Assembly: GCA_035533755.1 (NCBI GenBank)
Contig: DATLTC010000038.1
Coordinates: 1-56,178 of the forward strand
Origin: Gemmatimonadaceae bacterium
Lineage (GTDB): Bacteria > Gemmatimonadota > Gemmatimonadetes > Gemmatimonadales > Gemmatimonadaceae
Direction of reading: 5' to 3'
DNA length: 56,178 bases
The position numbers were made by a program, and so were the translations under genes. Below are positions 1-56,178 of this stretch, in pieces (positions within the stretch are counted from its first letter, which is position 1; each line of letters begins with the position of its first letter). Under the pieces are notes generated by a model, which had not been told where the DNA came from, made no database searches, and was given only the letters and a program-made list of their open reading frames with translations.

Positions 1-134
1 CCCAGTCCAAGTCCCGTTCACCACGAGTCTTAGAGCACGCGCCAGCGCGGCCGCGTTCGTGGCCGCCGTCTTGCCTTCTCGGTGGGCGTCACGATTCACT
101 CACGGCGCCCAGGCGCCCCACCGAGGAGGAGACC

Positions 135-1133
135 ATGTACAGCATCGATCGCAGCATCCGTATCCGCCGGCTTTCGTGGACCGCGCTCGTCGTGGTGCCG
201 TTTGCGCTCGCGGCGTGCGGCGGCGACACCGCCGAAGCGCGCCCGGCACATTCCGGCACTCCGTCCGTCACCGCGCAACCGCCCGAGGGATCGGCGGCCG
301 GCCACATGACGCCTGCGGGCGCATCGTCCAGCACCGCGCGGGTAGACCGGTCGAAGATGACGGTGACCACGGCGGTCACGTACGAGAACGCCGAAGACGT
401 GTTCAAGGCGGGCCACTATCCCGAGGCGGCCGCGATGTTCGAGAGCTACGTGGCTTCCAACCCCGGGAACGCGTTCGGCTTCTACATGCTCGGCCTCTCC
501 ACCTGGAAGGCGGGCGACTTCTCGCGCGCCGAGGGCGCGTTCGACACGGCCATCAAGCTCGATTCCACGTTCGTGAAGAGTTACTTCAACTCGGCGCGCG
601 TGCTGCTGGACATGAAGCGGGCGCCCGAGGCGCTGGAGCGCATCGAGAAGGGGCTGAGCCTGGACTCCACGTCGGGTGACGGGCTGCGCCTCAAGGCGCG
701 GGCGCTGGCGCAGAGCGGCAACGTGGACAGCGCGATGGCCACGTACCGCCGTCTGCTCGTCATCAACGACGAGGACGTGTGGGGGCTCAACAACCTGGGC
801 GTGCTGCTGCTCGACTCCGGGGACTTCCAGGGCGCGCTGGGCCCGTTGGCCCGGGTGGTGCAGCTCAAGCCGACGGCGCCGCTCTTCCAGAACAACTTCG
901 GCATGGCGCTCGAGCGGTCGGGATACCCGGTGGCCGCCAAGCATGCGTATGAAGCCGCGGTGCGCGACGACTCGACCTTCACCAAGGCGGTGACGAACCT
1001 GCGGCGGCTGCGCGGCATCGTCACCGACTCCACGGCCGTGGACGACGTGAACCCGCAGGATCTGGCCGAGCAGTTCCGCCAGCGGGTGAAGACGTGGAAG
1101 GACAGTGCGACGACGGGCAAGGTAGGACGGTAG
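135..1133 (+). CDS. TPR-repeat lipoprotein
   Basis: Probably an envelope lipoprotein that acts as a protein-interaction scaffold; the partner is unknown. The N-terminus is a lipoprotein signal: basic residues, a hydrophobic run, then a Leu-Ala-Ala-Cys lipobox with Cys at about residue 28. A Ser/Thr/Pro-rich linker follows. From about residue 85 to 290 there are repeated 34-residue helical pairs typical of tetratricopeptide repeats. The ATG is preceded by a strong purine-rich ribosome site (GAGGAGGAGACC). The last four codons (Lys-Val-Gly-Arg and the stop) lie inside an 8-base tandem repeat, so the C-terminus may have been remodelled by repeat growth. A 15-bp hairpin follows. The lipoprotein and TPR calls are clear; the specific role is not. 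Confidence 0.85.
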   Translation: MYSIDRSIRIRRLSWTALVVVPFALAACGGDTAEARPAHSGTPSVTAQPPEGSAAGHMTPAGASSSTARVDRSKMTVTTAVTYENAEDVFKAGHYPEAAAMFESYVASNPGNAFGFYMLGLSTWKAGDFSRAEGAFDTAIKLDSTFVKSYFNSARVLLDMKRAPEALERIEKGLSLDSTSGDGLRLKARALAQSGNVDSAMATYRRLLVINDEDVWGLNNLGVLLLDSGDFQGALGPLARVVQLKPTAPLFQNNFGMALERSGYPVAAKHAYEAAVRDDSTFTKAVTNLRRLRGIVTDSTAVDDVNPQDLAEQFRQRVKTWKDSATTGKVGR

Positions 1134-1161
1134 GACGGTAGGACGGTAGGACGGTAGGACG
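1122..1161. repeat. tandem repeat, 5 x GTAGGACG
   Basis: Five perfect head-to-tail copies of the 8-base unit GTAGGACG run across the 3' end of the TPR gene. They supply its last codons and its TAG stop. The same unit recurs about 16 kb away at 17056-17087. Confidence 0.95.
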
Positions 1162-1172
1162 GTGAACAGCGG

Positions 1173-1205
1173 CCGAGCTCCGCGGACGAGGTCCGCGGAG
1201 CTCGG
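1173..1205 (+). terminator. 15-bp hairpin after the TPR gene
   Basis: A perfect inverted repeat with a 15-bp stem and a GAG loop, starting CCGAGCTCCGCGGAC, sits 40 bases after the TPR stop. There is no long T-run (TTGCGTT follows), so it is either a terminator that works without a strong U-tract or an RNA-stabilising hairpin. Confidence 0.6.
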
Positions 1206-1366
1206 TTGCGTTCGGGACGTCGATGCGCGCATGCTACGTCCGGCGCGGGCGCAAAACAAATCCGGGCGCGCTCCGTAGGGACCCGGGACGAGCCAACCGT
1301 CGAGGGGTATCGGTTGTCTAATCGGCACGGTTGCCCGTTCGCCCGCCTCCGCCCCCGGGGATCCCG

Positions 1367-3859
1367 ATGTTCAATCTGAAGCTCGCCTTCCGGACGCTGT
1401 TCAAGTCGCCCTTCGTCACCGGCGTCGCCATTCTCTCGCTGGCGCTGGGCATCGGAGCGAACGCGGGCATCTACTCGATCTTCAACCAGCTTCTCCTGCG
1501 GCCGCTCCCCGTGCCGCACCCGGAGCGGCTGGTGAATTTCGGCGCGCCGGGTCCCAATCCGGGCTCCCAGTCGTGCGGCCAGGCCGGCGGGTGCGACGAG
1601 GTGTTCAGCTATCCGATGTTCCGCGATCTCCAACGCGCGGAGACGGGATTCAGCGGCATCGCCGCCCACTGGCTCACCGGCGCCAACATCGCGTACCACG
1701 AGCAGACGGTGAGCGCCGACCAGATGCTCGTGTCGGGCTCGTACTTTCCGGTGCTCGGCCTGAATCCGGCGCTGGGGCGCCTGCTGGGGCCGGCCGACGA
1801 TCAGGGAATCGGCGACAACTACGTGGCCGTGCTGAGCTACGACTTCTGGCAATCGCACCTGGGCGGGAGCTCCGCGGTGCTCAATCAGCCGATCGTGGTC
1901 AACGGCCAGACGATGACGATCGTGGGCGTGGCGCCCAAGGGATTCCAGGGCACCACGCTGGGCGCGACGCCGGCGGTGTTCATCCCGATCAGCATGCGCA
2001 CCGTGGTCAACCCGGGGTTCAAGGACTTCGAGAATCGCCGCAGCTACTGGATCTACGTGTTCGGCCGCCTCAAGCCCGGCGTGTCCATGAACCAGGCCCG
2101 GGCGCGCATCAACGCCGTGTACCACTCGATCATCAACACCGTCGAGGCGCCGCTGCAGACGGGGATGAGCGCCACGACGATGAAAGTGTTCCGCGCCAAG
2201 GAGCTCACGCTGGCCGACGGTCGCCGCGGCCAGAGCTCGGTGAGCGGGCAGGCGCGCACGCCGCTGCTGATGCTGCTGTCCATCACCGCGATCGTGCTGC
2301 TCATCGCCTGCGCGAACATCGCCAACCTGCTGTTGGCCCGCGCGGCGAGCCGCTCGCTCGAGATGGCCGTGCGCCTGTCGTTGGGCGCCACGCGGGCCCA
2401 GGTGCTGGGGCAGCTCCTGATCGAGTCGTGCCTGCTCGCCGTACTCGGCGGCGTAGCCAGCCTGGCCGTGGCGCACTGGACGGTGGGCCTCATGACGTCG
2501 CTCCTGCCGGCCGACGAGTCGGCCACGATGCAGTTCCATCTCAGCATGAACGCCGTGTGGTTCGCGGCGGCGCTGTCGATCGGCACCGGACTGCTGTTCG
2601 GGCTCTTCCCGGCGCTGCACGCCACGCGCCCCGACCTCGTCTCGGCGCTGCGCGACAACTCGGGCAAGGCGTCGGGCACGCGCGCCGCGGCGCGGTTCCG
2701 CACGTCGCTGGTCACGGCGCAGATCGCGCTGTCCATGGCGCTGCTCATCTCGGCGGGGTTGTTCATCAAGAGCCTGGGTAACGTGAGCCGGGTGGATCTG
2801 GGCATGAAGGTGGAGAACGTTTCCACCTTCGCCATCTCGCCCGTGCGCAACGGCTACCAGCCGGCGCGCTCGGCGGTGCTGTTCACGCGCGCGCAGGACG
2901 AACTGGCGGCCATCCCGGGCGTGACCGGGGTGACGGAGGCGCTCGTGCCGCTGCTGGCCGGCAACAATTGGGGGCAGGACGTTTCCGTGGAAGGCTTCAA
3001 GAAGGGACCGGACGTGGACGCCGGCTCACGGTTCAATGCCGTCGGACCGAACTATTTCCACGTGATCGGCATGCCCATGCTGTCGGGCCGCGACTTCACG
3101 GAATCCGATGCGCTGGGCGCGCCGAAGGTGGCGGTGGTGAACGAGACCTTTGCCAAGAAGTTCCATCTGGGGCGGGATGCGGTGGGCAAGCACATGTCGA
3201 TGGGCAACGATTCGCTCGACATCGAGATCGTCGGGCTGGTCAAGGACGCCAAGTACAGCGACGTCAAGCGGGCCGTGCCGCCGGTGGTCTTCGTGCCCTA
3301 TCGCCAGGACAGCACCATCGGCAACATCCACTTCTACGTGCGCAGCGCGGGCAATCCGCAGCAGGTGCTGCGCGCGATTCCCGGCGTGGTCAAGAAGCTC
3401 GACCCCAACCTGCCGGTGCAGGATCTCAAGACGCTGTCGCAGCAGGTGAAGGAGAACGTCTTCCTCGACCGCATGATCGGCACGCTGTCCTCGGCGTTCG
3501 CCCTGCTGGCCACGCTGCTCGCGGCGATCGGCCTCTACGGCGTGCTCGCCTACTCGGTGGCGCAGCGCACGCGCGAGATCGGCGTGCGGATGGCCCTGGG
3601 AGCCGACGGACCGCGCGTGCGCGCGATGGTGCTGCGGCAGGTCGGCGTGATGACGGTCGTCGGCGCGGTGATCGGGATCGTCGGCGCCCTCGCGCTGGGG
3701 CGCGGTGCGCGCTCGCTGCTGTACGGGCTGCAGGGGTTCGATCCCACCGTGATGGCGGTGTCCACGCTGGTGTTGGCGGCGGTCGCGTTCGGCGCCGGCT
3801 ACGTGCCCGCGTTGCGCGCGTCGCGCACCGATCCGATGCACGCGTTGCGGTACGAGTAA
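1367..3859 (+). CDS. ADOP-type FtsX/MacB orphan ABC permease
   Basis: Inner-membrane permease of the MacB/FtsX superfamily, about 830 residues. Layout: a first TM helix near residues 20-40, a periplasmic MacB-type domain, a block of three TM helices (about 310-430), a second periplasmic domain, and a second FtsX block of three TM helices at the C-terminus. The last block carries the usual Arg-Glu-Ile-Gly-Val-Arg-Met-Ala-Leu-Gly motif. This duplicated arrangement matches the 'acidobacterial duplicated orphan permease' (ADOP) family. No ATPase gene is nearby, which is normal for the family. I chose the ATG at 1367 because Met-Phe-Asn-Leu-Lys-Leu-Ala-Phe-Arg is the typical family start; a TTG at 1331 would add a proline-rich leader. 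Substrate unknown. Confidence 0.9.
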   Translation: MFNLKLAFRTLFKSPFVTGVAILSLALGIGANAGIYSIFNQLLLRPLPVPHPERLVNFGAPGPNPGSQSCGQAGGCDEVFSYPMFRDLQRAETGFSGIAAHWLTGANIAYHEQTVSADQMLVSGSYFPVLGLNPALGRLLGPADDQGIGDNYVAVLSYDFWQSHLGGSSAVLNQPIVVNGQTMTIVGVAPKGFQGTTLGATPAVFIPISMRTVVNPGFKDFENRRSYWIYVFGRLKPGVSMNQARARINAVYHSIINTVEAPLQTGMSATTMKVFRAKELTLADGRRGQSSVSGQARTPLLMLLSITAIVLLIACANIANLLLARAASRSLEMAVRLSLGATRAQVLGQLLIESCLLAVLGGVASLAVAHWTVGLMTSLLPADESATMQFHLSMNAVWFAAALSIGTGLLFGLFPALHATRPDLVSALRDNSGKASGTRAAARFRTSLVTAQIALSMALLISAGLFIKSLGNVSRVDLGMKVENVSTFAISPVRNGYQPARSAVLFTRAQDELAAIPGVTGVTEALVPLLAGNNWGQDVSVEGFKKGPDVDAGSRFNAVGPNYFHVIGMPMLSGRDFTESDALGAPKVAVVNETFAKKFHLGRDAVGKHMSMGNDSLDIEIVGLVKDAKYSDVKRAVPPVVFVPYRQDSTIGNIHFYVRSAGNPQQVLRAIPGVVKKLDPNLPVQDLKTLSQQVKENVFLDRMIGTLSSAFALLATLLAAIGLYGVLAYSVAQRTREIGVRMALGADGPRVRAMVLRQVGVMTVVGAVIGIVGALALGRGARSLLYGLQGFDPTVMAVSTLVLAAVAFGAGYVPALRASRTDPMHALRYE

Positions 3860-3868
3860 CGCCGCGCG

Positions 3869-5692
3869 CTACTGGCCGGGCGGCAACCGGAAGATGGCCA
3901 GTTGCGGGTGCAGCGATCCGGGCAGCGGCGCTCCCCCGGGAGCGGCAAAGCGCACGGTGATCGCCGACGCGCTGGCCGGCGTGTCCAGCCGCCAGAACGA
4001 CATCGCGCCCGGCGCCATCTCCTGGACCGTGGCACCGGCGGAGATCGGACGCACCGGAATCGGAAACGGCAGCGTGCCGCCGCCGGCGCCCGAGATCGAC
4101 GCCACGCTCGACCAGAGCGCCCGCAGGTTGCGCGAGGCGAACCGGTCAACCGGCGGCGCGATGGTCCGTGGCAGGCCGGGCAGGCTGTCGGTGAACAGCG
4201 CGAGCCCGAAGTTCGCGAACAGCGCGGCGAACGGCTGGCCCGTGGCCGCTTCGATGTCGGCGATGCCATCGGCCGGCCCGGTCTCGAGCTTGCGATAGAA
4301 TTCGCTCCCCATCTGATCGCCCAGCCACCGCATTAGCGCCCAGTCGCCGCCGCGCCATGCCAGACCGAACTGGCCGTCGTTCTGCAACGTCAGGCTCACG
4401 GTGTCCGGCAACGTGGCGTAGTCATACGAATCGAGCATGAACCCGCGCGCGAAAGCGACCGCCGAGTCGGGAAGCAGCTGCGCCGGATCGGTGCGGCACG
4501 CCGGCGGCGGGCACCGGGCCTCGTAGTAGGCCGACCCCAACTCTTCGGCCACCAGGCTCAGCCCCTCGTCCATCCAGCTCGCCCCCGGCTGGCCATGGCT
4601 CACGATCGTATGCTGCGAGAAGTTGATCAGGTGCTGCATCTCGTGCAGAAACACCACCGGCACCTCGTCGTCCACGTCGCTCACGTTGTGCGCGCAGCTG
4701 AACTGCCCGCTCGGATCGGGCACGATCGAGTAGAAGATCTCGCCCTGATTGGAATTCGGATCGGCGCCGCCGTTGAAGTCCTCGGCGTTGAAGAACCCGG
4801 CCACGTATCCCTGCGAGTAACAGGTTGCGGCCGGCACGCCGGCATTGACCACGGGCGACAGCAGCATGATCACGCGCCCATTCCTGTCGATATCCGACGG
4901 CTGGCCGAATGCCGTCGTGTCGATCGGGTAGAGGGTGCGATCGAAATACTGGCCGTACTTTTGCAGCTGCGCCGCGGTGAATCCGCCGGATGGCGCGGCC
5001 ACATCCTGGTACACGAGCACGCTGCCGCCCACGTAGTCCAGCCGAGCCGTCACGGACTTCCAGGCCGGATGCGCGGCGTCGAAGCTCGACAGCACATGGA
5101 AACTCCGCGTGCTCCCAACCGCCGGCGGCGCGAGCGAGGCCGCGGGGGCGCTGCTTCGTGACGCCTGGCTGAACGACGGTGATTGGGCGATCGCCCTGGC
5201 GCGCGCGAGGAGCAGGTGATCGACCGCGCGCTGCCGCGTGGGAATGAACGCGGCCGGGCCGCCCGTGGCCGGCGCCGCGCCCGCACCCGCCGCCGGCCAC
5301 TGCATGGCCGGCGCGCGGTCTCCGGCGCTCGACGCCGCGGGCCCGAGGGTGGACAGTGTGTACGTCACGAGCTGAGCCGGCGCCTGGCCGGTGGGAAACT
5401 GCGCCACCACCAGATAGCGTGAGCCGCTGCCGGCCAGTGTCACCGTCACGCCACCGTTCGCGCAGTCCACCACCGTTGCCTGCGCCACGCCGAGCGTCAC
5501 CACGCCGCTCGACGCGCACGGCGCGCTGCGCGCCAGCGCCGCGGGCGCGGTGGGGGCGTCGCCGGTGCGTGAGCATCCGACCACGGCCGTTGCGGCGATC
5601 ATGGCGGGGAAGAGCGCGAGCGAACGCGGGGCGCGGGCGCCGACGCGTCCGCTGCGCCGCTCGCGCGAAGACGCGGAGCGAACGTCGAACAT
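3869..5692 (-). CDS. M30 (hyicolysin)-like zinc metallopeptidase lipoprotein
   Basis: Predicted surface or periplasmic zinc peptidase of 607 residues. The N-terminus has an Arg-rich region, a hydrophobic stretch and a Val-Val-Gly-Cys lipobox (Cys about 40). The metalloprotease motif His-Glu-Met-Gln-His lies at about 350-354. A Met-Asp-Glu-Gly-Leu-Ser segment downstream supplies the likely third ligand Glu, as in M30/gluzincin-like enzymes. The N-terminal 200 residues are Ala/Pro-rich and poorly conserved. The gene converges on the ADOP permease with only 9 bases between stops. The metallopeptidase call is strong; assignment to M30 rather than a related family is likely but not proven. Confidence 0.78.
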   Translation of the reverse strand: MFDVRSASSRERRSGRVGARAPRSLALFPAMIAATAVVGCSRTGDAPTAPAALARSAPCASSGVVTLGVAQATVVDCANGGVTVTLAGSGSRYLVVAQFPTGQAPAQLVTYTLSTLGPAASSAGDRAPAMQWPAAGAGAAPATGGPAAFIPTRQRAVDHLLLARARAIAQSPSFSQASRSSAPAASLAPPAVGSTRSFHVLSSFDAAHPAWKSVTARLDYVGGSVLVYQDVAAPSGGFTAAQLQKYGQYFDRTLYPIDTTAFGQPSDIDRNGRVIMLLSPVVNAGVPAATCYSQGYVAGFFNAEDFNGGADPNSNQGEIFYSIVPDPSGQFSCAHNVSDVDDEVPVVFLHEMQHLINFSQHTIVSHGQPGASWMDEGLSLVAEELGSAYYEARCPPPACRTDPAQLLPDSAVAFARGFMLDSYDYATLPDTVSLTLQNDGQFGLAWRGGDWALMRWLGDQMGSEFYRKLETGPADGIADIEAATGQPFAALFANFGLALFTDSLPGLPRTIAPPVDRFASRNLRALWSSVASISGAGGGTLPFPIPVRPISAGATVQEMAPGAMSFWRLDTPASASAITVRFAAPGGAPLPGSLHPQLAIFRLPPGQ

Positions 5693-5751
5693 GGGGAGTG
5701 TACGGTTGGGGGGGAACGACAGGCTGGCGACGGCGGGGCTCGACGGGAGCG

Positions 5752-5773
5752 CCGGCGGCCATGGCGCCGCCGG
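5752..5773 (-). terminator. GC-rich hairpin downstream of the BNR gene
   Basis: An 8-bp stem (CCGGCGGC with GCCGCCGG) around a 6-base loop lies in the 116-base gap between two minus-strand genes. There is no T-run, so termination is only suggested. The rest of the gap shows nothing recognisable. Confidence 0.35.
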
Positions 5774-5808
5774 TCAGGGTACTAATACCACCCGGACGTC
5801 ATCCGAGT

Positions 5809-8514
5809 TCACTTCTCGTTCGGGTCCCTGTTCACGGTAAGCGTCGTTTCCAGATATTTCCCGTCAGCAAAAAGCCTGATCGTGTAAACGCCTGGTTTGA
5901 TTTGTGGCGCGGCGACCGGTCTTCGCGCGGCAGCGCCGCCGGCGGCGGCGCCAGACGTATCGCGCTTGGCCTCGGCGCGGAGGTTCCACCACACGCGGTC
6001 GATGCCGGCGTCCGCCGGCCCGCTTAGCGTGCGCACCGTGTTGCCCGTGGCGTCGAGAATGGTCAACCGGACGCTGTCCGCCGCCGCCGATCTCAGATAG
6101 TAGTTGAGCGACGCGCCGTAGGGCGGGTTCTGCCCCACGTTCGCCGGCGGATCGAACTCGGCGCCGAAGCTCGTGGCCGTGGTCGCATCGCGCAGATGGA
6201 ACAGATAGGCGGGCCGCGGCTGGAACAGCCAGCGGTCGGCGGCGAGCACGGCCGGCGTGAGCTGCTGCAGCGGCGTCACGTCGTCCATGATCCAGAAGCC
6301 ACGCCCCCAGGTGGCGATCACGAGATCGTTGAAGTCGGGCTGCACTTCCATCCAATTGAGCGGCACGTGCGGCAGGTCGTTCTGCGCGTTGACCCACGAC
6401 GCGCCGTCGTCGAGCGACAGGTACAGCGAGTTCTCGGTGCCCAGGTAGAGCAGCCCCGGCCGCACCGGGTCGTCGCGGATGATGCGCGCGTAGCTGAACA
6501 CGCTGTTCGGGATGCCGCGGCCGATGTCCGTCCAGGTGCGGCCGTAGTCGTCGGTGCGGTACACGTGCGGCGCATTGTCGGCCGCGCGGTGGCGATCGAT
6601 GGTCACGTAGGCGCCGCCCTTCACGAAGTGCGACGGCTGGATGCTGGTCACGTTGCCCCAGGATGGGAGCCCGGGGATCGCGGCCGTGACGTCGGTCCAC
6701 GTCCTGCCGCCGTCGCGCGTGACGTGGACGAGGCCGTCGTTGCTCCCCGCCCAGACCACGCCGTCCTCGATCGGCGACACGGCGATCGCGTACAGCGAGC
6801 ACGGGATGTCCTGGTTGTCGTTGCCCAGATCGCCGGGCGCGCGCTCCCTGGCCTTGTCGTTGCGCGTGAGATCGGGACTGATCGTCTTCCACGTCTTGCC
6901 GTCGTCGGTGGTCAGGTGCACGTACTGGCTGCCCGCGTACAGCCAGTGCGGATGGAACGGGGACGTGGCGATCGGGACGCTCCAGTTGGTGCGGAACTCG
7001 CGCGTGTCCACGCCGCCGCGGCCCTCGCCGCCGCGGCCGCTGGGCCACGGGCTGGCCGGCTGCCCTATGCGGGTTGTCGTATTGAAGCGGCTCACCCCGT
7101 TCGAACTGCTGTACCAGATGACGGCGTCGTTGGCGGGATCGGGGATCGCCCACCCGCTCTCGGCGCCGCCGCCCCACCGCCACAGGCCCTCGGGGATGAT
7201 GCCGATGCCATCGGGCGCGCTGCCCACGCCCGTGCTGCCCAGCAGGCTGTTGCTCGGGCCGTAGAACACCGGGCCGTCCTGGCGCGAGCCGTACACGTCG
7301 TACGGCATCCGGCGGTCGGTGGCCACGCGGTTGATCTGCGCGTCGGGGAGATCGACGTGGAACCACGACCGCCCGCGGTCGCGCGAGATGTTCACGTAGC
7401 GGTCGTTGGCGATGATGATGCGGTTGCCGTCCACCGGATCGATCCAGATATCGTGGTGGTCGGGAAAGAGGCCCGGCACCTCGACGTTCGTCGCGCCGCC
7501 GTCGTGCGACCGGTACACCGACTGCGTGAGGAAGAACACGTCGTCGGGATCGTCGGGCAGGACGCCCATCTTGGAGAAGTAGCGCGCCCGGCGATTGATG
7601 TTGGGATCGCGGCTCGTGAGCTTCCAATTGGCCCCGCCGTCGTCGGAGCGCCAGAGATTGCCCTGGTCGGCGGTCTCGATCAGCGCGTAGACGCGCTCGT
7701 GGTCGCTGGGCGCGATGGCGAGCGCGATCTTGCCGATGGGCGCGTGCGGCAGCCCGTGGCCGGTGAGATGGGTCCACGTGGTCCCGCCGTCGCGCGACAT
7801 GTAGATGCCGCTGCCCGCGCCGCCGCTGAAGCTCGTCCAGGGATGGATCTCGAGCTGCCAGGTGGCCGCGAACACCACGCGCGGGTTCACGGGGTCGATG
7901 ACGACGTCGATCGCGCCGGTGTTCTGGTCCACGAACAGCACCCGCTGCCACGTGTGGCCGCCGTCCGTGGTGCGGAACACGCCGCGCTGCTGCTGCGGTC
8001 CGTAGCTGTGTCCCATCGCCGCCACGAACACGACGTTGGCGTTGGTGGGATCGATGGCCACGCGCCCGATGCGCCCCGTGGAATCGAGCCCCATGTGCGT
8101 CCACGTGGCTCCGGCATCGGTGGACCGGTACACGCCGTTGCCGATCTCGATGTTCGGCCGGATGAACGGATCGCCCGTGCCCACCCACACCGTGCGGGGA
8201 TCGGTGCGCGCCACGGCGATGGAGCCGATCGACGCCACATCCTGGCCGTCGAAGATCGGATGCCAGTGCAGCCCGCCGTCGTCCGACTTGAACACGCCGC
8301 CCGACGGCGTGCCGGCGTAGATCACCTCGGGGTTGCCGGGGACGCCGGCCACGGCGTTGATGCGGTTGCCGGGCGCGCCCACGTAGCGATAGCGCAACTG
8401 CCCGAACGTGGCCGCCGGCGGCGTCTGCCCCGCGGCGCGGGGAGCGGACCAGAACGTGCAGGCGCACGCCACGACGAGCGCCGCGGTGTGGCGGCGCAGA
8501 TCCATTCCAGACAT
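5809..8514 (-). CDS. secreted VPS10/sortilin-like BNR-repeat protein
   Basis: Exported beta-propeller protein of about 901 residues, in the family often annotated 'glycosyl hydrolase' or 'WD40/YVTN/BNR-like'. A signal peptide ends near Ala-Ala-Gly-Gln. At least ten Asp-box (Ser-x-Asp-x-Gly-x-Thr-Trp) repeats follow, such as SDDGGLHW, TTDGGHTW, SRDGGTTW and TRDGGRTW, as in sialidase and sortilin propellers. The C-terminus is a short Ig-like segment. I chose the ATG at 8514 because a GGAGG site lies 6 bases upstream; a TTG at 8520 and an ATG at 8505 are less well placed. From memory, many relatives run past 1,000 residues with a helical C-terminal part; this one stops just after the Ig-like strand. 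No catalytic function can be assigned. Confidence 0.85.
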   Translation of the reverse strand: MSGMDLRRHTAALVVACACTFWSAPRAAGQTPPAATFGQLRYRYVGAPGNRINAVAGVPGNPEVIYAGTPSGGVFKSDDGGLHWHPIFDGQDVASIGSIAVARTDPRTVWVGTGDPFIRPNIEIGNGVYRSTDAGATWTHMGLDSTGRIGRVAIDPTNANVVFVAAMGHSYGPQQQRGVFRTTDGGHTWQRVLFVDQNTGAIDVVIDPVNPRVVFAATWQLEIHPWTSFSGGAGSGIYMSRDGGTTWTHLTGHGLPHAPIGKIALAIAPSDHERVYALIETADQGNLWRSDDGGANWKLTSRDPNINRRARYFSKMGVLPDDPDDVFFLTQSVYRSHDGGATNVEVPGLFPDHHDIWIDPVDGNRIIIANDRYVNISRDRGRSWFHVDLPDAQINRVATDRRMPYDVYGSRQDGPVFYGPSNSLLGSTGVGSAPDGIGIIPEGLWRWGGGAESGWAIPDPANDAVIWYSSSNGVSRFNTTTRIGQPASPWPSGRGGEGRGGVDTREFRTNWSVPIATSPFHPHWLYAGSQYVHLTTDDGKTWKTISPDLTRNDKARERAPGDLGNDNQDIPCSLYAIAVSPIEDGVVWAGSNDGLVHVTRDGGRTWTDVTAAIPGLPSWGNVTSIQPSHFVKGGAYVTIDRHRAADNAPHVYRTDDYGRTWTDIGRGIPNSVFSYARIIRDDPVRPGLLYLGTENSLYLSLDDGASWVNAQNDLPHVPLNWMEVQPDFNDLVIATWGRGFWIMDDVTPLQQLTPAVLAADRWLFQPRPAYLFHLRDATTATSFGAEFDPPANVGQNPPYGASLNYYLRSAAADSVRLTILDATGNTVRTLSGPADAGIDRVWWNLRAEAKRDTSGAAAGGAAARRPVAAPQIKPGVYTIRLFADGKYLETTLTVNRDPNEK

Positions 8515-8575
8515 CAACAACCTCCGGTGACCGGCAGCGGTGGGTGCGGCCCGGGGGAAGACCGCGCGGCGGGTC

Positions 8576-10771
8576 CTACGTCCAGCTCAGATCGTGCTTG
8601 GACAGCGGCAGCGAACGCACCCGGTTGCCCGTGGCCGAGTAGATCGCGTTGCACAGCGCCGCGACGGCGGGGGGCAACGCGGGCTCGCCAAGGCCCGTGG
8701 GTGGGAAGTTCGTGGTGAGGAAGTGCACCTCCACCGGCGGCGCCTGGCGCAGGCGGAGCAGATCGTAGTTGTTGAAGTTGCCCTGCACGGTGCGGCCCGC
8801 TTCGATGGTGATCTCCTGCGCCAGCGCTTCGGAGATCCCGTCGAGGACGGCGCCCTGCGCCTGATTCTCGGCGTTGATCGGGTTGATCACCTGGCTGCCG
8901 ATGTCACCCGCCACCCACACCTTGTCCACCTTGAGCACCCCCGCCCGGCTCACCGTCACCTGCACCACCTCGGCGAAGTAGCCGCGATGGCTGAAGTGGA
9001 ACGCCACGCCCTGCGCCGTGCCCCGTGGGAAGGTCTGCTTGCCCCATCCGGACTTCTCGGCCACCAGTTCGAGCACGCCCTTCATGCGCTCGGCGTCCAT
9101 GGCCGCGCCGCTCTCGACGCCGGCCAGCAGATCGCGCCGGAACTGCACCGGATCCGCGTGCGCCGCGTGCGCCAGTTCGTCGATGAACGACTGCATCACG
9201 AACGCGATGGCGTTGCTGCCGGGGGCGCGCAGCGCGCCGGTGGGCACGCCCAGCGGCATGGTCGACGCGCCGAACGAGAAGTTGGCGATGAACCGCGACG
9301 GGAATTCCGTGGGGGCGATGCTCGCGCTGGCCGCGTAGTGCTCGCCCTCGCCGAACGTCACGAAGTGGTCCTTCCACGCCACCAGCTTGCCGCCGGCGTC
9401 CACGCCGCCCGTGAAGTAGTGGAACCCCGCCGGACGGTAGAAGTCGTGGCGCATGTCGTCTTCGCGCGACCAGAGCAGCTTGACCGGCACGCCCACGCGC
9501 TTGGCGATCGCGGCCGCCTCGAGCATGTAGTCGTTGTTGAGCCGGCGTCCGAACCCGCCGCCGCTCCGCGTCATGTGGACGATGATGTCGTCCTCCTTCA
9601 TGCCCAGCGTCTTGGCCACCATCGTGCGGCCCCGCGCCGGCATCTGCGTGGGCGCCCAGATCTCGAGCTTGCCGTCGTGATACGACGCCGTGCAGTTCTG
9701 CGGTTCGAGCGTGGCGTGCGAGATGAACGGATAGAAATACGCCGCCTCGACCACGTGGGCCGCGCCCTTGAGCGCCGCGTCGGCGTCTCCGTCGTTGCGC
9801 AGCGAGCGCATGGGCGCCTGCTTGGACAGCGCGGCCGCCTGCTCGGCGAACGACGCGCTGCTCTGGTCCGCCGTGGGCCCTTCGTCCCACGTGACGTCCA
9901 GCTTCCGGCGCGCCGAGTTCGCGGCCCACCAGCTGTCGGCAACCACCGCCACGCCGCTGAGCAGTCCTTCGAGCCCGTTGTCGGGCGCGCCGTCCACGAC
10001 GAACGCGTGGCGCACGCCCGGTTCCGCCTTGAGCGCGTCCACGTTGGCGTTCTTCACCTTGCCCGCGAACACCGGGCACTTCTCGAACACGGCGTACAAC
10101 ATGCCCGGCAGCGTGACGTCGATGCCGTAGAGCGGCTGTCCGGTGACGATGGCGTGATTGTCCACACCGTGCACCGAGGTGCCGATGATCGTGAAGTCCT
10201 TGGGGTCCTTGAGCTTCACCGCGTTGAGATCGGGTGCCGGGATCGTGGCCGCCCTGTCCACCAGCGCGCCGTAGGCGAGCGTGCGCTTGCTCGGCCGATG
10301 CGTGACCACGCCGTGCGCGGTGTCGCACTCCGATGCGCTCACGCCCCACGTCTGCGCGGCGGCGGCTACCAGCATGGCGCGGCCGGCGGCGCCCACGCGG
10401 CGCATGGGCAGCCAGTTGAACGGTGTGGCCAGGCTGCCGCCGGCCCACTGGTTCTCGAACTTCGTGGTGTCGAGTATCGCCTGCTCCACGCGGACGTTCT
10501 TCCAGTCCACGTCGAGTTCGTCGGCGATGATCATCGGCAGCATCGTCTTCACGCCCTGCCCGATTTCCGGATTCTTGGCCATGATCGTGACCATGCCGTC
10601 GGGCGTGATGCGGATGTACGCGTTGGGCGTGAAGTCGCCGGACGCCGTCGTGGCGGCGTGGGCCTCGGCGTCGCCGAATCCCGGGAAGTACGTGGAGAGC
10701 AGCAGTCCGCCGCCGGCGATGGCCGACACGCGGAGGAAGTCTCGGCGGGTGACGGGAGAGGGCGTGCTCAT
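8576..10771 (-). CDS. Tat-exported molybdopterin-binding dehydrogenase subunit (IorB-like)
   Basis: Large catalytic subunit (731 residues) of a xanthine-dehydrogenase/aldehyde-oxidoreductase family hydroxylase, closest in layout to isoquinoline 1-oxidoreductase beta. The N-terminus has a twin-arginine signal (Thr-Arg-Arg-Asp-Phe-Leu) and a hydrophobic stretch, so the complex probably works in the periplasm. A Gly-Gly-Gly-Phe-Gly-Arg-Arg cofactor motif and a C-terminal Gly-Leu-Gly-Glu carrying the expected catalytic Glu are present. Its ATG overlaps the stop of the 2Fe-2S gene (ATGA), so translation is probably coupled. The usual cytochrome c partner is not adjacent. Substrate unknown: aldehyde, N-heterocycle or similar. 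Confidence 0.9.
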
Positions 10772-11232
10772 TGGGTGGCCTCCATGCTCGCGGCGTGATG
10801 GATGGCTTCCCGGATGCGGAGGTACGTGTTGCACCGGCACAGGTTCCCGCTCATGGCCACGTCGATCTCGGCGTCGGACGGATGCGGATTCTTCTCGAGC
10901 AGGGCGGCGGCGGCCATGAGCTGGCCCGCCTGGCAGTAGCCGCACTGGGGGACGTCGAGTTCTTCCCAGGCGCGCTGCAGCCGGTGCGCGCCGTCGGGGG
11001 AGAGCCCCTCGATCGTCGTGACCTCGGCGCCCGCGACCGTGGAGATCTCGCGGCGGCAGGAGTGCGTGAGCACGCCGTTCACGTGCACCGTACAGGCGGC
11101 GCAGCGGCCGATGCCGCAGCCGAACTTGGTGCCCTTGAGATCGAGGACATCGCGCAGCACCCAGAGCAGCGGCATGTCCGGGGGCACGTCCACGGAGTGG
11201 GACGTCCCGTTGACTTTGAAGGTGACGGTCAT
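10768..11232 (-). CDS. (2Fe-2S)-binding dehydrogenase subunit (IorA/CoxS-like)
   Basis: Small electron-transfer subunit (154 residues) of the molybdo-hydroxylase encoded next to it. The N-terminal half is a plant-type ferredoxin fold with [11 protein letters not shown] and an upstream Cys-containing loop. The C-terminal half is the [2Fe-2S]-binding helical domain with CGYCQAGQ and a later CRC motif. It passes electrons from the molybdenum site to an unidentified acceptor. It has no signal peptide and is presumably carried across the membrane with the Tat-bearing large subunit. First gene of a two-gene operon, divergent from the amidohydrolase at 11418. Confidence 0.93.
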
Positions 11233-11417
11233 GCGCGGAGCCCTCGGCGTTCGGCGGTTGCCATCGACCCCCGGGGGGACCGGGGTCGTTTGGGAATGTA
11301 CGCAGGGGGCGGCGCGGCGTCGAACCCAGCGGGGGCGGAGGCTCCTCCGCCGCCGCCGGCACGATGATTTGCTATGTTCCCGTGCACCCCCCGCGTCCGC
11401 CGACCCGAGCCACCACC

Positions 11418-12854
11418 ATGCGCCGCCTCGCCTTCCTCTCCGCCCTCGCCGCGTCCCTCCTCGTCCCCGCGGCGTCCGCCGTCGCCCAGACGCAGACCCA
11501 CGACCTCGTCATCCTCGGCGGCTGGTTGTTCACCGCCACCGATACGGTCCGCATCCACAACCCCGGGATCCTCATCCGCGCCGGCAAGTTCCAGCGGGTG
11601 GGCGGCGATCTATCGGAAGTCAAACCCGGCGCCGACACCATCCGGCTCACCGACGACGAGACGATCACCCCCGGCATGTTCGATCTGCACGCGCACTACG
11701 CGATGATGCTGTTCGGCAACGGCCGCGTGGATGAGACCAGGGCCTATCCGTCGCTCTTCCTCGCCAACGGGGTGACGAGCACCTGGCCCGCCGGCGAGAT
11801 GAACCCCGACTCGATGCGCGCGCTGCGCATCCGGATCAACCGCGGGCTGGAACCGGGCCCACGACTCCTCAACTCCGGCCCCTACTTCGGCACGGCGCGC
11901 CCGGGCTGGCCGCACGACATCTCGGTGGATTCGATCGACGCCGAGGTGGACCACTGGGCCGAGATGGGCGTGGGCGGGTTCAAGGCCAAGGGGATCAGGC
12001 CGTACCAGCTCCAGGCGCTCATCCAGCGCGCCCACGTGTACGGGCTCACCGTCACCGGCCACCTGGACTCCGGCTTCCACGACACGGTGAACCCGCGCGA
12101 CGCGATCCTCATGGGCATCGACCGCATCGAGCACTTCATGGGCGGCGACGCGTATCCGGCCACCCGGAGCGCGTATGCGTCGCTCGAGAATTTCACCACC
12201 GCGACGTTCGCTTCGCCCGCGTACCAGCGGACCTTCCAGCTCTACATCCAGCACCACGTCTACTACGACGCCACGCTCAGCGCCTATGGCTACTTCGGCA
12301 AGCGCGACCCGCAGGTGTTCACCTATTTCACCGACGAGAAGCGCTTCCTCACGCCGTACATGCGCAAGATCGTGGATTCGCGCCCGCCACGGCCGCCGCT
12401 GGAGCAGTTCGAGAAGATCTACTGGGCCAAGCGCAAGGAGATCAAAGCGTTCTACGACGCGGGCGGCGGCAATCTCATCACGCTCGGCACCGACCATCCG
12501 AGCTGGGGCGAGTGGTTCACGCCATTCGCCGTGCACCGCGAGCTGCTGTCGTTCGTGCTCTCGGGAATTCCGCCCTACGCCGCGCTCCGCTTCGCCACCA
12601 TCAACGCGGCGCACGCGATGGGCCTCGGCGACCGGCTGGGTTCCATCGAGACGGGCAAGTGGGCCGACGCCGTGATCGTCCACGGCAACCCGCTGGCCGA
12701 CATCCGCAAGATGCGGTTCCCCGCGATCGTGATCAAAGCCGGCATCGTGTACGACCCCGCCAAGCTCACGAAGGCGGTGGAAGGGACCATCGGCCCCGCG
12801 ACGCCGGCCGACACGGTGTTCTGGCTCGGGGGCACGAAGGGCGTGTTCCGCTAG
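11418..12854 (+). CDS. exported metal-dependent amidohydrolase
   Basis: Secreted or periplasmic amidohydrolase-superfamily enzyme (478 residues), imidazolonepropionase/prolidase-like subgroup. The signal peptide (Met-Arg-Arg-Leu-Ala-Phe-Leu-Ser, cleaved near Ala-Val-Ala-Gln) supports the start at 11418. Metal-site residues are visible: His-Ala-His near residue 75, a single His in Val-Thr-Gly-His-Leu-Asp, a His in Ile-Glu-His-Phe, and the Asp of Gly-Thr-Asp-His-Pro. A C-terminal Gly-Lys-x-Ala-Asp-x-Val segment completes the composite beta domain. The substrate cannot be read from the sequence. A 185-base divergent region separates it from the 2Fe-2S gene; the TTTGCTATGTT there is a possible -10 area. 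Confidence 0.87.
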
Positions 12855-12925
12855 GGAGCGCCCGCTACCACCGGCCTACGCGCTTCCCTAATTTGCCCGC
12901 AGCCCAGTCCCACCCCGGAGTCCGG

Positions 12926-13483
12926 ATGTCGTCCCACGATCAACTCGCCGCGCTGCTCGCCCGCCTCTCGTACCGCGAGGGCGATTTCACGTTGGCGTCG
13001 GGCGCCAAGAGCACTTTCTACCTCGACGCCAAGCAGGTGACGTACCACCCCGACGGCGTCGAGTTGGTGGGCAACGCGGTGCGGCGCCTGGCGCAGGAAT
13101 TCGGCGCCGACGCCGTGGGCGGGCCGACACTCGGCGCCGACGCCATCGTCCTCGCCGCCGTGTACGCTTCGGCCAAGAGCGACCGCCCGCTCACCGGATT
13201 CATCGTGCGCAAGGAAGCCAAGAAGTACGGGCTCGGCAAATGGGTGGAGGGCATCGATCCCAGGGGCAAGAAGGTCGTGATCGTCGAGGACGTGACCACG
13301 TCAGGCGGGTCGCTGCTCAAGGCGGTGGAGCACGTGCGCGAGGCGGGCGCGGAGATCGTCGTCGCGACCTCGGTGGTGGATCGCGAACAGGGCGGCGCGG
13401 CCGCGATCGAAGCGGCGGGGATCCCCTTCCGGCCGCTCTGCACCATCTCCCAAGTGCGCGCCGCGTTCCAGGACAACGAATGA
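12926..13483 (+). CDS. pyrE: orotate phosphoribosyltransferase
   Basis: Converts orotate and PRPP to orotidine 5'-phosphate in pyrimidine synthesis; cytoplasmic. The 185-residue length fits the short bacterial form. The PRPP-binding loop VVIVEDVTTSGGS is intact, and Val-Arg-Lys-Glu-x-Lys-x-Tyr-Gly is the usual flexible-loop region. The start at 12926 follows the amidohydrolase stop by 71 bases, with an AT-rich CCTAATTTG in between that could be a promoter element. Its TGA overlaps the ATG of the following dehydratase gene, so the two are co-translated. No other pyrimidine gene is in view. Confidence 0.95.
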   Translation: MSSHDQLAALLARLSYREGDFTLASGAKSTFYLDAKQVTYHPDGVELVGNAVRRLAQEFGADAVGGPTLGADAIVLAAVYASAKSDRPLTGFIVRKEAKKYGLGKWVEGIDPRGKKVVIVEDVTTSGGSLLKAVEHVREAGAEIVVATSVVDREQGGAAAIEAAGIPFRPLCTISQVRAAFQDNE

Positions 13484-14469
13484 CGGCAGACTCGACGCCG
13501 GCGCCGTCGCTCCCCACGCTCGCCGAGTTGGAAGCCGCCGACCGCCTGGTGAAGGCGGTCATGCCGCCCACGCCGCAATACCGCTGGCCGCTCATCGATC
13601 GGCTGGTGGGTACCGCGGTGTGGGTGAAGCACGAGAACTACACGCCGGTGGGCGCGTTCAAGATCCGCGGCGGGCTCGTGTACATGGATCGCCTCAAGCG
13701 CGAACATCCCGAGGTGCAGGGCATCGTCACCGCCACGCGCGGCAACCACGGGCAGTCGGTGGCGTTCGCCGCGTCGCGCCAGGGACTCCAGGCCGCGGTC
13801 GTCGTGCCACACGGCAACAGCCGCGAGAAGAACGACGCCATGCGCGCGCTGGGCGCCGAGCTGATCGAATTCGGCGACGATTTCCAGGCCGCGCTGGAGC
13901 ACGCGGTGGAGATCGCGCGGCAGCGCGGCTGGCACCGCATGCCTTCGTTCGACACCGGCCTCGTGGCGGGCGTGGGCACGTATTCCATGGAGTTGCTGCG
14001 CGCCGCGCCCGATCTGCAGACGGTGTACATCCCGATCGGACTCGGATCCGGCATCTGCGGCATGCTCGCGGCCAAGCAGGCGCTGGGCCGCGGCGTGGAC
14101 GTGGTGGGCGTGGTGTCGTCCGCCGCGCCGGCCTACAAGCGGTCGCTCGAAGGCACCGAGTTGGTGTCGTGCGCCGTGGAGACGCGAATCGCCGACGGCG
14201 TGGCCTGCCGCACCCCCGACGCCACGGCGCTCGGGCTCATGCGCGGCCGCGTGGCTCGCGTGGTGGACGTGAGCGACGCGGAGGTGGCGCAGGCCATGCG
14301 CCACGCATTCAGCGCCACGCACAACGTGGTCGAGGGCGCGGGCGCGCTCGGCCTGGCCGCGGCGCTCAAGGAACGCGACGTGCTGCGCGGCCGCACGGTG
14401 GGCATCGTCTTCACCGGCGCCAATGTGGACACCGACGTGTTCGCGAAGGTGCTGCGCAGCGAGCTCTGA
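13480..14469 (+). CDS. PLP-dependent threonine dehydratase (fold type II)
   Basis: Predicted threonine/serine dehydratase or related beta-eliminating PLP enzyme, 329 residues without the ACT regulatory domain of biosynthetic IlvA. The PLP-lysine motif is Gly-Ala-Phe-Lys-Ile-Arg-Gly-Gly near residue 57. A substrate loop Thr-Arg-Gly-Asn-His-Gly-Gln-Ser and a Gly-rich phosphate loop (GLGSGICGM) are visible. It starts inside the pyrE stop codon (ATGA overlap). Its stop lies 3 bases from the stop of the convergent muramidase gene. A second dehydratase of this fold is at 41783-42778. The exact substrate (Thr, Ser or a hydroxy-amino acid such as hydroxyaspartate) is uncertain. Confidence 0.85.
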   Translation: MTADSTPAPSLPTLAELEAADRLVKAVMPPTPQYRWPLIDRLVGTAVWVKHENYTPVGAFKIRGGLVYMDRLKREHPEVQGIVTATRGNHGQSVAFAASRQGLQAAVVVPHGNSREKNDAMRALGAELIEFGDDFQAALEHAVEIARQRGWHRMPSFDTGLVAGVGTYSMELLRAAPDLQTVYIPIGLGSGICGMLAAKQALGRGVDVVGVVSSAAPAYKRSLEGTELVSCAVETRIADGVACRTPDATALGLMRGRVARVVDVSDAEVAQAMRHAFSATHNVVEGAGALGLAAALKERDVLRGRTVGIVFTGANVDTDVFAKVLRSEL

Positions 14470-14472
14470 CGC

Positions 14473-15729
14473 TCAGCGGTAGAGCCGGTACTTCGCGGCG
14501 TCCCGCCGGAACGCGCGGGACTGCGCGTCCAATCGCGGCAGCAGTCCGGCCACCGTCCCGGCGTCGATCGCCTTGCGCAGGACATCGCTGCCCGCCAGTT
14601 CATCCATGTGCGGCAGCGCCCATCGGAATTCGCTCGGGTGCGCGCGCCGGATCACCTGCAGCATATAGGCCGCCACTTTCACGGGCTGCACGAGGTCACG
14701 GTCGGTGACCGACACGTGCAGCATGGGAATGGCCCGGCCGCCCCACTTCTGACCGGCGGCGATGGTCCGCGAGGTGGAATCGAACCGCACGCCACCCAGG
14801 TGCATGCCGTTGAGTTCGCGCGCGATGGCGCCGGCGTCGGTGAGCCACCCCGCGCCCACGAGCTGGAACGGCGCCTCGGTGCCTCGCCCTTCGCTCAGAT
14901 TCGTCCCTTCGAAGAACACCAGGCCCGGATAGAGCACCAGCGCGTCCATCGACCGCAGATTGGGCGACGGCTGCACCCACGGGATCCCGGTCTCGTCGTA
15001 CCACATCGAACGACGCCATCCGTCCATGGGGATCACGTGCACGTCGGCGTGCACCTGCCCGGTGCCGGCCAGATACCGCAGCAACTCGCCGGGCGTGAGC
15101 CCGTAGCGCAGCGCCACCGGATACTCGCCCACGAACGATCGATATGCCGGATCGAGCACGCCGCCCTCCACCCGGTCACCGCGAATGGGGTCGGGCCGGT
15201 CGAGCACCACGAATGGCTCGTGCGCGCGCCCGGCCGCGTCGGCCGACAGCGCCATCGTCCACACGAACGTGTAGAACCGCGCACCGGCGTCCTGGATGTC
15301 GTACACCAGCACATCCACGCCGTCGAGCATCGCCGGCGTGGGCGCGCGCACGGCGCCGTACAGCGAATAGATCGGCACGCCGGTGGCCGCGTCGGTGTCC
15401 GACGCGATGCGCGCCCCTGCCTCGGCCGTCCCACGGATGCCGTGCTCGGGCGCGAACAGCGCCACGAGCTTCACGCCCGGCGCGTGGTACAACAGATCGA
15501 TGTCGCTCCGCCCCTGCCGGTCGCGTCCGCTCTGGTTGGTGATCAGCCCCACGCGCTTGCCGCGAAGGAGCGACAGCGAGTCGCGGAGCAGCACCTCGAT
15601 TCCGGGCACCACGCCGGCCGCCGCGGGGGCGGCCTGCTGCGCCCGCATCGGCGGCGCGCACGCCCCCAGCAGGATCACACCAAATGCCGGCAGCATGCGC
15701 CGAGCGCGGAACGGAGCGGTGGCGATCAC
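14473..15729 (-). CDS. NamZ-type exo-beta-N-acetylmuramidase (DUF1343) lipoprotein
   Basis: Peptidoglycan-recycling glycosidase of the DUF1343/YbbC family, whose characterised member NamZ removes N-acetylmuramic acid from non-reducing ends. 418 residues. Family landmarks: Gly-Lys-Arg-Val-Gly-Leu-Ile-Thr-Asn-Gln-Ser-Gly near residue 57, Phe-Ala-Pro-Glu-His-Gly-Ile-Arg-Gly, and Val-Tyr-Asp-Ile-Gln-Asp-x-Gly-x-Arg-Phe-Tyr. A GTG start at 15729 gives a good lipoprotein signal (Arg-Arg, hydrophobic core, Leu-Leu-Gly-Ala-Cys); the ATG at 15696 would leave only 12 residues before the Cys. Likely anchored in the periplasm. Confidence 0.88.
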   Translation of the reverse strand: MIATAPFRARRMLPAFGVILLGACAPPMRAQQAAPAAAGVVPGIEVLLRDSLSLLRGKRVGLITNQSGRDRQGRSDIDLLYHAPGVKLVALFAPEHGIRGTAEAGARIASDTDAATGVPIYSLYGAVRAPTPAMLDGVDVLVYDIQDAGARFYTFVWTMALSADAAGRAHEPFVVLDRPDPIRGDRVEGGVLDPAYRSFVGEYPVALRYGLTPGELLRYLAGTGQVHADVHVIPMDGWRRSMWYDETGIPWVQPSPNLRSMDALVLYPGLVFFEGTNLSEGRGTEAPFQLVGAGWLTDAGAIARELNGMHLGGVRFDSTSRTIAAGQKWGGRAIPMLHVSVTDRDLVQPVKVAAYMLQVIRRAHPSEFRWALPHMDELAGSDVLRKAIDAGTVAGLLPRLDAQSRAFRRDAAKYRLYR

Positions 15730-15765
15730 CCGGGAAAGCTACCGCGCGCGAAATCGCCCGGCGAG

Positions 15766-15802
15766 AAAAACGCGGGGCACCCCCGGAGGAGGGCACCCCG
15801 CG
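15766..15802 (-). terminator. intrinsic terminator of the PDZ gene
   Basis: On the minus strand a 7-bp GC stem (CGCGGGG with CCCCGCG), extended by three more pairs after a mismatch, is followed directly by TTTTT (complement of 15766-15770). It lies about 28 bases after the PDZ gene stop. Confidence 0.75.
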
Positions 15803-15829
15803 CCCGACGCCCGCGATCGGAAACGAGCG

Positions 15830-16975
15830 TCAGAACCGGATCACGCGCAGCGGCGGCCGCGGCGCATACATCACGCGGGCCTCGATGCGCCGCAGCGGCT
15901 CCGGCGCGGCGGCGGGCATCGGCACGACGCGGACGCCCGGCGCCACCATGGCCCGCGGCGCAGCGGCGGGCATCGGCGGCATCGGCGGTGTGCTCTCGTC
16001 CATGTCCCAGCGCATGTTCGGCGCTTCGACGCGCACCCGCTCGAGCGACCGCTGCGCCTGATCCATGGCCCGCTGGATCGTCTCGCGGATCTGCGGCCCG
16101 TCGACGTTGATATTCATGGGCCCCTCGCCGTCGCCGCGGAACATGAAGGTCCGCGACGCACTCCCGAGCGTGGACGCCTTGACCGCCTTCACGTGCACGG
16201 TCTTGAACCGGCCGTCGGCGTACACCTGCAGCGCCACGTCGTCACCCGGCTTGACCTTGGACATCGCCTTCTGGAGCCGCTGGAGCCGCGCACTCGACAC
16301 GTAGTGGTCGCCCGCGTCCGCGCGATCCACCTTGAGATCCACGCCGTTGATCGCGGCAATGCGATTCCCCTCCTCCAGTCCCGCGGCCGCCGCCGGACTG
16401 TCGTCATCCACCCCCATGATCAACACACCCAGCGTGTCGCGCTTGCTCCCCGCGATGCCGAGCGAGACACCGAGGGCGGCTCGATTCTCCATGTCGCCGG
16501 TGATCCTCGCCATCGGATCGCCGTACAGGTCCTGGGAATTCACCGTCTTCACGGTCACGACTCTGGACTGCCCGTTGTGGTAGACGTGCAATGTCACGTT
16601 GTCACCCGGCTTGACCTTGCCCAGCTCGCGCGTGAGACGGCGCGCCATGGCATCGGCCATCTCGGAATCGCCGATGTCGATGCGTTCGAGTTTCAGATCG
16701 ATTCCGTTGATGGACTGGATGCGATCACCTTCCTGGATGCCGGCCTTGCCGGCCGGGCTGTTGGAGGTGACGTCGGTGACGAGCAGGCCGAGCGTGTCGC
16801 GCGCGTCGCCCGTGGACGTGGTCACGCCGATCACCGCCCGCGGCGTCTCGTCGCTGCTGAACGACATCGTCCGTACGTTGGCACCGGGGTCGCGGCGGAT
16901 GACGACCTGGCCCAGCACGGGCGTAGCCAACGCGCCCGCGGCCAGTACGAATGGAATGAACAGTCTTGTGCGCAT
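15830..16975 (-). CDS. exported protein with two tandem PDZ domains
   Basis: Periplasmic protein of 381 residues with a signal peptide ending near Val-Leu-Gly-Gln. Two homologous PDZ-like domains follow, about 45-145 and 165-265. They share Arg-Asp-Thr-Leu-Gly-Val/Leu-Leu, Ser-Pro-Ala-x-x-Ala-Gly-x-x-Glu-Gly-x-Arg-Ile, Ile-Asn-Gly-x-Asp-Leu-Lys and Lys-Val-Lys-Pro-Gly-Asp, so they arose by duplication. No serine-protease domain is present, so it is not DegP/HtrA; it probably binds peptide C-termini or acts as an adaptor. The C-terminus is Met/Pro/Ala-rich and ends in an Arg-rich tail. The start at 16975 is set by the signal peptide. Function unknown beyond the PDZ modules. Confidence 0.82.
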   Translation of the reverse strand: MRTRLFIPFVLAAGALATPVLGQVVIRRDPGANVRTMSFSSDETPRAVIGVTTSTGDARDTLGLLVTDVTSNSPAGKAGIQEGDRIQSINGIDLKLERIDIGDSEMADAMARRLTRELGKVKPGDNVTLHVYHNGQSRVVTVKTVNSQDLYGDPMARITGDMENRAALGVSLGIAGSKRDTLGVLIMGVDDDSPAAAAGLEEGNRIAAINGVDLKVDRADAGDHYVSSARLQRLQKAMSKVKPGDDVALQVYADGRFKTVHVKAVKASTLGSASRTFMFRGDGEGPMNINVDGPQIRETIQRAMDQAQRSLERVRVEAPNMRWDMDESTPPMPPMPAAAPRAMVAPGVRVVPMPAAAPEPLRRIEARVMYAPRPPLRVIRF

Positions 16976-17055
16976 GGTGCTTGGGTTCTCCCGGTGTGTG
17001 GGGCTTCGGGAGCTTGGACACGGGGTGACAGGACGAGGGTTTACCTGGAGAGCCG

Positions 17056-17087
17056 GTAGGACGGTAGGACGGTAGGGGAGTAGGACG
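17056..17087. repeat. GTAGGACG tandem repeat, second locus (4 units)
   Basis: Four 8-base units: two perfect, a third changed to GTAGGGGA, then another perfect GTAGGACG. They lie in the 201-base divergent gap between the PDZ gene and the Er-VIT gene. Confidence 0.9.
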
Positions 17088-17116
17088 GATGACTGCGGAA
17101 CGCCGTTCCCCACGAC

Positions 17117-17140
17117 CCCCCTACCCTCCTACCGCCCTAC
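17117..17140. repeat. inverted degenerate copies of the 8-base repeat
   Basis: Three units with the same 8-base period on the opposite strand: CCCCCTAC, CCTCCTAC, CGCCCTAC (consensus CnnCCTAC, versus CGTCCTAC as the complement of the main unit). Together with 17056-17087 they form an imperfect inverted repeat upstream of both divergent genes. Confidence 0.7.
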
Positions 17141-17176
17141 TCTCACGCACGCCCCGAATCGCCCATATTATGGCCC

Positions 17177-18292
17177 ATGCCCCCGCCCGACCTCCATAAC
17201 TTCCTGCACCACTGGCAGGACGAAGCCGACGCGGCCTTCCTGTACCGCATCCTGGCCGGATTCGAGCACGACCCCAAGAAGAAGCACATCTATCTCGAGC
17301 TGGCCAACGTGGAAGACCGGCACACCGAGATCTGGGAGCGCTTGCTCACCGAGAACGGACGGCCTCCCGGCACGTTCCGCCCCACCGCGCGTACGCGGCT
17401 CCTGGCGCTGTTGGGCCGTTGGCTCGGCCCCGGGTTCCTGCTCCCGATGCTGCTCGCCGAGGAAGGACGCGAGGTCAAAGGGTACCTCAACATGCACCGC
17501 GGCACCGCCGTGGGAGCGCCCGGCAAGGAAGAGTCGCTCACGCTGGCGCGGGAGAGCGCCGGGCACGCGAGCACGCTCGGCACGATGGCCGGCCGCGAGG
17601 GCGAGCCCTGGCACCGCACCGAGTCGGGCGGCTTCCTGCGCAACGTCGTGTACGGCTTCAACGACGGCCTCACCGCCAACTTCGGGCTCGTGGCCGGCGT
17701 CATCGGCGCCTCGGCCGCCGACCAATCGCACGCGGTGATCGTGGCCGGCGTGGCCGGCCTCATCGCCGACTCGTTGTCCATGGGGTCGAGCGGGTACCTG
17801 GCGGCCAAGAGCGAGCAGGAGGTGTACGCCCACGAGATCGCGATGGAGCGCGACGAGATCGCGCTCATGCCCGAGGTCGAGCGCGATGAGCTGGCCCTGA
17901 TCTACCAGGCCAAGGGCATGGACGCGCAGGCGGCGCACGCCCTGGCCACCGAGGTGATGGCCGATCCGGAGCGCATGCTCGACGAGCAGGTCCAGGAGGA
18001 GTTGGGGATCGGGGATCGGGCCATGTCCCCGCTGCGCGAGGGGTGGGTGACGGGAACAGCCACGGCCATCGGCGCGTTCATCCCCGTGGCGCCCTTCCTC
18101 ATCTGGTCGGGCACCACCGCCATCGTCGTCTCGTTCGGCATCTCGATGCTCTCGCACTGGGTGGTGGGCGCGGCGCGGTCGGTGTTCACGGGCCGCAGCG
18201 TATTCCGGTCGGGCATCGACATGTTCGTGGTCGGGCTCGGAGTGGCCGCGGCGGGGTATTTCGTGGGTGCGTGGATCGGCCACCTCCTCTAG
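17177..18292 (+). CDS. Er-VIT (erythrin-VIT1) iron/manganese transporter, MbfA-like
   Basis: Membrane metal transporter joining a ferritin-like (rubrerythrin) domain to a VIT1/CCC1 domain, 371 residues. Residues 1-140 hold ferritin-like helices with Glu-Asp-Arg-His and a second Glu-Ser-Ala-Gly-His ligand motif. Residues 150-371 are the VIT1 domain with Asn-Asp-Gly-Leu-Thr-Ala-Asn-Phe-Gly-Leu-Val-Ala-Gly and Ser-Met-Gly-Ser-Ser-Gly-Tyr-Leu. A cytoplasmic Glu-rich metal-binding helix pair lies between the TM segments (Glu-Arg-Asp-Glu-Ile-Ala and neighbours). Characterised MbfA proteins export iron and protect against iron/peroxide stress. No Irr/Fur box is evident upstream; the 8-base repeat region is instead. 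Confidence 0.9.
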   Translation: MPPPDLHNFLHHWQDEADAAFLYRILAGFEHDPKKKHIYLELANVEDRHTEIWERLLTENGRPPGTFRPTARTRLLALLGRWLGPGFLLPMLLAEEGREVKGYLNMHRGTAVGAPGKEESLTLARESAGHASTLGTMAGREGEPWHRTESGGFLRNVVYGFNDGLTANFGLVAGVIGASAADQSHAVIVAGVAGLIADSLSMGSSGYLAAKSEQEVYAHEIAMERDEIALMPEVERDELALIYQAKGMDAQAAHALATEVMADPERMLDEQVQEELGIGDRAMSPLREGWVTGTATAIGAFIPVAPFLIWSGTTAIVVSFGISMLSHWVVGAARSVFTGRSVFRSGIDMFVVGLGVAAAGYFVGAWIGHLL

Positions 18293-18309
18293 CACTACAT
18301 TTATCCCGC

Positions 18310-18822
18310 ATGAAGCGCATCGGAACGATCGTCGCGATGTTGGCCATCGCCGCCTCCACCGCGTCGGCGCAGGGCGGATTGTCGGCCGGCCACCTCGGCG
18401 CCGCGTTCGGCGTGAGCGTTCCTACCGGCTCGCTCGCCAGGTCGTACAGCTCGGGGTTCAACCTGGCCGGCGTCGCCGAGTACCAGGCGCCCGGACAGGT
18501 GATGAGCGTGCGAGGCGAGCTGTTCTACGAGCGGTTCCCCTCCAAGGCGGGAACGGCCGACGGACACGCCAGCCAGACGGCGGCCGGCATCATCAATGCG
18601 GTGTATCATTTCCAGGGCTCGTCGTTCCACCCGTATCTGATCGGCGGCATGGGGTTGTACAAGGTCACGGGAAACGGCGCCAAGCCCGGCTTCAACGGCG
18701 GCGTGGGCATCCAGATTCCGCTCACCGGAATGACCGCTTACTTCGAAGTCCGGTTGCACAAGGTGCTCACGGATGGTAGTTCCTATGTCACCCTGCCCGT
18801 CACCTTCGGGCTGAGCTTCTAG
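18310..18822 (+). CDS. small outer-membrane beta-barrel-like protein
   Basis: Exported protein of 170 residues. A clear signal peptide ends at Ala-Ser-Ala-Gln. Alternating hydrophobic/polar strands follow, with Gly/Tyr/Phe-rich segments, and the protein ends in Phe-Gly-Leu-Ser-Phe, the aromatic C-terminus typical of outer-membrane barrels (BamA signal). It resembles the 'outer membrane beta-barrel domain' proteins common in this type of genome. It lies 17 bases after the Er-VIT stop and 13 bases before the phosphopantetheinyl transferase start, so all three are probably co-transcribed. Specific function unknown. Confidence 0.75.
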   Translation: MKRIGTIVAMLAIAASTASAQGGLSAGHLGAAFGVSVPTGSLARSYSSGFNLAGVAEYQAPGQVMSVRGELFYERFPSKAGTADGHASQTAAGIINAVYHFQGSSFHPYLIGGMGLYKVTGNGAKPGFNGGVGIQIPLTGMTAYFEVRLHKVLTDGSSYVTLPVTFGLSF

Positions 18823-18835
18823 TAGCGGATCGCCA

Positions 18836-19567
18836 ATGTCACCCAGCGCACAAACTCCCGCGTCCCTGAAGGGCAACGACATCCACGTGTGGCACGCCAC
18901 CCTGGCCGCCACGCCCGAGAACCTCGCCGGCGCAGCGCAGATGCTGCCGGCCGCGGAGCGCGAGAAGACGGCGCTCGTGGGGAGCGAGGCGCAGCGGGCG
19001 CGCCTCACCCTCTCCCGCGCCTGGGTGCGGGGGATCCTCGCCAAGTACCTCAGCCAGCCGGCGTCCGAGATCGCCATCCGCCGTTCCGCGCGCGGCAAGC
19101 CGCAGGTGGTGGCGGGCAACAATGACCAGCCGCTGCAGTTCAGCGTCTCGCATTCCGCCGATCACATGCTCGTGGCGGTCACGCGGGGCGACGACGTGGG
19201 CGTGGATCTCGAGCGGATGACGCGTCTGGCCGACGTGGAGCGAATCGCGGCCCGCTTCTTCGCCCGCGGCGAGTACGACGCCTTGCTCGCCCTCCCACCC
19301 GACCAGCGCGCCGACGCGTTCTTCCGTGCCTGGGTGCGCAAGGAGTCGGTGGTCAAGGCGCTGGGCACCGGCATCGCCACGGCGTTCGACGCGTTCAGCG
19401 TGACGCTGGGCAAGGAACCGCAGCACGAGATCGACGTCACCGGCATCACCGGCATCGATCGACAGCGGCTGTGGGTGCGGCTGGTGGACATCGGCCGCGT
19501 GGACTACATCGCGGCGGTGGCGTTCGGCCACCCTGACGCCAAGGTCCACTATTCCGAGTGGACCTGA
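18836..19567 (+). CDS. 4'-phosphopantetheinyl transferase (Sfp-like)
   Basis: Transfers the phosphopantetheine arm of CoA to a serine of a carrier protein (acyl, peptidyl or aryl carrier). 243 residues, the Sfp two-lobed size. The two family motifs are present: Val-Gly-Val-Asp-Leu-Glu (magnesium-binding Asp and Glu) near residue 120 and Phe-x-x-Trp-Val-Arg-Lys-Glu-Ser-Val-Val-Lys-Ala near residue 162. No polyketide or non-ribosomal-peptide gene is in the window, so it may serve fatty-acid or distant secondary-metabolite carrier proteins. Last gene of the plus-strand run, convergent with leuS 9 bases away. Confidence 0.9.
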   Translation: MSPSAQTPASLKGNDIHVWHATLAATPENLAGAAQMLPAAEREKTALVGSEAQRARLTLSRAWVRGILAKYLSQPASEIAIRRSARGKPQVVAGNNDQPLQFSVSHSADHMLVAVTRGDDVGVDLERMTRLADVERIAARFFARGEYDALLALPPDQRADAFFRAWVRKESVVKALGTGIATAFDAFSVTLGKEPQHEIDVTGITGIDRQRLWVRLVDIGRVDYIAAVAFGHPDAKVHYSEWT

Positions 19568-19578
19568 GCGCCGGCGCT
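19567..19578. terminator. 12-base palindrome over convergent stops (PPTase/leuS)
   Basis: AGCGCCGGCGCT is a perfect palindrome spanning the whole gap between the PPTase stop (its A at 19567) and the leuS stop. It has no T-run, so it is at best a weak bidirectional terminator. Confidence 0.3.
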
Positions 19579-22084
19579 AGACGACCAGATTGAGCAGGCG
19601 GTTCTTCACGTAGATCACCTTGCGCGGTGATCCGGTGACGAACTTGGCGATCGTCGGCTCGGCGAGCGCCGCTTCCAGCGCCGCGGCCTGCTCGGCATCC
19701 ATGGGCACCTGCACGGTGCCGCGCGTCTTCCCGTTCACCTGCACCGCCACCGTCACCGAGTCCTCGGCGGCGAGCTGCGCGTCGAACGCGGGCCATCCGT
19801 CGTCGAACACGCTGCGATCGTGGCCGAGCATCTCCCACAGCTCCTCGGCCACGTGCGGCGCGAACGGCGCCACGAGCTGCACCAGCGGCTCCACCTCGTT
19901 CACGTGCGGCACGCGGTCGTGGGCGCGGAGCACGTTCACGCACTCCATCATCGCCGCGATCGCCGTGTTGTAGCTCAGCGCCACGATGTCGTCGGTCACC
20001 TTGCGGATGGTCTGGTGCACCTTGCGCAGCACGGTCGCCTCGGGATCGCCGGCCCGCACCGCCTCGTGGGCCGACGTCCACAGCCGATCGAGGAACCGCC
20101 GCACGCCGGAGATGCTCTGGTCGCGGAAGTCCCCGCCCTCCTCGTACGGGCCCAGGAACATGAGGTACGTGCGGAACGAGTCGGCACCCCAGCGCTCCAC
20201 GTACTCGTCGGGGTTCACCACGTTGCCGCGGCTCTTCGACATCTTGGCCCCTTCGCGCACGATCGTGCCGTGGGCCCGGAACCGCGTGAACGGCTCCTCG
20301 AACGCCAGCAGGCCGGCGTCGTGCAGCACCATGGTGATGAAGCGCGAGTACAGCAGGTGCAGCACGGCGTGCTCGTTGCCGCCGATGTACGAGTTCACCG
20401 GCAGCCAGCGCCGGGTGATCTCGGGGTCGAAGGCCACGTCATCGCGGTCGGCGCTGGGATAGCGCAGGAAGTACCACGAGCTGTCGAGGAAGGTGTCCGA
20501 CACGTCGGTCTCGCGGCGGGCCGGCCGGCCGCACGTGGGGCACGCCACGCGGTACCACGCCTCGTCCCGCGCCAGCGGCGAGATGCCGGAGTCGTCGGGC
20601 TTGAAGTCCTCGAGCACCGGCAGCACCACCGGCAGATCCTGCTCCGGCACCGGCACCGGCCCGCACGCTTCGCAATAGATGATCGGGATCGGGGGACCCC
20701 AGTACCGCTGCCGCGAGATGCACCAGTCGTGCAACCGGTAGTTCACCACCGGCTTCGCCGCGCCCCGGTCGGCCAGCCAGGCCACGATCGCGTGCTTGGC
20801 CTCGGGGACGGTGAGTCCGTTGAACTGCCCGGAGTTGACGAGCACGCCGGCCACGTTGTCGGTGAACGCCGCGTCCATCGGCGCCGCCGTCTCGTGCCCG
20901 TCGCGCCCCACCACGCGAACGATCGGCAGCCCGAACCTGAGCGCGAACTCGTGATCCCGCTCGTCGTGCCCGGGCACGGCCATGATCGCCCCGGTGCCGT
21001 ATTCCATCAGCACGTAGTCGGCAATCCACACCGGCATCAGCGCGCCCGTGGCCGGGTTGATCGCGTATGAACCGGTGAACACGCCCGTCTTGTCCTTGTT
21101 CACCTTGCGCGTCACGATGTCCTGCTTGGCCGACGCCGCGCGGTAGGCCTCGACGTCGCCGCGCTGCTCGTCGGTGGTGAGCTGCTCGACCAGCGGATGC
21201 TCGGGGGCCACGACGAGGAACGTCGCGCCGAAGATCGTGTCGGCCCGCGTGGTGAACACGCGGATCTCCACCGGCGTCGAGATCACCTCGCCGCTCAGCC
21301 CGCCCCCGCTCACCGTGGCGCTGCCCGCGAATTCCATCAGGTCCTGCACGCCGAACGCCAGTTCCGCGCCCTCCGACTTGCCGATCCAGTTCCGCTGCGC
21401 CGACTTCGTGCTCTCCGACCAATCGAGCGTGTCGAGGTTGCCGAGCAGCCGGCCCGCGTAGTCGGTGATCCGGAAGAACCACTGCTCCAGGAATCGCTGT
21501 TCCACCTTGGTGCCGCACCGCTCGCACTCGCCGTTCACCACCTGCTCGTTGGCCAGCACCGTCTTGTCGAACGGACACCAGTTCACGGCGGCCGCCTTCT
21601 TGTAAGCCAGCCCGCGCTTGTAGAGCTGGATGAACAGCCACTGCGTCCACTTGTAGTACGCGGCGTCGGTGGTGGACAGCTCGTAGCGCCAATCCACCAT
21701 CAGCCCCGAGCGGCGCAGCTGGCGCCGGAAGTTGGCGATGTTGCGCGGAATCAACTCGAGCGGATGCACCCCCACCTTCAGCGCGTAGTTCTCAGAGTGG
21801 ATGCCGAACGCATCGTAGCCCAGCGGCTCGAACACCGTGTGGCCGCGCATTCGCTGATAGCGCCCGTGGATGTCGTTGCCCGTGAACGCGAACAGGTTCC
21901 CCACGTGCAGCCCCTCGGCCGAGGGGTAGGGGAACATCATGAGCGTGTAGTACGGGCGCGGCCCCGCGAGATCGGTGCGATTCGTGCCGCGCTCGTCCCA
22001 ACGCGCCTGCCACTTCCGTTCGACCACGGAAGGGTCATACGCGGCCGGGAGATCGGCCGTGGGCGAATGGTTCGAGTCAGTCAT
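19577..22084 (-). CDS. leuS: leucyl-tRNA synthetase
   Basis: Charges tRNA-Leu. 835 residues, class I synthetase. The HIGH-equivalent HVGN lies at residues 60-63 after Tyr-Pro-Ser-Ala-Glu-Gly-Leu. The KMSKS loop (Lys-Met-Ser-Lys-Ser-Arg-Gly-Asn-Val) is near residue 613, and the CP1 editing domain and a Cys-x-x-Cys zinc site pair lie between. The C-terminal anticodon-binding and Leu-specific domains are complete. I chose the ATG at 22084 because Met-Thr-Asp-Ser-Asn leads into the usual Tyr-Asp-Pro-x-x-Val-Glu-x-Lys-Trp start; upstream frame is Arg-rich and not family-like. Confidence 0.97.
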   Translation of the reverse strand: MTDSNHSPTADLPAAYDPSVVERKWQARWDERGTNRTDLAGPRPYYTLMMFPYPSAEGLHVGNLFAFTGNDIHGRYQRMRGHTVFEPLGYDAFGIHSENYALKVGVHPLELIPRNIANFRRQLRRSGLMVDWRYELSTTDAAYYKWTQWLFIQLYKRGLAYKKAAAVNWCPFDKTVLANEQVVNGECERCGTKVEQRFLEQWFFRITDYAGRLLGNLDTLDWSESTKSAQRNWIGKSEGAELAFGVQDLMEFAGSATVSGGGLSGEVISTPVEIRVFTTRADTIFGATFLVVAPEHPLVEQLTTDEQRGDVEAYRAASAKQDIVTRKVNKDKTGVFTGSYAINPATGALMPVWIADYVLMEYGTGAIMAVPGHDERDHEFALRFGLPIVRVVGRDGHETAAPMDAAFTDNVAGVLVNSGQFNGLTVPEAKHAIVAWLADRGAAKPVVNYRLHDWCISRQRYWGPPIPIIYCEACGPVPVPEQDLPVVLPVLEDFKPDDSGISPLARDEAWYRVACPTCGRPARRETDVSDTFLDSSWYFLRYPSADRDDVAFDPEITRRWLPVNSYIGGNEHAVLHLLYSRFITMVLHDAGLLAFEEPFTRFRAHGTIVREGAKMSKSRGNVVNPDEYVERWGADSFRTYLMFLGPYEEGGDFRDQSISGVRRFLDRLWTSAHEAVRAGDPEATVLRKVHQTIRKVTDDIVALSYNTAIAAMMECVNVLRAHDRVPHVNEVEPLVQLVAPFAPHVAEELWEMLGHDRSVFDDGWPAFDAQLAAEDSVTVAVQVNGKTRGTVQVPMDAEQAAALEAALAEPTIAKFVTGSPRKVIYVKNRLLNLVV

Positions 22085-22162
22085 GCGTTTGGGGTGGCGC
22101 GTCAGGCACTCGCGACGGCGGAACCGGACCCGCGCCAAAGGGCAATTGCCGAGTGATTCCGC

Positions 22163-22190
22163 AATTTACTTGGCCCCAGGAGGCAAACAA
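22163..22190 (-). promoter_or_regulatory. candidate sigma70-type promoter of leuS
   Basis: On the minus strand TTGTTT and TAAATT are separated by 16 bases and lie about 80 bases before the leuS start. This is a motif match only. Nothing else recognisable is in the 165-base divergent gap. Confidence 0.3.
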
Positions 22191-22249
22191 GCCAGATTGG
22201 TGACGGTGCCCGGCGCGGGGCACCACCTGCCGCCACGTTCCTGCCCCCG

Positions 22250-24088
22250 ATGCCGCCCACGCTTCCGCCCGCACCCACCGCGACCTCCCCAAAACCCTTC
22301 GCCACCTCGGCGAGCGCGCTCTCCATGCGGCTCGTGCCGCTCTCGGCGCTTGCCGCGGCCATCATCCTGATCCCCCTGGCGATGTTCGCCAACCGCGAGA
22401 TGGCGCGGTCGCTCCGCGCCCAGGCGGATTCCCGCCTGGCCACGGTGGCCAGGCGCTACGCGGCCCTCACCCTGGCGGTGGCGGCGGAACGACCCGGCGC
22501 CGCCGGCCCGGCCAGCCTCGCGGCCGACTCCGTGCTGCGGTCCACGCTCCAGGGGGTGTTCGCCACCGGTTCGGTGTCGGAGATCGGGGTGGAGCTGGCC
22601 GATTCCTCCGGCAAGGTGCTGATCGCCTCGCGCAACGCCACCAGCGACGACCTCCGCGCGTTTGCCGGCGCCGTCCGCATGCCCGGCGACACCGCGTTCA
22701 CGTACGTCGGATCGCGGGGCCCCGAACGGGGCGCGCTGGCCACGGCCAACCTGGGCCAGTGGGTGATTCTGGCGCACGAGACCGTGGTCGACGCCGACGC
22801 CACCTACCGGCAGGTGCGCGCCTTCCTGGTCGGGCTGGCCGCGTTCCTGTTCGCGATCATGGTCGGCATCGGATTCGTGGTGGACCGGCTGGTGAACCGG
22901 CGCATCCGGCAGCCGGCCATGGAACTGGCCGCCCTCGCCGAAGCGGTGGCGGCCGGCGATCTCACGGTGCGGGTGACCGGCGTACGGTCCACCGACGAGA
23001 TCGAGCGGCTCGCCCGCGCCCTCGCCAAGATGGTGAGCGAACTCGGCAGGCTGGCCCGCGCGCTCACCGATTCGGCGCACGAGACGGCCACCATGTCGTC
23101 CCAGATCACGACCAGCTCCGAGGAGATGTCCAGCTCCGCCGGCCAGATCGCCCACACGGCCAGCGATCTGAGCACCCAATCCGGCGCCATGGCGGAGTCC
23201 ATCCAGTCCCTGGCCGCCGCAGCCGTGAACCTGGGGCCGTTGGCCGCCCGCATGGACGCCGGCGCCCACGAGGGCGTTGCCCGCAACGCGCGGCTCCGCG
23301 ATCTGGCGCTCGAGAACCGCCGCCAGATGGACGACAGCACCGGCGCCCTTGCCGCCCTCACCGACGACGTCGCCGCCAGCGCCGCCGCGGTGCGCGCCCT
23401 GGTGGACGCGTCGCAGGAGATCCGCACCTTCGTCACGCTGGTACAGTCGCTGGCCCGCCATTCCAAGCTGCTCGCCCTCAACGCTGCCATGGAGGCGGCC
23501 CGCGCCGGCGAGCAGGGCGAGGGATTCTCCGTGGTCGCCGCCGAAGTGCGCCGCCTGTCGACCATGTCGTCGGACGCGGCCGAGCGCACGCAGCGCGTGG
23601 TGGCCGACGTGCTGGCCGGCGTGGAGCGCTCCAGCGAGAGCATGGACCGGATGGCCGCCACGGCGCGCGACGTGCGGCGCGCCACCGAGCAGGGTTCCGC
23701 CTCGTTCCGCCAGCTCGAGACCAGCGTGGCGGAGCTCGAGGCATGGACATCGTCCATCGAACTGGCCGCGGCCAGCACCAACACCGTGGTCCGCGAGATC
23801 ACCGACCGCCTGGACGCGATCGCCCGCGGCACCGAGACGTTCGCCGCCGCCATGCAGCAGGTGGCCGCGGCCAGCGAGCAGCAGAGCGCCAGCACCGAGG
23901 AGATCGCCGCCGCGGCGGGCACGATGGCGCACGCCGCCGAACGGCTGGCCAGACTCGTGTCCAACCTGCGGATCGGCGACGCGCGGCCGAGCGGCGAGAC
24001 GCGCACCGGCCGCGCGAGCGGCCCCGCGCCGGCGCGCACCAGCGGCGCCACCAGCGGCGCCACCAGCGGCGCCTCGGTGCTGCGCTGA
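22250..24088 (+). CDS. methyl-accepting chemotaxis protein
   Basis: Transmembrane chemoreceptor, 612 residues. TM1 (about 30-50), a short periplasmic sensor (about 50-195) of unrecognised type, TM2 (about 198-220), a HAMP domain (Asp-Leu-Thr-Val-Arg-Val near 245), and a long signalling coiled coil. The hairpin tip is ALNAAMEAARAGEQGEGFSV, diagnostic of MCPs. The C-terminal tail is a low-complexity Ser-Gly-Ala-Thr repeat and has no NWETF-type CheR-binding pentapeptide. No other che gene is in the window. The start at 22250 gives a Pro-rich N-tail; the internal ATG at residue 26 (22325), just before TM1, is an alternative. Confidence 0.92.
   Translation: MPPTLPPAPTATSPKPFATSASALSMRLVPLSALAAAIILIPLAMFANREMARSLRAQADSRLATVARRYAALTLAVAAERPGAAGPASLAADSVLRSTLQGVFATGSVSEIGVELADSSGKVLIASRNATSDDLRAFAGAVRMPGDTAFTYVGSRGPERGALATANLGQWVILAHETVVDADATYRQVRAFLVGLAAFLFAIMVGIGFVVDRLVNRRIRQPAMELAALAEAVAAGDLTVRVTGVRSTDEIERLARALAKMVSELGRLARALTDSAHETATMSSQITTSSEEMSSSAGQIAHTASDLSTQSGAMAESIQSLAAAAVNLGPLAARMDAGAHEGVARNARLRDLALENRRQMDDSTGALAALTDDVAASAAAVRALVDASQEIRTFVTLVQSLARHSKLLALNAAMEAARAGEQGEGFSVVAAEVRRLSTMSSDAAERTQRVVADVLAGVERSSESMDRMAATARDVRRATEQGSASFRQLETSVAELEAWTSSIELAAASTNTVVREITDRLDAIARGTETFAAAMQQVAAASEQQSASTEEIAAAAGTMAHAAERLARLVSNLRIGDARPSGETRTGRASGPAPARTSGATSGATSGASVLR
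24038..24073 (+). repeat. 12-base tandem repeat in the MCP 3' end (3 copies)
   Basis: Three perfect copies of ACCAGCGGCGCC encode Thr-Ser-Gly-Ala repeats in the receptor's C-terminal tail. Probably slippage-prone. Confidence 0.9.
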
Positions 24089-24101
24089 CCGGCTAGCGCA
24101 G
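24080..24101. terminator. hairpin spanning two convergent stop codons
   Basis: A 7-bp perfect stem (CTGCGCT with AGCGCAG) around an 8-base loop contains both the chemoreceptor stop and the aminotransferase stop. No T-run follows on either strand, so it is a weak terminator candidate. Confidence 0.35.
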
Positions 24102-25178
24102 GGCGCGGATCACGCGCCCCATCACGTCGAGCAGGACCTCGAGGCCCTGCACGGTGTGATCGCCCATGTGGCCCACGCGCACCGTGGTCTTGCGCAGCTC
24201 GTCATGGCCCGGCCCGATCACGTAGCCCTGCTCGTTGAGCGTGCGCACCACCGCCTCGGGATGGTCGCAGAGCAGGCAGGTGACCGTGGGCGAGCGCGCG
24301 CCGTCGCGGGCCAGCACGTCCACGCCCAGGCCGGCGTTGGGCAGCCCCTCGGCCCAATCCCAGCAGGCGCGCGCCATGCGCGCGTGCCGCTCGAACCGCG
24401 CCCCCAGGCCCTCGAGCTCGATGTCCGCCAGTTGGCGATCGAGCGCGTACAGCAGCGGAATGGGCGGCGTGGTGGGGCTCTGCGCCTTGTGCCAGAAATC
24501 GTCGTAGCGCGCGAGATCGAGCGCGTACCCGCGGTCGAACAACCCCCGCGCGCGATTGAGCAGACGCTCCGACGCGGCCACGAACGCCAGGCCCGGGGGC
24601 AGCGCCAGCGCCTTCTGCGATCCCGTGAACACGAGGTCGGCGCCCCAGGCGTCCATCTCCACCGGCATCGCCCCCACGCTCGTCACCCCGTCCACGAGCA
24701 GCATCGCGCTCGACGCCTCGTGCACCACGCGCGCGATGCCGGCCACGTCGCTGAGCGCGCCGGTGGACGTCTCCGAATGCACCACCGTCACCGTGTCGTA
24801 CGTGCCGTGCTCGAGCGCCAGCCGCACCTGCTCCGGCGACACCGTCTCCCCCGGCTCGGCGATCACCCGCGTCACGTCGCGCCCGGTGAGCTCGGCGATC
24901 TCGGCGAACCGTTCGCCGAACGCGCCGCACACCAGCGCCAGCACCCGGTCGATGCTCCCGCACCGCACCGCCATCTCCATCGCCGCCGTGGCCGATCCGC
25001 CCACCACGTACACCGGCCGCGCGGTGCCGAACAGCGGATGCAGCCGTCCGTGGATCGTGCGCATGAGCAGTTCCATGGCGGCGCTGCGGTGCGAGATCAT
25101 CGGATGGCACATCGCCTCCAACACCTCGGGGCGCACCTGCGTGGGGCCGGGCAGGAAGAACCGCTCGTCGCCCATCAT
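24093..25178 (-). CDS. class V aminotransferase (serine-pyruvate / alanine-glyoxylate type)
   Basis: PLP aminotransferase of 361 residues. Landmarks: Phe-Leu-Pro-Gly-Pro-Thr-Gln-Val at the N-terminus, Met-Ile-Ser-His-Arg-Ser, Val-Asp-Gly-Val-Thr-Ser-Val-Gly-Ala, and the PLP-lysine Gly-Ser-Gln-Lys-Ala-Leu-Ala-Leu-Pro-Pro-Gly. Likely reactions are alanine-glyoxylate or serine-pyruvate transamination; the phosphoserine type is less likely without its motifs. Its start overlaps the stop of the channel gene (ATGA, 25175-25178), so it is translated from the same message. A second Met follows immediately (25175). Confidence 0.87.
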   Translation of the reverse strand: MMGDERFFLPGPTQVRPEVLEAMCHPMISHRSAAMELLMRTIHGRLHPLFGTARPVYVVGGSATAAMEMAVRCGSIDRVLALVCGAFGERFAEIAELTGRDVTRVIAEPGETVSPEQVRLALEHGTYDTVTVVHSETSTGALSDVAGIARVVHEASSAMLLVDGVTSVGAMPVEMDAWGADLVFTGSQKALALPPGLAFVAASERLLNRARGLFDRGYALDLARYDDFWHKAQSPTTPPIPLLYALDRQLADIELEGLGARFERHARMARACWDWAEGLPNAGLGVDVLARDGARSPTVTCLLCDHPEAVVRTLNEQGYVIGPGHDELRKTTVRVGHMGDHTVQGLEVLLDVMGRVIRALR

Positions 25179-26239
25179 GCGCCCGCCGTCGCCGGGGCCG
25201 CTTCGCACGCCGCGCGCAGCGCGCGCACCGTGGCCGGGTCGCCCATCACGATCAGCACCGACCCCACGTCCAGCCGCACCTCCGGCGACGGATTGTACGT
25301 GTACGCCTGGCTGCCCGGCTCGTGCACCGCCAGCACCAGCGCCTTGGTGCGCGCGTGCAGATCGAGTTCGAGCAGCGAGCGCCCCACGAACGGCGAGTCC
25401 GGCGGCACCGTCACCTCCTCGATGCGGAGGTTCTTGTTGGTGTCGCGCAGCATCATGTCGAGAAAACTCACCACGCTCGGGCGCACCAGTTCGCTCGCCA
25501 TGCGCATGCCGCCGATCAGCGCCGGCGACACCACGCCATCCGCGCCCGCCTGGCGCAGCCGCGAGATCGACCGCTCCTGTCCCGCCCGCGCGATCACGCG
25601 GATGCCGGGCGCCAGTTGCCGCGCCGTGACCGTGGTGACCAGCGAGTCCTTGTCGAGCGTCGTGCACACCACGATGCCCGCCGCCCGCGCCACGCCCGCC
25701 TGCAGCAGCACCTGGTCGTCGGTGAAATCGGCCTGCAGGATCGGCACGTCCGGAAACTCCTCCTCGATGCGCTTCACCCGGGCTTCGTTGTGCTCGATCG
25801 CCACCACGGGGCGCTCCGTCTTCACCAGTTCGCGCAGCACCGCGATCCCCGTCGCCCCCACCCCGCAGACGATGTAGTGCTCCTCCATCTCCTTGATCGT
25901 CAGACGCATGCGCCGTCTCCTGAACCCCTGGGTCAAATCGCCTTCGACGACGAACGCCGTCACCACCGAGATCGCGTACACCACCGTGCTCGCCCCGAAG
26001 AACAACAGCGCCACGGTGAACGCCATCACGCCGCTGCTCCGCGACACGTCGATCGGCCCCGTGAATCCCGCCGTGGTCAGCACCGTCGCCGTGGCGTATA
26101 CGGCCTCGATCCACGTGGTGCCGGGGCCGCCCAATGCGTGATACCCGAACACGCCGATCAGGAACGTCGTGGCCACCGCACCGGCAGCCACCGCCAGCCG
26201 CTGCCGGAGATCGTCGAGGGTCGTCCCGCGACTGCTCAT
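25175..26239 (-). CDS. two-TM ion channel with RCK (TrkA-N/TrkA-C) domains
   Basis: Predicted gated cation channel subunit, 354 residues, MthK-like layout: TM1 (about 15-37), a pore loop, TM2 (about 70-98), a TrkA-N nucleotide-binding RCK domain (from 121, with GVGATG at 126-131 and acidic Glu in Ala-Ile-Glu-His-Asn), then TrkA-C (about 255-345). The pore filter reads Thr-Thr-Ala-Gly-Phe-Thr-Gly (55-61) where potassium channels have Thr-Val-Gly-Tyr-Gly-Asp. The second filter glycine is replaced by Thr, so potassium selectivity is doubtful. It overlaps the aminotransferase gene by four bases and starts 1 base after the asparaginase stop. Confidence 0.85.
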   Translation of the reverse strand: MSSRGTTLDDLRQRLAVAAGAVATTFLIGVFGYHALGGPGTTWIEAVYATATVLTTAGFTGPIDVSRSSGVMAFTVALLFFGASTVVYAISVVTAFVVEGDLTQGFRRRRMRLTIKEMEEHYIVCGVGATGIAVLRELVKTERPVVAIEHNEARVKRIEEEFPDVPILQADFTDDQVLLQAGVARAAGIVVCTTLDKDSLVTTVTARQLAPGIRVIARAGQERSISRLRQAGADGVVSPALIGGMRMASELVRPSVVSFLDMMLRDTNKNLRIEEVTVPPDSPFVGRSLLELDLHARTKALVLAVHEPGSQAYTYNPSPEVRLDVGSVLIVMGDPATVRALRAACEAAPATAGA

Positions 26240-26240
26240 C

Positions 26241-27458
26241 TCACCGCGGAATGACCAGCGTCCCCGACATCGCGTGGCCCTTGGGCCGCTGATCGGCCGT
26301 GAACAGATACGCGAATGGCTCCATCCGCGGCCCCTTCTCGTCGCATACCGCGAACGACGTCGGCCGATCGGGGTCGGCGCTCTGATACGCGCACGCCGCC
26401 GCGTACTCGCCCTTCTTGTTCACCGCGTAGTACTCGAGGTCGAAGTACGGCCGGCCGTGCTCGTCGAGCAGCCGCGCTTCCGTCATCGCGATCACCCGTT
26501 CCATCACCTGCATCACCGCCTGCTGCGGCGACATCCCCTGCCGCATGAACTCCACGGCCAGGAACGCCCCGCACACCTTCATGTTCGCCTCGCCGCGCCC
26601 CGTCGACCCCGCCGCCCCCACCGCGTTGTCGCAGTACTGGCCCGCGCCGATGATCGGCGAATCGCCCACCCGCCCCGGAATCTTCCACGACAGCCCGCTC
26701 GTCGTCGTCACCGAGGCGATGTCGCCGCTCGCCGTCACCGCGTTCATGTTGATCGTCCCGTAGGTGTGCGGCACGCCGTGCGCGTCGTAGAACACGTGCG
26801 CCGTCTGCACCTCGTCGTCGTCGCGGCCGCGCCCGCCGCCGCGCGCCGGCTGGCGCGACGGAAGGTTCAGCCAGTTGTCATCGGGATTGAGATCGGCCTT
26901 CCACCGCAGCCAGTCCTGCCGGCTCTTCTCGGTGAGCAGATTCTGCGGCTTGAACCCCATCTCGATCGCGAACTGCCGCGCGCCCCGGTCCACGAGGAAG
27001 ATGTGGTCCGTGAAGTCCATCACCGCCTTGGCCACCGACGACGCCGTGGCGATGTCTTCGAGACACCCCACCGCCCCCGCCCGCTTGGTGGGCCCGTGCA
27101 TGCACGACGCGTCCAGCTGCACCACGCCGTCCTCGTTCGGCAATCCGCCCAGCCCCACCGACTGATCGTCCGGGTTCAACTCCACGATGTTGACGCCGGC
27201 GATCACGGCATCGAGCGGATCGGCGCCCGCGGCGAGGAGATCGTACGCCACCTTGATCCCCTGCTTGCCGTTCTGGTCCTTGGTCAACCCGTTGCCCGCC
27301 GAGATGATCACCGGGCGGGAGGCCGGCGCGCCGCGCCGCGCGTCCGCGCGGTCGACGATCGACGAGAGCACCGGCTCGGCGCCGGCGATGTGCGGCAGCG
27401 CCAGGCCCGCCGCGGCCGCGGCCCCTGCGCCGATGAAATCACGACGGGAAATCGACAC
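26241..27458 (-). CDS. Tat-exported glycosylasparaginase / isoaspartyl-type Ntn-hydrolase
   Basis: Asparaginase-2 family enzyme, 405 residues, probably N4-(beta-N-acetylglucosaminyl)-asparaginase or L-asparaginase. The N-terminus has a twin-arginine signal (Ser-Arg-Arg-Asp-Phe-Ile-Gly). The predicted self-cleavage site is Gly-Thr-Ile-Asn with Thr about 235 as nucleophile. The substrate pocket Gly-Arg-Val-Gly-Asp-Ser-Pro and Gly-Ala-Gly-Gln-Tyr-Cys-Asp follow, as in the family. The residue after Thr-Ile is Asn rather than Gly. A Gly/Arg/Asp-rich linker (about 203-216) precedes the cleavage site and may be trimmed. It is divergent from the aspartase fusion and upstream of the channel gene. Product would be aspartate in the periplasm. 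Confidence 0.88.
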   Translation of the reverse strand: MSISRRDFIGAGAAAAAGLALPHIAGAEPVLSSIVDRADARRGAPASRPVIISAGNGLTKDQNGKQGIKVAYDLLAAGADPLDAVIAGVNIVELNPDDQSVGLGGLPNEDGVVQLDASCMHGPTKRAGAVGCLEDIATASSVAKAVMDFTDHIFLVDRGARQFAIEMGFKPQNLLTEKSRQDWLRWKADLNPDDNWLNLPSRQPARGGGRGRDDDEVQTAHVFYDAHGVPHTYGTINMNAVTASGDIASVTTTSGLSWKIPGRVGDSPIIGAGQYCDNAVGAAGSTGRGEANMKVCGAFLAVEFMRQGMSPQQAVMQVMERVIAMTEARLLDEHGRPYFDLEYYAVNKKGEYAAACAYQSADPDRPTSFAVCDEKGPRMEPFAYLFTADQRPKGHAMSGTLVIPR

Positions 27459-27607
27459 GGTTCCTCCTCACACGGTGGCATGAACAGCGGTCCCGGCAAT
27501 TCTACGCCTTTTCGCGCCCGGATACGAGGGTCCGCCTGCCCCGTGCCCTCCCCGCGGGCTCGCGCTCGCTACCCAGCCTCCGGTGCCTGGGATACCTTAC
27601 GAATCCT
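27459..27607. promoter_or_regulatory. divergent intergenic region, asparaginase / CNB-aspartase
   Basis: 149 bases between two divergent starts whose products act in sequence on Asn/Asp. It must hold both promoters and is the place for shared control. I see no convincing CRP-type palindrome (TGTGA-N6-TCACA). An AT-richer TACCTTACGAATCCTATG lies just before the aspartase start. Confidence 0.35.
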
Positions 27608-29476
27608 ATGATTTCCAACGCCTGGCAGGAGCAGCTCGCGGGGATCCCCTTCTTCGAGAGCCTGCCCGATTCCCTCCGCTGGCAGCTCGTTCGCGCCGCC
27701 GTGCCCACCACGTACGAAGCCGGCGCGATGCTGTTCCGCGACGGCGACGCCCGCGACTTCTTCGCCGTCCTGCTCAGCGGCAGCGTGGCCATCGAACACG
27801 CCACCAGCGCCACCCCGCTGGCCACCCTCGGCGCCGGCGACGTGGTAGGTGAAGGCGCGCTGCTCGACGACTCGCCCCACGGCACCTCGGGGCGCGCCCT
27901 CGTCGCCACCGAAGCGCTCGTGTTCCACCGGGCGCGGTTCGAGCCGCTCCTCAAGGACTCGCCCGCCCTCCATGCGGCCCTCGTCACCCGCGCCGCCCGC
28001 GCCATCGCCCAGCGCCTCAAGGCCGCCGACGCCACCCTCGCCGGCCGCGGCCGCGCCATGGGATTCTCGGGCGGCGAGACCCGCCGGGAGCACGACCTCC
28101 TCGGCGACCGCGACGTGCCCGCCGAGGCGCTGTACGGCGTGCAGACGCTGCGCGCGCTGGAGAACTTCCCGATCACCGGCGTGCCGATCCGCGAATTCCC
28201 GTCGCTCGTCGACGCCATGGCCGCCGTGAAGTCGGCGGCCGCCCGCGCCAACGCCGACCTCGGGTTCCTGCCGCGCGACGTCGCCCAGGCGATCGACGAC
28301 GCCGCGGGCGAGATCCGCGCCGGCCGTCACCATGAGCACTTCCTCGTGGACGCCATCCAGGGCGGGGCCGGCACCTCGACGAACATGAATGCCAACGAGG
28401 TCATCGCCAACCGCGCCCTGGAGCTGCTGGGCAAGCCCCGCGGCGACTACGCCGTGGTGCATCCCAACAACCACGTGAACCTCAGCCAGTCCACCAACGA
28501 CGTCTATCCCACGGCGGTGAAGCTGGCCCTCCACACGAGCATCGACGGGCTCCGCGCCGCGATGCGCGAACTCGTGGACGCCTTCCTCGCCAAGGGCGAG
28601 GAGTTCGCGCCCCACATCAAAATGGGACGCACCCAGCTCCAGGACGCCGTCCCGATGACCCTCGGCCAGGAGTTCTCGGCGTTCGGCCACACCATTCTGG
28701 AGGACGTGGACCGCCTGGGCGAAGCGCAGGCCCTGATTCGCGAGATCAACATGGGCGCCACGGCCATCGGCACCGGGATCAACGCCCCGCCGGGCTACGC
28801 CGAAGCCGTGCGCGTCCACCTCTCGGCCATCACCGGCCTGCCGCTCATCACCGCCCCCGATCTGGTCGAGGCCACCTCGGATACCGGCTCCTTCGTGCAG
28901 CTGTCCGGCGTGCTCAAGCGCTGCGCCGTCAAGCTGTCCAAGATCTGCAACGACCTCCGCCTGCTCAGTTCCGGTCCGCGCACGGGCCTGGGCGAGATCA
29001 ACCTGCCCGCCATGCAGCCAGGGTCGTCGATCATGCCCGGCAAGGTCAATCCGGTGATCCCCGAGGTGGTGAACCAGGTCTGTTTCGACGTCATCGGCGG
29101 CGACGTGACGGTGACCATGGCCGCCGAGGCGGGCCAGCTCCAGCTCAATGTGTTCGAGCCTGTCATCGCGTACCGGTTGCTGCGCAGCGTGGACACGCTG
29201 CGCAATGCGTGCGTGGTCCTGCGCGAGCGGTGCGTGACGGGGATCACCGCCAACCCCAAGCGCATGCGCGACTTCGTGGAACACTCCATCGGCATCGTCA
29301 CCGCGCTCGTGCCGGTGATCGGCTACGAGCGGGCCACGCAGATCGCCAAGACGGCGCTCGACACCGGCCGTGGCGTCACCGAACTGGTGCTCGAACAGAA
29401 ACTCCTCACCCGCGCACAGATCGACGAGATCCTCGATCCGGAGCGGATGACGGCTCCCCGAACCACCACGTCGTAG
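27608..29476 (+). CDS. cyclic-nucleotide-binding-like domain fused to aspartate ammonia-lyase
   Basis: Converts L-aspartate to fumarate and ammonia, here with an extra regulatory module. 622 residues versus about 470 for ordinary AspA. Residues 10-140 form a cNMP-binding beta-roll plus C-helix: Pro-Phe-Phe-Glu-Ser-Leu-Pro at the start, Leu-Phe-Arg-Asp-Gly-Asp, and phosphate cassette GEGALLDDSPH at 81-91. The cassette's usual Arg is His91. Residues 158-615 are the lyase: YGVQTLRALENFPITG, HPNNHVNLSQSTND (285-298) and the active-site loop GSSIMPGKVNP (472-482). The QSTND and ENFPITG forms favour aspartase over fumarase. One uninterrupted frame with no internal start before the lyase; a true fusion by sequence. 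Confidence 0.93.
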   Translation: MISNAWQEQLAGIPFFESLPDSLRWQLVRAAVPTTYEAGAMLFRDGDARDFFAVLLSGSVAIEHATSATPLATLGAGDVVGEGALLDDSPHGTSGRALVATEALVFHRARFEPLLKDSPALHAALVTRAARAIAQRLKAADATLAGRGRAMGFSGGETRREHDLLGDRDVPAEALYGVQTLRALENFPITGVPIREFPSLVDAMAAVKSAAARANADLGFLPRDVAQAIDDAAGEIRAGRHHEHFLVDAIQGGAGTSTNMNANEVIANRALELLGKPRGDYAVVHPNNHVNLSQSTNDVYPTAVKLALHTSIDGLRAAMRELVDAFLAKGEEFAPHIKMGRTQLQDAVPMTLGQEFSAFGHTILEDVDRLGEAQALIREINMGATAIGTGINAPPGYAEAVRVHLSAITGLPLITAPDLVEATSDTGSFVQLSGVLKRCAVKLSKICNDLRLLSSGPRTGLGEINLPAMQPGSSIMPGKVNPVIPEVVNQVCFDVIGGDVTVTMAAEAGQLQLNVFEPVIAYRLLRSVDTLRNACVVLRERCVTGITANPKRMRDFVEHSIGIVTALVPVIGYERATQIAKTALDTGRGVTELVLEQKLLTRAQIDEILDPERMTAPRTTTS

Positions 29477-29508
29477 ATCGGTTTTCACCTCGTTTCCGGT
29501 GTTGCTCC

Positions 29509-29895
29509 ATGGCAGTACTCAAACTCGACGGTGCCGGTCAGGCCAAACTCAAGACGCTGGAAGAGGCTGCGGTGATCCTGCAGCGCATCCACGGGATGGT
29601 GGAGCAGTACGCCCTGGCCGTCAAACGGCAGACCCCCACGGGCACCTTCATGCAGAACCTCAAGCGGCAGCTCCCCGTCCTCGGCGGGCTGCTCAAGGGC
29701 CAGTTCGGCATGATCTCGGATCAGGTGTTTGCCATGCTCCTCTCCATCAGCCGCGGCTCCAGCGACCCGACGCGCATCCGGCAGATGCGCGAGGGCGTGG
29801 GCCAGATCAGCCAGGCGCTGGAGATCGCCACCAAACAGGTGATCGAGAAACACTCGTCGCCGGACGAAAAGGCCCCAGCACACGGGGACGGGTAG
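29509..29895 (+). CDS. hypothetical helical protein
   Basis: 128 residues, not recognised. It begins Met-Ala-Val-Leu-Lys-Leu-Asp, is predicted largely alpha-helical, has no signal peptide or TM segment, and ends in a charged Lys/Asp/Pro tail. Amphipathic heptad-like stretches around residues 15-45 and 85-110 could form a helical bundle. It starts 33 bases after the aspartase stop on the same strand, so it is probably in the same transcript. Coding is supported by codon pattern and a sensible start; function unknown. Confidence 0.65.
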   Translation: MAVLKLDGAGQAKLKTLEEAAVILQRIHGMVEQYALAVKRQTPTGTFMQNLKRQLPVLGGLLKGQFGMISDQVFAMLLSISRGSSDPTRIRQMREGVGQISQALEIATKQVIEKHSSPDEKAPAHGDG

Positions 29896-30060
29896 CGCTG
29901 CAGGCCGCTCACGGCGTCGGGGTCCGGCGTGGGACGGGGATCGAATCCCGATTCGCTTGATTTAGATTCCTTGAACCCATAGGTTGCCGAAGCTGTTTTT
30001 TCGCCCGCGCGCGCCCCATCCCCTGGGGCGCCTTGACCCCGTCGGTTCCAAGGACTTCGC

Positions 30061-31320
30061 ATGGCCCCACATTTCCGCCCGCGCCGGCTGGCCACCGCCG
30101 CGCTGACGGCCGCGTTCGCAGTGCTGGTTGCTGCGTGCGCCCCTGCCCATCCCAACTCGATCTTCCACAATCACACGGACTTCAATCGGGACGTCGGGCA
30201 CCTGTTCGACATCCTGATCGGGCTCGGGTCGTTCGTCTTCCTGTTCGTGGAGACGATCCTCGTCGTCACGCTCATCAAGTTCCGCAAGCGTGAAGGCCAG
30301 CCCGCCCCGGTGCACGTCCATGGGAATACGAAGCTCGAGATCCTCTGGACGGCCATCCCGGCGGTGATTCTCGCCGTCATCGCCGTGCCCACCGTGCGGA
30401 CGATCTTCAAGACCGAAGCCCCGGCCACGGCCGACGCGCTCCAGGTCACCGTCACCGGGCATCAGTGGTGGTGGGAGTTCCAGTACCCGCAGTACGGCAT
30501 CACCACCGCCAATGAGTTGTATCTGCCGATCGGCCGCAAGGTGAACTTCACCCTCAGGACGGCCGACGTGATCCACTCGTTCTGGGTACCCGAGCTGGGC
30601 GGCAAGCGCGACCTCATCTCCAACCACACCAACTATCTGTGGTTCACGCCGGACTCGGTCACCGAGGACGTGTTCAACGGATTCTGCGCCGAGTTCTGCG
30701 GCACGTCGCACGCCAACATGCGGTTCAAGGTGTTCACGGTGAAGCCTGCTGAATTCGCGGCGTGGGCCGCGCATCAGGAGCAGCCCGCCGTGTCGTTGAT
30801 TCCCGACACCACCAAGGCCAAGCCGGGCGCCGTCGCGGCCAGGATGCCGGCGCCCACGGTGCAGGTGGCGCAGGCAGCGCCGGCCACGGAGAGCTTCGTG
30901 AGCTTCCCGCGGGCCGACATCCCCAAGTACGCGGTGCCGGAGACGCCGATCCCGGCCGGTATGACGTTCGATCAGTCGCTCAAGGGCGATCCGGTGGAGG
31001 GCCAGAAGCTGATCTCGGCGCCCACGAGCATGTGTCTCGCCTGCCACACCATCAAGGGCAACCCGATGATGCAGGCGGTGCTCGGCCCGAACCTCACGCA
31101 CGTCGCCACCCGCACCACGATCGCCGGCGGCCTCTACCCGAACGACGCCCAACATCTCGAGCTGTGGATCAAGAACGCCCGCGTCATGAAGCCCGGCGTG
31201 ATCATGAACACGCTGGGAGCAGGACAGATCGACCCCATGACGGGCAAGCCGACGGACGTCGGCAAACTGACCGATCAGCAGATCGCGGACATCGTCGCGT
31301 ATCTGCAGACCCTGAAGTAG
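30061..31320 (+). CDS. coxB: cytochrome c oxidase subunit II with C-terminal cytochrome c domain
   Basis: CuA-bearing subunit of a caa3-type terminal oxidase, 419 residues. Lipoprotein-type leader ending Leu-Val-Ala-Ala-Cys, two TM helices (about 55-75 and 95-115), then a cupredoxin domain. The aromatic QWWWEFQYP patch and CuA site Cys209-x3-Cys213-x3-His217-x2-Met220 are complete. An Ala/Pro-rich linker leads to a cytochrome c domain with CLACH at about 325-329 and a distal Met near residue 380. It takes electrons from soluble cytochrome c. First gene of coxBACD. The 165 bases upstream hold no gene. Confidence 0.96.
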   Translation: MAPHFRPRRLATAALTAAFAVLVAACAPAHPNSIFHNHTDFNRDVGHLFDILIGLGSFVFLFVETILVVTLIKFRKREGQPAPVHVHGNTKLEILWTAIPAVILAVIAVPTVRTIFKTEAPATADALQVTVTGHQWWWEFQYPQYGITTANELYLPIGRKVNFTLRTADVIHSFWVPELGGKRDLISNHTNYLWFTPDSVTEDVFNGFCAEFCGTSHANMRFKVFTVKPAEFAAWAAHQEQPAVSLIPDTTKAKPGAVAARMPAPTVQVAQAAPATESFVSFPRADIPKYAVPETPIPAGMTFDQSLKGDPVEGQKLISAPTSMCLACHTIKGNPMMQAVLGPNLTHVATRTTIAGGLYPNDAQHLELWIKNARVMKPGVIMNTLGAGQIDPMTGKPTDVGKLTDQQIADIVAYLQTLK

Positions 31321-31340
31321 TCGCACGGAGACTCTGACGC

Positions 31341-33194
31341 ATGGCAACCACTGCTGCCGCCCCGCCCTATGTTTCGACGCACGAGCCGTCCAACACGGGG
31401 ATCTGGAGCTGGCTCACCACCGTTGACCACAAGCGCATCGGGGCTCTCTACCTCGTCACTGCGCTCACCTTCTTCATGATCGGCGGATTCGAAGCCGAGA
31501 TCATCCGTGCCCAGTTGATGCACCCCAACGGGACGCTCGTCTCGGCGGACACGTACAACCAGCTGTTCACGATGCACGGCACGACGATGATCTTCCTCGC
31601 CGTCATGCCGCTGTCGGCCGCCTTCTTCAACTTCCTGATCCCGCTCCAGATCGGGGCCCGCGACGTCGCGTTCCCGCGGCTCAATGCGTTCAGCTACTGG
31701 GTCTATCTGTTCGGCGGGCTGTTCATCAACGCGTCGTGGCTCATCGGCGCCGCGCCCAACGGCGGGTGGTTCGGCTACGCGCCGCTCACCACCATGCAGT
31801 TCAACCCGGGCCTCAACATCGACTTCTGGGTGATCGGCCTCCAGATCCTCGGCGTCTCGTCGCTGGCCGCGGCGTTCAACTTCATCACCACGATCATCAA
31901 CATGCGCGCCCCCGGCATGCAGCTCATGCGCATGCCGATGTTCACCTGGATGGCGTTCATCACGCAGTTCCTGCTCATCCTCGCGTTCCCGGTGATCACC
32001 GTCGCGCTGATCTTCCTCCAGTTCGACCGGTTCTTCGGCACCCAGTTCTACGAACTGGCCGCCGGCGCCGATCCGCTGCTCTGGCAGCACCTGTTCTGGA
32101 TCTTCGGCCACCCCGAGGTCTACATCCTCATCCTGCCGGCCTTCGGCCTCGTGTCCGAAGTGCTCCCCACCTTCTCCGGCAAGCCGCTGTTCGGCTATCC
32201 GGTGATGGTGTACTCCGGCATGCTGATCGCCTTCCTCGGCTTCGGCGTGTGGGCCCACCACATGTTCGCCGTGGGATTGGGCCCGATCGCCGATTCGGTG
32301 TTCGGCGTGACCACGCTGCTCATCGGCATCCCCACCGGCGTGAAGATCTTCAACTGGATCTTCACCATGTGGGGCGGCAACGTGCGGTTCACGGTGGCGG
32401 CCAAGTTCGCCATCGGGCTCCTCGCGCTGTTCACGATCGGCGGCATCTCGGGCGTCATGCACGCCTCGCCGCCGGCCGACCTCCAGCAGACCGACAGCTA
32501 CTTCGTGGTCGCCCACTTCCATTACGTGCTGTTCGGCGGCTCGATGATGGGCATCTTCGCCGGCATCTACTACTACTATCCCAAGATCACCGGCCGCCTG
32601 TTGAGCGAGAAGCTGGGCAACTGGCACTTCTGGCTCACCTTCGTGGGCATGAACCTGACGTTCTTCCCGATGCACTTCTCGGGACTCGCCGGCATGCCGC
32701 GCCGCATCTACCGCTACGATGCCGGCCAGGGCTTCGACATGTACAACCTCATCTCGTCGTACGGCGCGTACCTGCTCGGCTTCGCCACGCTGATCTTCAT
32801 CTGGAACGCGCTGCGCAGCCGCAAGCACGGCGCCGTGGCCGGTCACAATCCGTGGAACGCGCCGTCGCTCGAATGGTCCATCCCGTCGCCGCCGCCCGAC
32901 TACAACTTCGCCACGATCCCCACCGTGACCTCGCGTTACCCGCTCTGGGACCACAAGGGCGACGTGCACGAATTCCACGAAGGCGAGCCGATCAAGACGG
33001 CCCGGGAACTCGGCATTCCGATGCCGTTCCCCACCATCAAGCCGTTCTTCGTCGCCCTGTTCATGACGCTCATGTTCACCGGCCTGCTGTTCATCCACAA
33101 GCACAACATGCCGCTGGCGTACACGTTCATCTTCGGCGGTGCCGCCGCCATGGTCACGTCGCTGTACAGCTGGTTGCTCAGTCCCCTGGAGTAG
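31341..33194 (+). CDS. coxA: cytochrome c oxidase subunit I (A-type heme-copper oxidase)
   Basis: Catalytic subunit, 617 residues, about twelve TM helices. It reduces oxygen at the heme a3-CuB site and pumps protons. Visible ligands: His in Met-His-Gly-Thr-Thr (heme a), GHPEVYILILP (CuB His, the proton-channel Glu and the cross-linked Tyr) and VVAHFHYVLFGG (heme a3 and heme a His). The Gly-His-Pro-Glu-Val-Tyr form marks type A1. It lies 20 bases after coxB. A strong hairpin follows before coxC. Confidence 0.97.
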   Translation: MATTAAAPPYVSTHEPSNTGIWSWLTTVDHKRIGALYLVTALTFFMIGGFEAEIIRAQLMHPNGTLVSADTYNQLFTMHGTTMIFLAVMPLSAAFFNFLIPLQIGARDVAFPRLNAFSYWVYLFGGLFINASWLIGAAPNGGWFGYAPLTTMQFNPGLNIDFWVIGLQILGVSSLAAAFNFITTIINMRAPGMQLMRMPMFTWMAFITQFLLILAFPVITVALIFLQFDRFFGTQFYELAAGADPLLWQHLFWIFGHPEVYILILPAFGLVSEVLPTFSGKPLFGYPVMVYSGMLIAFLGFGVWAHHMFAVGLGPIADSVFGVTTLLIGIPTGVKIFNWIFTMWGGNVRFTVAAKFAIGLLALFTIGGISGVMHASPPADLQQTDSYFVVAHFHYVLFGGSMMGIFAGIYYYYPKITGRLLSEKLGNWHFWLTFVGMNLTFFPMHFSGLAGMPRRIYRYDAGQGFDMYNLISSYGAYLLGFATLIFIWNALRSRKHGAVAGHNPWNAPSLEWSIPSPPPDYNFATIPTVTSRYPLWDHKGDVHEFHEGEPIKTARELGIPMPFPTIKPFFVALFMTLMFTGLLFIHKHNMPLAYTFIFGGAAAMVTSLYSWLLSPLE

Positions 33195-33201
33195 CTGACC
33201 C

Positions 33202-33229
33202 CGGCGCGCCGGATTTCTCCGGCGCGCCG
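33202..33229 (+). terminator. 12-bp hairpin between coxA and coxC
   Basis: CGGCGCGCCGGA and its exact complement flank a TTTC loop in the 82-base coxA-coxC gap. TTCCTCCGTCT follows, a poor T-tract. It could partly terminate or protect the coxBA message and so set subunit ratios. Confidence 0.5.
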
Positions 33230-33276
33230 TTCCTCCGTCTCCCGCGCGCCGCACACCGCAATCCCCGGTTTCTTCA

Positions 33277-33948
33277 ATGGCCAATCCTGCAGCAGCCGTC
33301 GAGCACCACGGGCATACGCCGACCACCACCGGCCTCGATCACCGCAAGGTGGCGATCTGGGCCTTCATCGGGTCGGAGTGCATGCTCTTCGCGTCGCTCA
33401 TCTCCACCTACCTGATCTACAAGGGACGCAGCGTGGTCGGGCCGTTCCCGCACGAGGTCTGCAGCCCGCCGGTGTGCGATACGGTGATGAAGCCGATCCT
33501 CAACATCCCGGTGACTTCGGCGTCGACGTTCGTCCTCCTCATGTCCTCGCTCGCCATGGTGCTCGCCCTGGCCGCGGTCGAGAACGCCGACCAGCCCAAG
33601 CACACGCTCGGCGAACGGATCCTGGGCAGCTCCAAGCTGTGGCTGTTCATGACGGCCCTGCTCGGCACCACCTTCCTCGGGTTCCAGGCGTTCGAGTTCA
33701 CGTCGTTCGTGCACGAAGGGCTCACCATCCGCACCAACCTGTTCGGATCGTCGTTCTTCACGCTCACCGGCTTCCACGGCGCCCACGTCACCGCCGGCGT
33801 GCTCTGGCTGCTCACCCTGCTCGCCATCGACTTCAAGCGCGGCCTCAAGCCCAAGGACGCCCTGATCGTGGACATCGCCGCGCTCTACTGGCACTTCGTG
33901 GACGTGGTCTGGATCGCGATCTTCACGCTCGTGTACCTCATTCACTGA
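33277..33948 (+). CDS. coxC: cytochrome c oxidase subunit III
   Basis: Membrane subunit III, 223 residues with about five TM helices, the short bacterial form. Typical elements: Ala-Ile-Trp-Ala-Phe-Ile-Gly-Ser-Glu near the N-terminus, Thr-Gly-Phe-His-Gly-Ala-His-Val and Tyr-Trp-His-Phe-Val-Asp-Val-Val-Trp at the C-terminus. It stabilises the oxidase and proton uptake. It is separated from coxA by a hairpin and from coxD by 11 bases. Confidence 0.95.
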   Translation: MANPAAAVEHHGHTPTTTGLDHRKVAIWAFIGSECMLFASLISTYLIYKGRSVVGPFPHEVCSPPVCDTVMKPILNIPVTSASTFVLLMSSLAMVLALAAVENADQPKHTLGERILGSSKLWLFMTALLGTTFLGFQAFEFTSFVHEGLTIRTNLFGSSFFTLTGFHGAHVTAGVLWLLTLLAIDFKRGLKPKDALIVDIAALYWHFVDVVWIAIFTLVYLIH

Positions 33949-33959
33949 CCGGACCTCCA

Positions 33960-34319
33960 ATGGCTCACGAACCCACGGCCGCCACCCACGTCGCCCACTC
34001 CGACCATGCCGCGATGGGCGAGGTCAAGGAGCACCCGACCTGGTCCGTCTACTGGAAGGTCGCCGTCATCCTCACGCTCATCACGGTGGGCGAAGTCTGG
34101 ATCTACTACATCCCCAGCTTCGTCGCGTCCCACCTGTTCGTGCCCACCCTGCTCATCCTCTCGGCGATCAAGTTCGCGATCGTCGTCATGTTCTACATGC
34201 ATCTGCGCTACGACCACCGGCTGTTCCGCGCCCTGTTCACGGGCCCGCTGATCATCGCCATGATCACGATCGTGGCGCTCCTGTTCCTGTTCGGACACCT
34301 CGCCATCCACCTGGCATGA
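33960..34319 (+). CDS. coxD: cytochrome c oxidase subunit IV (small membrane subunit)
   Basis: 119 residues with three TM helices after a His-rich N-terminal tail. It resembles the prokaryotic COX4/CtaF-like family, including Lys-Phe-Ala-Ile-Val-Val-Met-Phe-Tyr-Met-His-Leu-Arg. Position after coxC supports the call. Assembly genes (ctaA, ctaB, Sco, Cox11) are not in the window. Confidence 0.88.
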   Translation: MAHEPTAATHVAHSDHAAMGEVKEHPTWSVYWKVAVILTLITVGEVWIYYIPSFVASHLFVPTLLILSAIKFAIVVMFYMHLRYDHRLFRALFTGPLIIAMITIVALLFLFGHLAIHLA

Positions 34320-34326
34320 CGCGGCA

Positions 34327-35577
34327 TTGACCCGCCCACGGCCGAAACACGCTCCGATCGCCAGCCAGGCGCCGCGTGAACGCCTGCTCTCGCTCGACGT
34401 GTTCCGCGGTCTCACCATCGCCGGCATGCTCCTCGTCAACACGCCGGGCACGTGGAGCGCCATCTACCCGCCGCTCGAACACGCGGCCTGGAACGGCTGG
34501 ACCCCCACCGATCTCATCTTCCCGTTCTTCCTCTTCATCGTCGGGATCACCACCGAGATCTCACTCGCCGCCCGCCGCGCGCGCGGCGACGACGAATCGG
34601 CCGTCGTCCGCCAGATCCTACGCCGCGGCGGGCTGATCTTCCTGTTCGGATTCCTCCTCAACGGCGTGCCCTTCTTCACCTGGACCGCCATCCCGGGAGT
34701 GCCCGACCCCACGTTCCTGCAGCGCGTGGTCGACCGCCTGTACGATTGGCGCCTCCTCGGCGTGCTCCAGCGCATCGGACTGGCCTACATCGCGGCCGGC
34801 CTCATCTCGCGCCGCGCGTCGGCCAAGCAGATCGTCGGTGCCGTTGCCGGCATCCTCTTCGCCTACTGGTTCGTCCTCACCTGCCTCCCCGTGCCCGGCA
34901 CCCATGGCACGATCGGCGCCCTGCTGCTCGATCGCCCCGACGCCACGATGGCCGCGTGGTGGGACCGCTATCTCCTCGATTGGACCCGTTTCGGCCTCGG
35001 CAATCATACCTGGCCCGGCAGCGTCACCTGGGACCCGGAGGGCTTCTTCTCCACCATCCCCGCCGTGGCGTCGTGCCTGCTCGGCAACCTCGCCGGCCGG
35101 TGGATCGCGCAGAGGGAGCGCCCACTCCTCGATCGCGTGAGCGCGCTGTTCGCCGTGGGAGCGCTCGGTATGATGGCGGGCCTCATGTGGAACTGGGCCC
35201 TGCCCATCAACAAGAATCTGTGGACCAGCTCCTACGTGCTGTTCACGGCCGGCATGGCCTGCGTTGCCCTGGCCACGATCATGTGGATCGTGGATGTACG
35301 CGGCGTCACCTGGTGGACCAGACCCTGGGTCACATACGGCCTCAACCCGATGGCCGCGTACGTGGGCTCGTTCTTCATGGCCCGCATGACGTATTCCGTC
35401 CTCTCCGTGTCGTACGGCGGCCGTTCCATGCCGCTGCAGGAAGCGGTCTTTCGCGCCCTGTTCCTGTCGTGGGCTTCGCCGGTCAACGCATCCCTCGCCT
35501 TTGCCGTCGCTTTTGTGTTACTCTGGTACGGAATCCTTGTCCTACTAGAGAGGCGGCATATCATCCTGAAGGTGTGA
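34327..35577 (+). CDS. NagX/HGSNAT-like membrane acyltransferase (COG4299)
   Basis: Multi-pass membrane protein of 416 residues with about ten TM helices. The N-terminal signature Arg-Leu-Leu-Ser-Leu-Asp-Val-Phe-Arg-Gly-Leu-Thr-Ile-Ala-Gly-Met and a following Trp-Thr-Pro-Thr-Asp-Leu-Ile-Phe-Pro-Phe-Phe-Leu-Phe match the heparan-alpha-glucosaminide N-acetyltransferase/NagX family. The family moves acetyl groups across membranes onto amino sugars; the bacterial substrate is unsettled. TTG at 34327 is the only plausible start, 7 bases after coxD, so it may be co-transcribed. The PBP4-type gene 40 bases downstream suggests a cell-wall sugar role. Confidence 0.82.
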   Translation: MTRPRPKHAPIASQAPRERLLSLDVFRGLTIAGMLLVNTPGTWSAIYPPLEHAAWNGWTPTDLIFPFFLFIVGITTEISLAARRARGDDESAVVRQILRRGGLIFLFGFLLNGVPFFTWTAIPGVPDPTFLQRVVDRLYDWRLLGVLQRIGLAYIAAGLISRRASAKQIVGAVAGILFAYWFVLTCLPVPGTHGTIGALLLDRPDATMAAWWDRYLLDWTRFGLGNHTWPGSVTWDPEGFFSTIPAVASCLLGNLAGRWIAQRERPLLDRVSALFAVGALGMMAGLMWNWALPINKNLWTSSYVLFTAGMACVALATIMWIVDVRGVTWWTRPWVTYGLNPMAAYVGSFFMARMTYSVLSVSYGGRSMPLQEAVFRALFLSWASPVNASLAFAVAFVLLWYGILVLLERRHIILKV

Positions 35578-35617
35578 CCGGACCGGTCCGAATCCTCTCT
35601 CACGTGCCAACGCTGTC

Positions 35618-37213
35618 ATGAAGCTTGCCATCACCCTGATATCGATCTTCACCGGCGCGGCGGTCGCCCTCGCGGCCCACGGTCCGGCCGCTCCGTCGCC
35701 GAGCGCGCCACCCGCCGCCCCGCCGCCGATCCGCGCCGAGGCGCCCGCCGTCACGCCCGCGCACCTCGGCGTTCCATTCACCGTTCCCGGCCGCGCCACC
35801 ACGCGGCGGATTCCCGGGCGGTCGCGCCCGATCGCGCCCCGCGGCGTGCCGGCGCTCGATGCCGATCTCGCCGATCTGCTCACCAGCAAGGTGCGCACCG
35901 GGCGATGGGGCGCCATCGTCGTCTCGCTCACCCGCGGCGACACGCTGTTCCAGCGCGGCGCCGATGCCCTCATGCAGCCCGCATCGACGCTCAAACTGTT
36001 CACCACCGGACTCGCGTTCGATCGGTTCGGCCCCAGCTACCAGATCGGCACCGACGTTCTGCGCGACACCGCGATGCAGCCGGACGGCACGCTCCCGGGC
36101 AGCCTCTATCTGCGCGGCGGCGGCGATCCGTCGCTCTCCACGCGGTTCCTCGGCGCCACCGGTTCGCCGATGGACAACCTGGCCCGCGCCATCGCCGCCA
36201 CCGGCCTCAAACGCGTCAAGGGCGACATCGTGGCCGACGCCAGCGCGTTCGTCGATCAGCCCATCCCCGATGGCTGGAAGCGGCGCTACCTCGCCGCGGC
36301 ATACGCCGCGCCCGTGTCGGCGCTGTCGCTCAACGAGAACGTCGTGTGGGTCGCCGTCTCACCCGGGCCGCGCCGCGCCACGATCGCGCTCGAGCCCGCC
36401 ACCACGGCCTACGCCATCGCCAATCACGTCACGCTGCGTCCCGGCAGTCGCGGAGGCGCCATCTCGGTGCGCCGCCTCACCGACACCACGCTGGACGTGC
36501 GCGGATGGATCGGCACCCGGGCGTCCACCGAGCGGTACTCGATCGTGGCCAACGATCCGCCGCGGTTCGCTGCCGGCGCGCTCCGTGCCTCGCTCGCCGC
36601 GCTCGGCATCACCGTGGACGGCGAACTGCGCGAGGGCGTCACGCCGGCCTCGGCCACGCCGGTGGCGTCCATCGAGTCCCCACCGCTCGCCGAGATCATC
36701 TCGCAGATGAACCGCGAGAGCATCAACCACGTCGCCGAGCTGCTGTTCCGCGATGCGTCGCGCGTCTCGGCGCCCGATCACATCGGCTCGGTGGAAGCCG
36801 GAGAGGCGGCGCTCCGCCAGTTTCTGTGGACCAAGGTCGGCGTGCCCGGCACCGACGTGCGGGTGGCCGACGGCAGCGGGCTCTCGGTGCGCGACTCGGT
36901 CACGCCCCGCGCCATGGTCCACCTCCTCGCCTACGCCAACCGCGCCCCCTGGTCCTCGGCCTTCCACTCGTCGCTCCCCGTAGCCGGCGAGTCGGAATTG
37001 CTCAAGGCCCGCATGCGGCGCACGCCGGCGCAGGGCAACCTGCACGCCAAGACCGGCACCACCAATACGGTGGCCTCGCTGGCCGGCTACGTCACCGCCG
37101 AGGACGGCGAGATCCTCGCCTTCGCGCTCATCTACAACGGCGGCGATCGCTGGAACGCCCGCGCCGCCATGGACAAGATGGGCGCCGCGCTCGCGGCCTT
37201 CTCCAGAAACTGA
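35618..37213 (+). CDS. dacB: D-alanyl-D-alanine carboxypeptidase/endopeptidase (PBP4, S13)
   Basis: Periplasmic penicillin-binding peptidase that trims or opens peptidoglycan peptides. 531 residues with a signal peptide ending near Ala-Leu-Ala-Ala, then a Pro/Ala-rich linker (25-75). The active-site triad is complete: Ser123-Thr-Leu-Lys126, Ser-Ile-Asn in Asn-Arg-Glu-Ser-Ile-Asn-His, and Lys-Thr-Gly in His-Ala-Lys-Thr-Gly-Thr-Thr. A large insert between the first two motifs is typical of PBP4 (S13). Convergent with the next gene, with two hairpins between. Confidence 0.93.
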   Translation: MKLAITLISIFTGAAVALAAHGPAAPSPSAPPAAPPPIRAEAPAVTPAHLGVPFTVPGRATTRRIPGRSRPIAPRGVPALDADLADLLTSKVRTGRWGAIVVSLTRGDTLFQRGADALMQPASTLKLFTTGLAFDRFGPSYQIGTDVLRDTAMQPDGTLPGSLYLRGGGDPSLSTRFLGATGSPMDNLARAIAATGLKRVKGDIVADASAFVDQPIPDGWKRRYLAAAYAAPVSALSLNENVVWVAVSPGPRRATIALEPATTAYAIANHVTLRPGSRGGAISVRRLTDTTLDVRGWIGTRASTERYSIVANDPPRFAAGALRASLAALGITVDGELREGVTPASATPVASIESPPLAEIISQMNRESINHVAELLFRDASRVSAPDHIGSVEAGEAALRQFLWTKVGVPGTDVRVADGSGLSVRDSVTPRAMVHLLAYANRAPWSSAFHSSLPVAGESELLKARMRRTPAQGNLHAKTGTTNTVASLAGYVTAEDGEILAFALIYNGGDRWNARAAMDKMGAALAAFSRN

Positions 37214-37215
37214 AC

Positions 37216-37240
37216 GCGGGGCCGTCGCCCACGGCCCCGC
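37216..37240 (+). terminator. hairpin after dacB
   Basis: A perfect 10-bp stem (GCGGGGCCGT with ACGGCCCCGC) and 5-base loop start two bases after the dacB stop. No T-run. It is the first of two hairpins in this convergent gap. Confidence 0.55.
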
Positions 37241-37248
37241 GCGCACCA

Positions 37249-37278
37249 GGCGGCGATCGAGTAGCTTCGATCGCCGCC
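37249..37278. terminator. second hairpin in the dacB / dehydrogenase convergent gap
   Basis: A perfect 12-bp stem (GGCGGCGATCGA with TCGATCGCCGCC) around GTAGCT, followed on the plus strand by GGTTCGTTT. Probably a bidirectional terminator for the two converging genes. Confidence 0.6.
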
Positions 37279-37295
37279 GGTTCGTTTCGCGCCAC

Positions 37296-38444
37296 TCAGG
37301 ACGAGATCGTCCGGATATTGATCCCGCGCTTCTTCAACTCGGCAATATAGGGCTCGGCCGGCATCGCCTCGTCCGGCGTACGCACCCCCAGCGCCGTGAC
37401 CTGTCCCCGAACCTGCATCAGGCCCGTGATTGACAGCGAGTAGCCCGTGGTGCGCTCCATGGCGCTGATCCCGTGCGCCTCGTCGTAGCGATCCACCAAC
37501 TCCCATTCCATCGTCTTCGGCTTCCCACCCTTGGTTCCCGACACGATCACGCGCAGCGCCACGAGGTCCTTGCTCTCCGGCATCGTGAGGCGCGGGCCCA
37601 TCGCCGCCACCGCCACGTCGCGCGGCGCCACCTTCACCCCCTTCACGTCGATCGGCTCCTGCTCCAGCAGCCCGAGATCGCGAATCGCTTCCATGATCTG
37701 CGCATGCCCGGGATACCGCAGGGTCTTGTACTCCATGGTCGGGATCTTGCCCTCGTACCGGAACGCCATCGTCGACAGCCCGCCCGCCGTGTGGAACGCC
37801 TCCAGCGTCCCGATCGGCGCCGCGAACTGCACGGCCTCCCGCTCCGAGAGCGCCTTCACCTGCGTGCGCTTGGCGTTCCGCAGCACCCACGACAGGGTGG
37901 TGTAGTAATCCAGCACCCCTTCCAACGAATAGACGATCTGGTAGTTGAGCGGCGCCTGCGGGTGCTGCGGCAGCCCGCCGACGAAGATCTTCACCGCGTC
38001 CACGCGGTCGAGCTGCCGGATGCCGTGCTCGGCCAGGATGTTCACCATCCCCGGCGCCAGCCCGCAATCGGGCATCACCGAGATCTTCTTGCGGGTCGCC
38101 TCGGCGTCGAGCGTCTTCTGTCGGGACACGATCTCGGTGTTGCCGCCGAGATCCGCGAAGTGCACGCCGGCCTCCACCGCGCATTCGGCCATCTCGAAGT
38201 TGAAGTAGTACGGAATCGCGCTCATCACCGCGTCGCATCCCTTCATCGCGGCCACCACGGCCGCGCGATTGCGCACGTCCAGCGTCGTGGGCTTGAGCTT
38301 GCCGCCCGATGCCTTGGTCAGGAAGGCGGGCAGGTCGTCCACGTGCAGGTCGGCGATGCGGACTTCGGTCACTTCGGGATCCTGCAACAGATCATAGGCA
38401 CAGGCGGAGCCCTGAAGCCCGGCGCCGAGAACGAGCATCTTCAT
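37296..38444 (-). CDS. saccharopine dehydrogenase-like NAD(P)-dependent oxidoreductase
   Basis: Cytoplasmic oxidoreductase of 382 residues. The N-terminal Rossmann motif is Val-Leu-Gly-Ala-Gly-Leu-Gln-Gly-Ser-Ala, with a later Ala-Asp-Leu acidic position. The C-terminal saccharopine-dehydrogenase domain is present (Pro-Asp-Cys-Gly-Leu-Ala-Pro-Gly-Met). Relatives include lysine 6-dehydrogenase and saccharopine reductase; I cannot pick between them. A GGAGG site 8 bases before the ATG sets the start at 38444. It is divergent from the CoA-binding protein gene. Confidence 0.85.
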   Translation of the reverse strand: MKMLVLGAGLQGSACAYDLLQDPEVTEVRIADLHVDDLPAFLTKASGGKLKPTTLDVRNRAAVVAAMKGCDAVMSAIPYYFNFEMAECAVEAGVHFADLGGNTEIVSRQKTLDAEATRKKISVMPDCGLAPGMVNILAEHGIRQLDRVDAVKIFVGGLPQHPQAPLNYQIVYSLEGVLDYYTTLSWVLRNAKRTQVKALSEREAVQFAAPIGTLEAFHTAGGLSTMAFRYEGKIPTMEYKTLRYPGHAQIMEAIRDLGLLEQEPIDVKGVKVAPRDVAVAAMGPRLTMPESKDLVALRVIVSGTKGGKPKTMEWELVDRYDEAHGISAMERTTGYSLSITGLMQVRGQVTALGVRTPDEAMPAEPYIAELKKRGINIRTISS

Positions 38445-38571
38445 GCGTTAACACCTCCAAAGATCGGTACACAAATGTTGTATTATTCAAAGCTAACCGC
38501 TCATGACGGGCGGTGTGATGCGAGCCCGCATCCGAATGGGGAGCGCATGCCTCACCTTTCCGGACACCATC

Positions 38572-39024
38572 ATGCCAGACACTTCCACCGACTGGCGCGC
38601 CCATCTCGTCGAGGATGACGACGGCATCCGCCGCATCATCGAGCAGACGCACCGCATCGCCGTCCTCGGCATCAAGACGCCGGAGTCGGATCAATCGGCG
38701 TACCACGTGCCCGAGTACCTGCAGAAGTCAGGGTTCGAGATCGTGCCCGTCCCGGTGTACTATCCCGACGTCACCGAGATTCTCGGCCAGCGCGTGTATC
38801 GCACGCTCGCGGCCATTCCGGGTCCGGTCGATCTCGTGGACGTGTTCCGCCGTCCCAAGGACATTCCGGCGCACCTGGACGACATCATCGCCAAGCGGCC
38901 GAAGGCCGTGTGGTTCCAGCAGGGCATTCGCAACGACGATGCCGCCGAGCGCCTGGCCCGCGAGGGCATCGACGTCGTGCAGGACCACTGCCTGATGATC
39001 GAAGTACGGCGCATCGGACGCTGA
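38572..39024 (+). CDS. CoA-binding protein (YccU-like)
   Basis: 150-residue protein with a single CoA_binding_2 Rossmann-like domain. Landmarks: Ile-Ala-Val-Leu-Gly-Ile near residue 28, Tyr-Leu-Gln-Lys-Ser-Gly-Phe-Glu-Ile-Val-Pro-Val, Val-Asp-Leu-Val-Asp-Val-Phe-Arg-Arg-Pro, and Val-Trp-Phe-Gln-Gln-Gly-Ile. The precise function of the family is not established. I chose the ATG at 38572; earlier in-frame starts at 38503 and 38536 add a non-conserved leader. Confidence 0.85.
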   Translation: MPDTSTDWRAHLVEDDDGIRRIIEQTHRIAVLGIKTPESDQSAYHVPEYLQKSGFEIVPVPVYYPDVTEILGQRVYRTLAAIPGPVDLVDVFRRPKDIPAHLDDIIAKRPKAVWFQQGIRNDDAAERLAREGIDVVQDHCLMIEVRRIGR

Positions 39025-39030
39025 GTCCGT

Positions 39031-39048
39031 GCGCCGCGGGCGCGGCGC
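39031..39048. terminator. hairpin in the CoA-binding / M1 peptidase convergent gap
   Basis: A 7-bp stem (GCGCCGC with GCGGCGC) and 4-base loop fill most of the 27-base gap between two converging stops. No T-run. Confidence 0.4.
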
Positions 39049-39051
39049 GCC

Positions 39052-40677
39052 TCAGCGCACGTCGATGCGCGCCAACAGCGAGCCGTCGGGATCGGCCACG
39101 ACGCTCACGGGGGGCGACGCGAGCCGCAGCGGCATCGCGGCCCGCGTGTCGGCCGATGCCGGCAGCTGGATGGTGACCCGCTGTGCGCGGCCGTCCGCGC
39201 TGCGGAATTCCAGCGTGAGCGGCACGCGGTAGTATCCGAACCGGTCGCCCTGCGCCACATCCACGTCCACGGCGTGCGCCGCCGCGTCGTAGTGCCAGGT
39301 GACCGTCAGCTCCGGATACCCCGGCCGGCGCAGCCACTGGTCAAAGAACCAGCCCAGCCGACGCCCCGACGCGTGTTCCAGCGCCCGCTGCAGGTCGCCC
39401 GAGTCCACGTTGCCGAATTCGTGCGCATGGAAGTAGCGGCGCAACCCGCGAAAGAACGCGCTGTCGCCCAGTGTGCGGCGCAGCATGTGGAGCACGAACC
39501 CGCCCTTCTGGTAGCTGTTCGCGTCGAGCAGCGCCATGAGGTTCGTTTCCGCCGTGTCGATCACCGGCCGCGTGGCCACGCGCGCGTCGTTCAGCACACG
39601 GCGCCGGATGCCGCTCATCGTCGCGCGGAACACGCTGTCGCCGTGCGCGTGCCCCTCCCACAGCGCCGAGAAGTACGTGGCGAACCCTTCCGAGAGCCAG
39701 AGATCCGGCCAGTCGCGCTCGGTCACGGCGTCGCCGAACCACTGGTGCGCCGTCTCGTGCGAGATCAACGCGTCGTTCATCGTGTGCCGTCGGAACTCGC
39801 CGTCGGCGTAGAAGATCTCGCTCGCGTTCTCCATGCCGCCGAACCGCGTGGACGACTGCAGGTGCGCGAGCTTCTCGAACGGGAACGGCGCGATGAGCCG
39901 CGAGAAGAAGGTCACGATGCTGTCGGCGGCACTGAACGGCCCCGGCATCCACGCCGCCTGCTCGGGCGCCGTGTACACCATCTGCGGCACGCAGCGCGCC
40001 ACGCTCCCATAGCCGCACGCCGTGTTGCCGAGCGGCGTCTCCACCAACGGCGCCGCGGCGATGACCATGAGGTACGTGGCGATCGGCCGGATCTCGTTCC
40101 ATCGCGTCACCTGCCGCGCGGCGCCCCCGGGCGCGAGCGGCGGCGCCGGCGTCGTGCCCGACGTGGTCCCGTTGGCCACCACCGTCTCGCTCACCGGCGC
40201 GCTCACCGTCCACGACACCGTGGCCTTGTCGCTCGGATGGTCCACTGTCGGCAGCCAGTGGCGCGCCCGATTGGGCCAGTTGTCGCCAAAATACGTCCAC
40301 CGCCCAGCGCTGTCCTGGCGAATGATCAGGCCGTCGTCGGGCCGGCCCCCGTACGATACGTCCACGCGCAGCGTGTCCCGCGCGCCGCGCGGCAGCGGCA
40401 CCAGGATCCGGTCGGCGGTGCGTGTTGCCTGCACCCGACGGCCGTCCACCTCGACACTGTCCACACCCAGGCCGATCAGATTCAGCGTCAACGTGTCGGC
40501 CGGCGCACCACGCGCCACGGTGATCGCCGCGTCGCCGTGGAATGTGGCCCCGCTGTCGGGCAGGGTGATCGCGAACGCGTAGTGCAGCACGTCCAGCGCG
40601 GAGCGCGGTCGCGTCTGCTGGGCGCCGAGCCCGGAGGCCAGCACGACGGCGGCCACACATCCCAACGGCATTCTCAT
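39052..40677 (-). CDS. exported M1-family zinc aminopeptidase
   Basis: Gluzincin aminopeptidase of 541 residues with a signal peptide ending near Gly-Leu-Gly-Ala-Gln; likely periplasmic or secreted. The M1 exopeptidase motif is Gly-Gly-Met-Glu-Asn, and the zinc site is His-Glu-Thr-Ala-His followed after 18 residues by the Glu of Leu-Ser-Glu-Gly-Phe-Ala-Thr-Tyr. The size fits an M1 enzyme lacking the long C-terminal HEAT domain. Its ATG overlaps the kinase stop (ATGA), so kinase and peptidase are made from one message. Confidence 0.93.
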   Translation of the reverse strand: MRMPLGCVAAVVLASGLGAQQTRPRSALDVLHYAFAITLPDSGATFHGDAAITVARGAPADTLTLNLIGLGVDSVEVDGRRVQATRTADRILVPLPRGARDTLRVDVSYGGRPDDGLIIRQDSAGRWTYFGDNWPNRARHWLPTVDHPSDKATVSWTVSAPVSETVVANGTTSGTTPAPPLAPGGAARQVTRWNEIRPIATYLMVIAAAPLVETPLGNTACGYGSVARCVPQMVYTAPEQAAWMPGPFSAADSIVTFFSRLIAPFPFEKLAHLQSSTRFGGMENASEIFYADGEFRRHTMNDALISHETAHQWFGDAVTERDWPDLWLSEGFATYFSALWEGHAHGDSVFRATMSGIRRRVLNDARVATRPVIDTAETNLMALLDANSYQKGGFVLHMLRRTLGDSAFFRGLRRYFHAHEFGNVDSGDLQRALEHASGRRLGWFFDQWLRRPGYPELTVTWHYDAAAHAVDVDVAQGDRFGYYRVPLTLEFRSADGRAQRVTIQLPASADTRAAMPLRLASPPVSVVADPDGSLLARIDVR

Positions 40678-41738
40678 CGTCCGAATAGTCTCCCCATCAG
40701 GCCGTTGTCCGCGGCGCCCGCGTCGCCTCCGCCCGCGGCGCCCAGCGCCTCGGCGAATGCCAACGCCGTCTGATACCGGTCGTCCGGGTTGCGCGCCATC
40801 GCCTTGAGCAACACCTGCTCCACCGCTTCGGGAAGGTTCAGATCGGGACGCATCTTGCGCAGCGCGATCGGCTCACTGCGCAGCCGGGCGATCATCATCT
40901 CCTGCTGCGTGCGGCCCTGGAAGGGCAGCCGGCCGGTGAGCATCTCGTAGGTGAGCAGCGCCAGCGAATAGATGTCGGTGCGCGCATCGAGCGGCTTGCC
41001 GCGCAACTGCTCGGGGCTCATGAACTCCGGCGTGCCGAGGATGATCCCGGTGGCGGTGAGCTTCTGCAGCTCCGCGCCGGCGCGGCGCTCCTTGGCCAGT
41101 CCGAAGTCCATCACCACGGCGTAGTCGGTGCCGTCCGGCCGCTTGCACACCATGATGTTCTCGGGCTTGAGATCGCGATGCACGATCTTCAACTCGTGCG
41201 CCACCTGTAGCCCGGCCGCCATGTCCTTCACCAGCCGCACTGTGTCGTCCACCGGGATGTGACCCAACCGGTTGTTGCGGTCGGACAGGATCTCTCCCTC
41301 GACAAACGGCATCACCACGTACACCAGGCCGTCCTCCGTCTCGCCCATCCGCATGATGTGGCAGACGTTCGGATGCGCCAGGCGCATGCCCAGGCTGGCT
41401 TCCCGCTTGAGGCGCGCCATGGCGTTGGTGTCCTGCGACAGCGCCGCCGAGAGCACCTTGATCGCGCACCGTTGCTGCGATGTGGCGTCGGAGGCCAGAT
41501 ACACGAACGACATGCCGCCCTCGCCCACCTTGCGCTCCACCCGGTACCGGCCGTCGAGCACGCGGCCGATGAGCCCGGCGCCGCTGGCCGCGGACTCGCC
41601 GGGCGGGCGCGACGGCGTGGCCGTGGCCCGCGTGTCGGCCACGGCGGCGTCCGGCTTGGCGATCAGCCGCGTGCCGTCCTTGGTGCAGAATTGGGCGTCA
41701 TCCGGATAGTCGGTCCGGCAGCTGGGGCAACGCTTCAT
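40674..41738 (-). CDS. Ser/Thr protein kinase with N-terminal zinc ribbon
   Basis: Hanks-type kinase of 354 residues, with no TM helix or PASTA domain, so cytosolic. Residues 4-22 form a short zinc ribbon (Cys4, Cys7, Cys18, with Asp-Gly in place of the fourth Cys). The kinase domain runs from about 58: Val-Gly-Glu-Gly-Gly-Met-Ser, Ala-Ile-Lys-Val-Leu, His-Arg-Asp-Leu-Lys-Pro-Glu-Asn, Asp-Phe-Gly-Leu-Ala and Ser-Pro-Glu-Gln are all intact, so it should be active. ATG at 41738 rather than TTG at 41744. First gene of the pair with the M1 peptidase; targets unknown. Confidence 0.93.
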   Translation of the reverse strand: MKRCPSCRTDYPDDAQFCTKDGTRLIAKPDAAVADTRATATPSRPPGESAASGAGLIGRVLDGRYRVERKVGEGGMSFVYLASDATSQQRCAIKVLSAALSQDTNAMARLKREASLGMRLAHPNVCHIMRMGETEDGLVYVVMPFVEGEILSDRNNRLGHIPVDDTVRLVKDMAAGLQVAHELKIVHRDLKPENIMVCKRPDGTDYAVVMDFGLAKERRAGAELQKLTATGIILGTPEFMSPEQLRGKPLDARTDIYSLALLTYEMLTGRLPFQGRTQQEMMIARLRSEPIALRKMRPDLNLPEAVEQVLLKAMARNPDDRYQTALAFAEALGAAGGGDAGAADNGLMGRLFGR

Positions 41739-41782
41739 GGGCAAAAGGTGCGCCCGGACCGGGGCCGCGTCAAATGACCCCG

Positions 41783-42778
41783 CTAACCGTGGGCGCCGCC
41801 GAGCAACGCCTGGAGACCGGCCCAGTCCACATTGCCGCCGCTCAGGACGGCCACCACCGGCCCCTGGACACGCACCGCGCCGGCCATCAACGCCGCGATC
41901 GTGATTGCGCCGCTCGGCTCCGCCACCAGCTTCGCGCGATCGATCAACAAACGCACCGCGTCGCGCATCGCCGCGTCGTCCACGGTCACCACGTCGTCCA
42001 CGTAGCGCTGGTGGTGCGCAAACGGCAGTTGGCCGATTTCCACGGCCAGCAGCCCGTCGGCGATGCTCTGCGTGCGTTCCAGCCGCACCGGCCGCACGGC
42101 GGCGCGGGCGCGCGTCAACTTGGGAGCGCCCGCCGGCTCCACACCGATCACGCGCACGTGCGGCGCCGTGAGCTTCACGGCCGCAGCCACGCCGGCGCTC
42201 AACCCGCCACCACCCACCGGCACCAGCACCGTGGCCACGTCGGGGAGTTGCGCCGTGATCTCCAGCCCGATCGTGCCCTGGCCGGCGATGATCGTCGGAT
42301 CATCGTACGGCGGCACCAGGGTGGATCCTTCGGCACCCGCGATCTCCTCGGCGCGGGCCATGCGGTCGGCCGTCGTCGTGCCGGCGAGCTCGATGCGCGC
42401 CCCCAGGCGCTCGGCGCCGGCGCGCTTGGCGGCCGTCACCGTCGTCGGCATGACCACCGTGGCCGGCACGCCGAACAGCCGCGCCGCCAGCGCCACCGCC
42501 TGCGCGTGGTTCCCCGACGACGGGGCGATCACGCCGCGCGCGCGGGCGGCGGCGGACAGATTCGCGAGATAGTTGTACGCGCCGCGAAACTTGAACGCCC
42601 CCCCCCGCTGGAGCATCTCCGGCTTGAGCCAGACGTCGGCGTCCACCGCCCCCACCAGTCCGTCGAACGGCAGCAGCGGCGTGCGCACCGCCACCGGAGC
42701 CAGAATCGCCGCCGCGCGTTCGAGGTCGTCCAGCGTCACCAGCCGCGCTTCGGGCGGCGCCTGGGCCGCGCGCGTCAC
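41783..42778 (-). CDS. PLP-dependent threonine/serine dehydratase
   Basis: Fold-type II PLP enzyme, 331 residues, catabolic threonine-dehydratase/serine-racemase-like, without an ACT domain. PLP-Lys motif: Gly-Ala-Phe-Lys-Phe-Arg-Gly-Ala-Tyr near residue 62. Substrate loop: Ser-Ser-Gly-Asn-His-Ala-Gln. Phosphate loop: Val-Gly-Gly-Gly-Gly-Leu-Ser-Ala-Gly. The GTG start at 42778 overlaps the diguanylate cyclase stop (GTGA); an internal GTG at 42739 is an alternative. It would make 2-oxobutyrate from Thr or pyruvate from Ser. Confidence 0.88.
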   Translation of the reverse strand: MTRAAQAPPEARLVTLDDLERAAAILAPVAVRTPLLPFDGLVGAVDADVWLKPEMLQRGGAFKFRGAYNYLANLSAAARARGVIAPSSGNHAQAVALAARLFGVPATVVMPTTVTAAKRAGAERLGARIELAGTTTADRMARAEEIAGAEGSTLVPPYDDPTIIAGQGTIGLEITAQLPDVATVLVPVGGGGLSAGVAAAVKLTAPHVRVIGVEPAGAPKLTRARAAVRPVRLERTQSIADGLLAVEIGQLPFAHHQRYVDDVVTVDDAAMRDAVRLLIDRAKLVAEPSGAITIAALMAGAVRVQGPVVAVLSGGNVDWAGLQALLGGAHG

Positions 42779-44049
42779 GAGTACACGCGATCGCGGCCGG
42801 CCGTCTTCGCCTTGTAGAGCGAGCGGTCGGCCTCGTGCAGCAGGACGTCGGGAGAGATGGGATCGGTGCCGCGGGCCAACGCCACCCCGATCGACACCGT
42901 GGCCGACACCGGCGTGCTCTCGGTGCCGAACGCGAATTCCCGCACCTTGTGCAGCAGCCGGTCGGCGAACACCACGGCCCCTTCCCACCCCGTGTCCGGC
43001 AGCACCACCACGAACTCGTCGCCCCCCAGCCTGGCCACGGTGTCGGTGTCCCGCGCCGTGGCCTTCATGATGCCCGCCAACTGCTGGAGCACGACGTCGC
43101 CCACCGGATGCCCGCGGGTGTCGTTGACCTTCTTGAAATGGTCGAGGTCGATCGCCACCACCGCCACATGCGACCCCCGCCGCTTGGCCAGGCGCCAGTC
43201 GGCGCGCAGCCGATTCTCCAGGGCGCGGCGGTTCACGCACCCGGTGAGCGGATCACTGCCGATCTGCTCGGCGAACCGGTCGCGCATCGCCTCGAAACTC
43301 CGGGCGAGCAGCGTGAGGTCGTCGGGGTGCGAGGCCCGCGTCGCGGCGAGCTTGGTGGTGATCTCCCCTTCCTCCACCAGCTTGCAGAACAGCCGCAATT
43401 CATCCATGCGCTCGCGGAAGCTGCCGAGCACGTACAGCATCACGCCGCCCGCCAGGAGGAAGACCACGGTATTCAGCGCCACCTGATCCAGCGTGGCCCG
43501 CGGCCCCGCCAGGAACGGCGGGACCACCCGCTCCATCAACACGTAGACCACGGCGGTGAGCAGCATGGTGTATGCCCCCAACCACCGGCCGAAGTAGAAC
43601 ACCGACAGCTGGATGGCCAGCAGGCCGATGAGCAGCATGCGGTGGTGCACCTGCCCCGAGCTGGCAAAGTAGAAGAACGCCGCCGTGACGCCGATGTCGG
43701 CCGTCACGAGCACGCCGGGAAGGAAGGGATGAAGGACGCCGCGTTCGGAGCGCTTCACGCGCCATGACGCCACGAGGACCGTAGCCACGTACGCGCCCGC
43801 CGCCAGCAACGTGGGCACGAGGGCCGCGTCCTGGGGGGCGGCGCCGAACAGCAGGGCCACCAGCAGCGCCAGCAACACGCCGAGATACCGCACCCACCGC
43901 TGCCACAGGATCGCCTCGCCCTGGGCGTCGGCCCGCGCATGGCGGAGCGCGTCGGCAAGATCGGCCCGGTCGTGCAACGAGTCGCGCACGACCTCGAGCG
44001 AGGTGGAGCTGCGGCGTTTCGGCTTGACGGCGGGGGGGCTGGTGGGCAT
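42775..44049 (-). CDS. membrane diguanylate cyclase (GGDEF)
   Basis: Makes cyclic di-GMP from two GTP. 424 residues. The N-terminal half has about five to six TM helices (about 50-215) forming an uncharacterised sensor. The GGDEF domain starts near residue 255 with Asp-Pro-Leu-Thr-Gly-Cys-Val-Asn-Arg. The active site is Gly-Gly-Asp-Glu-Phe, and an inhibitory RxxD site (Arg-Asp-Thr-Asp) lies five residues before it, so product feedback is expected. The gene overlaps the dehydratase start by four bases. Confidence 0.93.
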   Translation of the reverse strand: MPTSPPAVKPKRRSSTSLEVVRDSLHDRADLADALRHARADAQGEAILWQRWVRYLGVLLALLVALLFGAAPQDAALVPTLLAAGAYVATVLVASWRVKRSERGVLHPFLPGVLVTADIGVTAAFFYFASSGQVHHRMLLIGLLAIQLSVFYFGRWLGAYTMLLTAVVYVLMERVVPPFLAGPRATLDQVALNTVVFLLAGGVMLYVLGSFRERMDELRLFCKLVEEGEITTKLAATRASHPDDLTLLARSFEAMRDRFAEQIGSDPLTGCVNRRALENRLRADWRLAKRRGSHVAVVAIDLDHFKKVNDTRGHPVGDVVLQQLAGIMKATARDTDTVARLGGDEFVVVLPDTGWEGAVVFADRLLHKVREFAFGTESTPVSATVSIGVALARGTDPISPDVLLHEADRSLYKAKTAGRDRVYS

Positions 44050-44120
44050 CGATTAGAGTCGTTAACGCGCTAAGGTACCGCCCCCCCGCCGCGCGGTAAA
44101 GCGCATCGGCCGGATATCCG

Positions 44121-46631
<2,511 letters not shown>

Positions 46632-46678
46632 TTTGGGCGTCGGGGAAGGGGCAAAAATCGGCCGGACGATGACCCCGG

Positions 46679-46707
46679 AAGATAAATGTTTGAGGGCCGA
46701 AAATCAA
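46679..46707 (-). promoter_or_regulatory. candidate gyrA promoter
   Basis: Minus strand TTGATT and TATCTT separated by 17 bases, about 50 bases before the gyrA ATG and after the upstream terminator. Four of six matches at each box. Motif match only. Confidence 0.4.
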
Positions 46708-46749
46708 CCGATAGCAGCTAGCGTAAGTCGCTATTTCACTTCGCTTTAC

Positions 46750-46784
46750 AAAGAGGGCCCCGGACGTCTGTCCGAGGCCCCTTT
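46750..46784 (-). terminator. intrinsic terminator between the MscS-like gene and gyrA
   Basis: GGGCC and CGGAC pair with GTCCG and GGCCC around one mismatch and a short loop, flanked by A-run and T-run (AAAG and CTTT), so it can work in both directions. It lies 25 bases past the MscS-like gene stop, separating it from gyrA. Confidence 0.75.
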
Positions 46785-46808
46785 CACAGCTCGTTCACGT
46801 CCTGTTCT

Positions 46809-47579
46809 CTAGCCTCCGGAACCGGGCTCCTCACGGTCCAGCGCCGCTTCCTCTTCCGCCTCCGTGCGCCGCTCCAGTTCTCGCACCTCGTCGCGTTCCC
46901 GCCGATACCGCTCGTACCATTCGCGCGTCACTTCCCCGGCCAGCTCCCGGTTCCCGAGCCCGAACGCCATGGCGAGCGCCAGCGCCACGGCGCCGAACAG
47001 AATCGCGAACGCCGTCGTCACGATGTCGGTGGCGATCCCCAACTCCTGCACCGCCATGAACACCGCCAGCAGGATCACCCCGCCCCGCCCCACGCGCGCC
47101 AGCGTCCGCCCACCCGTGAGCGCCCCCGCCGACGCGGCAATCAATCCGCCCACGAAGCCGCCGAGCACGATGCCCACGAGAATGATGATGACCGCGGCGA
47201 TCAGGCTCGGGATGTAGCTCACGAGCTCCGAGAACACGCTCGCCAGCGACGACAATCCCAGCGCGTCGGCCGAGATGAGAATCACCGCGAACATCGCCAG
47301 CCAGAAGACGAACCCGGCCACCACGCGGGCCGGATTCAGGTGCGACCCGCCGCGCTCCACGGCCTGCAGCACGCCGCCGCGCTCCAGCATCTGGTTCAGC
47401 CGCAGCCGCCGCAGCAACCGCTCCACCATCCGCTGCATCAGCTTGGCCAGCAGATAGCCCGCGAACAGGATGATGACCGCGCCGCCCAGCGGCCGCAGGA
47501 AGGCGCTGAAGACCTGCGCGAAGCTGTCGCCCAGCCGTTGACCGAAGTTCGTGACCTGCGTCGTATCCTGGAGGAGCAT
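46809..47579 (-). CDS. membrane protein with MscS-type TM-helix repeats
   Basis: Inner-membrane protein of 256 residues with about five TM helices, Gly/Ala-rich in the style of the mechanosensitive-channel TM-helix family (CmpX-like). It lacks a full MscS beta-domain; after the last TM (about 190-210) only a charged helix rich in Arg/Glu remains (about 215-256). It may form a small channel or a membrane scaffold. The start is well placed after an AGGAGC-like site. Monocistronic by its flanks: a terminator after it and an 82-base gap before it that shows nothing recognisable. Confidence 0.75.
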   Translation of the reverse strand: MLLQDTTQVTNFGQRLGDSFAQVFSAFLRPLGGAVIILFAGYLLAKLMQRMVERLLRRLRLNQMLERGGVLQAVERGGSHLNPARVVAGFVFWLAMFAVILISADALGLSSLASVFSELVSYIPSLIAAVIIILVGIVLGGFVGGLIAASAGALTGGRTLARVGRGGVILLAVFMAVQELGIATDIVTTAFAILFGAVALALAMAFGLGNRELAGEVTREWYERYRRERDEVRELERRTEAEEEAALDREEPGSGG

Positions 47580-47661
47580 GCGCCCTAGGGGTTGAAACGT
47601 GGAAGCTACACCCGCCCGAGCGGCCGCACGAGAGCCGGCGCCGCGGAGCCGCGCTGGCCGC

Positions 47662-47886
47662 TCACGTACGCGTGCCCCGCCGCCGGTCGAAGATCACGCT
47701 GCGCCGGCACACCGGACAGAGCAGCCACTCGCGCCGCCGCGCGTAGCCCAGCCCGAATGATCCCCCGCCGATTTCCCGCAGCGTCATCGCGGCGCCGTCG
47801 CGCGGACACCGCGCGCCATGTCCCGCGGCGTGCGCCTCCCGGATCGCCCGCTCCTCATCGGGCGCGAACTGCGCGTGCTCGCTCAT
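47662..47886 (-). CDS. mini zinc-ribbon protein
   Basis: 74 residues. Two half-sites, Cys-Pro-Arg-Asp-Gly near residue 27 and Cys-Pro-Val-Cys near residue 57, suggest one zinc ribbon of the zf-TFIIB/DUF-type; the first half has only one Cys, so the site would be Cys/Asp/Cys/Cys. Acidic N-terminus, basic C-terminus (Asp-Arg-Arg-Arg-Gly-Thr-Arg). It starts 25 bases after the alcohol dehydrogenase stop on the same strand, likely co-transcribed. Function unknown. Confidence 0.6.
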   Translation of the reverse strand: MSEHAQFAPDEERAIREAHAAGHGARCPRDGAAMTLREIGGGSFGLGYARRREWLLCPVCRRSVIFDRRRGTRT

Positions 47887-47911
47887 CCCCGCGCGCCCCT
47901 CGCTCGATCGG

Positions 47912-48955
47912 TCATTCCACCGCCAGCACGATCTTGCCGAACTGCTCCCCTCGCTGCAGGCGCGCGTACGCCTCGCGTCCCTGCGCGAGCGGGAACACCC
48001 GGTCCACGGGCGGCAGCAGCCGGCCGGCGCGCAATTCCGCCGTGATGGCGTCGAATTCCCCGTCCGTGCCCATCGTCGAGCCGAGAATCGACCACTGGTT
48101 CCAGAACAGCCGGCGTACGTCGGTCTCCACCACCGGCCCCGACGTCCCACCGCACGTCACCAGGCGCCCACGCCTGCCCAGCGCGGCCAGCGACTGCTTC
48201 CACGTGGCCGTCCCCACGTTGTCCACCACCACGTCCACCCCCGCCTTGCCGGTGGCGCTCCGGATCTCGCGCGCCACGTCCTGGGTCCGATGGTTGAGCG
48301 TATGGTCGGCCCCCATCGCGCGCGCCCGCGCCAGCTTCTCGTCGCTCCCCGACGTCACCCACACCTCGGCCCCACGCATCTTGCAGATCTGCAGCGCCGC
48401 CGTCGCCACCCCGCCCCCGATGCCCCAGATCAGCACGCGCTCCCCTGCCTGCACCGCCGCCCGCGTCACCAGCATGCGCCACGCCGTCAGCGTCACGAGC
48501 CCGAACGCCGCCGCCTCGGCCACCGGCGTGCGTTCGGGAATCGCGCGAACGTTGAACCCCGGCACCACCACGTATTCCGCCGCCGTGCCCGGGTGGTGCT
48601 CGCCCAGGATCCCGAACGACACGCACAACGGATGCTCGCCCTGCTGGCAATACCGGCACGTGCGATCGCTGATCCCGGGGTTGATGATCACCGTGTCGCC
48701 CACCCGCACGCCCGCGGCCGCCGGACCGACGGCGTCCACCACGCCCACCGCATCGGCGGCCACCACCCACCCCGGCGTGATCGTCACCCCCGGCAACCCC
48801 TCCAGCACGAACAGGTCCAGATGGTTGAGCGCCGCGGCCCGCACGCGCACCCGCACGTCCGTGGGCGCCCGCAGCGCCGGCATCGGCAGGTCGTCGCGCA
48901 GCTGGAGTTGCTCGAGTCCGCCGTGAGCGGAGATCGTCAGTCCTCGCACCGCCAT
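47912..48955 (-). CDS. zinc-type alcohol dehydrogenase / quinone oxidoreductase (MDR)
   Basis: Medium-chain dehydrogenase of 347 residues. The GroES-like half has Ala-Ala-Leu-Asn-His-Leu-Asp and Gly-Val-Val-Asp-Ala-Val-Gly. Structural-zinc-like cysteines occur in Cys-Arg-Tyr-Cys and His-Pro-Leu-Cys. The Rossmann half has Gly-Ile-Gly-Gly-Gly-Val-Ala. Cofactor probably NADP(H); substrate not predictable. Divergent from sucB across a 139-base gap that contains TTATATT, a possible -10 for either gene. Confidence 0.87.
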   Translation of the reverse strand: MAVRGLTISAHGGLEQLQLRDDLPMPALRAPTDVRVRVRAAALNHLDLFVLEGLPGVTITPGWVVAADAVGVVDAVGPAAAGVRVGDTVIINPGISDRTCRYCQQGEHPLCVSFGILGEHHPGTAAEYVVVPGFNVRAIPERTPVAEAAAFGLVTLTAWRMLVTRAAVQAGERVLIWGIGGGVATAALQICKMRGAEVWVTSGSDEKLARARAMGADHTLNHRTQDVAREIRSATGKAGVDVVVDNVGTATWKQSLAALGRRGRLVTCGGTSGPVVETDVRRLFWNQWSILGSTMGTDGEFDAITAELRAGRLLPPVDRVFPLAQGREAYARLQRGEQFGKIVLAVE

Positions 48956-49094
48956 CCTCTACGGTTATATTGGAATCGCTTGCCACGACGGGAGCGCACC
49001 GGCGCTCCGCGCCGCGTGGAAATATGCACCGGAGTCCCCGGGCCTGCGGCGCCGCGCGCCGTTCGGGTCCGCGCGAACCGACTACGAATCACTG

Positions 49095-50354
49095 ATGACC
49101 TCCATCAAGGTCCCCCCGCTCGGCGAATCAATCACCGAGGCGATCGTCTCCCGCTGGCTCAAGGCAGAGGGAGAAGCCGTCGCCCCCGGCGACACCATCG
49201 TCGAACTCGAGACGGACAAGATCACCGTCGAGGTGCCGTCGCTTGCCGGCGGCGTGCTCGCCAGACACCTGCACGCCGAAGGCGACGTGGTCCATGTGGA
49301 CGACGCCCTCGCCGAGGTGGACGAGACCGCCAAACCGGCCGCCGGCCCTGTCGCGCCCGCCCCGGTAGTTGCCGCGCCCAAGGTGGCACCACCCCCTGCC
49401 GCGCCGGCCCCCGCCCCCGCCAGCGCCAGCGCCGTACGCGCCTCGCCGGCCGCTGAACGGCTGGCGGCAGAATCCCGGGTCGACCTCTCCCGCGTGGCCG
49501 GCACCGGCCTTGGCGGCGTGGTCAGCAAGCCCGACGTGGTGGACGCCATCGCGGCACGCCCGAGCGCTCCGCCCAGCGCCCCGGCCCTGGCCGCAGCCCC
49601 GCCCGCCGCACCCTCCGTACCCACTGTACCCACTGTACCCGCAGCCCACGGCGTGCAGCAGCGCGAGACGCGGGAGAAGATGTCCACCCGCCGCAAGCGC
49701 ATCGCCGAGAACCTCCTGCAGGCGCAGCACGCCACCGCGCACCTCACGACGTTCAACGAGATCGACATGACCGCCGTGAACGCGCTCCGCGCCCGCCTGC
49801 GCGACCGCGTGGAGAAGGAGCACGGCGTGAAGCTGTCGTTCATGCCGTTCTTCGTGAAGGCCGCCTGCCAGGCGCTCGCGACGTACCCGATGGTCAACGC
49901 GCAGATCGACGGCGAGTCCATCGTCTACAAGCACTACGTGAACATGGGAATCGCCGTCGCGTCCGATGCCGGGCTCGTGGTGCCCAACATCAAGGACGCC
50001 GACGGCATGGGCCTGCTCGAGATCGCCCGGGAGATGAACGCCGTGGCCGACCGCGCCCGTCGCGCCAAGTTGACCATGGACGACCTCACCGGAGGCACGT
50101 TCACGATCACCAACGGCGGCGTGTTCGGCTCGCTGATCTCCACCCCGATCCTCAACTATCCCCAGGTGGGCATCCTCGGCCTCCACAAGATCCAGGAACG
50201 CCCCGTGGCCCTCGATGGCCAGGTGGTGATCCGGCCGATGATGTACATCGCGCTGTCGTACGATCACCGCATCGTGGACGGCCAGCAGGCGGTGCTCTTC
50301 CTGGTCCGCGTGAAGGAGTTGATGGAAGAGCCCGGCGCGATGCTCGTGGAGTAG
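49095..50354 (+). CDS. sucB: 2-oxoglutarate dehydrogenase E2 (dihydrolipoyl succinyltransferase)
   Basis: Core acyltransferase of the 2-oxoglutarate dehydrogenase complex, 419 residues. One lipoyl domain (1-75, lipoyl-Lys in Glu-Thr-Asp-Lys-Ile), an Ala/Pro linker, a peripheral-subunit-binding domain (about 115-150), a second linker containing Pro-Thr-Val-Pro-Thr-Val-Pro, and the catalytic domain with the His-x3-Asp-Gly motif (Tyr-Asp-His-Arg-Ile-Val-Asp-Gly). Domain count and the Glu-Thr-Asp-Lys-Ile lipoyl form favour SucB over pyruvate E2. E1 is not in the window; E3 (lpd) is 0.9 kb downstream. Confidence 0.92.
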   Translation: MTSIKVPPLGESITEAIVSRWLKAEGEAVAPGDTIVELETDKITVEVPSLAGGVLARHLHAEGDVVHVDDALAEVDETAKPAAGPVAPAPVVAAPKVAPPPAAPAPAPASASAVRASPAAERLAAESRVDLSRVAGTGLGGVVSKPDVVDAIAARPSAPPSAPALAAAPPAAPSVPTVPTVPAAHGVQQRETREKMSTRRKRIAENLLQAQHATAHLTTFNEIDMTAVNALRARLRDRVEKEHGVKLSFMPFFVKAACQALATYPMVNAQIDGESIVYKHYVNMGIAVASDAGLVVPNIKDADGMGLLEIAREMNAVADRARRAKLTMDDLTGGTFTITNGGVFGSLISTPILNYPQVGILGLHKIQERPVALDGQVVIRPMMYIALSYDHRIVDGQQAVLFLVRVKELMEEPGAMLVE

Positions 50355-50374
50355 CGCCGCTCGCACGCCGGCAC

Positions 50375-50407
50375 AAAAAAGCGGGGCCGCACATCGTGCG
50401 GCCCCGC
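50375..50407 (-). terminator. strong intrinsic terminator (sucB / outer-membrane gene)
   Basis: A 12-bp perfect stem (GCGGGGCCGCAC, loop ATC) with an A6 run on its plus-strand left side, so it gives T6 on the minus strand. It ends the minus-strand outer-membrane gene and may also stop sucB transcription. Confidence 0.85.
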
Positions 50408-50431
50408 TGCTGTATCCAGCGCCTCACCGGC

Positions 50432-51124
50432 TCAGAAGATCTTCGGGAGGTTGAAGTTGTACGACAGCGACAGCCCGTACGCCACCTTGCCGTCGGTCTC
50501 CGACAGCGGCACCTGCACCAGCGGCGACAGCGTCCACGCCTTGTCGAACACGAACCCGATCGTGCCGGTGAACATGCCGAAGTCGTCGGTGGTCGTGGGC
50601 GCCGACGTGCCCTGCATCACGATCGTCGACTTGTAGCTGCGGTGCACCGCAAAGAGCCCGATCGACGGAATCACCTGCAGGTCCTCGGAGCTCGCGGCAA
50701 CCCAACCGAGCGAGCCGCCCGCACTCACGTCGAGCGTGTTCTGGGGAAGGTTGTTGAACGGGATGCGCCCGACCGTGGAGCCCTTCTGCGCCTGCACGCC
50801 GACCATGGGACAGAACGAGACCTGGCTGGCCCCGCCCATCTGGTACACGTAGCCCACCGCGGCGCCGCCGCCGTTGGACTGACCGTCGCCGCTGTTGTTC
50901 TTGGTGTGCGTGTAGTTGCCCACGGCAAAGAAGTCGTTCCACGTGCCGAGCGCCAATTGGGCCGCGTACGCGCCGCTATGGTCCTGCTCGCTGATCGCGC
51001 TCCCGCCAAGCCGCGCCGAACCGGCCGAGAATGACGGCGTGCTCACGCAGACCTGCGCGCCAGCCACCGACGCCAACCCGGCGAGTGCCACACCAACGAA
51101 CGCCGACCGAAGAGCTCGTGACAT
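50432..51124 (-). CDS. outer-membrane beta-barrel-like protein
   Basis: Exported protein of 230 residues; signal peptide ends Val-Ala-Gly-Ala-Gln. Repeated Gly/aromatic-rich beta-strands follow, ending in Tyr-Asn-Phe-Asn-Leu-Pro-Lys-Ile-Phe, with a terminal Phe as expected for a barrel. Two Cys (Val-Cys-Val-Ser and Phe-Cys-Pro-Met) could form a disulfide. It sits antisense between sucB and lpd, interrupting the E2-E3 pair. Specific function unknown. Confidence 0.72.
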   Translation of the reverse strand: MSRALRSAFVGVALAGLASVAGAQVCVSTPSFSAGSARLGGSAISEQDHSGAYAAQLALGTWNDFFAVGNYTHTKNNSGDGQSNGGGAAVGYVYQMGGASQVSFCPMVGVQAQKGSTVGRIPFNNLPQNTLDVSAGGSLGWVAASSEDLQVIPSIGLFAVHRSYKSTIVMQGTSAPTTTDDFGMFTGTIGFVFDKAWTLSPLVQVPLSETDGKVAYGLSLSYNFNLPKIF

Positions 51125-51273
51125 ATCCTGACTCCAGAAAAAGGGGATGCTCCCACTGAACCTACCTGCCCATCTGCAGTCTCGGCGACGCACCGCCGCG
51201 ACCTCGTGCCGCCGACTCCCTCAGGCTACGCGCACCGGCTAGCTTAGGATTCAAATTCGCCTGCGCCCAAATT

Positions 51274-52686
51274 ATGGCAAGTCCGGACCCCACACCTATC
51301 GACGTCGCCGTGATCGGCGGCGGACCGGGCGGCTACGTCGCCGCCATCCGTGCCGCCCAACTCGGCCTGTCCACCGTCTGCGTCGAGATGGACAGGACAC
51401 TGGGGGGCACCTGCGTGAACGTCGGCTGCATTCCGTCGAAAGCGCTGCTCGCGTCGAGCGAGCACTTCGACTTCGCGCGGTCGCACGCCGCCGAGCACGG
51501 TCTCGTGCTCGGAGAAGTGCGGCTCGACCTCGCCCGGATGCTCAAGCGCAAGGACGACGTCGTAGGACAAAATACAAAGGGGATCGAGTTCCTGTTCCGA
51601 AAGAACAAGGTCGCCTGGTTAAAAGGACGCGGCAGCCTCAAGCCGGGCAACGTGGTCGAGGTCACCGGCGCCGACGGCACCACCTCGACCGTCCGCGCCA
51701 AACACGTCATCATCGCCACTGGATCCGTGCCCATCGACCTGCCATTCCTCAGGTTCGACGAGGAGCGGGTGCTCTCCAACGTGGGCGCCCTCCGCATCCC
51801 CCAGGTGCCCAGGCACCTCATCGTCATCGGCGGCGGGGTGATCGGGCTGGAGCTGGGGTCCGTCTGGCGCCGCCTCGGGGCCAAGGTGACCGTGGTCGAG
51901 CTCTTCCCCACCATCCTCCCGGGCATGGATGACGACGTCGTCCGGGAAGCCGACCGCACGTTCCGCAAGCAGGGGCTGGAACTGCGCACGGGCACCAGGG
52001 TGGTCGGGGGACGGCGCGACGGCGACCGGGTGTTCGTGGACGTGGAAAAGGACGGCGCCACCGAGACGCTCGAGGGCGACTACGTGCTCGTGGCCGTGGG
52101 CCGCCGGCCGGTGCTCTCCGGCATCGACGCCGCCGCGCTGGGCCTGGCCGTGGGCAAGCGCGGCGAGCTGGTCGTGGACGATCAGATGCGCACCAACCTC
52201 CCCGGCGTGTTCGCCGTCGGCGATTGCGTGGGCGGCAAGCTGCTTGCCCACAAGGCCGAAGAGGAGGGCGTCGTGGCCGCCGAGGTCATCGCCGGACAGG
52301 CCGTGCACATGCACTACAAGTCCATTCCGTCGGTGGTGTACACCTGGCCCGAGATCGCGTCCGTGGGGCTCACCGAGCAGGAAGTGAAGGCCGCGGGGCG
52401 CGACTACCGCGTGGGCAAGTTCCCCTATTCCGCCAACGGCCGCGCCCGCTCGATGGGCGAGACGTCGGGGTTCGTGAAGTTCGTGGCCGACGCCCGCACC
52501 GACGAGCTCCTGGGCGGCCACATCATCGGCCCCAACGCCTCGGAACTGATCGCGGAGGTCGTGCTCGGCTTCGAATACCGGGCTACCAGCGAAGACATCG
52601 GCATCACCGTGCACGCCCACCCCACGCTCTCCGAAGCCACCAAGGAAGCCGCGCTCGCCGCGCTCGGCCGCGCGCTCCACATCTGA
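51274..52686 (+). CDS. lpd: dihydrolipoyl dehydrogenase (E3)
   Basis: FAD enzyme that reoxidises dihydrolipoyl groups of 2-oxoacid dehydrogenases, using NAD. 470 residues. FAD motif Gly-Gly-Gly-Pro-Gly-Gly-Tyr; redox disulfide Gly-Thr-Cys-Val-Asn-Val-Gly-Cys; second Rossmann motif Val-Ile-Gly-Gly-Gly-Val-Ile-Gly-Leu-Glu; C-terminal His-Ala-His-Pro-Thr-Leu-Ser-Glu with the catalytic base. Serves the SucB complex and probably pyruvate dehydrogenase. 149 bases upstream to the divergent outer-membrane gene are AT-richer near the start. Confidence 0.96.
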   Translation: MASPDPTPIDVAVIGGGPGGYVAAIRAAQLGLSTVCVEMDRTLGGTCVNVGCIPSKALLASSEHFDFARSHAAEHGLVLGEVRLDLARMLKRKDDVVGQNTKGIEFLFRKNKVAWLKGRGSLKPGNVVEVTGADGTTSTVRAKHVIIATGSVPIDLPFLRFDEERVLSNVGALRIPQVPRHLIVIGGGVIGLELGSVWRRLGAKVTVVELFPTILPGMDDDVVREADRTFRKQGLELRTGTRVVGGRRDGDRVFVDVEKDGATETLEGDYVLVAVGRRPVLSGIDAAALGLAVGKRGELVVDDQMRTNLPGVFAVGDCVGGKLLAHKAEEEGVVAAEVIAGQAVHMHYKSIPSVVYTWPEIASVGLTEQEVKAAGRDYRVGKFPYSANGRARSMGETSGFVKFVADARTDELLGGHIIGPNASELIAEVVLGFEYRATSEDIGITVHAHPTLSEATKEAALAALGRALHI

Positions 52687-52690
52687 GGCC

Positions 52691-53104
52691 ATGCCGGCCC
52701 GCGCCCGCGATCTGATCGAGTCCGCGCTCGGCGGAACGGCGTATCTGACGCGGGCCCTCGAGCTGCTCGCGATCGCCCAGCGGCAGGACTCGGACGAGTG
52801 CTGCGCCGTGTGGACCGAACACGGGGGCGTCGTCACCGCCGTCGCGCTCGTGGGACTCGTTGCGGGCAGCACGGGAGCCGGCCGCGTGCACCTGTTGGCC
52901 GGCAACGACCCGCACCTCGTGGCAAGGGCCTGCGACGTCCTGCGCGCCATGGGCGCCCGGTTCGCGATGGCCGAATGGCCCGACGAGGCGCCCTACGGGG
53001 CGGCCATCAGGCGTTTGCGTGAGGAAGGGTTCGAGGAGGAGGCACGCATCCCCGACTTCTACCGCAACGGCGTGGCCCTGCTGTTCCTGCGGCGCGACCT
53101 CTAG
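52691..53104 (+). CDS. GNAT-like acetyltransferase, small
   Basis: 137 residues, starting 4 bases after the lpd stop and so in its operon. The C-terminal half resembles GNAT N-acetyltransferases: Gly-Phe-Glu-Glu-Glu-Ala-Arg-Ile-Pro-Asp-Phe-Tyr-Arg-Asn-Gly-Val and a final Leu-Phe-Leu-Arg-Arg-Asp-Leu strand. The acetyl-CoA loop (Gln/Arg-x-x-Gly-x-Gly/Ala) is not clear, so activity is uncertain. Possibly a lysine or small-molecule acetyltransferase. Confidence 0.55.
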   Translation: MPARARDLIESALGGTAYLTRALELLAIAQRQDSDECCAVWTEHGGVVTAVALVGLVAGSTGAGRVHLLAGNDPHLVARACDVLRAMGARFAMAEWPDEAPYGAAIRRLREEGFEEEARIPDFYRNGVALLFLRRDL

Positions 53105-53117
53105 CCGCGGCCGGCGC

Positions 53118-53741
53118 TCACTGGCCCACGATCGTCGCGGCCGTGGGTAGCGCCAGCCGCACCCAGTCGGCGTACACCGCGGCCGACGGATGCAGCCCGT
53201 CGCTCGTCACCTGCGTCTCGTCGCCTGCGGCGCGCCGGGAGCTGGGGGTCACGTCCACGTAGCGCGCCCCTGCCCGCGAGGCTTCGGCGCGGTTCACGGC
53301 ATTGAAGGCGTCGATGGCCGTCGCGATCGCGGCCCCGTCGCGCCCCTCGGCGAACGGCGTGACCCCCCAGTCGGGGAGCGACACCACGATCACGCGCCCC
53401 GCGTGGCCGCCGGCCAGGGCGACGGCCCGGGCCAGCAGCGGCGCGAATCGCGAGGCGTATTCGGCCGCCGACGCTCCCCGGAACTGGTCGTTCACGCCGA
53501 TCAGGAGCGACACGAGCGCGCACCGGCCCGCCGGGTTTGCCGCATCGATTCCGGCGGACAGCTCATCGCACGTCCACCCGGAGCGGGCCACGAGTTCCGG
53601 ACCGGCAATCGCCAGCCCCCGCGCGCGGAGCGCGGCTGCGAGCTGGTTGGGCCACCGCGCGTCGGCGGCCACGCCTTCGCCGATCGTGTACGAGTCGCCG
53701 AGCGCGAGATAACGCGCCGCGATGCCAGCCGGTTGGGTCAT
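53118..53741 (-). CDS. SGNH/GDSL hydrolase
   Basis: Esterase/lipase-like SGNH enzyme of 207 residues with no signal peptide. Block I Leu-Gly-Asp-Ser-Tyr-Thr (catalytic Ser), Block III Gly-Val-Asn-Asp-Gln, and Block V Asp-Gly-Leu-His-Pro-Ser (catalytic Asp and His) are all present. The substrate is unknown; relatives include acyl-CoA thioesterase-like and arylesterase-like members. Convergent with the GNAT-like gene, 13 bases between stops. Confidence 0.88.
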   Translation of the reverse strand: MTQPAGIAARYLALGDSYTIGEGVAADARWPNQLAAALRARGLAIAGPELVARSGWTCDELSAGIDAANPAGRCALVSLLIGVNDQFRGASAAEYASRFAPLLARAVALAGGHAGRVIVVSLPDWGVTPFAEGRDGAAIATAIDAFNAVNRAEASRAGARYVDVTPSSRRAAGDETQVTSDGLHPSAAVYADWVRLALPTAATIVGQ

Positions 53742-53770
53742 CGTGCGCCCAACGCTAGCGAGGGAGCACG

Positions 53771-53807
53771 AAAAAGGCGACCGGGATCGCGAAGGAGCCC
53801 GGCCGCC
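53771..53807 (-). terminator. intrinsic terminator of the anti-sigma gene
   Basis: Minus strand stem GGCGGCCGGG pairs with CCCGGTCGCC (one G-U pair) around a 12-base loop, followed by TTTTT (complement of 53771-53775). It lies 24 bases past the anti-sigma stop. Confidence 0.78.
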
Positions 53808-53831
53808 TGATTCGGTCGCCGAGACGAATGC

Positions 53832-54263
53832 TCAGCGCACGATCAACGCGGTGACGATGGACGCGGCCGCGACCAGCGCGGCGCCGACCAGCAATGCCGC
53901 GGTCGGTGTGACCACGAACTCGCGGCGATACCAGGGCGTGATCATCGAGGCCGGCGCGTGCGTGGGGAGCGCGGCCATGATCTGCGCTTCCACGTGCTGC
54001 GGCGTCCGCAGGCGGCGCACTCGCGCCATCTCGACGTCCAACCCACGCCAGAACTCCACGTCCTTCGAAGCATCAGTCTTGCGCACGGCAGCCTCCGGCA
54101 GCTCCCCATCCAACCACGCATGTACGGGCGCGGCGAGAGGGCGTTCCGCCTGCGGACCCAACGGCACTTCACGATCGATGAGTGGGCGCGCCGGTTCGTC
54201 CTTCGTCGGACGCTTCTGGACGTCGCGCGTGAGACCAGACTCGGGGTTCAGGTCGTCGTACAT
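53832..54263 (-). CDS. putative anti-sigma factor
   Basis: 143 residues, one TM helix at the C-terminus (about 118-140). The N-terminal cytosolic part contains His-Ala-Trp-Leu-Asp-Gly-Glu-Leu-Pro-Glu, like the sigma-binding start of anti-sigma factors. There is no His-x3-Cys-x2-Cys ZAS zinc motif, so it is not a thiol-sensing ZAS type. It follows the ECF sigma gene by 2 bases. Likely sequesters that sigma factor at the membrane. Confidence 0.72.
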   Translation of the reverse strand: MYDDLNPESGLTRDVQKRPTKDEPARPLIDREVPLGPQAERPLAAPVHAWLDGELPEAAVRKTDASKDVEFWRGLDVEMARVRRLRTPQHVEAQIMAALPTHAPASMITPWYRREFVVTPTAALLVGAALVAAASIVTALIVR

Positions 54264-54265
54264 GG

Positions 54266-54850
54266 TCAGGCGTACTTCTCCTCAAGTAGGGCCTGGAGCG
54301 CTTCGCGTGCACGGTGCACTCGCATCTTCAACGCTCCCACCGTTGTGCCGAGCAAATCCGCCATCTCCTCGTACGAGCGCCCTTCCACGTGTTTCATGAT
54401 GAACGCCTCCCGCAACGAGGCGGGCAGCGACGCCAGTGCACGATCCAGGTCCGAGCGCAGTTCCGTTCGATCCAGTTCCTCATCAGGGGTCGCGTGCTGC
54501 GAGGGTTGATCATCCTCCTCGTAGCTCAGATGCGACCGCCGAATATTCTTCAGCCAGTCCTTGCAGCCATTCGCAACGATCCGAAACACCCACGCGTCGA
54601 ACCGGCCCCGCACCTCGGAGAGGTGCTGGTATGCCTTGATGAAAGAGAGCTGGAGGATGTCTTCCGCGACATCCGGGCTCCCTGTCATGCACAGCGCGTG
54701 GCGATACAGCGGGTCGCTGTACCGGGTGATCAACAGCCGGAATGCGTCGCGTTTGCCCGCGAGCACCTGCTGAATGACCAGTTGATCAGACGCGTCCTGA
54801 TCAACGACCGAGGGTGTCTCCGTCGTCTTCACGACGATAGAGTAATGCAC
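54266..54850 (-). CDS. ECF-family RNA polymerase sigma factor
   Basis: 194 residues. Region 2 runs about 25-95 (Arg-Asp-Ala-Phe-Arg-Leu-Leu, Tyr-Arg-His-Ala, Ala-Glu-Asp-Ile-Leu-Gln, with Ala-Trp-Val-Phe-Arg-Ile). Region 4 runs about 135-190 (Leu-Pro-Ala-Ser-Leu-Arg-Glu-Ala, Tyr-Glu-Glu-Met-Ala-Asp-Leu-Leu-Gly). There is no region 3, as in ECF sigmas. The GTG start at 54850 has a GGGGAA site upstream. It probably drives its own operon and stress or envelope genes. Confidence 0.9.
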   Translation of the reverse strand: MHYSIVVKTTETPSVVDQDASDQLVIQQVLAGKRDAFRLLITRYSDPLYRHALCMTGSPDVAEDILQLSFIKAYQHLSEVRGRFDAWVFRIVANGCKDWLKNIRRSHLSYEEDDQPSQHATPDEELDRTELRSDLDRALASLPASLREAFIMKHVEGRSYEEMADLLGTTVGALKMRVHRAREALQALLEEKYA

Positions 54851-54910
54851 TTTCCCCAGTTGGAACAGGGAGCGACACCCACTCCGAGACCGGCACCGGA
54901 TGTCACGCCT

Positions 54911-56047
54911 TCAAGACGAAATGAGGGACGGGGAGGTAACGCCGGGCCCCGGGAGCCCCGGATCGCCGAACGAGGCCCACCCGTTGGCCCGCACCAGCGC
55001 CCCATGTTCGTCCAACCGCGGCGGCGGACGGCGCACACTGCCCCCCACGCTCGAAGGAACGCCGAAAAGCGCCGATGCCCCCGCCGTTTCCGAGAGCACC
55101 TCTAATACTGTTCTAACAACGCCCGTGGGAACGCCGGTATCGGTGAGCACGCCCTGCCAGTGCGCCGCGGGGCGCTCACCCACGCGCGCCGCGATCGCGC
55201 TCACGACGCGCACCCGATGCTCCAACCGCCCCGCGTTGGTGGCGAGACGGGGATCGTCCGCCAGCTCGGCCAACTCGAGCGCGCCCACGCACTGCTTCCA
55301 TTGCGCGTCGCTCCCCACGGCGATGACCAGAGCACGGTCGGCAGCGCGGAAGAGTTGGTACGGGACGAGATTCGGGTGCGCGTTGCCCCAGCGTGCGGCG
55401 TCCTTGCCCGAAACGAGCACGTTCTGCGCCACGTTCCCCAGCGCCGCCACGGCGCTCTCGGCCAGCGACGTGAAGATCCGGCGCCCGACGCCGCTGCCGG
55501 AACGCGCCACGAGCGCACCCAGCACCGCGATCGCCGTGTCCTTGCCCGCTAGGACATCTGCCAGCGCCACGCCGACTTTCATGGGATCGCCGCCCGGCTC
55601 TCCCGTGATGGCCATCCACCCCGATTCGGCCTGGGTGACGAAGTCGTATCCCGGACGCGTGCTCTCGCGGCCGAATCCCGTGATCGTGCACCAGATGAGC
55701 CGGCGGTGGGCCACGACGAGCGCCTCGGGATCGATTCCCCGCCGCTCCAGCGCCCCGCGGCGGAAGTTGTCGATCACGACGTCCGCCTCACTGATGAGAC
55801 GCCGCAACAGGTCAATGTCGTCGGGACGGTCGAGGTCCACCGCCACGCTCAGTTTGTTGCGGTTGACGCTCAGGAAGTAGGCGCTCTCCCCGCGCTCGTC
55901 AAACGGGGGCCCCCATCCGCGAGTCTCATCGCCCTGACCCGCACGCTCCACCTTGATCACGTCGGCACCAAGGTCGGCCAGCAGCATGGATGAGAGCGGC
56001 CCGGCAAGTACTCTGGAAAGATCGAGTATTTTTAGTCCAGTGAGCAT
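54911..56047 (-). CDS. CaiB/BaiF-family CoA-transferase (class III)
   Basis: Moves CoA between carboxylic acids. 378 residues. N-terminal Leu-Lys-Ile-Leu-Asp-Leu-Ser-Arg-Val-Leu-Ala-Gly-Pro and Ala-Asp-Leu-Gly-Ala-Asp-Val-Ile-Lys-Val-Glu are typical; the catalytic Asp is Asp164 in Ala-Leu-Ala-Asp-Val-Leu-Ala-Gly. Substrate acid unknown. The 131 bases upstream to the window end are AT-richer than the rest and likely hold its promoter; no gene is seen there. Confidence 0.9.
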   Translation of the reverse strand: MLTGLKILDLSRVLAGPLSSMLLADLGADVIKVERAGQGDETRGWGPPFDERGESAYFLSVNRNKLSVAVDLDRPDDIDLLRRLISEADVVIDNFRRGALERRGIDPEALVVAHRRLIWCTITGFGRESTRPGYDFVTQAESGWMAITGEPGGDPMKVGVALADVLAGKDTAIAVLGALVARSGSGVGRRIFTSLAESAVAALGNVAQNVLVSGKDAARWGNAHPNLVPYQLFRAADRALVIAVGSDAQWKQCVGALELAELADDPRLATNAGRLEHRVRVVSAIAARVGERPAAHWQGVLTDTGVPTGVVRTVLEVLSETAGASALFGVPSSVGGSVRRPPPRLDEHGALVRANGWASFGDPGLPGPGVTSPSLISS

Positions 56048-56178
56048 ATTATGGCCTGAATATGGCTGTATAGTGTTGCTAATTTAGCTCGTTTCAGTCG
56101 GATCTCGACACGCGCTCAGATGCGCTGAAATGGCGCCGGCATCCTTGCATAGCTGTCGAAAAATCATATACTTGCGGC

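Follow-up and report, generated by a model that had tools for sequence, protein, structure and literature searches.

A 2TM-RCK channel-like protein of a Gemmatimonadaceae bacterium with an altered selectivity filter that lacks the second glycine

The second glycine of the selectivity filter is part of the signature by which K+ channels are recognized. The window analyzed here, a 56,178-nucleotide stretch from a Gemmatimonadaceae bacterium (assembly GCA_035533755.1, contig DATLTC010000038.1), encodes an RCK channel-like protein whose pore loop reads TTAGFTG, which raises the question of what such a pore conducts, if it conducts at all. On the basis of the comparisons reported here, we postulate, tentatively and with somewhat less than even confidence, that the protein forms an RCK-gated tetramer that passes cations with relaxed selectivity. 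It would belong to a "2TM-RCK, TxG(Y/F)xE" subfamily that needs only the first of the two filter glycines. The features of the locus are listed in Table 1.

Table 1. Features of the channel locus (window coordinates)
Feature	Coordinates	Strand	Basis or remark
2TM-RCK channel-like protein, 354 aa	25175..26239	-	ORF, Pfam and structure alignments
Selectivity-filter segment TTAGFTG, residues 55-61	26057..26077	-	T60 at the second-glycine position, G61 at the Asp/Glu position
RCK part, residue 122 to end	25175..25876	-	TrkA_N 122-239, TrkA_C 274-343
TAT-exported asparaginase (Asparaginase_2)	26241..27458	-	Closest solved structures are glycosylasparaginases
Class-V aminotransferase	24093..25178	-	Start codon (ATG) overlaps the channel gene's end
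Aspartate ammonia-lyase with N-terminal cyclic-nucleotide-binding domain	27608..29476	+	TIGR00839 above cut-off; divergent from the asparaginase
Methyl-accepting chemotaxis protein (HAMP, MCPsignal)	22250-24088	+	Faces the aminotransferase gene

Translation of the channel ORF, which contains VLTTAGFTGPIDV, bore out at its exact coordinates the altered filter described in an earlier note on this sequence. The same note held that the transmembrane (TM) and RCK layout of a channel was retained, and our data agree: the alignment to MthK spans residues 23 to 343, reaching from TM helix 1 through the whole RCK region (E value of 4e-24 with the single sequence and 5e-58 with a profile), and TrkA_N (6e-29) and TrkA_C (2e-14) both scored above the Pfam cut-offs. 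The protein carries a C-terminal RCK domain of the MthK type and, from the MthK alignment and hydropathy peaks at approximately residues 13 to 34 and 70 to 100, two TM helices with a pore loop; the two-glycine TVGYGD-type signature is absent (TAGFTG). The score for the pore domain Ion_trans_2 (17.6 bits) fell below the Pfam cut-off of 22.5, there was no match to TrkH in Pfam, and cNMP_binding gave no match at an E value of ≤0.001. A structure model built from three sequences, with a mean pLDDT of 52.6 and values under 50 across residues 1 to 115, contained helices at residues 8 to 35, 42 to 56, 69 to 80, and 83 to 98; together with the hydropathy profile, this low-confidence model would place TTAGFTG between two TM helices and behind a pore helix. 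Judged from its domains, the protein probably works like an RCK-gated channel, yet it fails the K+ channel signature. Two named relatives, both from Gemmatimonadota metagenome-assembled genomes, are 82 to 83% identical to it.

Which residue stands at which filter position depends on the alignment register. When 29 relatives were combined in a profile, its alignment to MthK had no gap and set TTVGFREV over ATVGYGDY, whereas single-sequence phmmer alignments introduced a one-residue gap after GF (GF-T-G over GF-G or GY-G). The gapless register is favored on the evidence of close relatives with the same length, whose filters read TTAGFREAIDV or TTVGFREAITI; therefore, T60 occupies the position of the second glycine, as the earlier note had proposed, G61 that of the acidic Asp/Glu residue, and P62 the next one. 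A one-residue insertion in the filter, as implied by phmmer, is disfavored, since the equal-length relatives align without it. A sequencing or frame error was rejected, because the motif TTAGF(T/S)GP is common to three species at a dN/dS of about 0.2.

To place this filter among its homologues, 395 Gemmatimonadota genomes were drawn, 140 of which had a match at an E value of ≤1e-30. The loci examined numbered 110, taken from 108 of the 140 matching genomes, together with two named loci and two plasmid relatives; from these 114 loci, the window's own copy (L001) and five loci with a missing pore or fragmentary sequence (L090, L103, L105, L111, and L112) were removed and the window was added, giving a tree of 109 rows that represent 108 distinct proteins (L002 and L032 encode an identical protein), 106 of them from Gemmatimonadota. 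L118, which is identical to part of L031, and L119 lie outside the tree, which was built without columns 52 to 70.

The two filter glycines behaved very differently in this set. Position 58, the first glycine, is Gly in 107 of the 108 proteins and Pro in the remaining one, whereas position 60 is Gly in only 22; the other residues found there are R (27 proteins), Q (10), S (9), E (9), K (8), H (8), M (6), T (3), D (3), N (2), and A (1). With a Shannon entropy of 3.13 bits, position 60 is the most variable of residues 43 to 66, while position 61 is Glu in 100 proteins. On the unrooted tree, where gain and loss of the glycine are indistinguishable, position 60 must have switched between Gly and another residue at least 11 times. 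Two points extend the earlier description: the acidic residue that follows the second glycine has changed in the channel as well, and loss of the second glycine is the rule among its relatives (86/108). The glycine is absent from all 34 rows of the window's clade, which have R, K, T, or S instead, and is kept in 12 of 15 rows of the sister clade, all except L038 (S), L042 (T), and L056 (N). In one homologue, L011, even the first filter glycine is gone (TTTPLREA, aligned to window residues 55 to 61).

From a tblastn search of plasmids, two full-length relatives were read, from Rhodococcus (STVGFREV) and Hymenobacter (SGGGYEV); the filter of the latter (L116, 2809-3861, plus strand) reads SGGGYEVLRPL, another departure from TVGYGE. 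Nine of 60 listed distant plasmid RCK proteins (L136 to L144) were examined, and eight have Gly at the second position (TTTGFGGD in L136, TTVGYGE in L138, and GYGD in L139 to L144), while L137 had no filter matching the search pattern; therefore, the second glycine appears to be usual outside the close family. Two scans of viral_contigs found no relative.

Among the proteins compared, the form of the filter seen in the window is confined to its genus. Conservation of TAGFTG, which the earlier note had suggested as a check, held within the genus, where all three gene-bearing genomes have the motif with T (two genomes) or S (one), and did not hold outside it, where the second-glycine position is R, G, Q, S, E, K, H, M, D, N, A, or T. 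G61 occurs in 3 of the 108 rows, all from this genus; P62 together with T/S at position 60 is peculiar to it, and position 49 is A or T there, compared with Met in 104/108 of the family. Among the three species, the whole-gene dN/dS was 0.21 to 0.22 (dS, 0.55 to 0.58), and the gene is therefore kept by selection in the genus; for residues 50 to 66, the ratio was 0.09 to 0.17, a rough value from 17 codons. Against the next relatives, L003 and L004, the whole-gene ratios were 0.45 and 0.33, and those for residues 50 to 66 were 0.20 and 0.57, respectively. Along the branch that leads to the genus, constraint may have been weaker or change may have been adaptive. The gene is present in three of the four genomes of the genus. 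In the fourth (L128, 4679-4750), a 23-codon ORF lies between the asparaginase and aminotransferase genes in place of a full channel gene, and by eye 7 of its first 11 residues match the beginning of the channel in the window; an internal deletion seems to have removed the channel from this genome.

The channel differs from MthK in its filter (TAGFTG versus TVGYGD) and, in the profile alignment, in the strand that reads RIIAEAER in MthK and RVIARAGQ here. Acidic residues of the MthK AEAER strand serve as Ca2+ ligands, and with that strand changed to ARAGQ, MthK-type Ca2+ activation would seem unlikely for this channel. A GVGATG motif followed by Glu149 suggests that a nucleotide may be the ligand. 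The best phmmer match was 4gx5, named "TrkA domain protein" (E value of 1.5e-28), whose pore TTLGFGD aligns with that of the channel; the entries of this name, PDB 4gx0-4gx5, are GsuK. Unlike the channel described here, GsuK, the dual-RCK K+ channel of Geobacter (PMC3510474), has two RCK domains per subunit and keeps the second glycine.

A likeness at position 60 is found in the CNG-type filter TIGETPPP, which has been put into NaK and has Thr where the NaK filter TVGDGNFS has its second glycine (PMC5052707). Both that filter and the one described here have Thr at this position and Pro shortly after; however, the channel has Phe where the CNG-type filter has Glu, its Pro comes one position later (T-G-P versus T-P), and it bears an RCK region and no cyclic-nucleotide domain, unlike CNG channels. 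The GF-T-G-P of the genus recalls, by analogy, the G-E-T-P filter of the non-selective CNG channels. NaKTs of Tsukamurella, a 2TM relative whose filter has changed strongly (PMGNGP), was shown to be a non-selective cation channel; it differs in that it keeps the glycine at the second position and has a Ca2+ site near the inner end of the filter (PMC5052707). The same filter position has been lost in GYX proteins of kinetoplastids and Trichomonas (GYSD/E or GYRD), which were suggested to be non-selective or non-functional; these are protozoan proteins, which the source sets against mammalian channel families (PMC3283738). In TrkHA, the conserved loop glycine corresponds to the first glycine of GYG (PMC9898762), and TrkHA has been called a non-selective cation channel (PMC6957272), whereas the corresponding glycines in the loops of KtrB and plant HKT proteins are reported to confer K+ selectivity, so that a K+-selective filter is possible with a single conserved glycine. 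Trk, Ktr, and HKT proteins differ from the channel in having four pore loops in a single chain rather than one loop per subunit.

How, then, would such a pore work? In the reading that we favor, the inner filter, formed by the backbone of T56-A57-G58-F59, would still bind cations, and its outer end would be rebuilt as T60-G61-P62, reminiscent of CNG-type pores; with its looser outer mouth, the pore would discriminate less sharply between K+, NH4+, Na+, and perhaps Cs+, and the RCK ring would open the inner gate upon binding of a cytoplasmic ligand. We infer the tetramer, conduction, the relaxed selectivity, and the ligand from the comparisons above. Relaxed selectivity is suggested by the disparity between the two glycines, with position 60 the most variable and repeatedly changed, and by the changes at positions 49, 60, 61, and 62 in a genus where the gene is under purifying selection. 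By analogy, the Thr of the CNG-type filter (PMC5052707), the report that mutations of the second glycine eliminate both K+ selectivity and function (PMC3283738), and the TrkHA precedent (PMC9898762, PMC6957272) would count on the same side; the earlier note had raised the possibility of a different permeant ion, and Thr at this position fits altered selectivity. Against it count F59, which resembles K+ channels and not the Glu of the CNG filter, the one-glycine filters of KtrB and HKT, which are reported to be K+ selective, and the higher dN/dS values toward L003 and L004, which would also be expected if constraint had partly loosened before the genus diverged.

It is also conceivable, although we consider it somewhat unlikely, that the channel is still K+ selective, its inner sites setting selectivity through the first glycine. 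Position 60 would then vary freely because it merely lines the outer mouth, and its variation while residues 55 to 59 stay filter-like is as expected from this explanation, as are the retention of the second glycine in most sister-clade rows and the reported Ktr/HKT precedent. It is harder to reconcile with the additional loss of Glu61 and gain of Pro62 in the window's genus, with the reported abolition of selectivity by second-glycine mutations (PMC3283738), or with the description of TrkHA as non-selective (PMC6957272). That the pore is non-conducting and the RCK part serves as a sensor or regulator, the other suggestion of the earlier note, we regard as improbable. Both the second glycine and the acidic residue are lost, the ratios against L003 and L004 are raised, and the gene is dispensable, since one of the four genomes of the genus is without it; however, both TM helices, the pore helix, and the first glycine are retained, and the pore segment has a low dN/dS within the genus, albeit over 17 codons only. 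Taken with the intact RCK region and the purifying selection on the gene within the genus, this conservation argues against a dead pore.

The gene neighborhood suggests a further explanation. Asparaginase, channel, and aminotransferase form a tightly packed gene row, in which the asparaginase stop codon lies one base before the channel ATG. Of the 34 distinct channel genes in the window's clade, 27 directly follow a same-strand asparaginase gene; this count derives from 35 loci, 28 of them with that arrangement, after removal of the duplicates L032 of L002 and L118 of L031 and addition of the window. The seven others are L010, with only 161 bases of upstream sequence, and six genes of genus g2. 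At none of 80 other loci was an asparaginase found beside the channel homologue by tblastn (E value of ≤1e-4) in flanks of up to 3 kb that were often ended by the contig. The asparaginase, which has a TAT signal and resembles glycosylasparaginases, is also present in family genomes without the channel (19 of the 21 genomes given had a match). The aspartase gene adjoins the asparaginase gene in several relatives too, and its fusion to a cNMP-binding domain is conserved, as the homologues in L031, L128, L129, and L133 align over nearly their full length. Several related loci have a relative of the chemotaxis protein in a comparable position.

Within the source genome, which is 98% complete and contains Kup, there was no match to TrkH or KdpA, and none to Amt in a search that was positive in 14/14 control genomes. 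The three channel-bearing genomes of the genus (98, 93, and 80% complete) had no Amt match, while the channel-free fourth, with the apparent 23-codon remnant, has Amt. Across 179 genomes of the family, Amt was found in 11 of 37 channel-bearing genomes (three of which, G401, G403, and G421, lie outside the loci read) versus 78 of 142 others (Fisher P of 0.009, uncorrected for shared descent or incomplete genomes). Inside genus g8, 3 of 12 channel-bearing genomes and one of the six channel-free genomes named have Amt, and inside g2 the counts are 3 of 6 and 2 of 4. A channel/Amt trade-off is therefore only weakly indicated, being seen in the window's genus and not holding across the family; since there is none inside g8 and g2, we offer it only as an alternative.

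In that alternative, the channel would serve as a path for NH4+ (and K+) in cells without Amt, the ammonium coming from the exported asparaginase and from the aspartase of the adjoining genes. The linkage to asparaginase in the clade and at no other loci, the aspartase next door, and the Amt pattern of the source genome and its genus all speak for it. We nevertheless consider it quite improbable: Amt is present in 11 of the 37 channel-bearing genomes, six g2 genes have no asparaginase neighbor, and NH4+ permeation is a guess from context. A combined form, an operon-encoded ammonium/potassium channel in which a relaxed, RCK-gated K+ channel scaffold would handle NH4+ from both neighboring enzymes and replace Amt in the genus, seems very improbable.

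GYX filters have already been noted in protozoa, so the bare idea of a filter without the second glycine is not new (PMC3283738). In the open-licence literature searched, which left most subscription papers outside its scope, we found no report of bacterial RCK channels without this glycine, nor of the bacterial family pattern or the genus-specific TGP change; the asparaginase linkage was likewise not found there, in searches aimed at other topics. With the first glycine nearly fixed and the second the most variable site of the pore loop (G, R, K, Q, S, E, H, M, T, D, N, and A), the family amounts to a natural mutant series that bears on which parts of the filter set selectivity, and its recurrent association with an exported asparaginase would give an unusual clue to the role of a bacterial RCK channel. 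The source genome also has a single ORF with an above-cut-off Ion_trans_2 match (L113, 880-1974, minus strand; 37.5 bits); its filter reads TIGYGN (ATIGYGNVVP), and by eye the protein has a Kir-like appearance.
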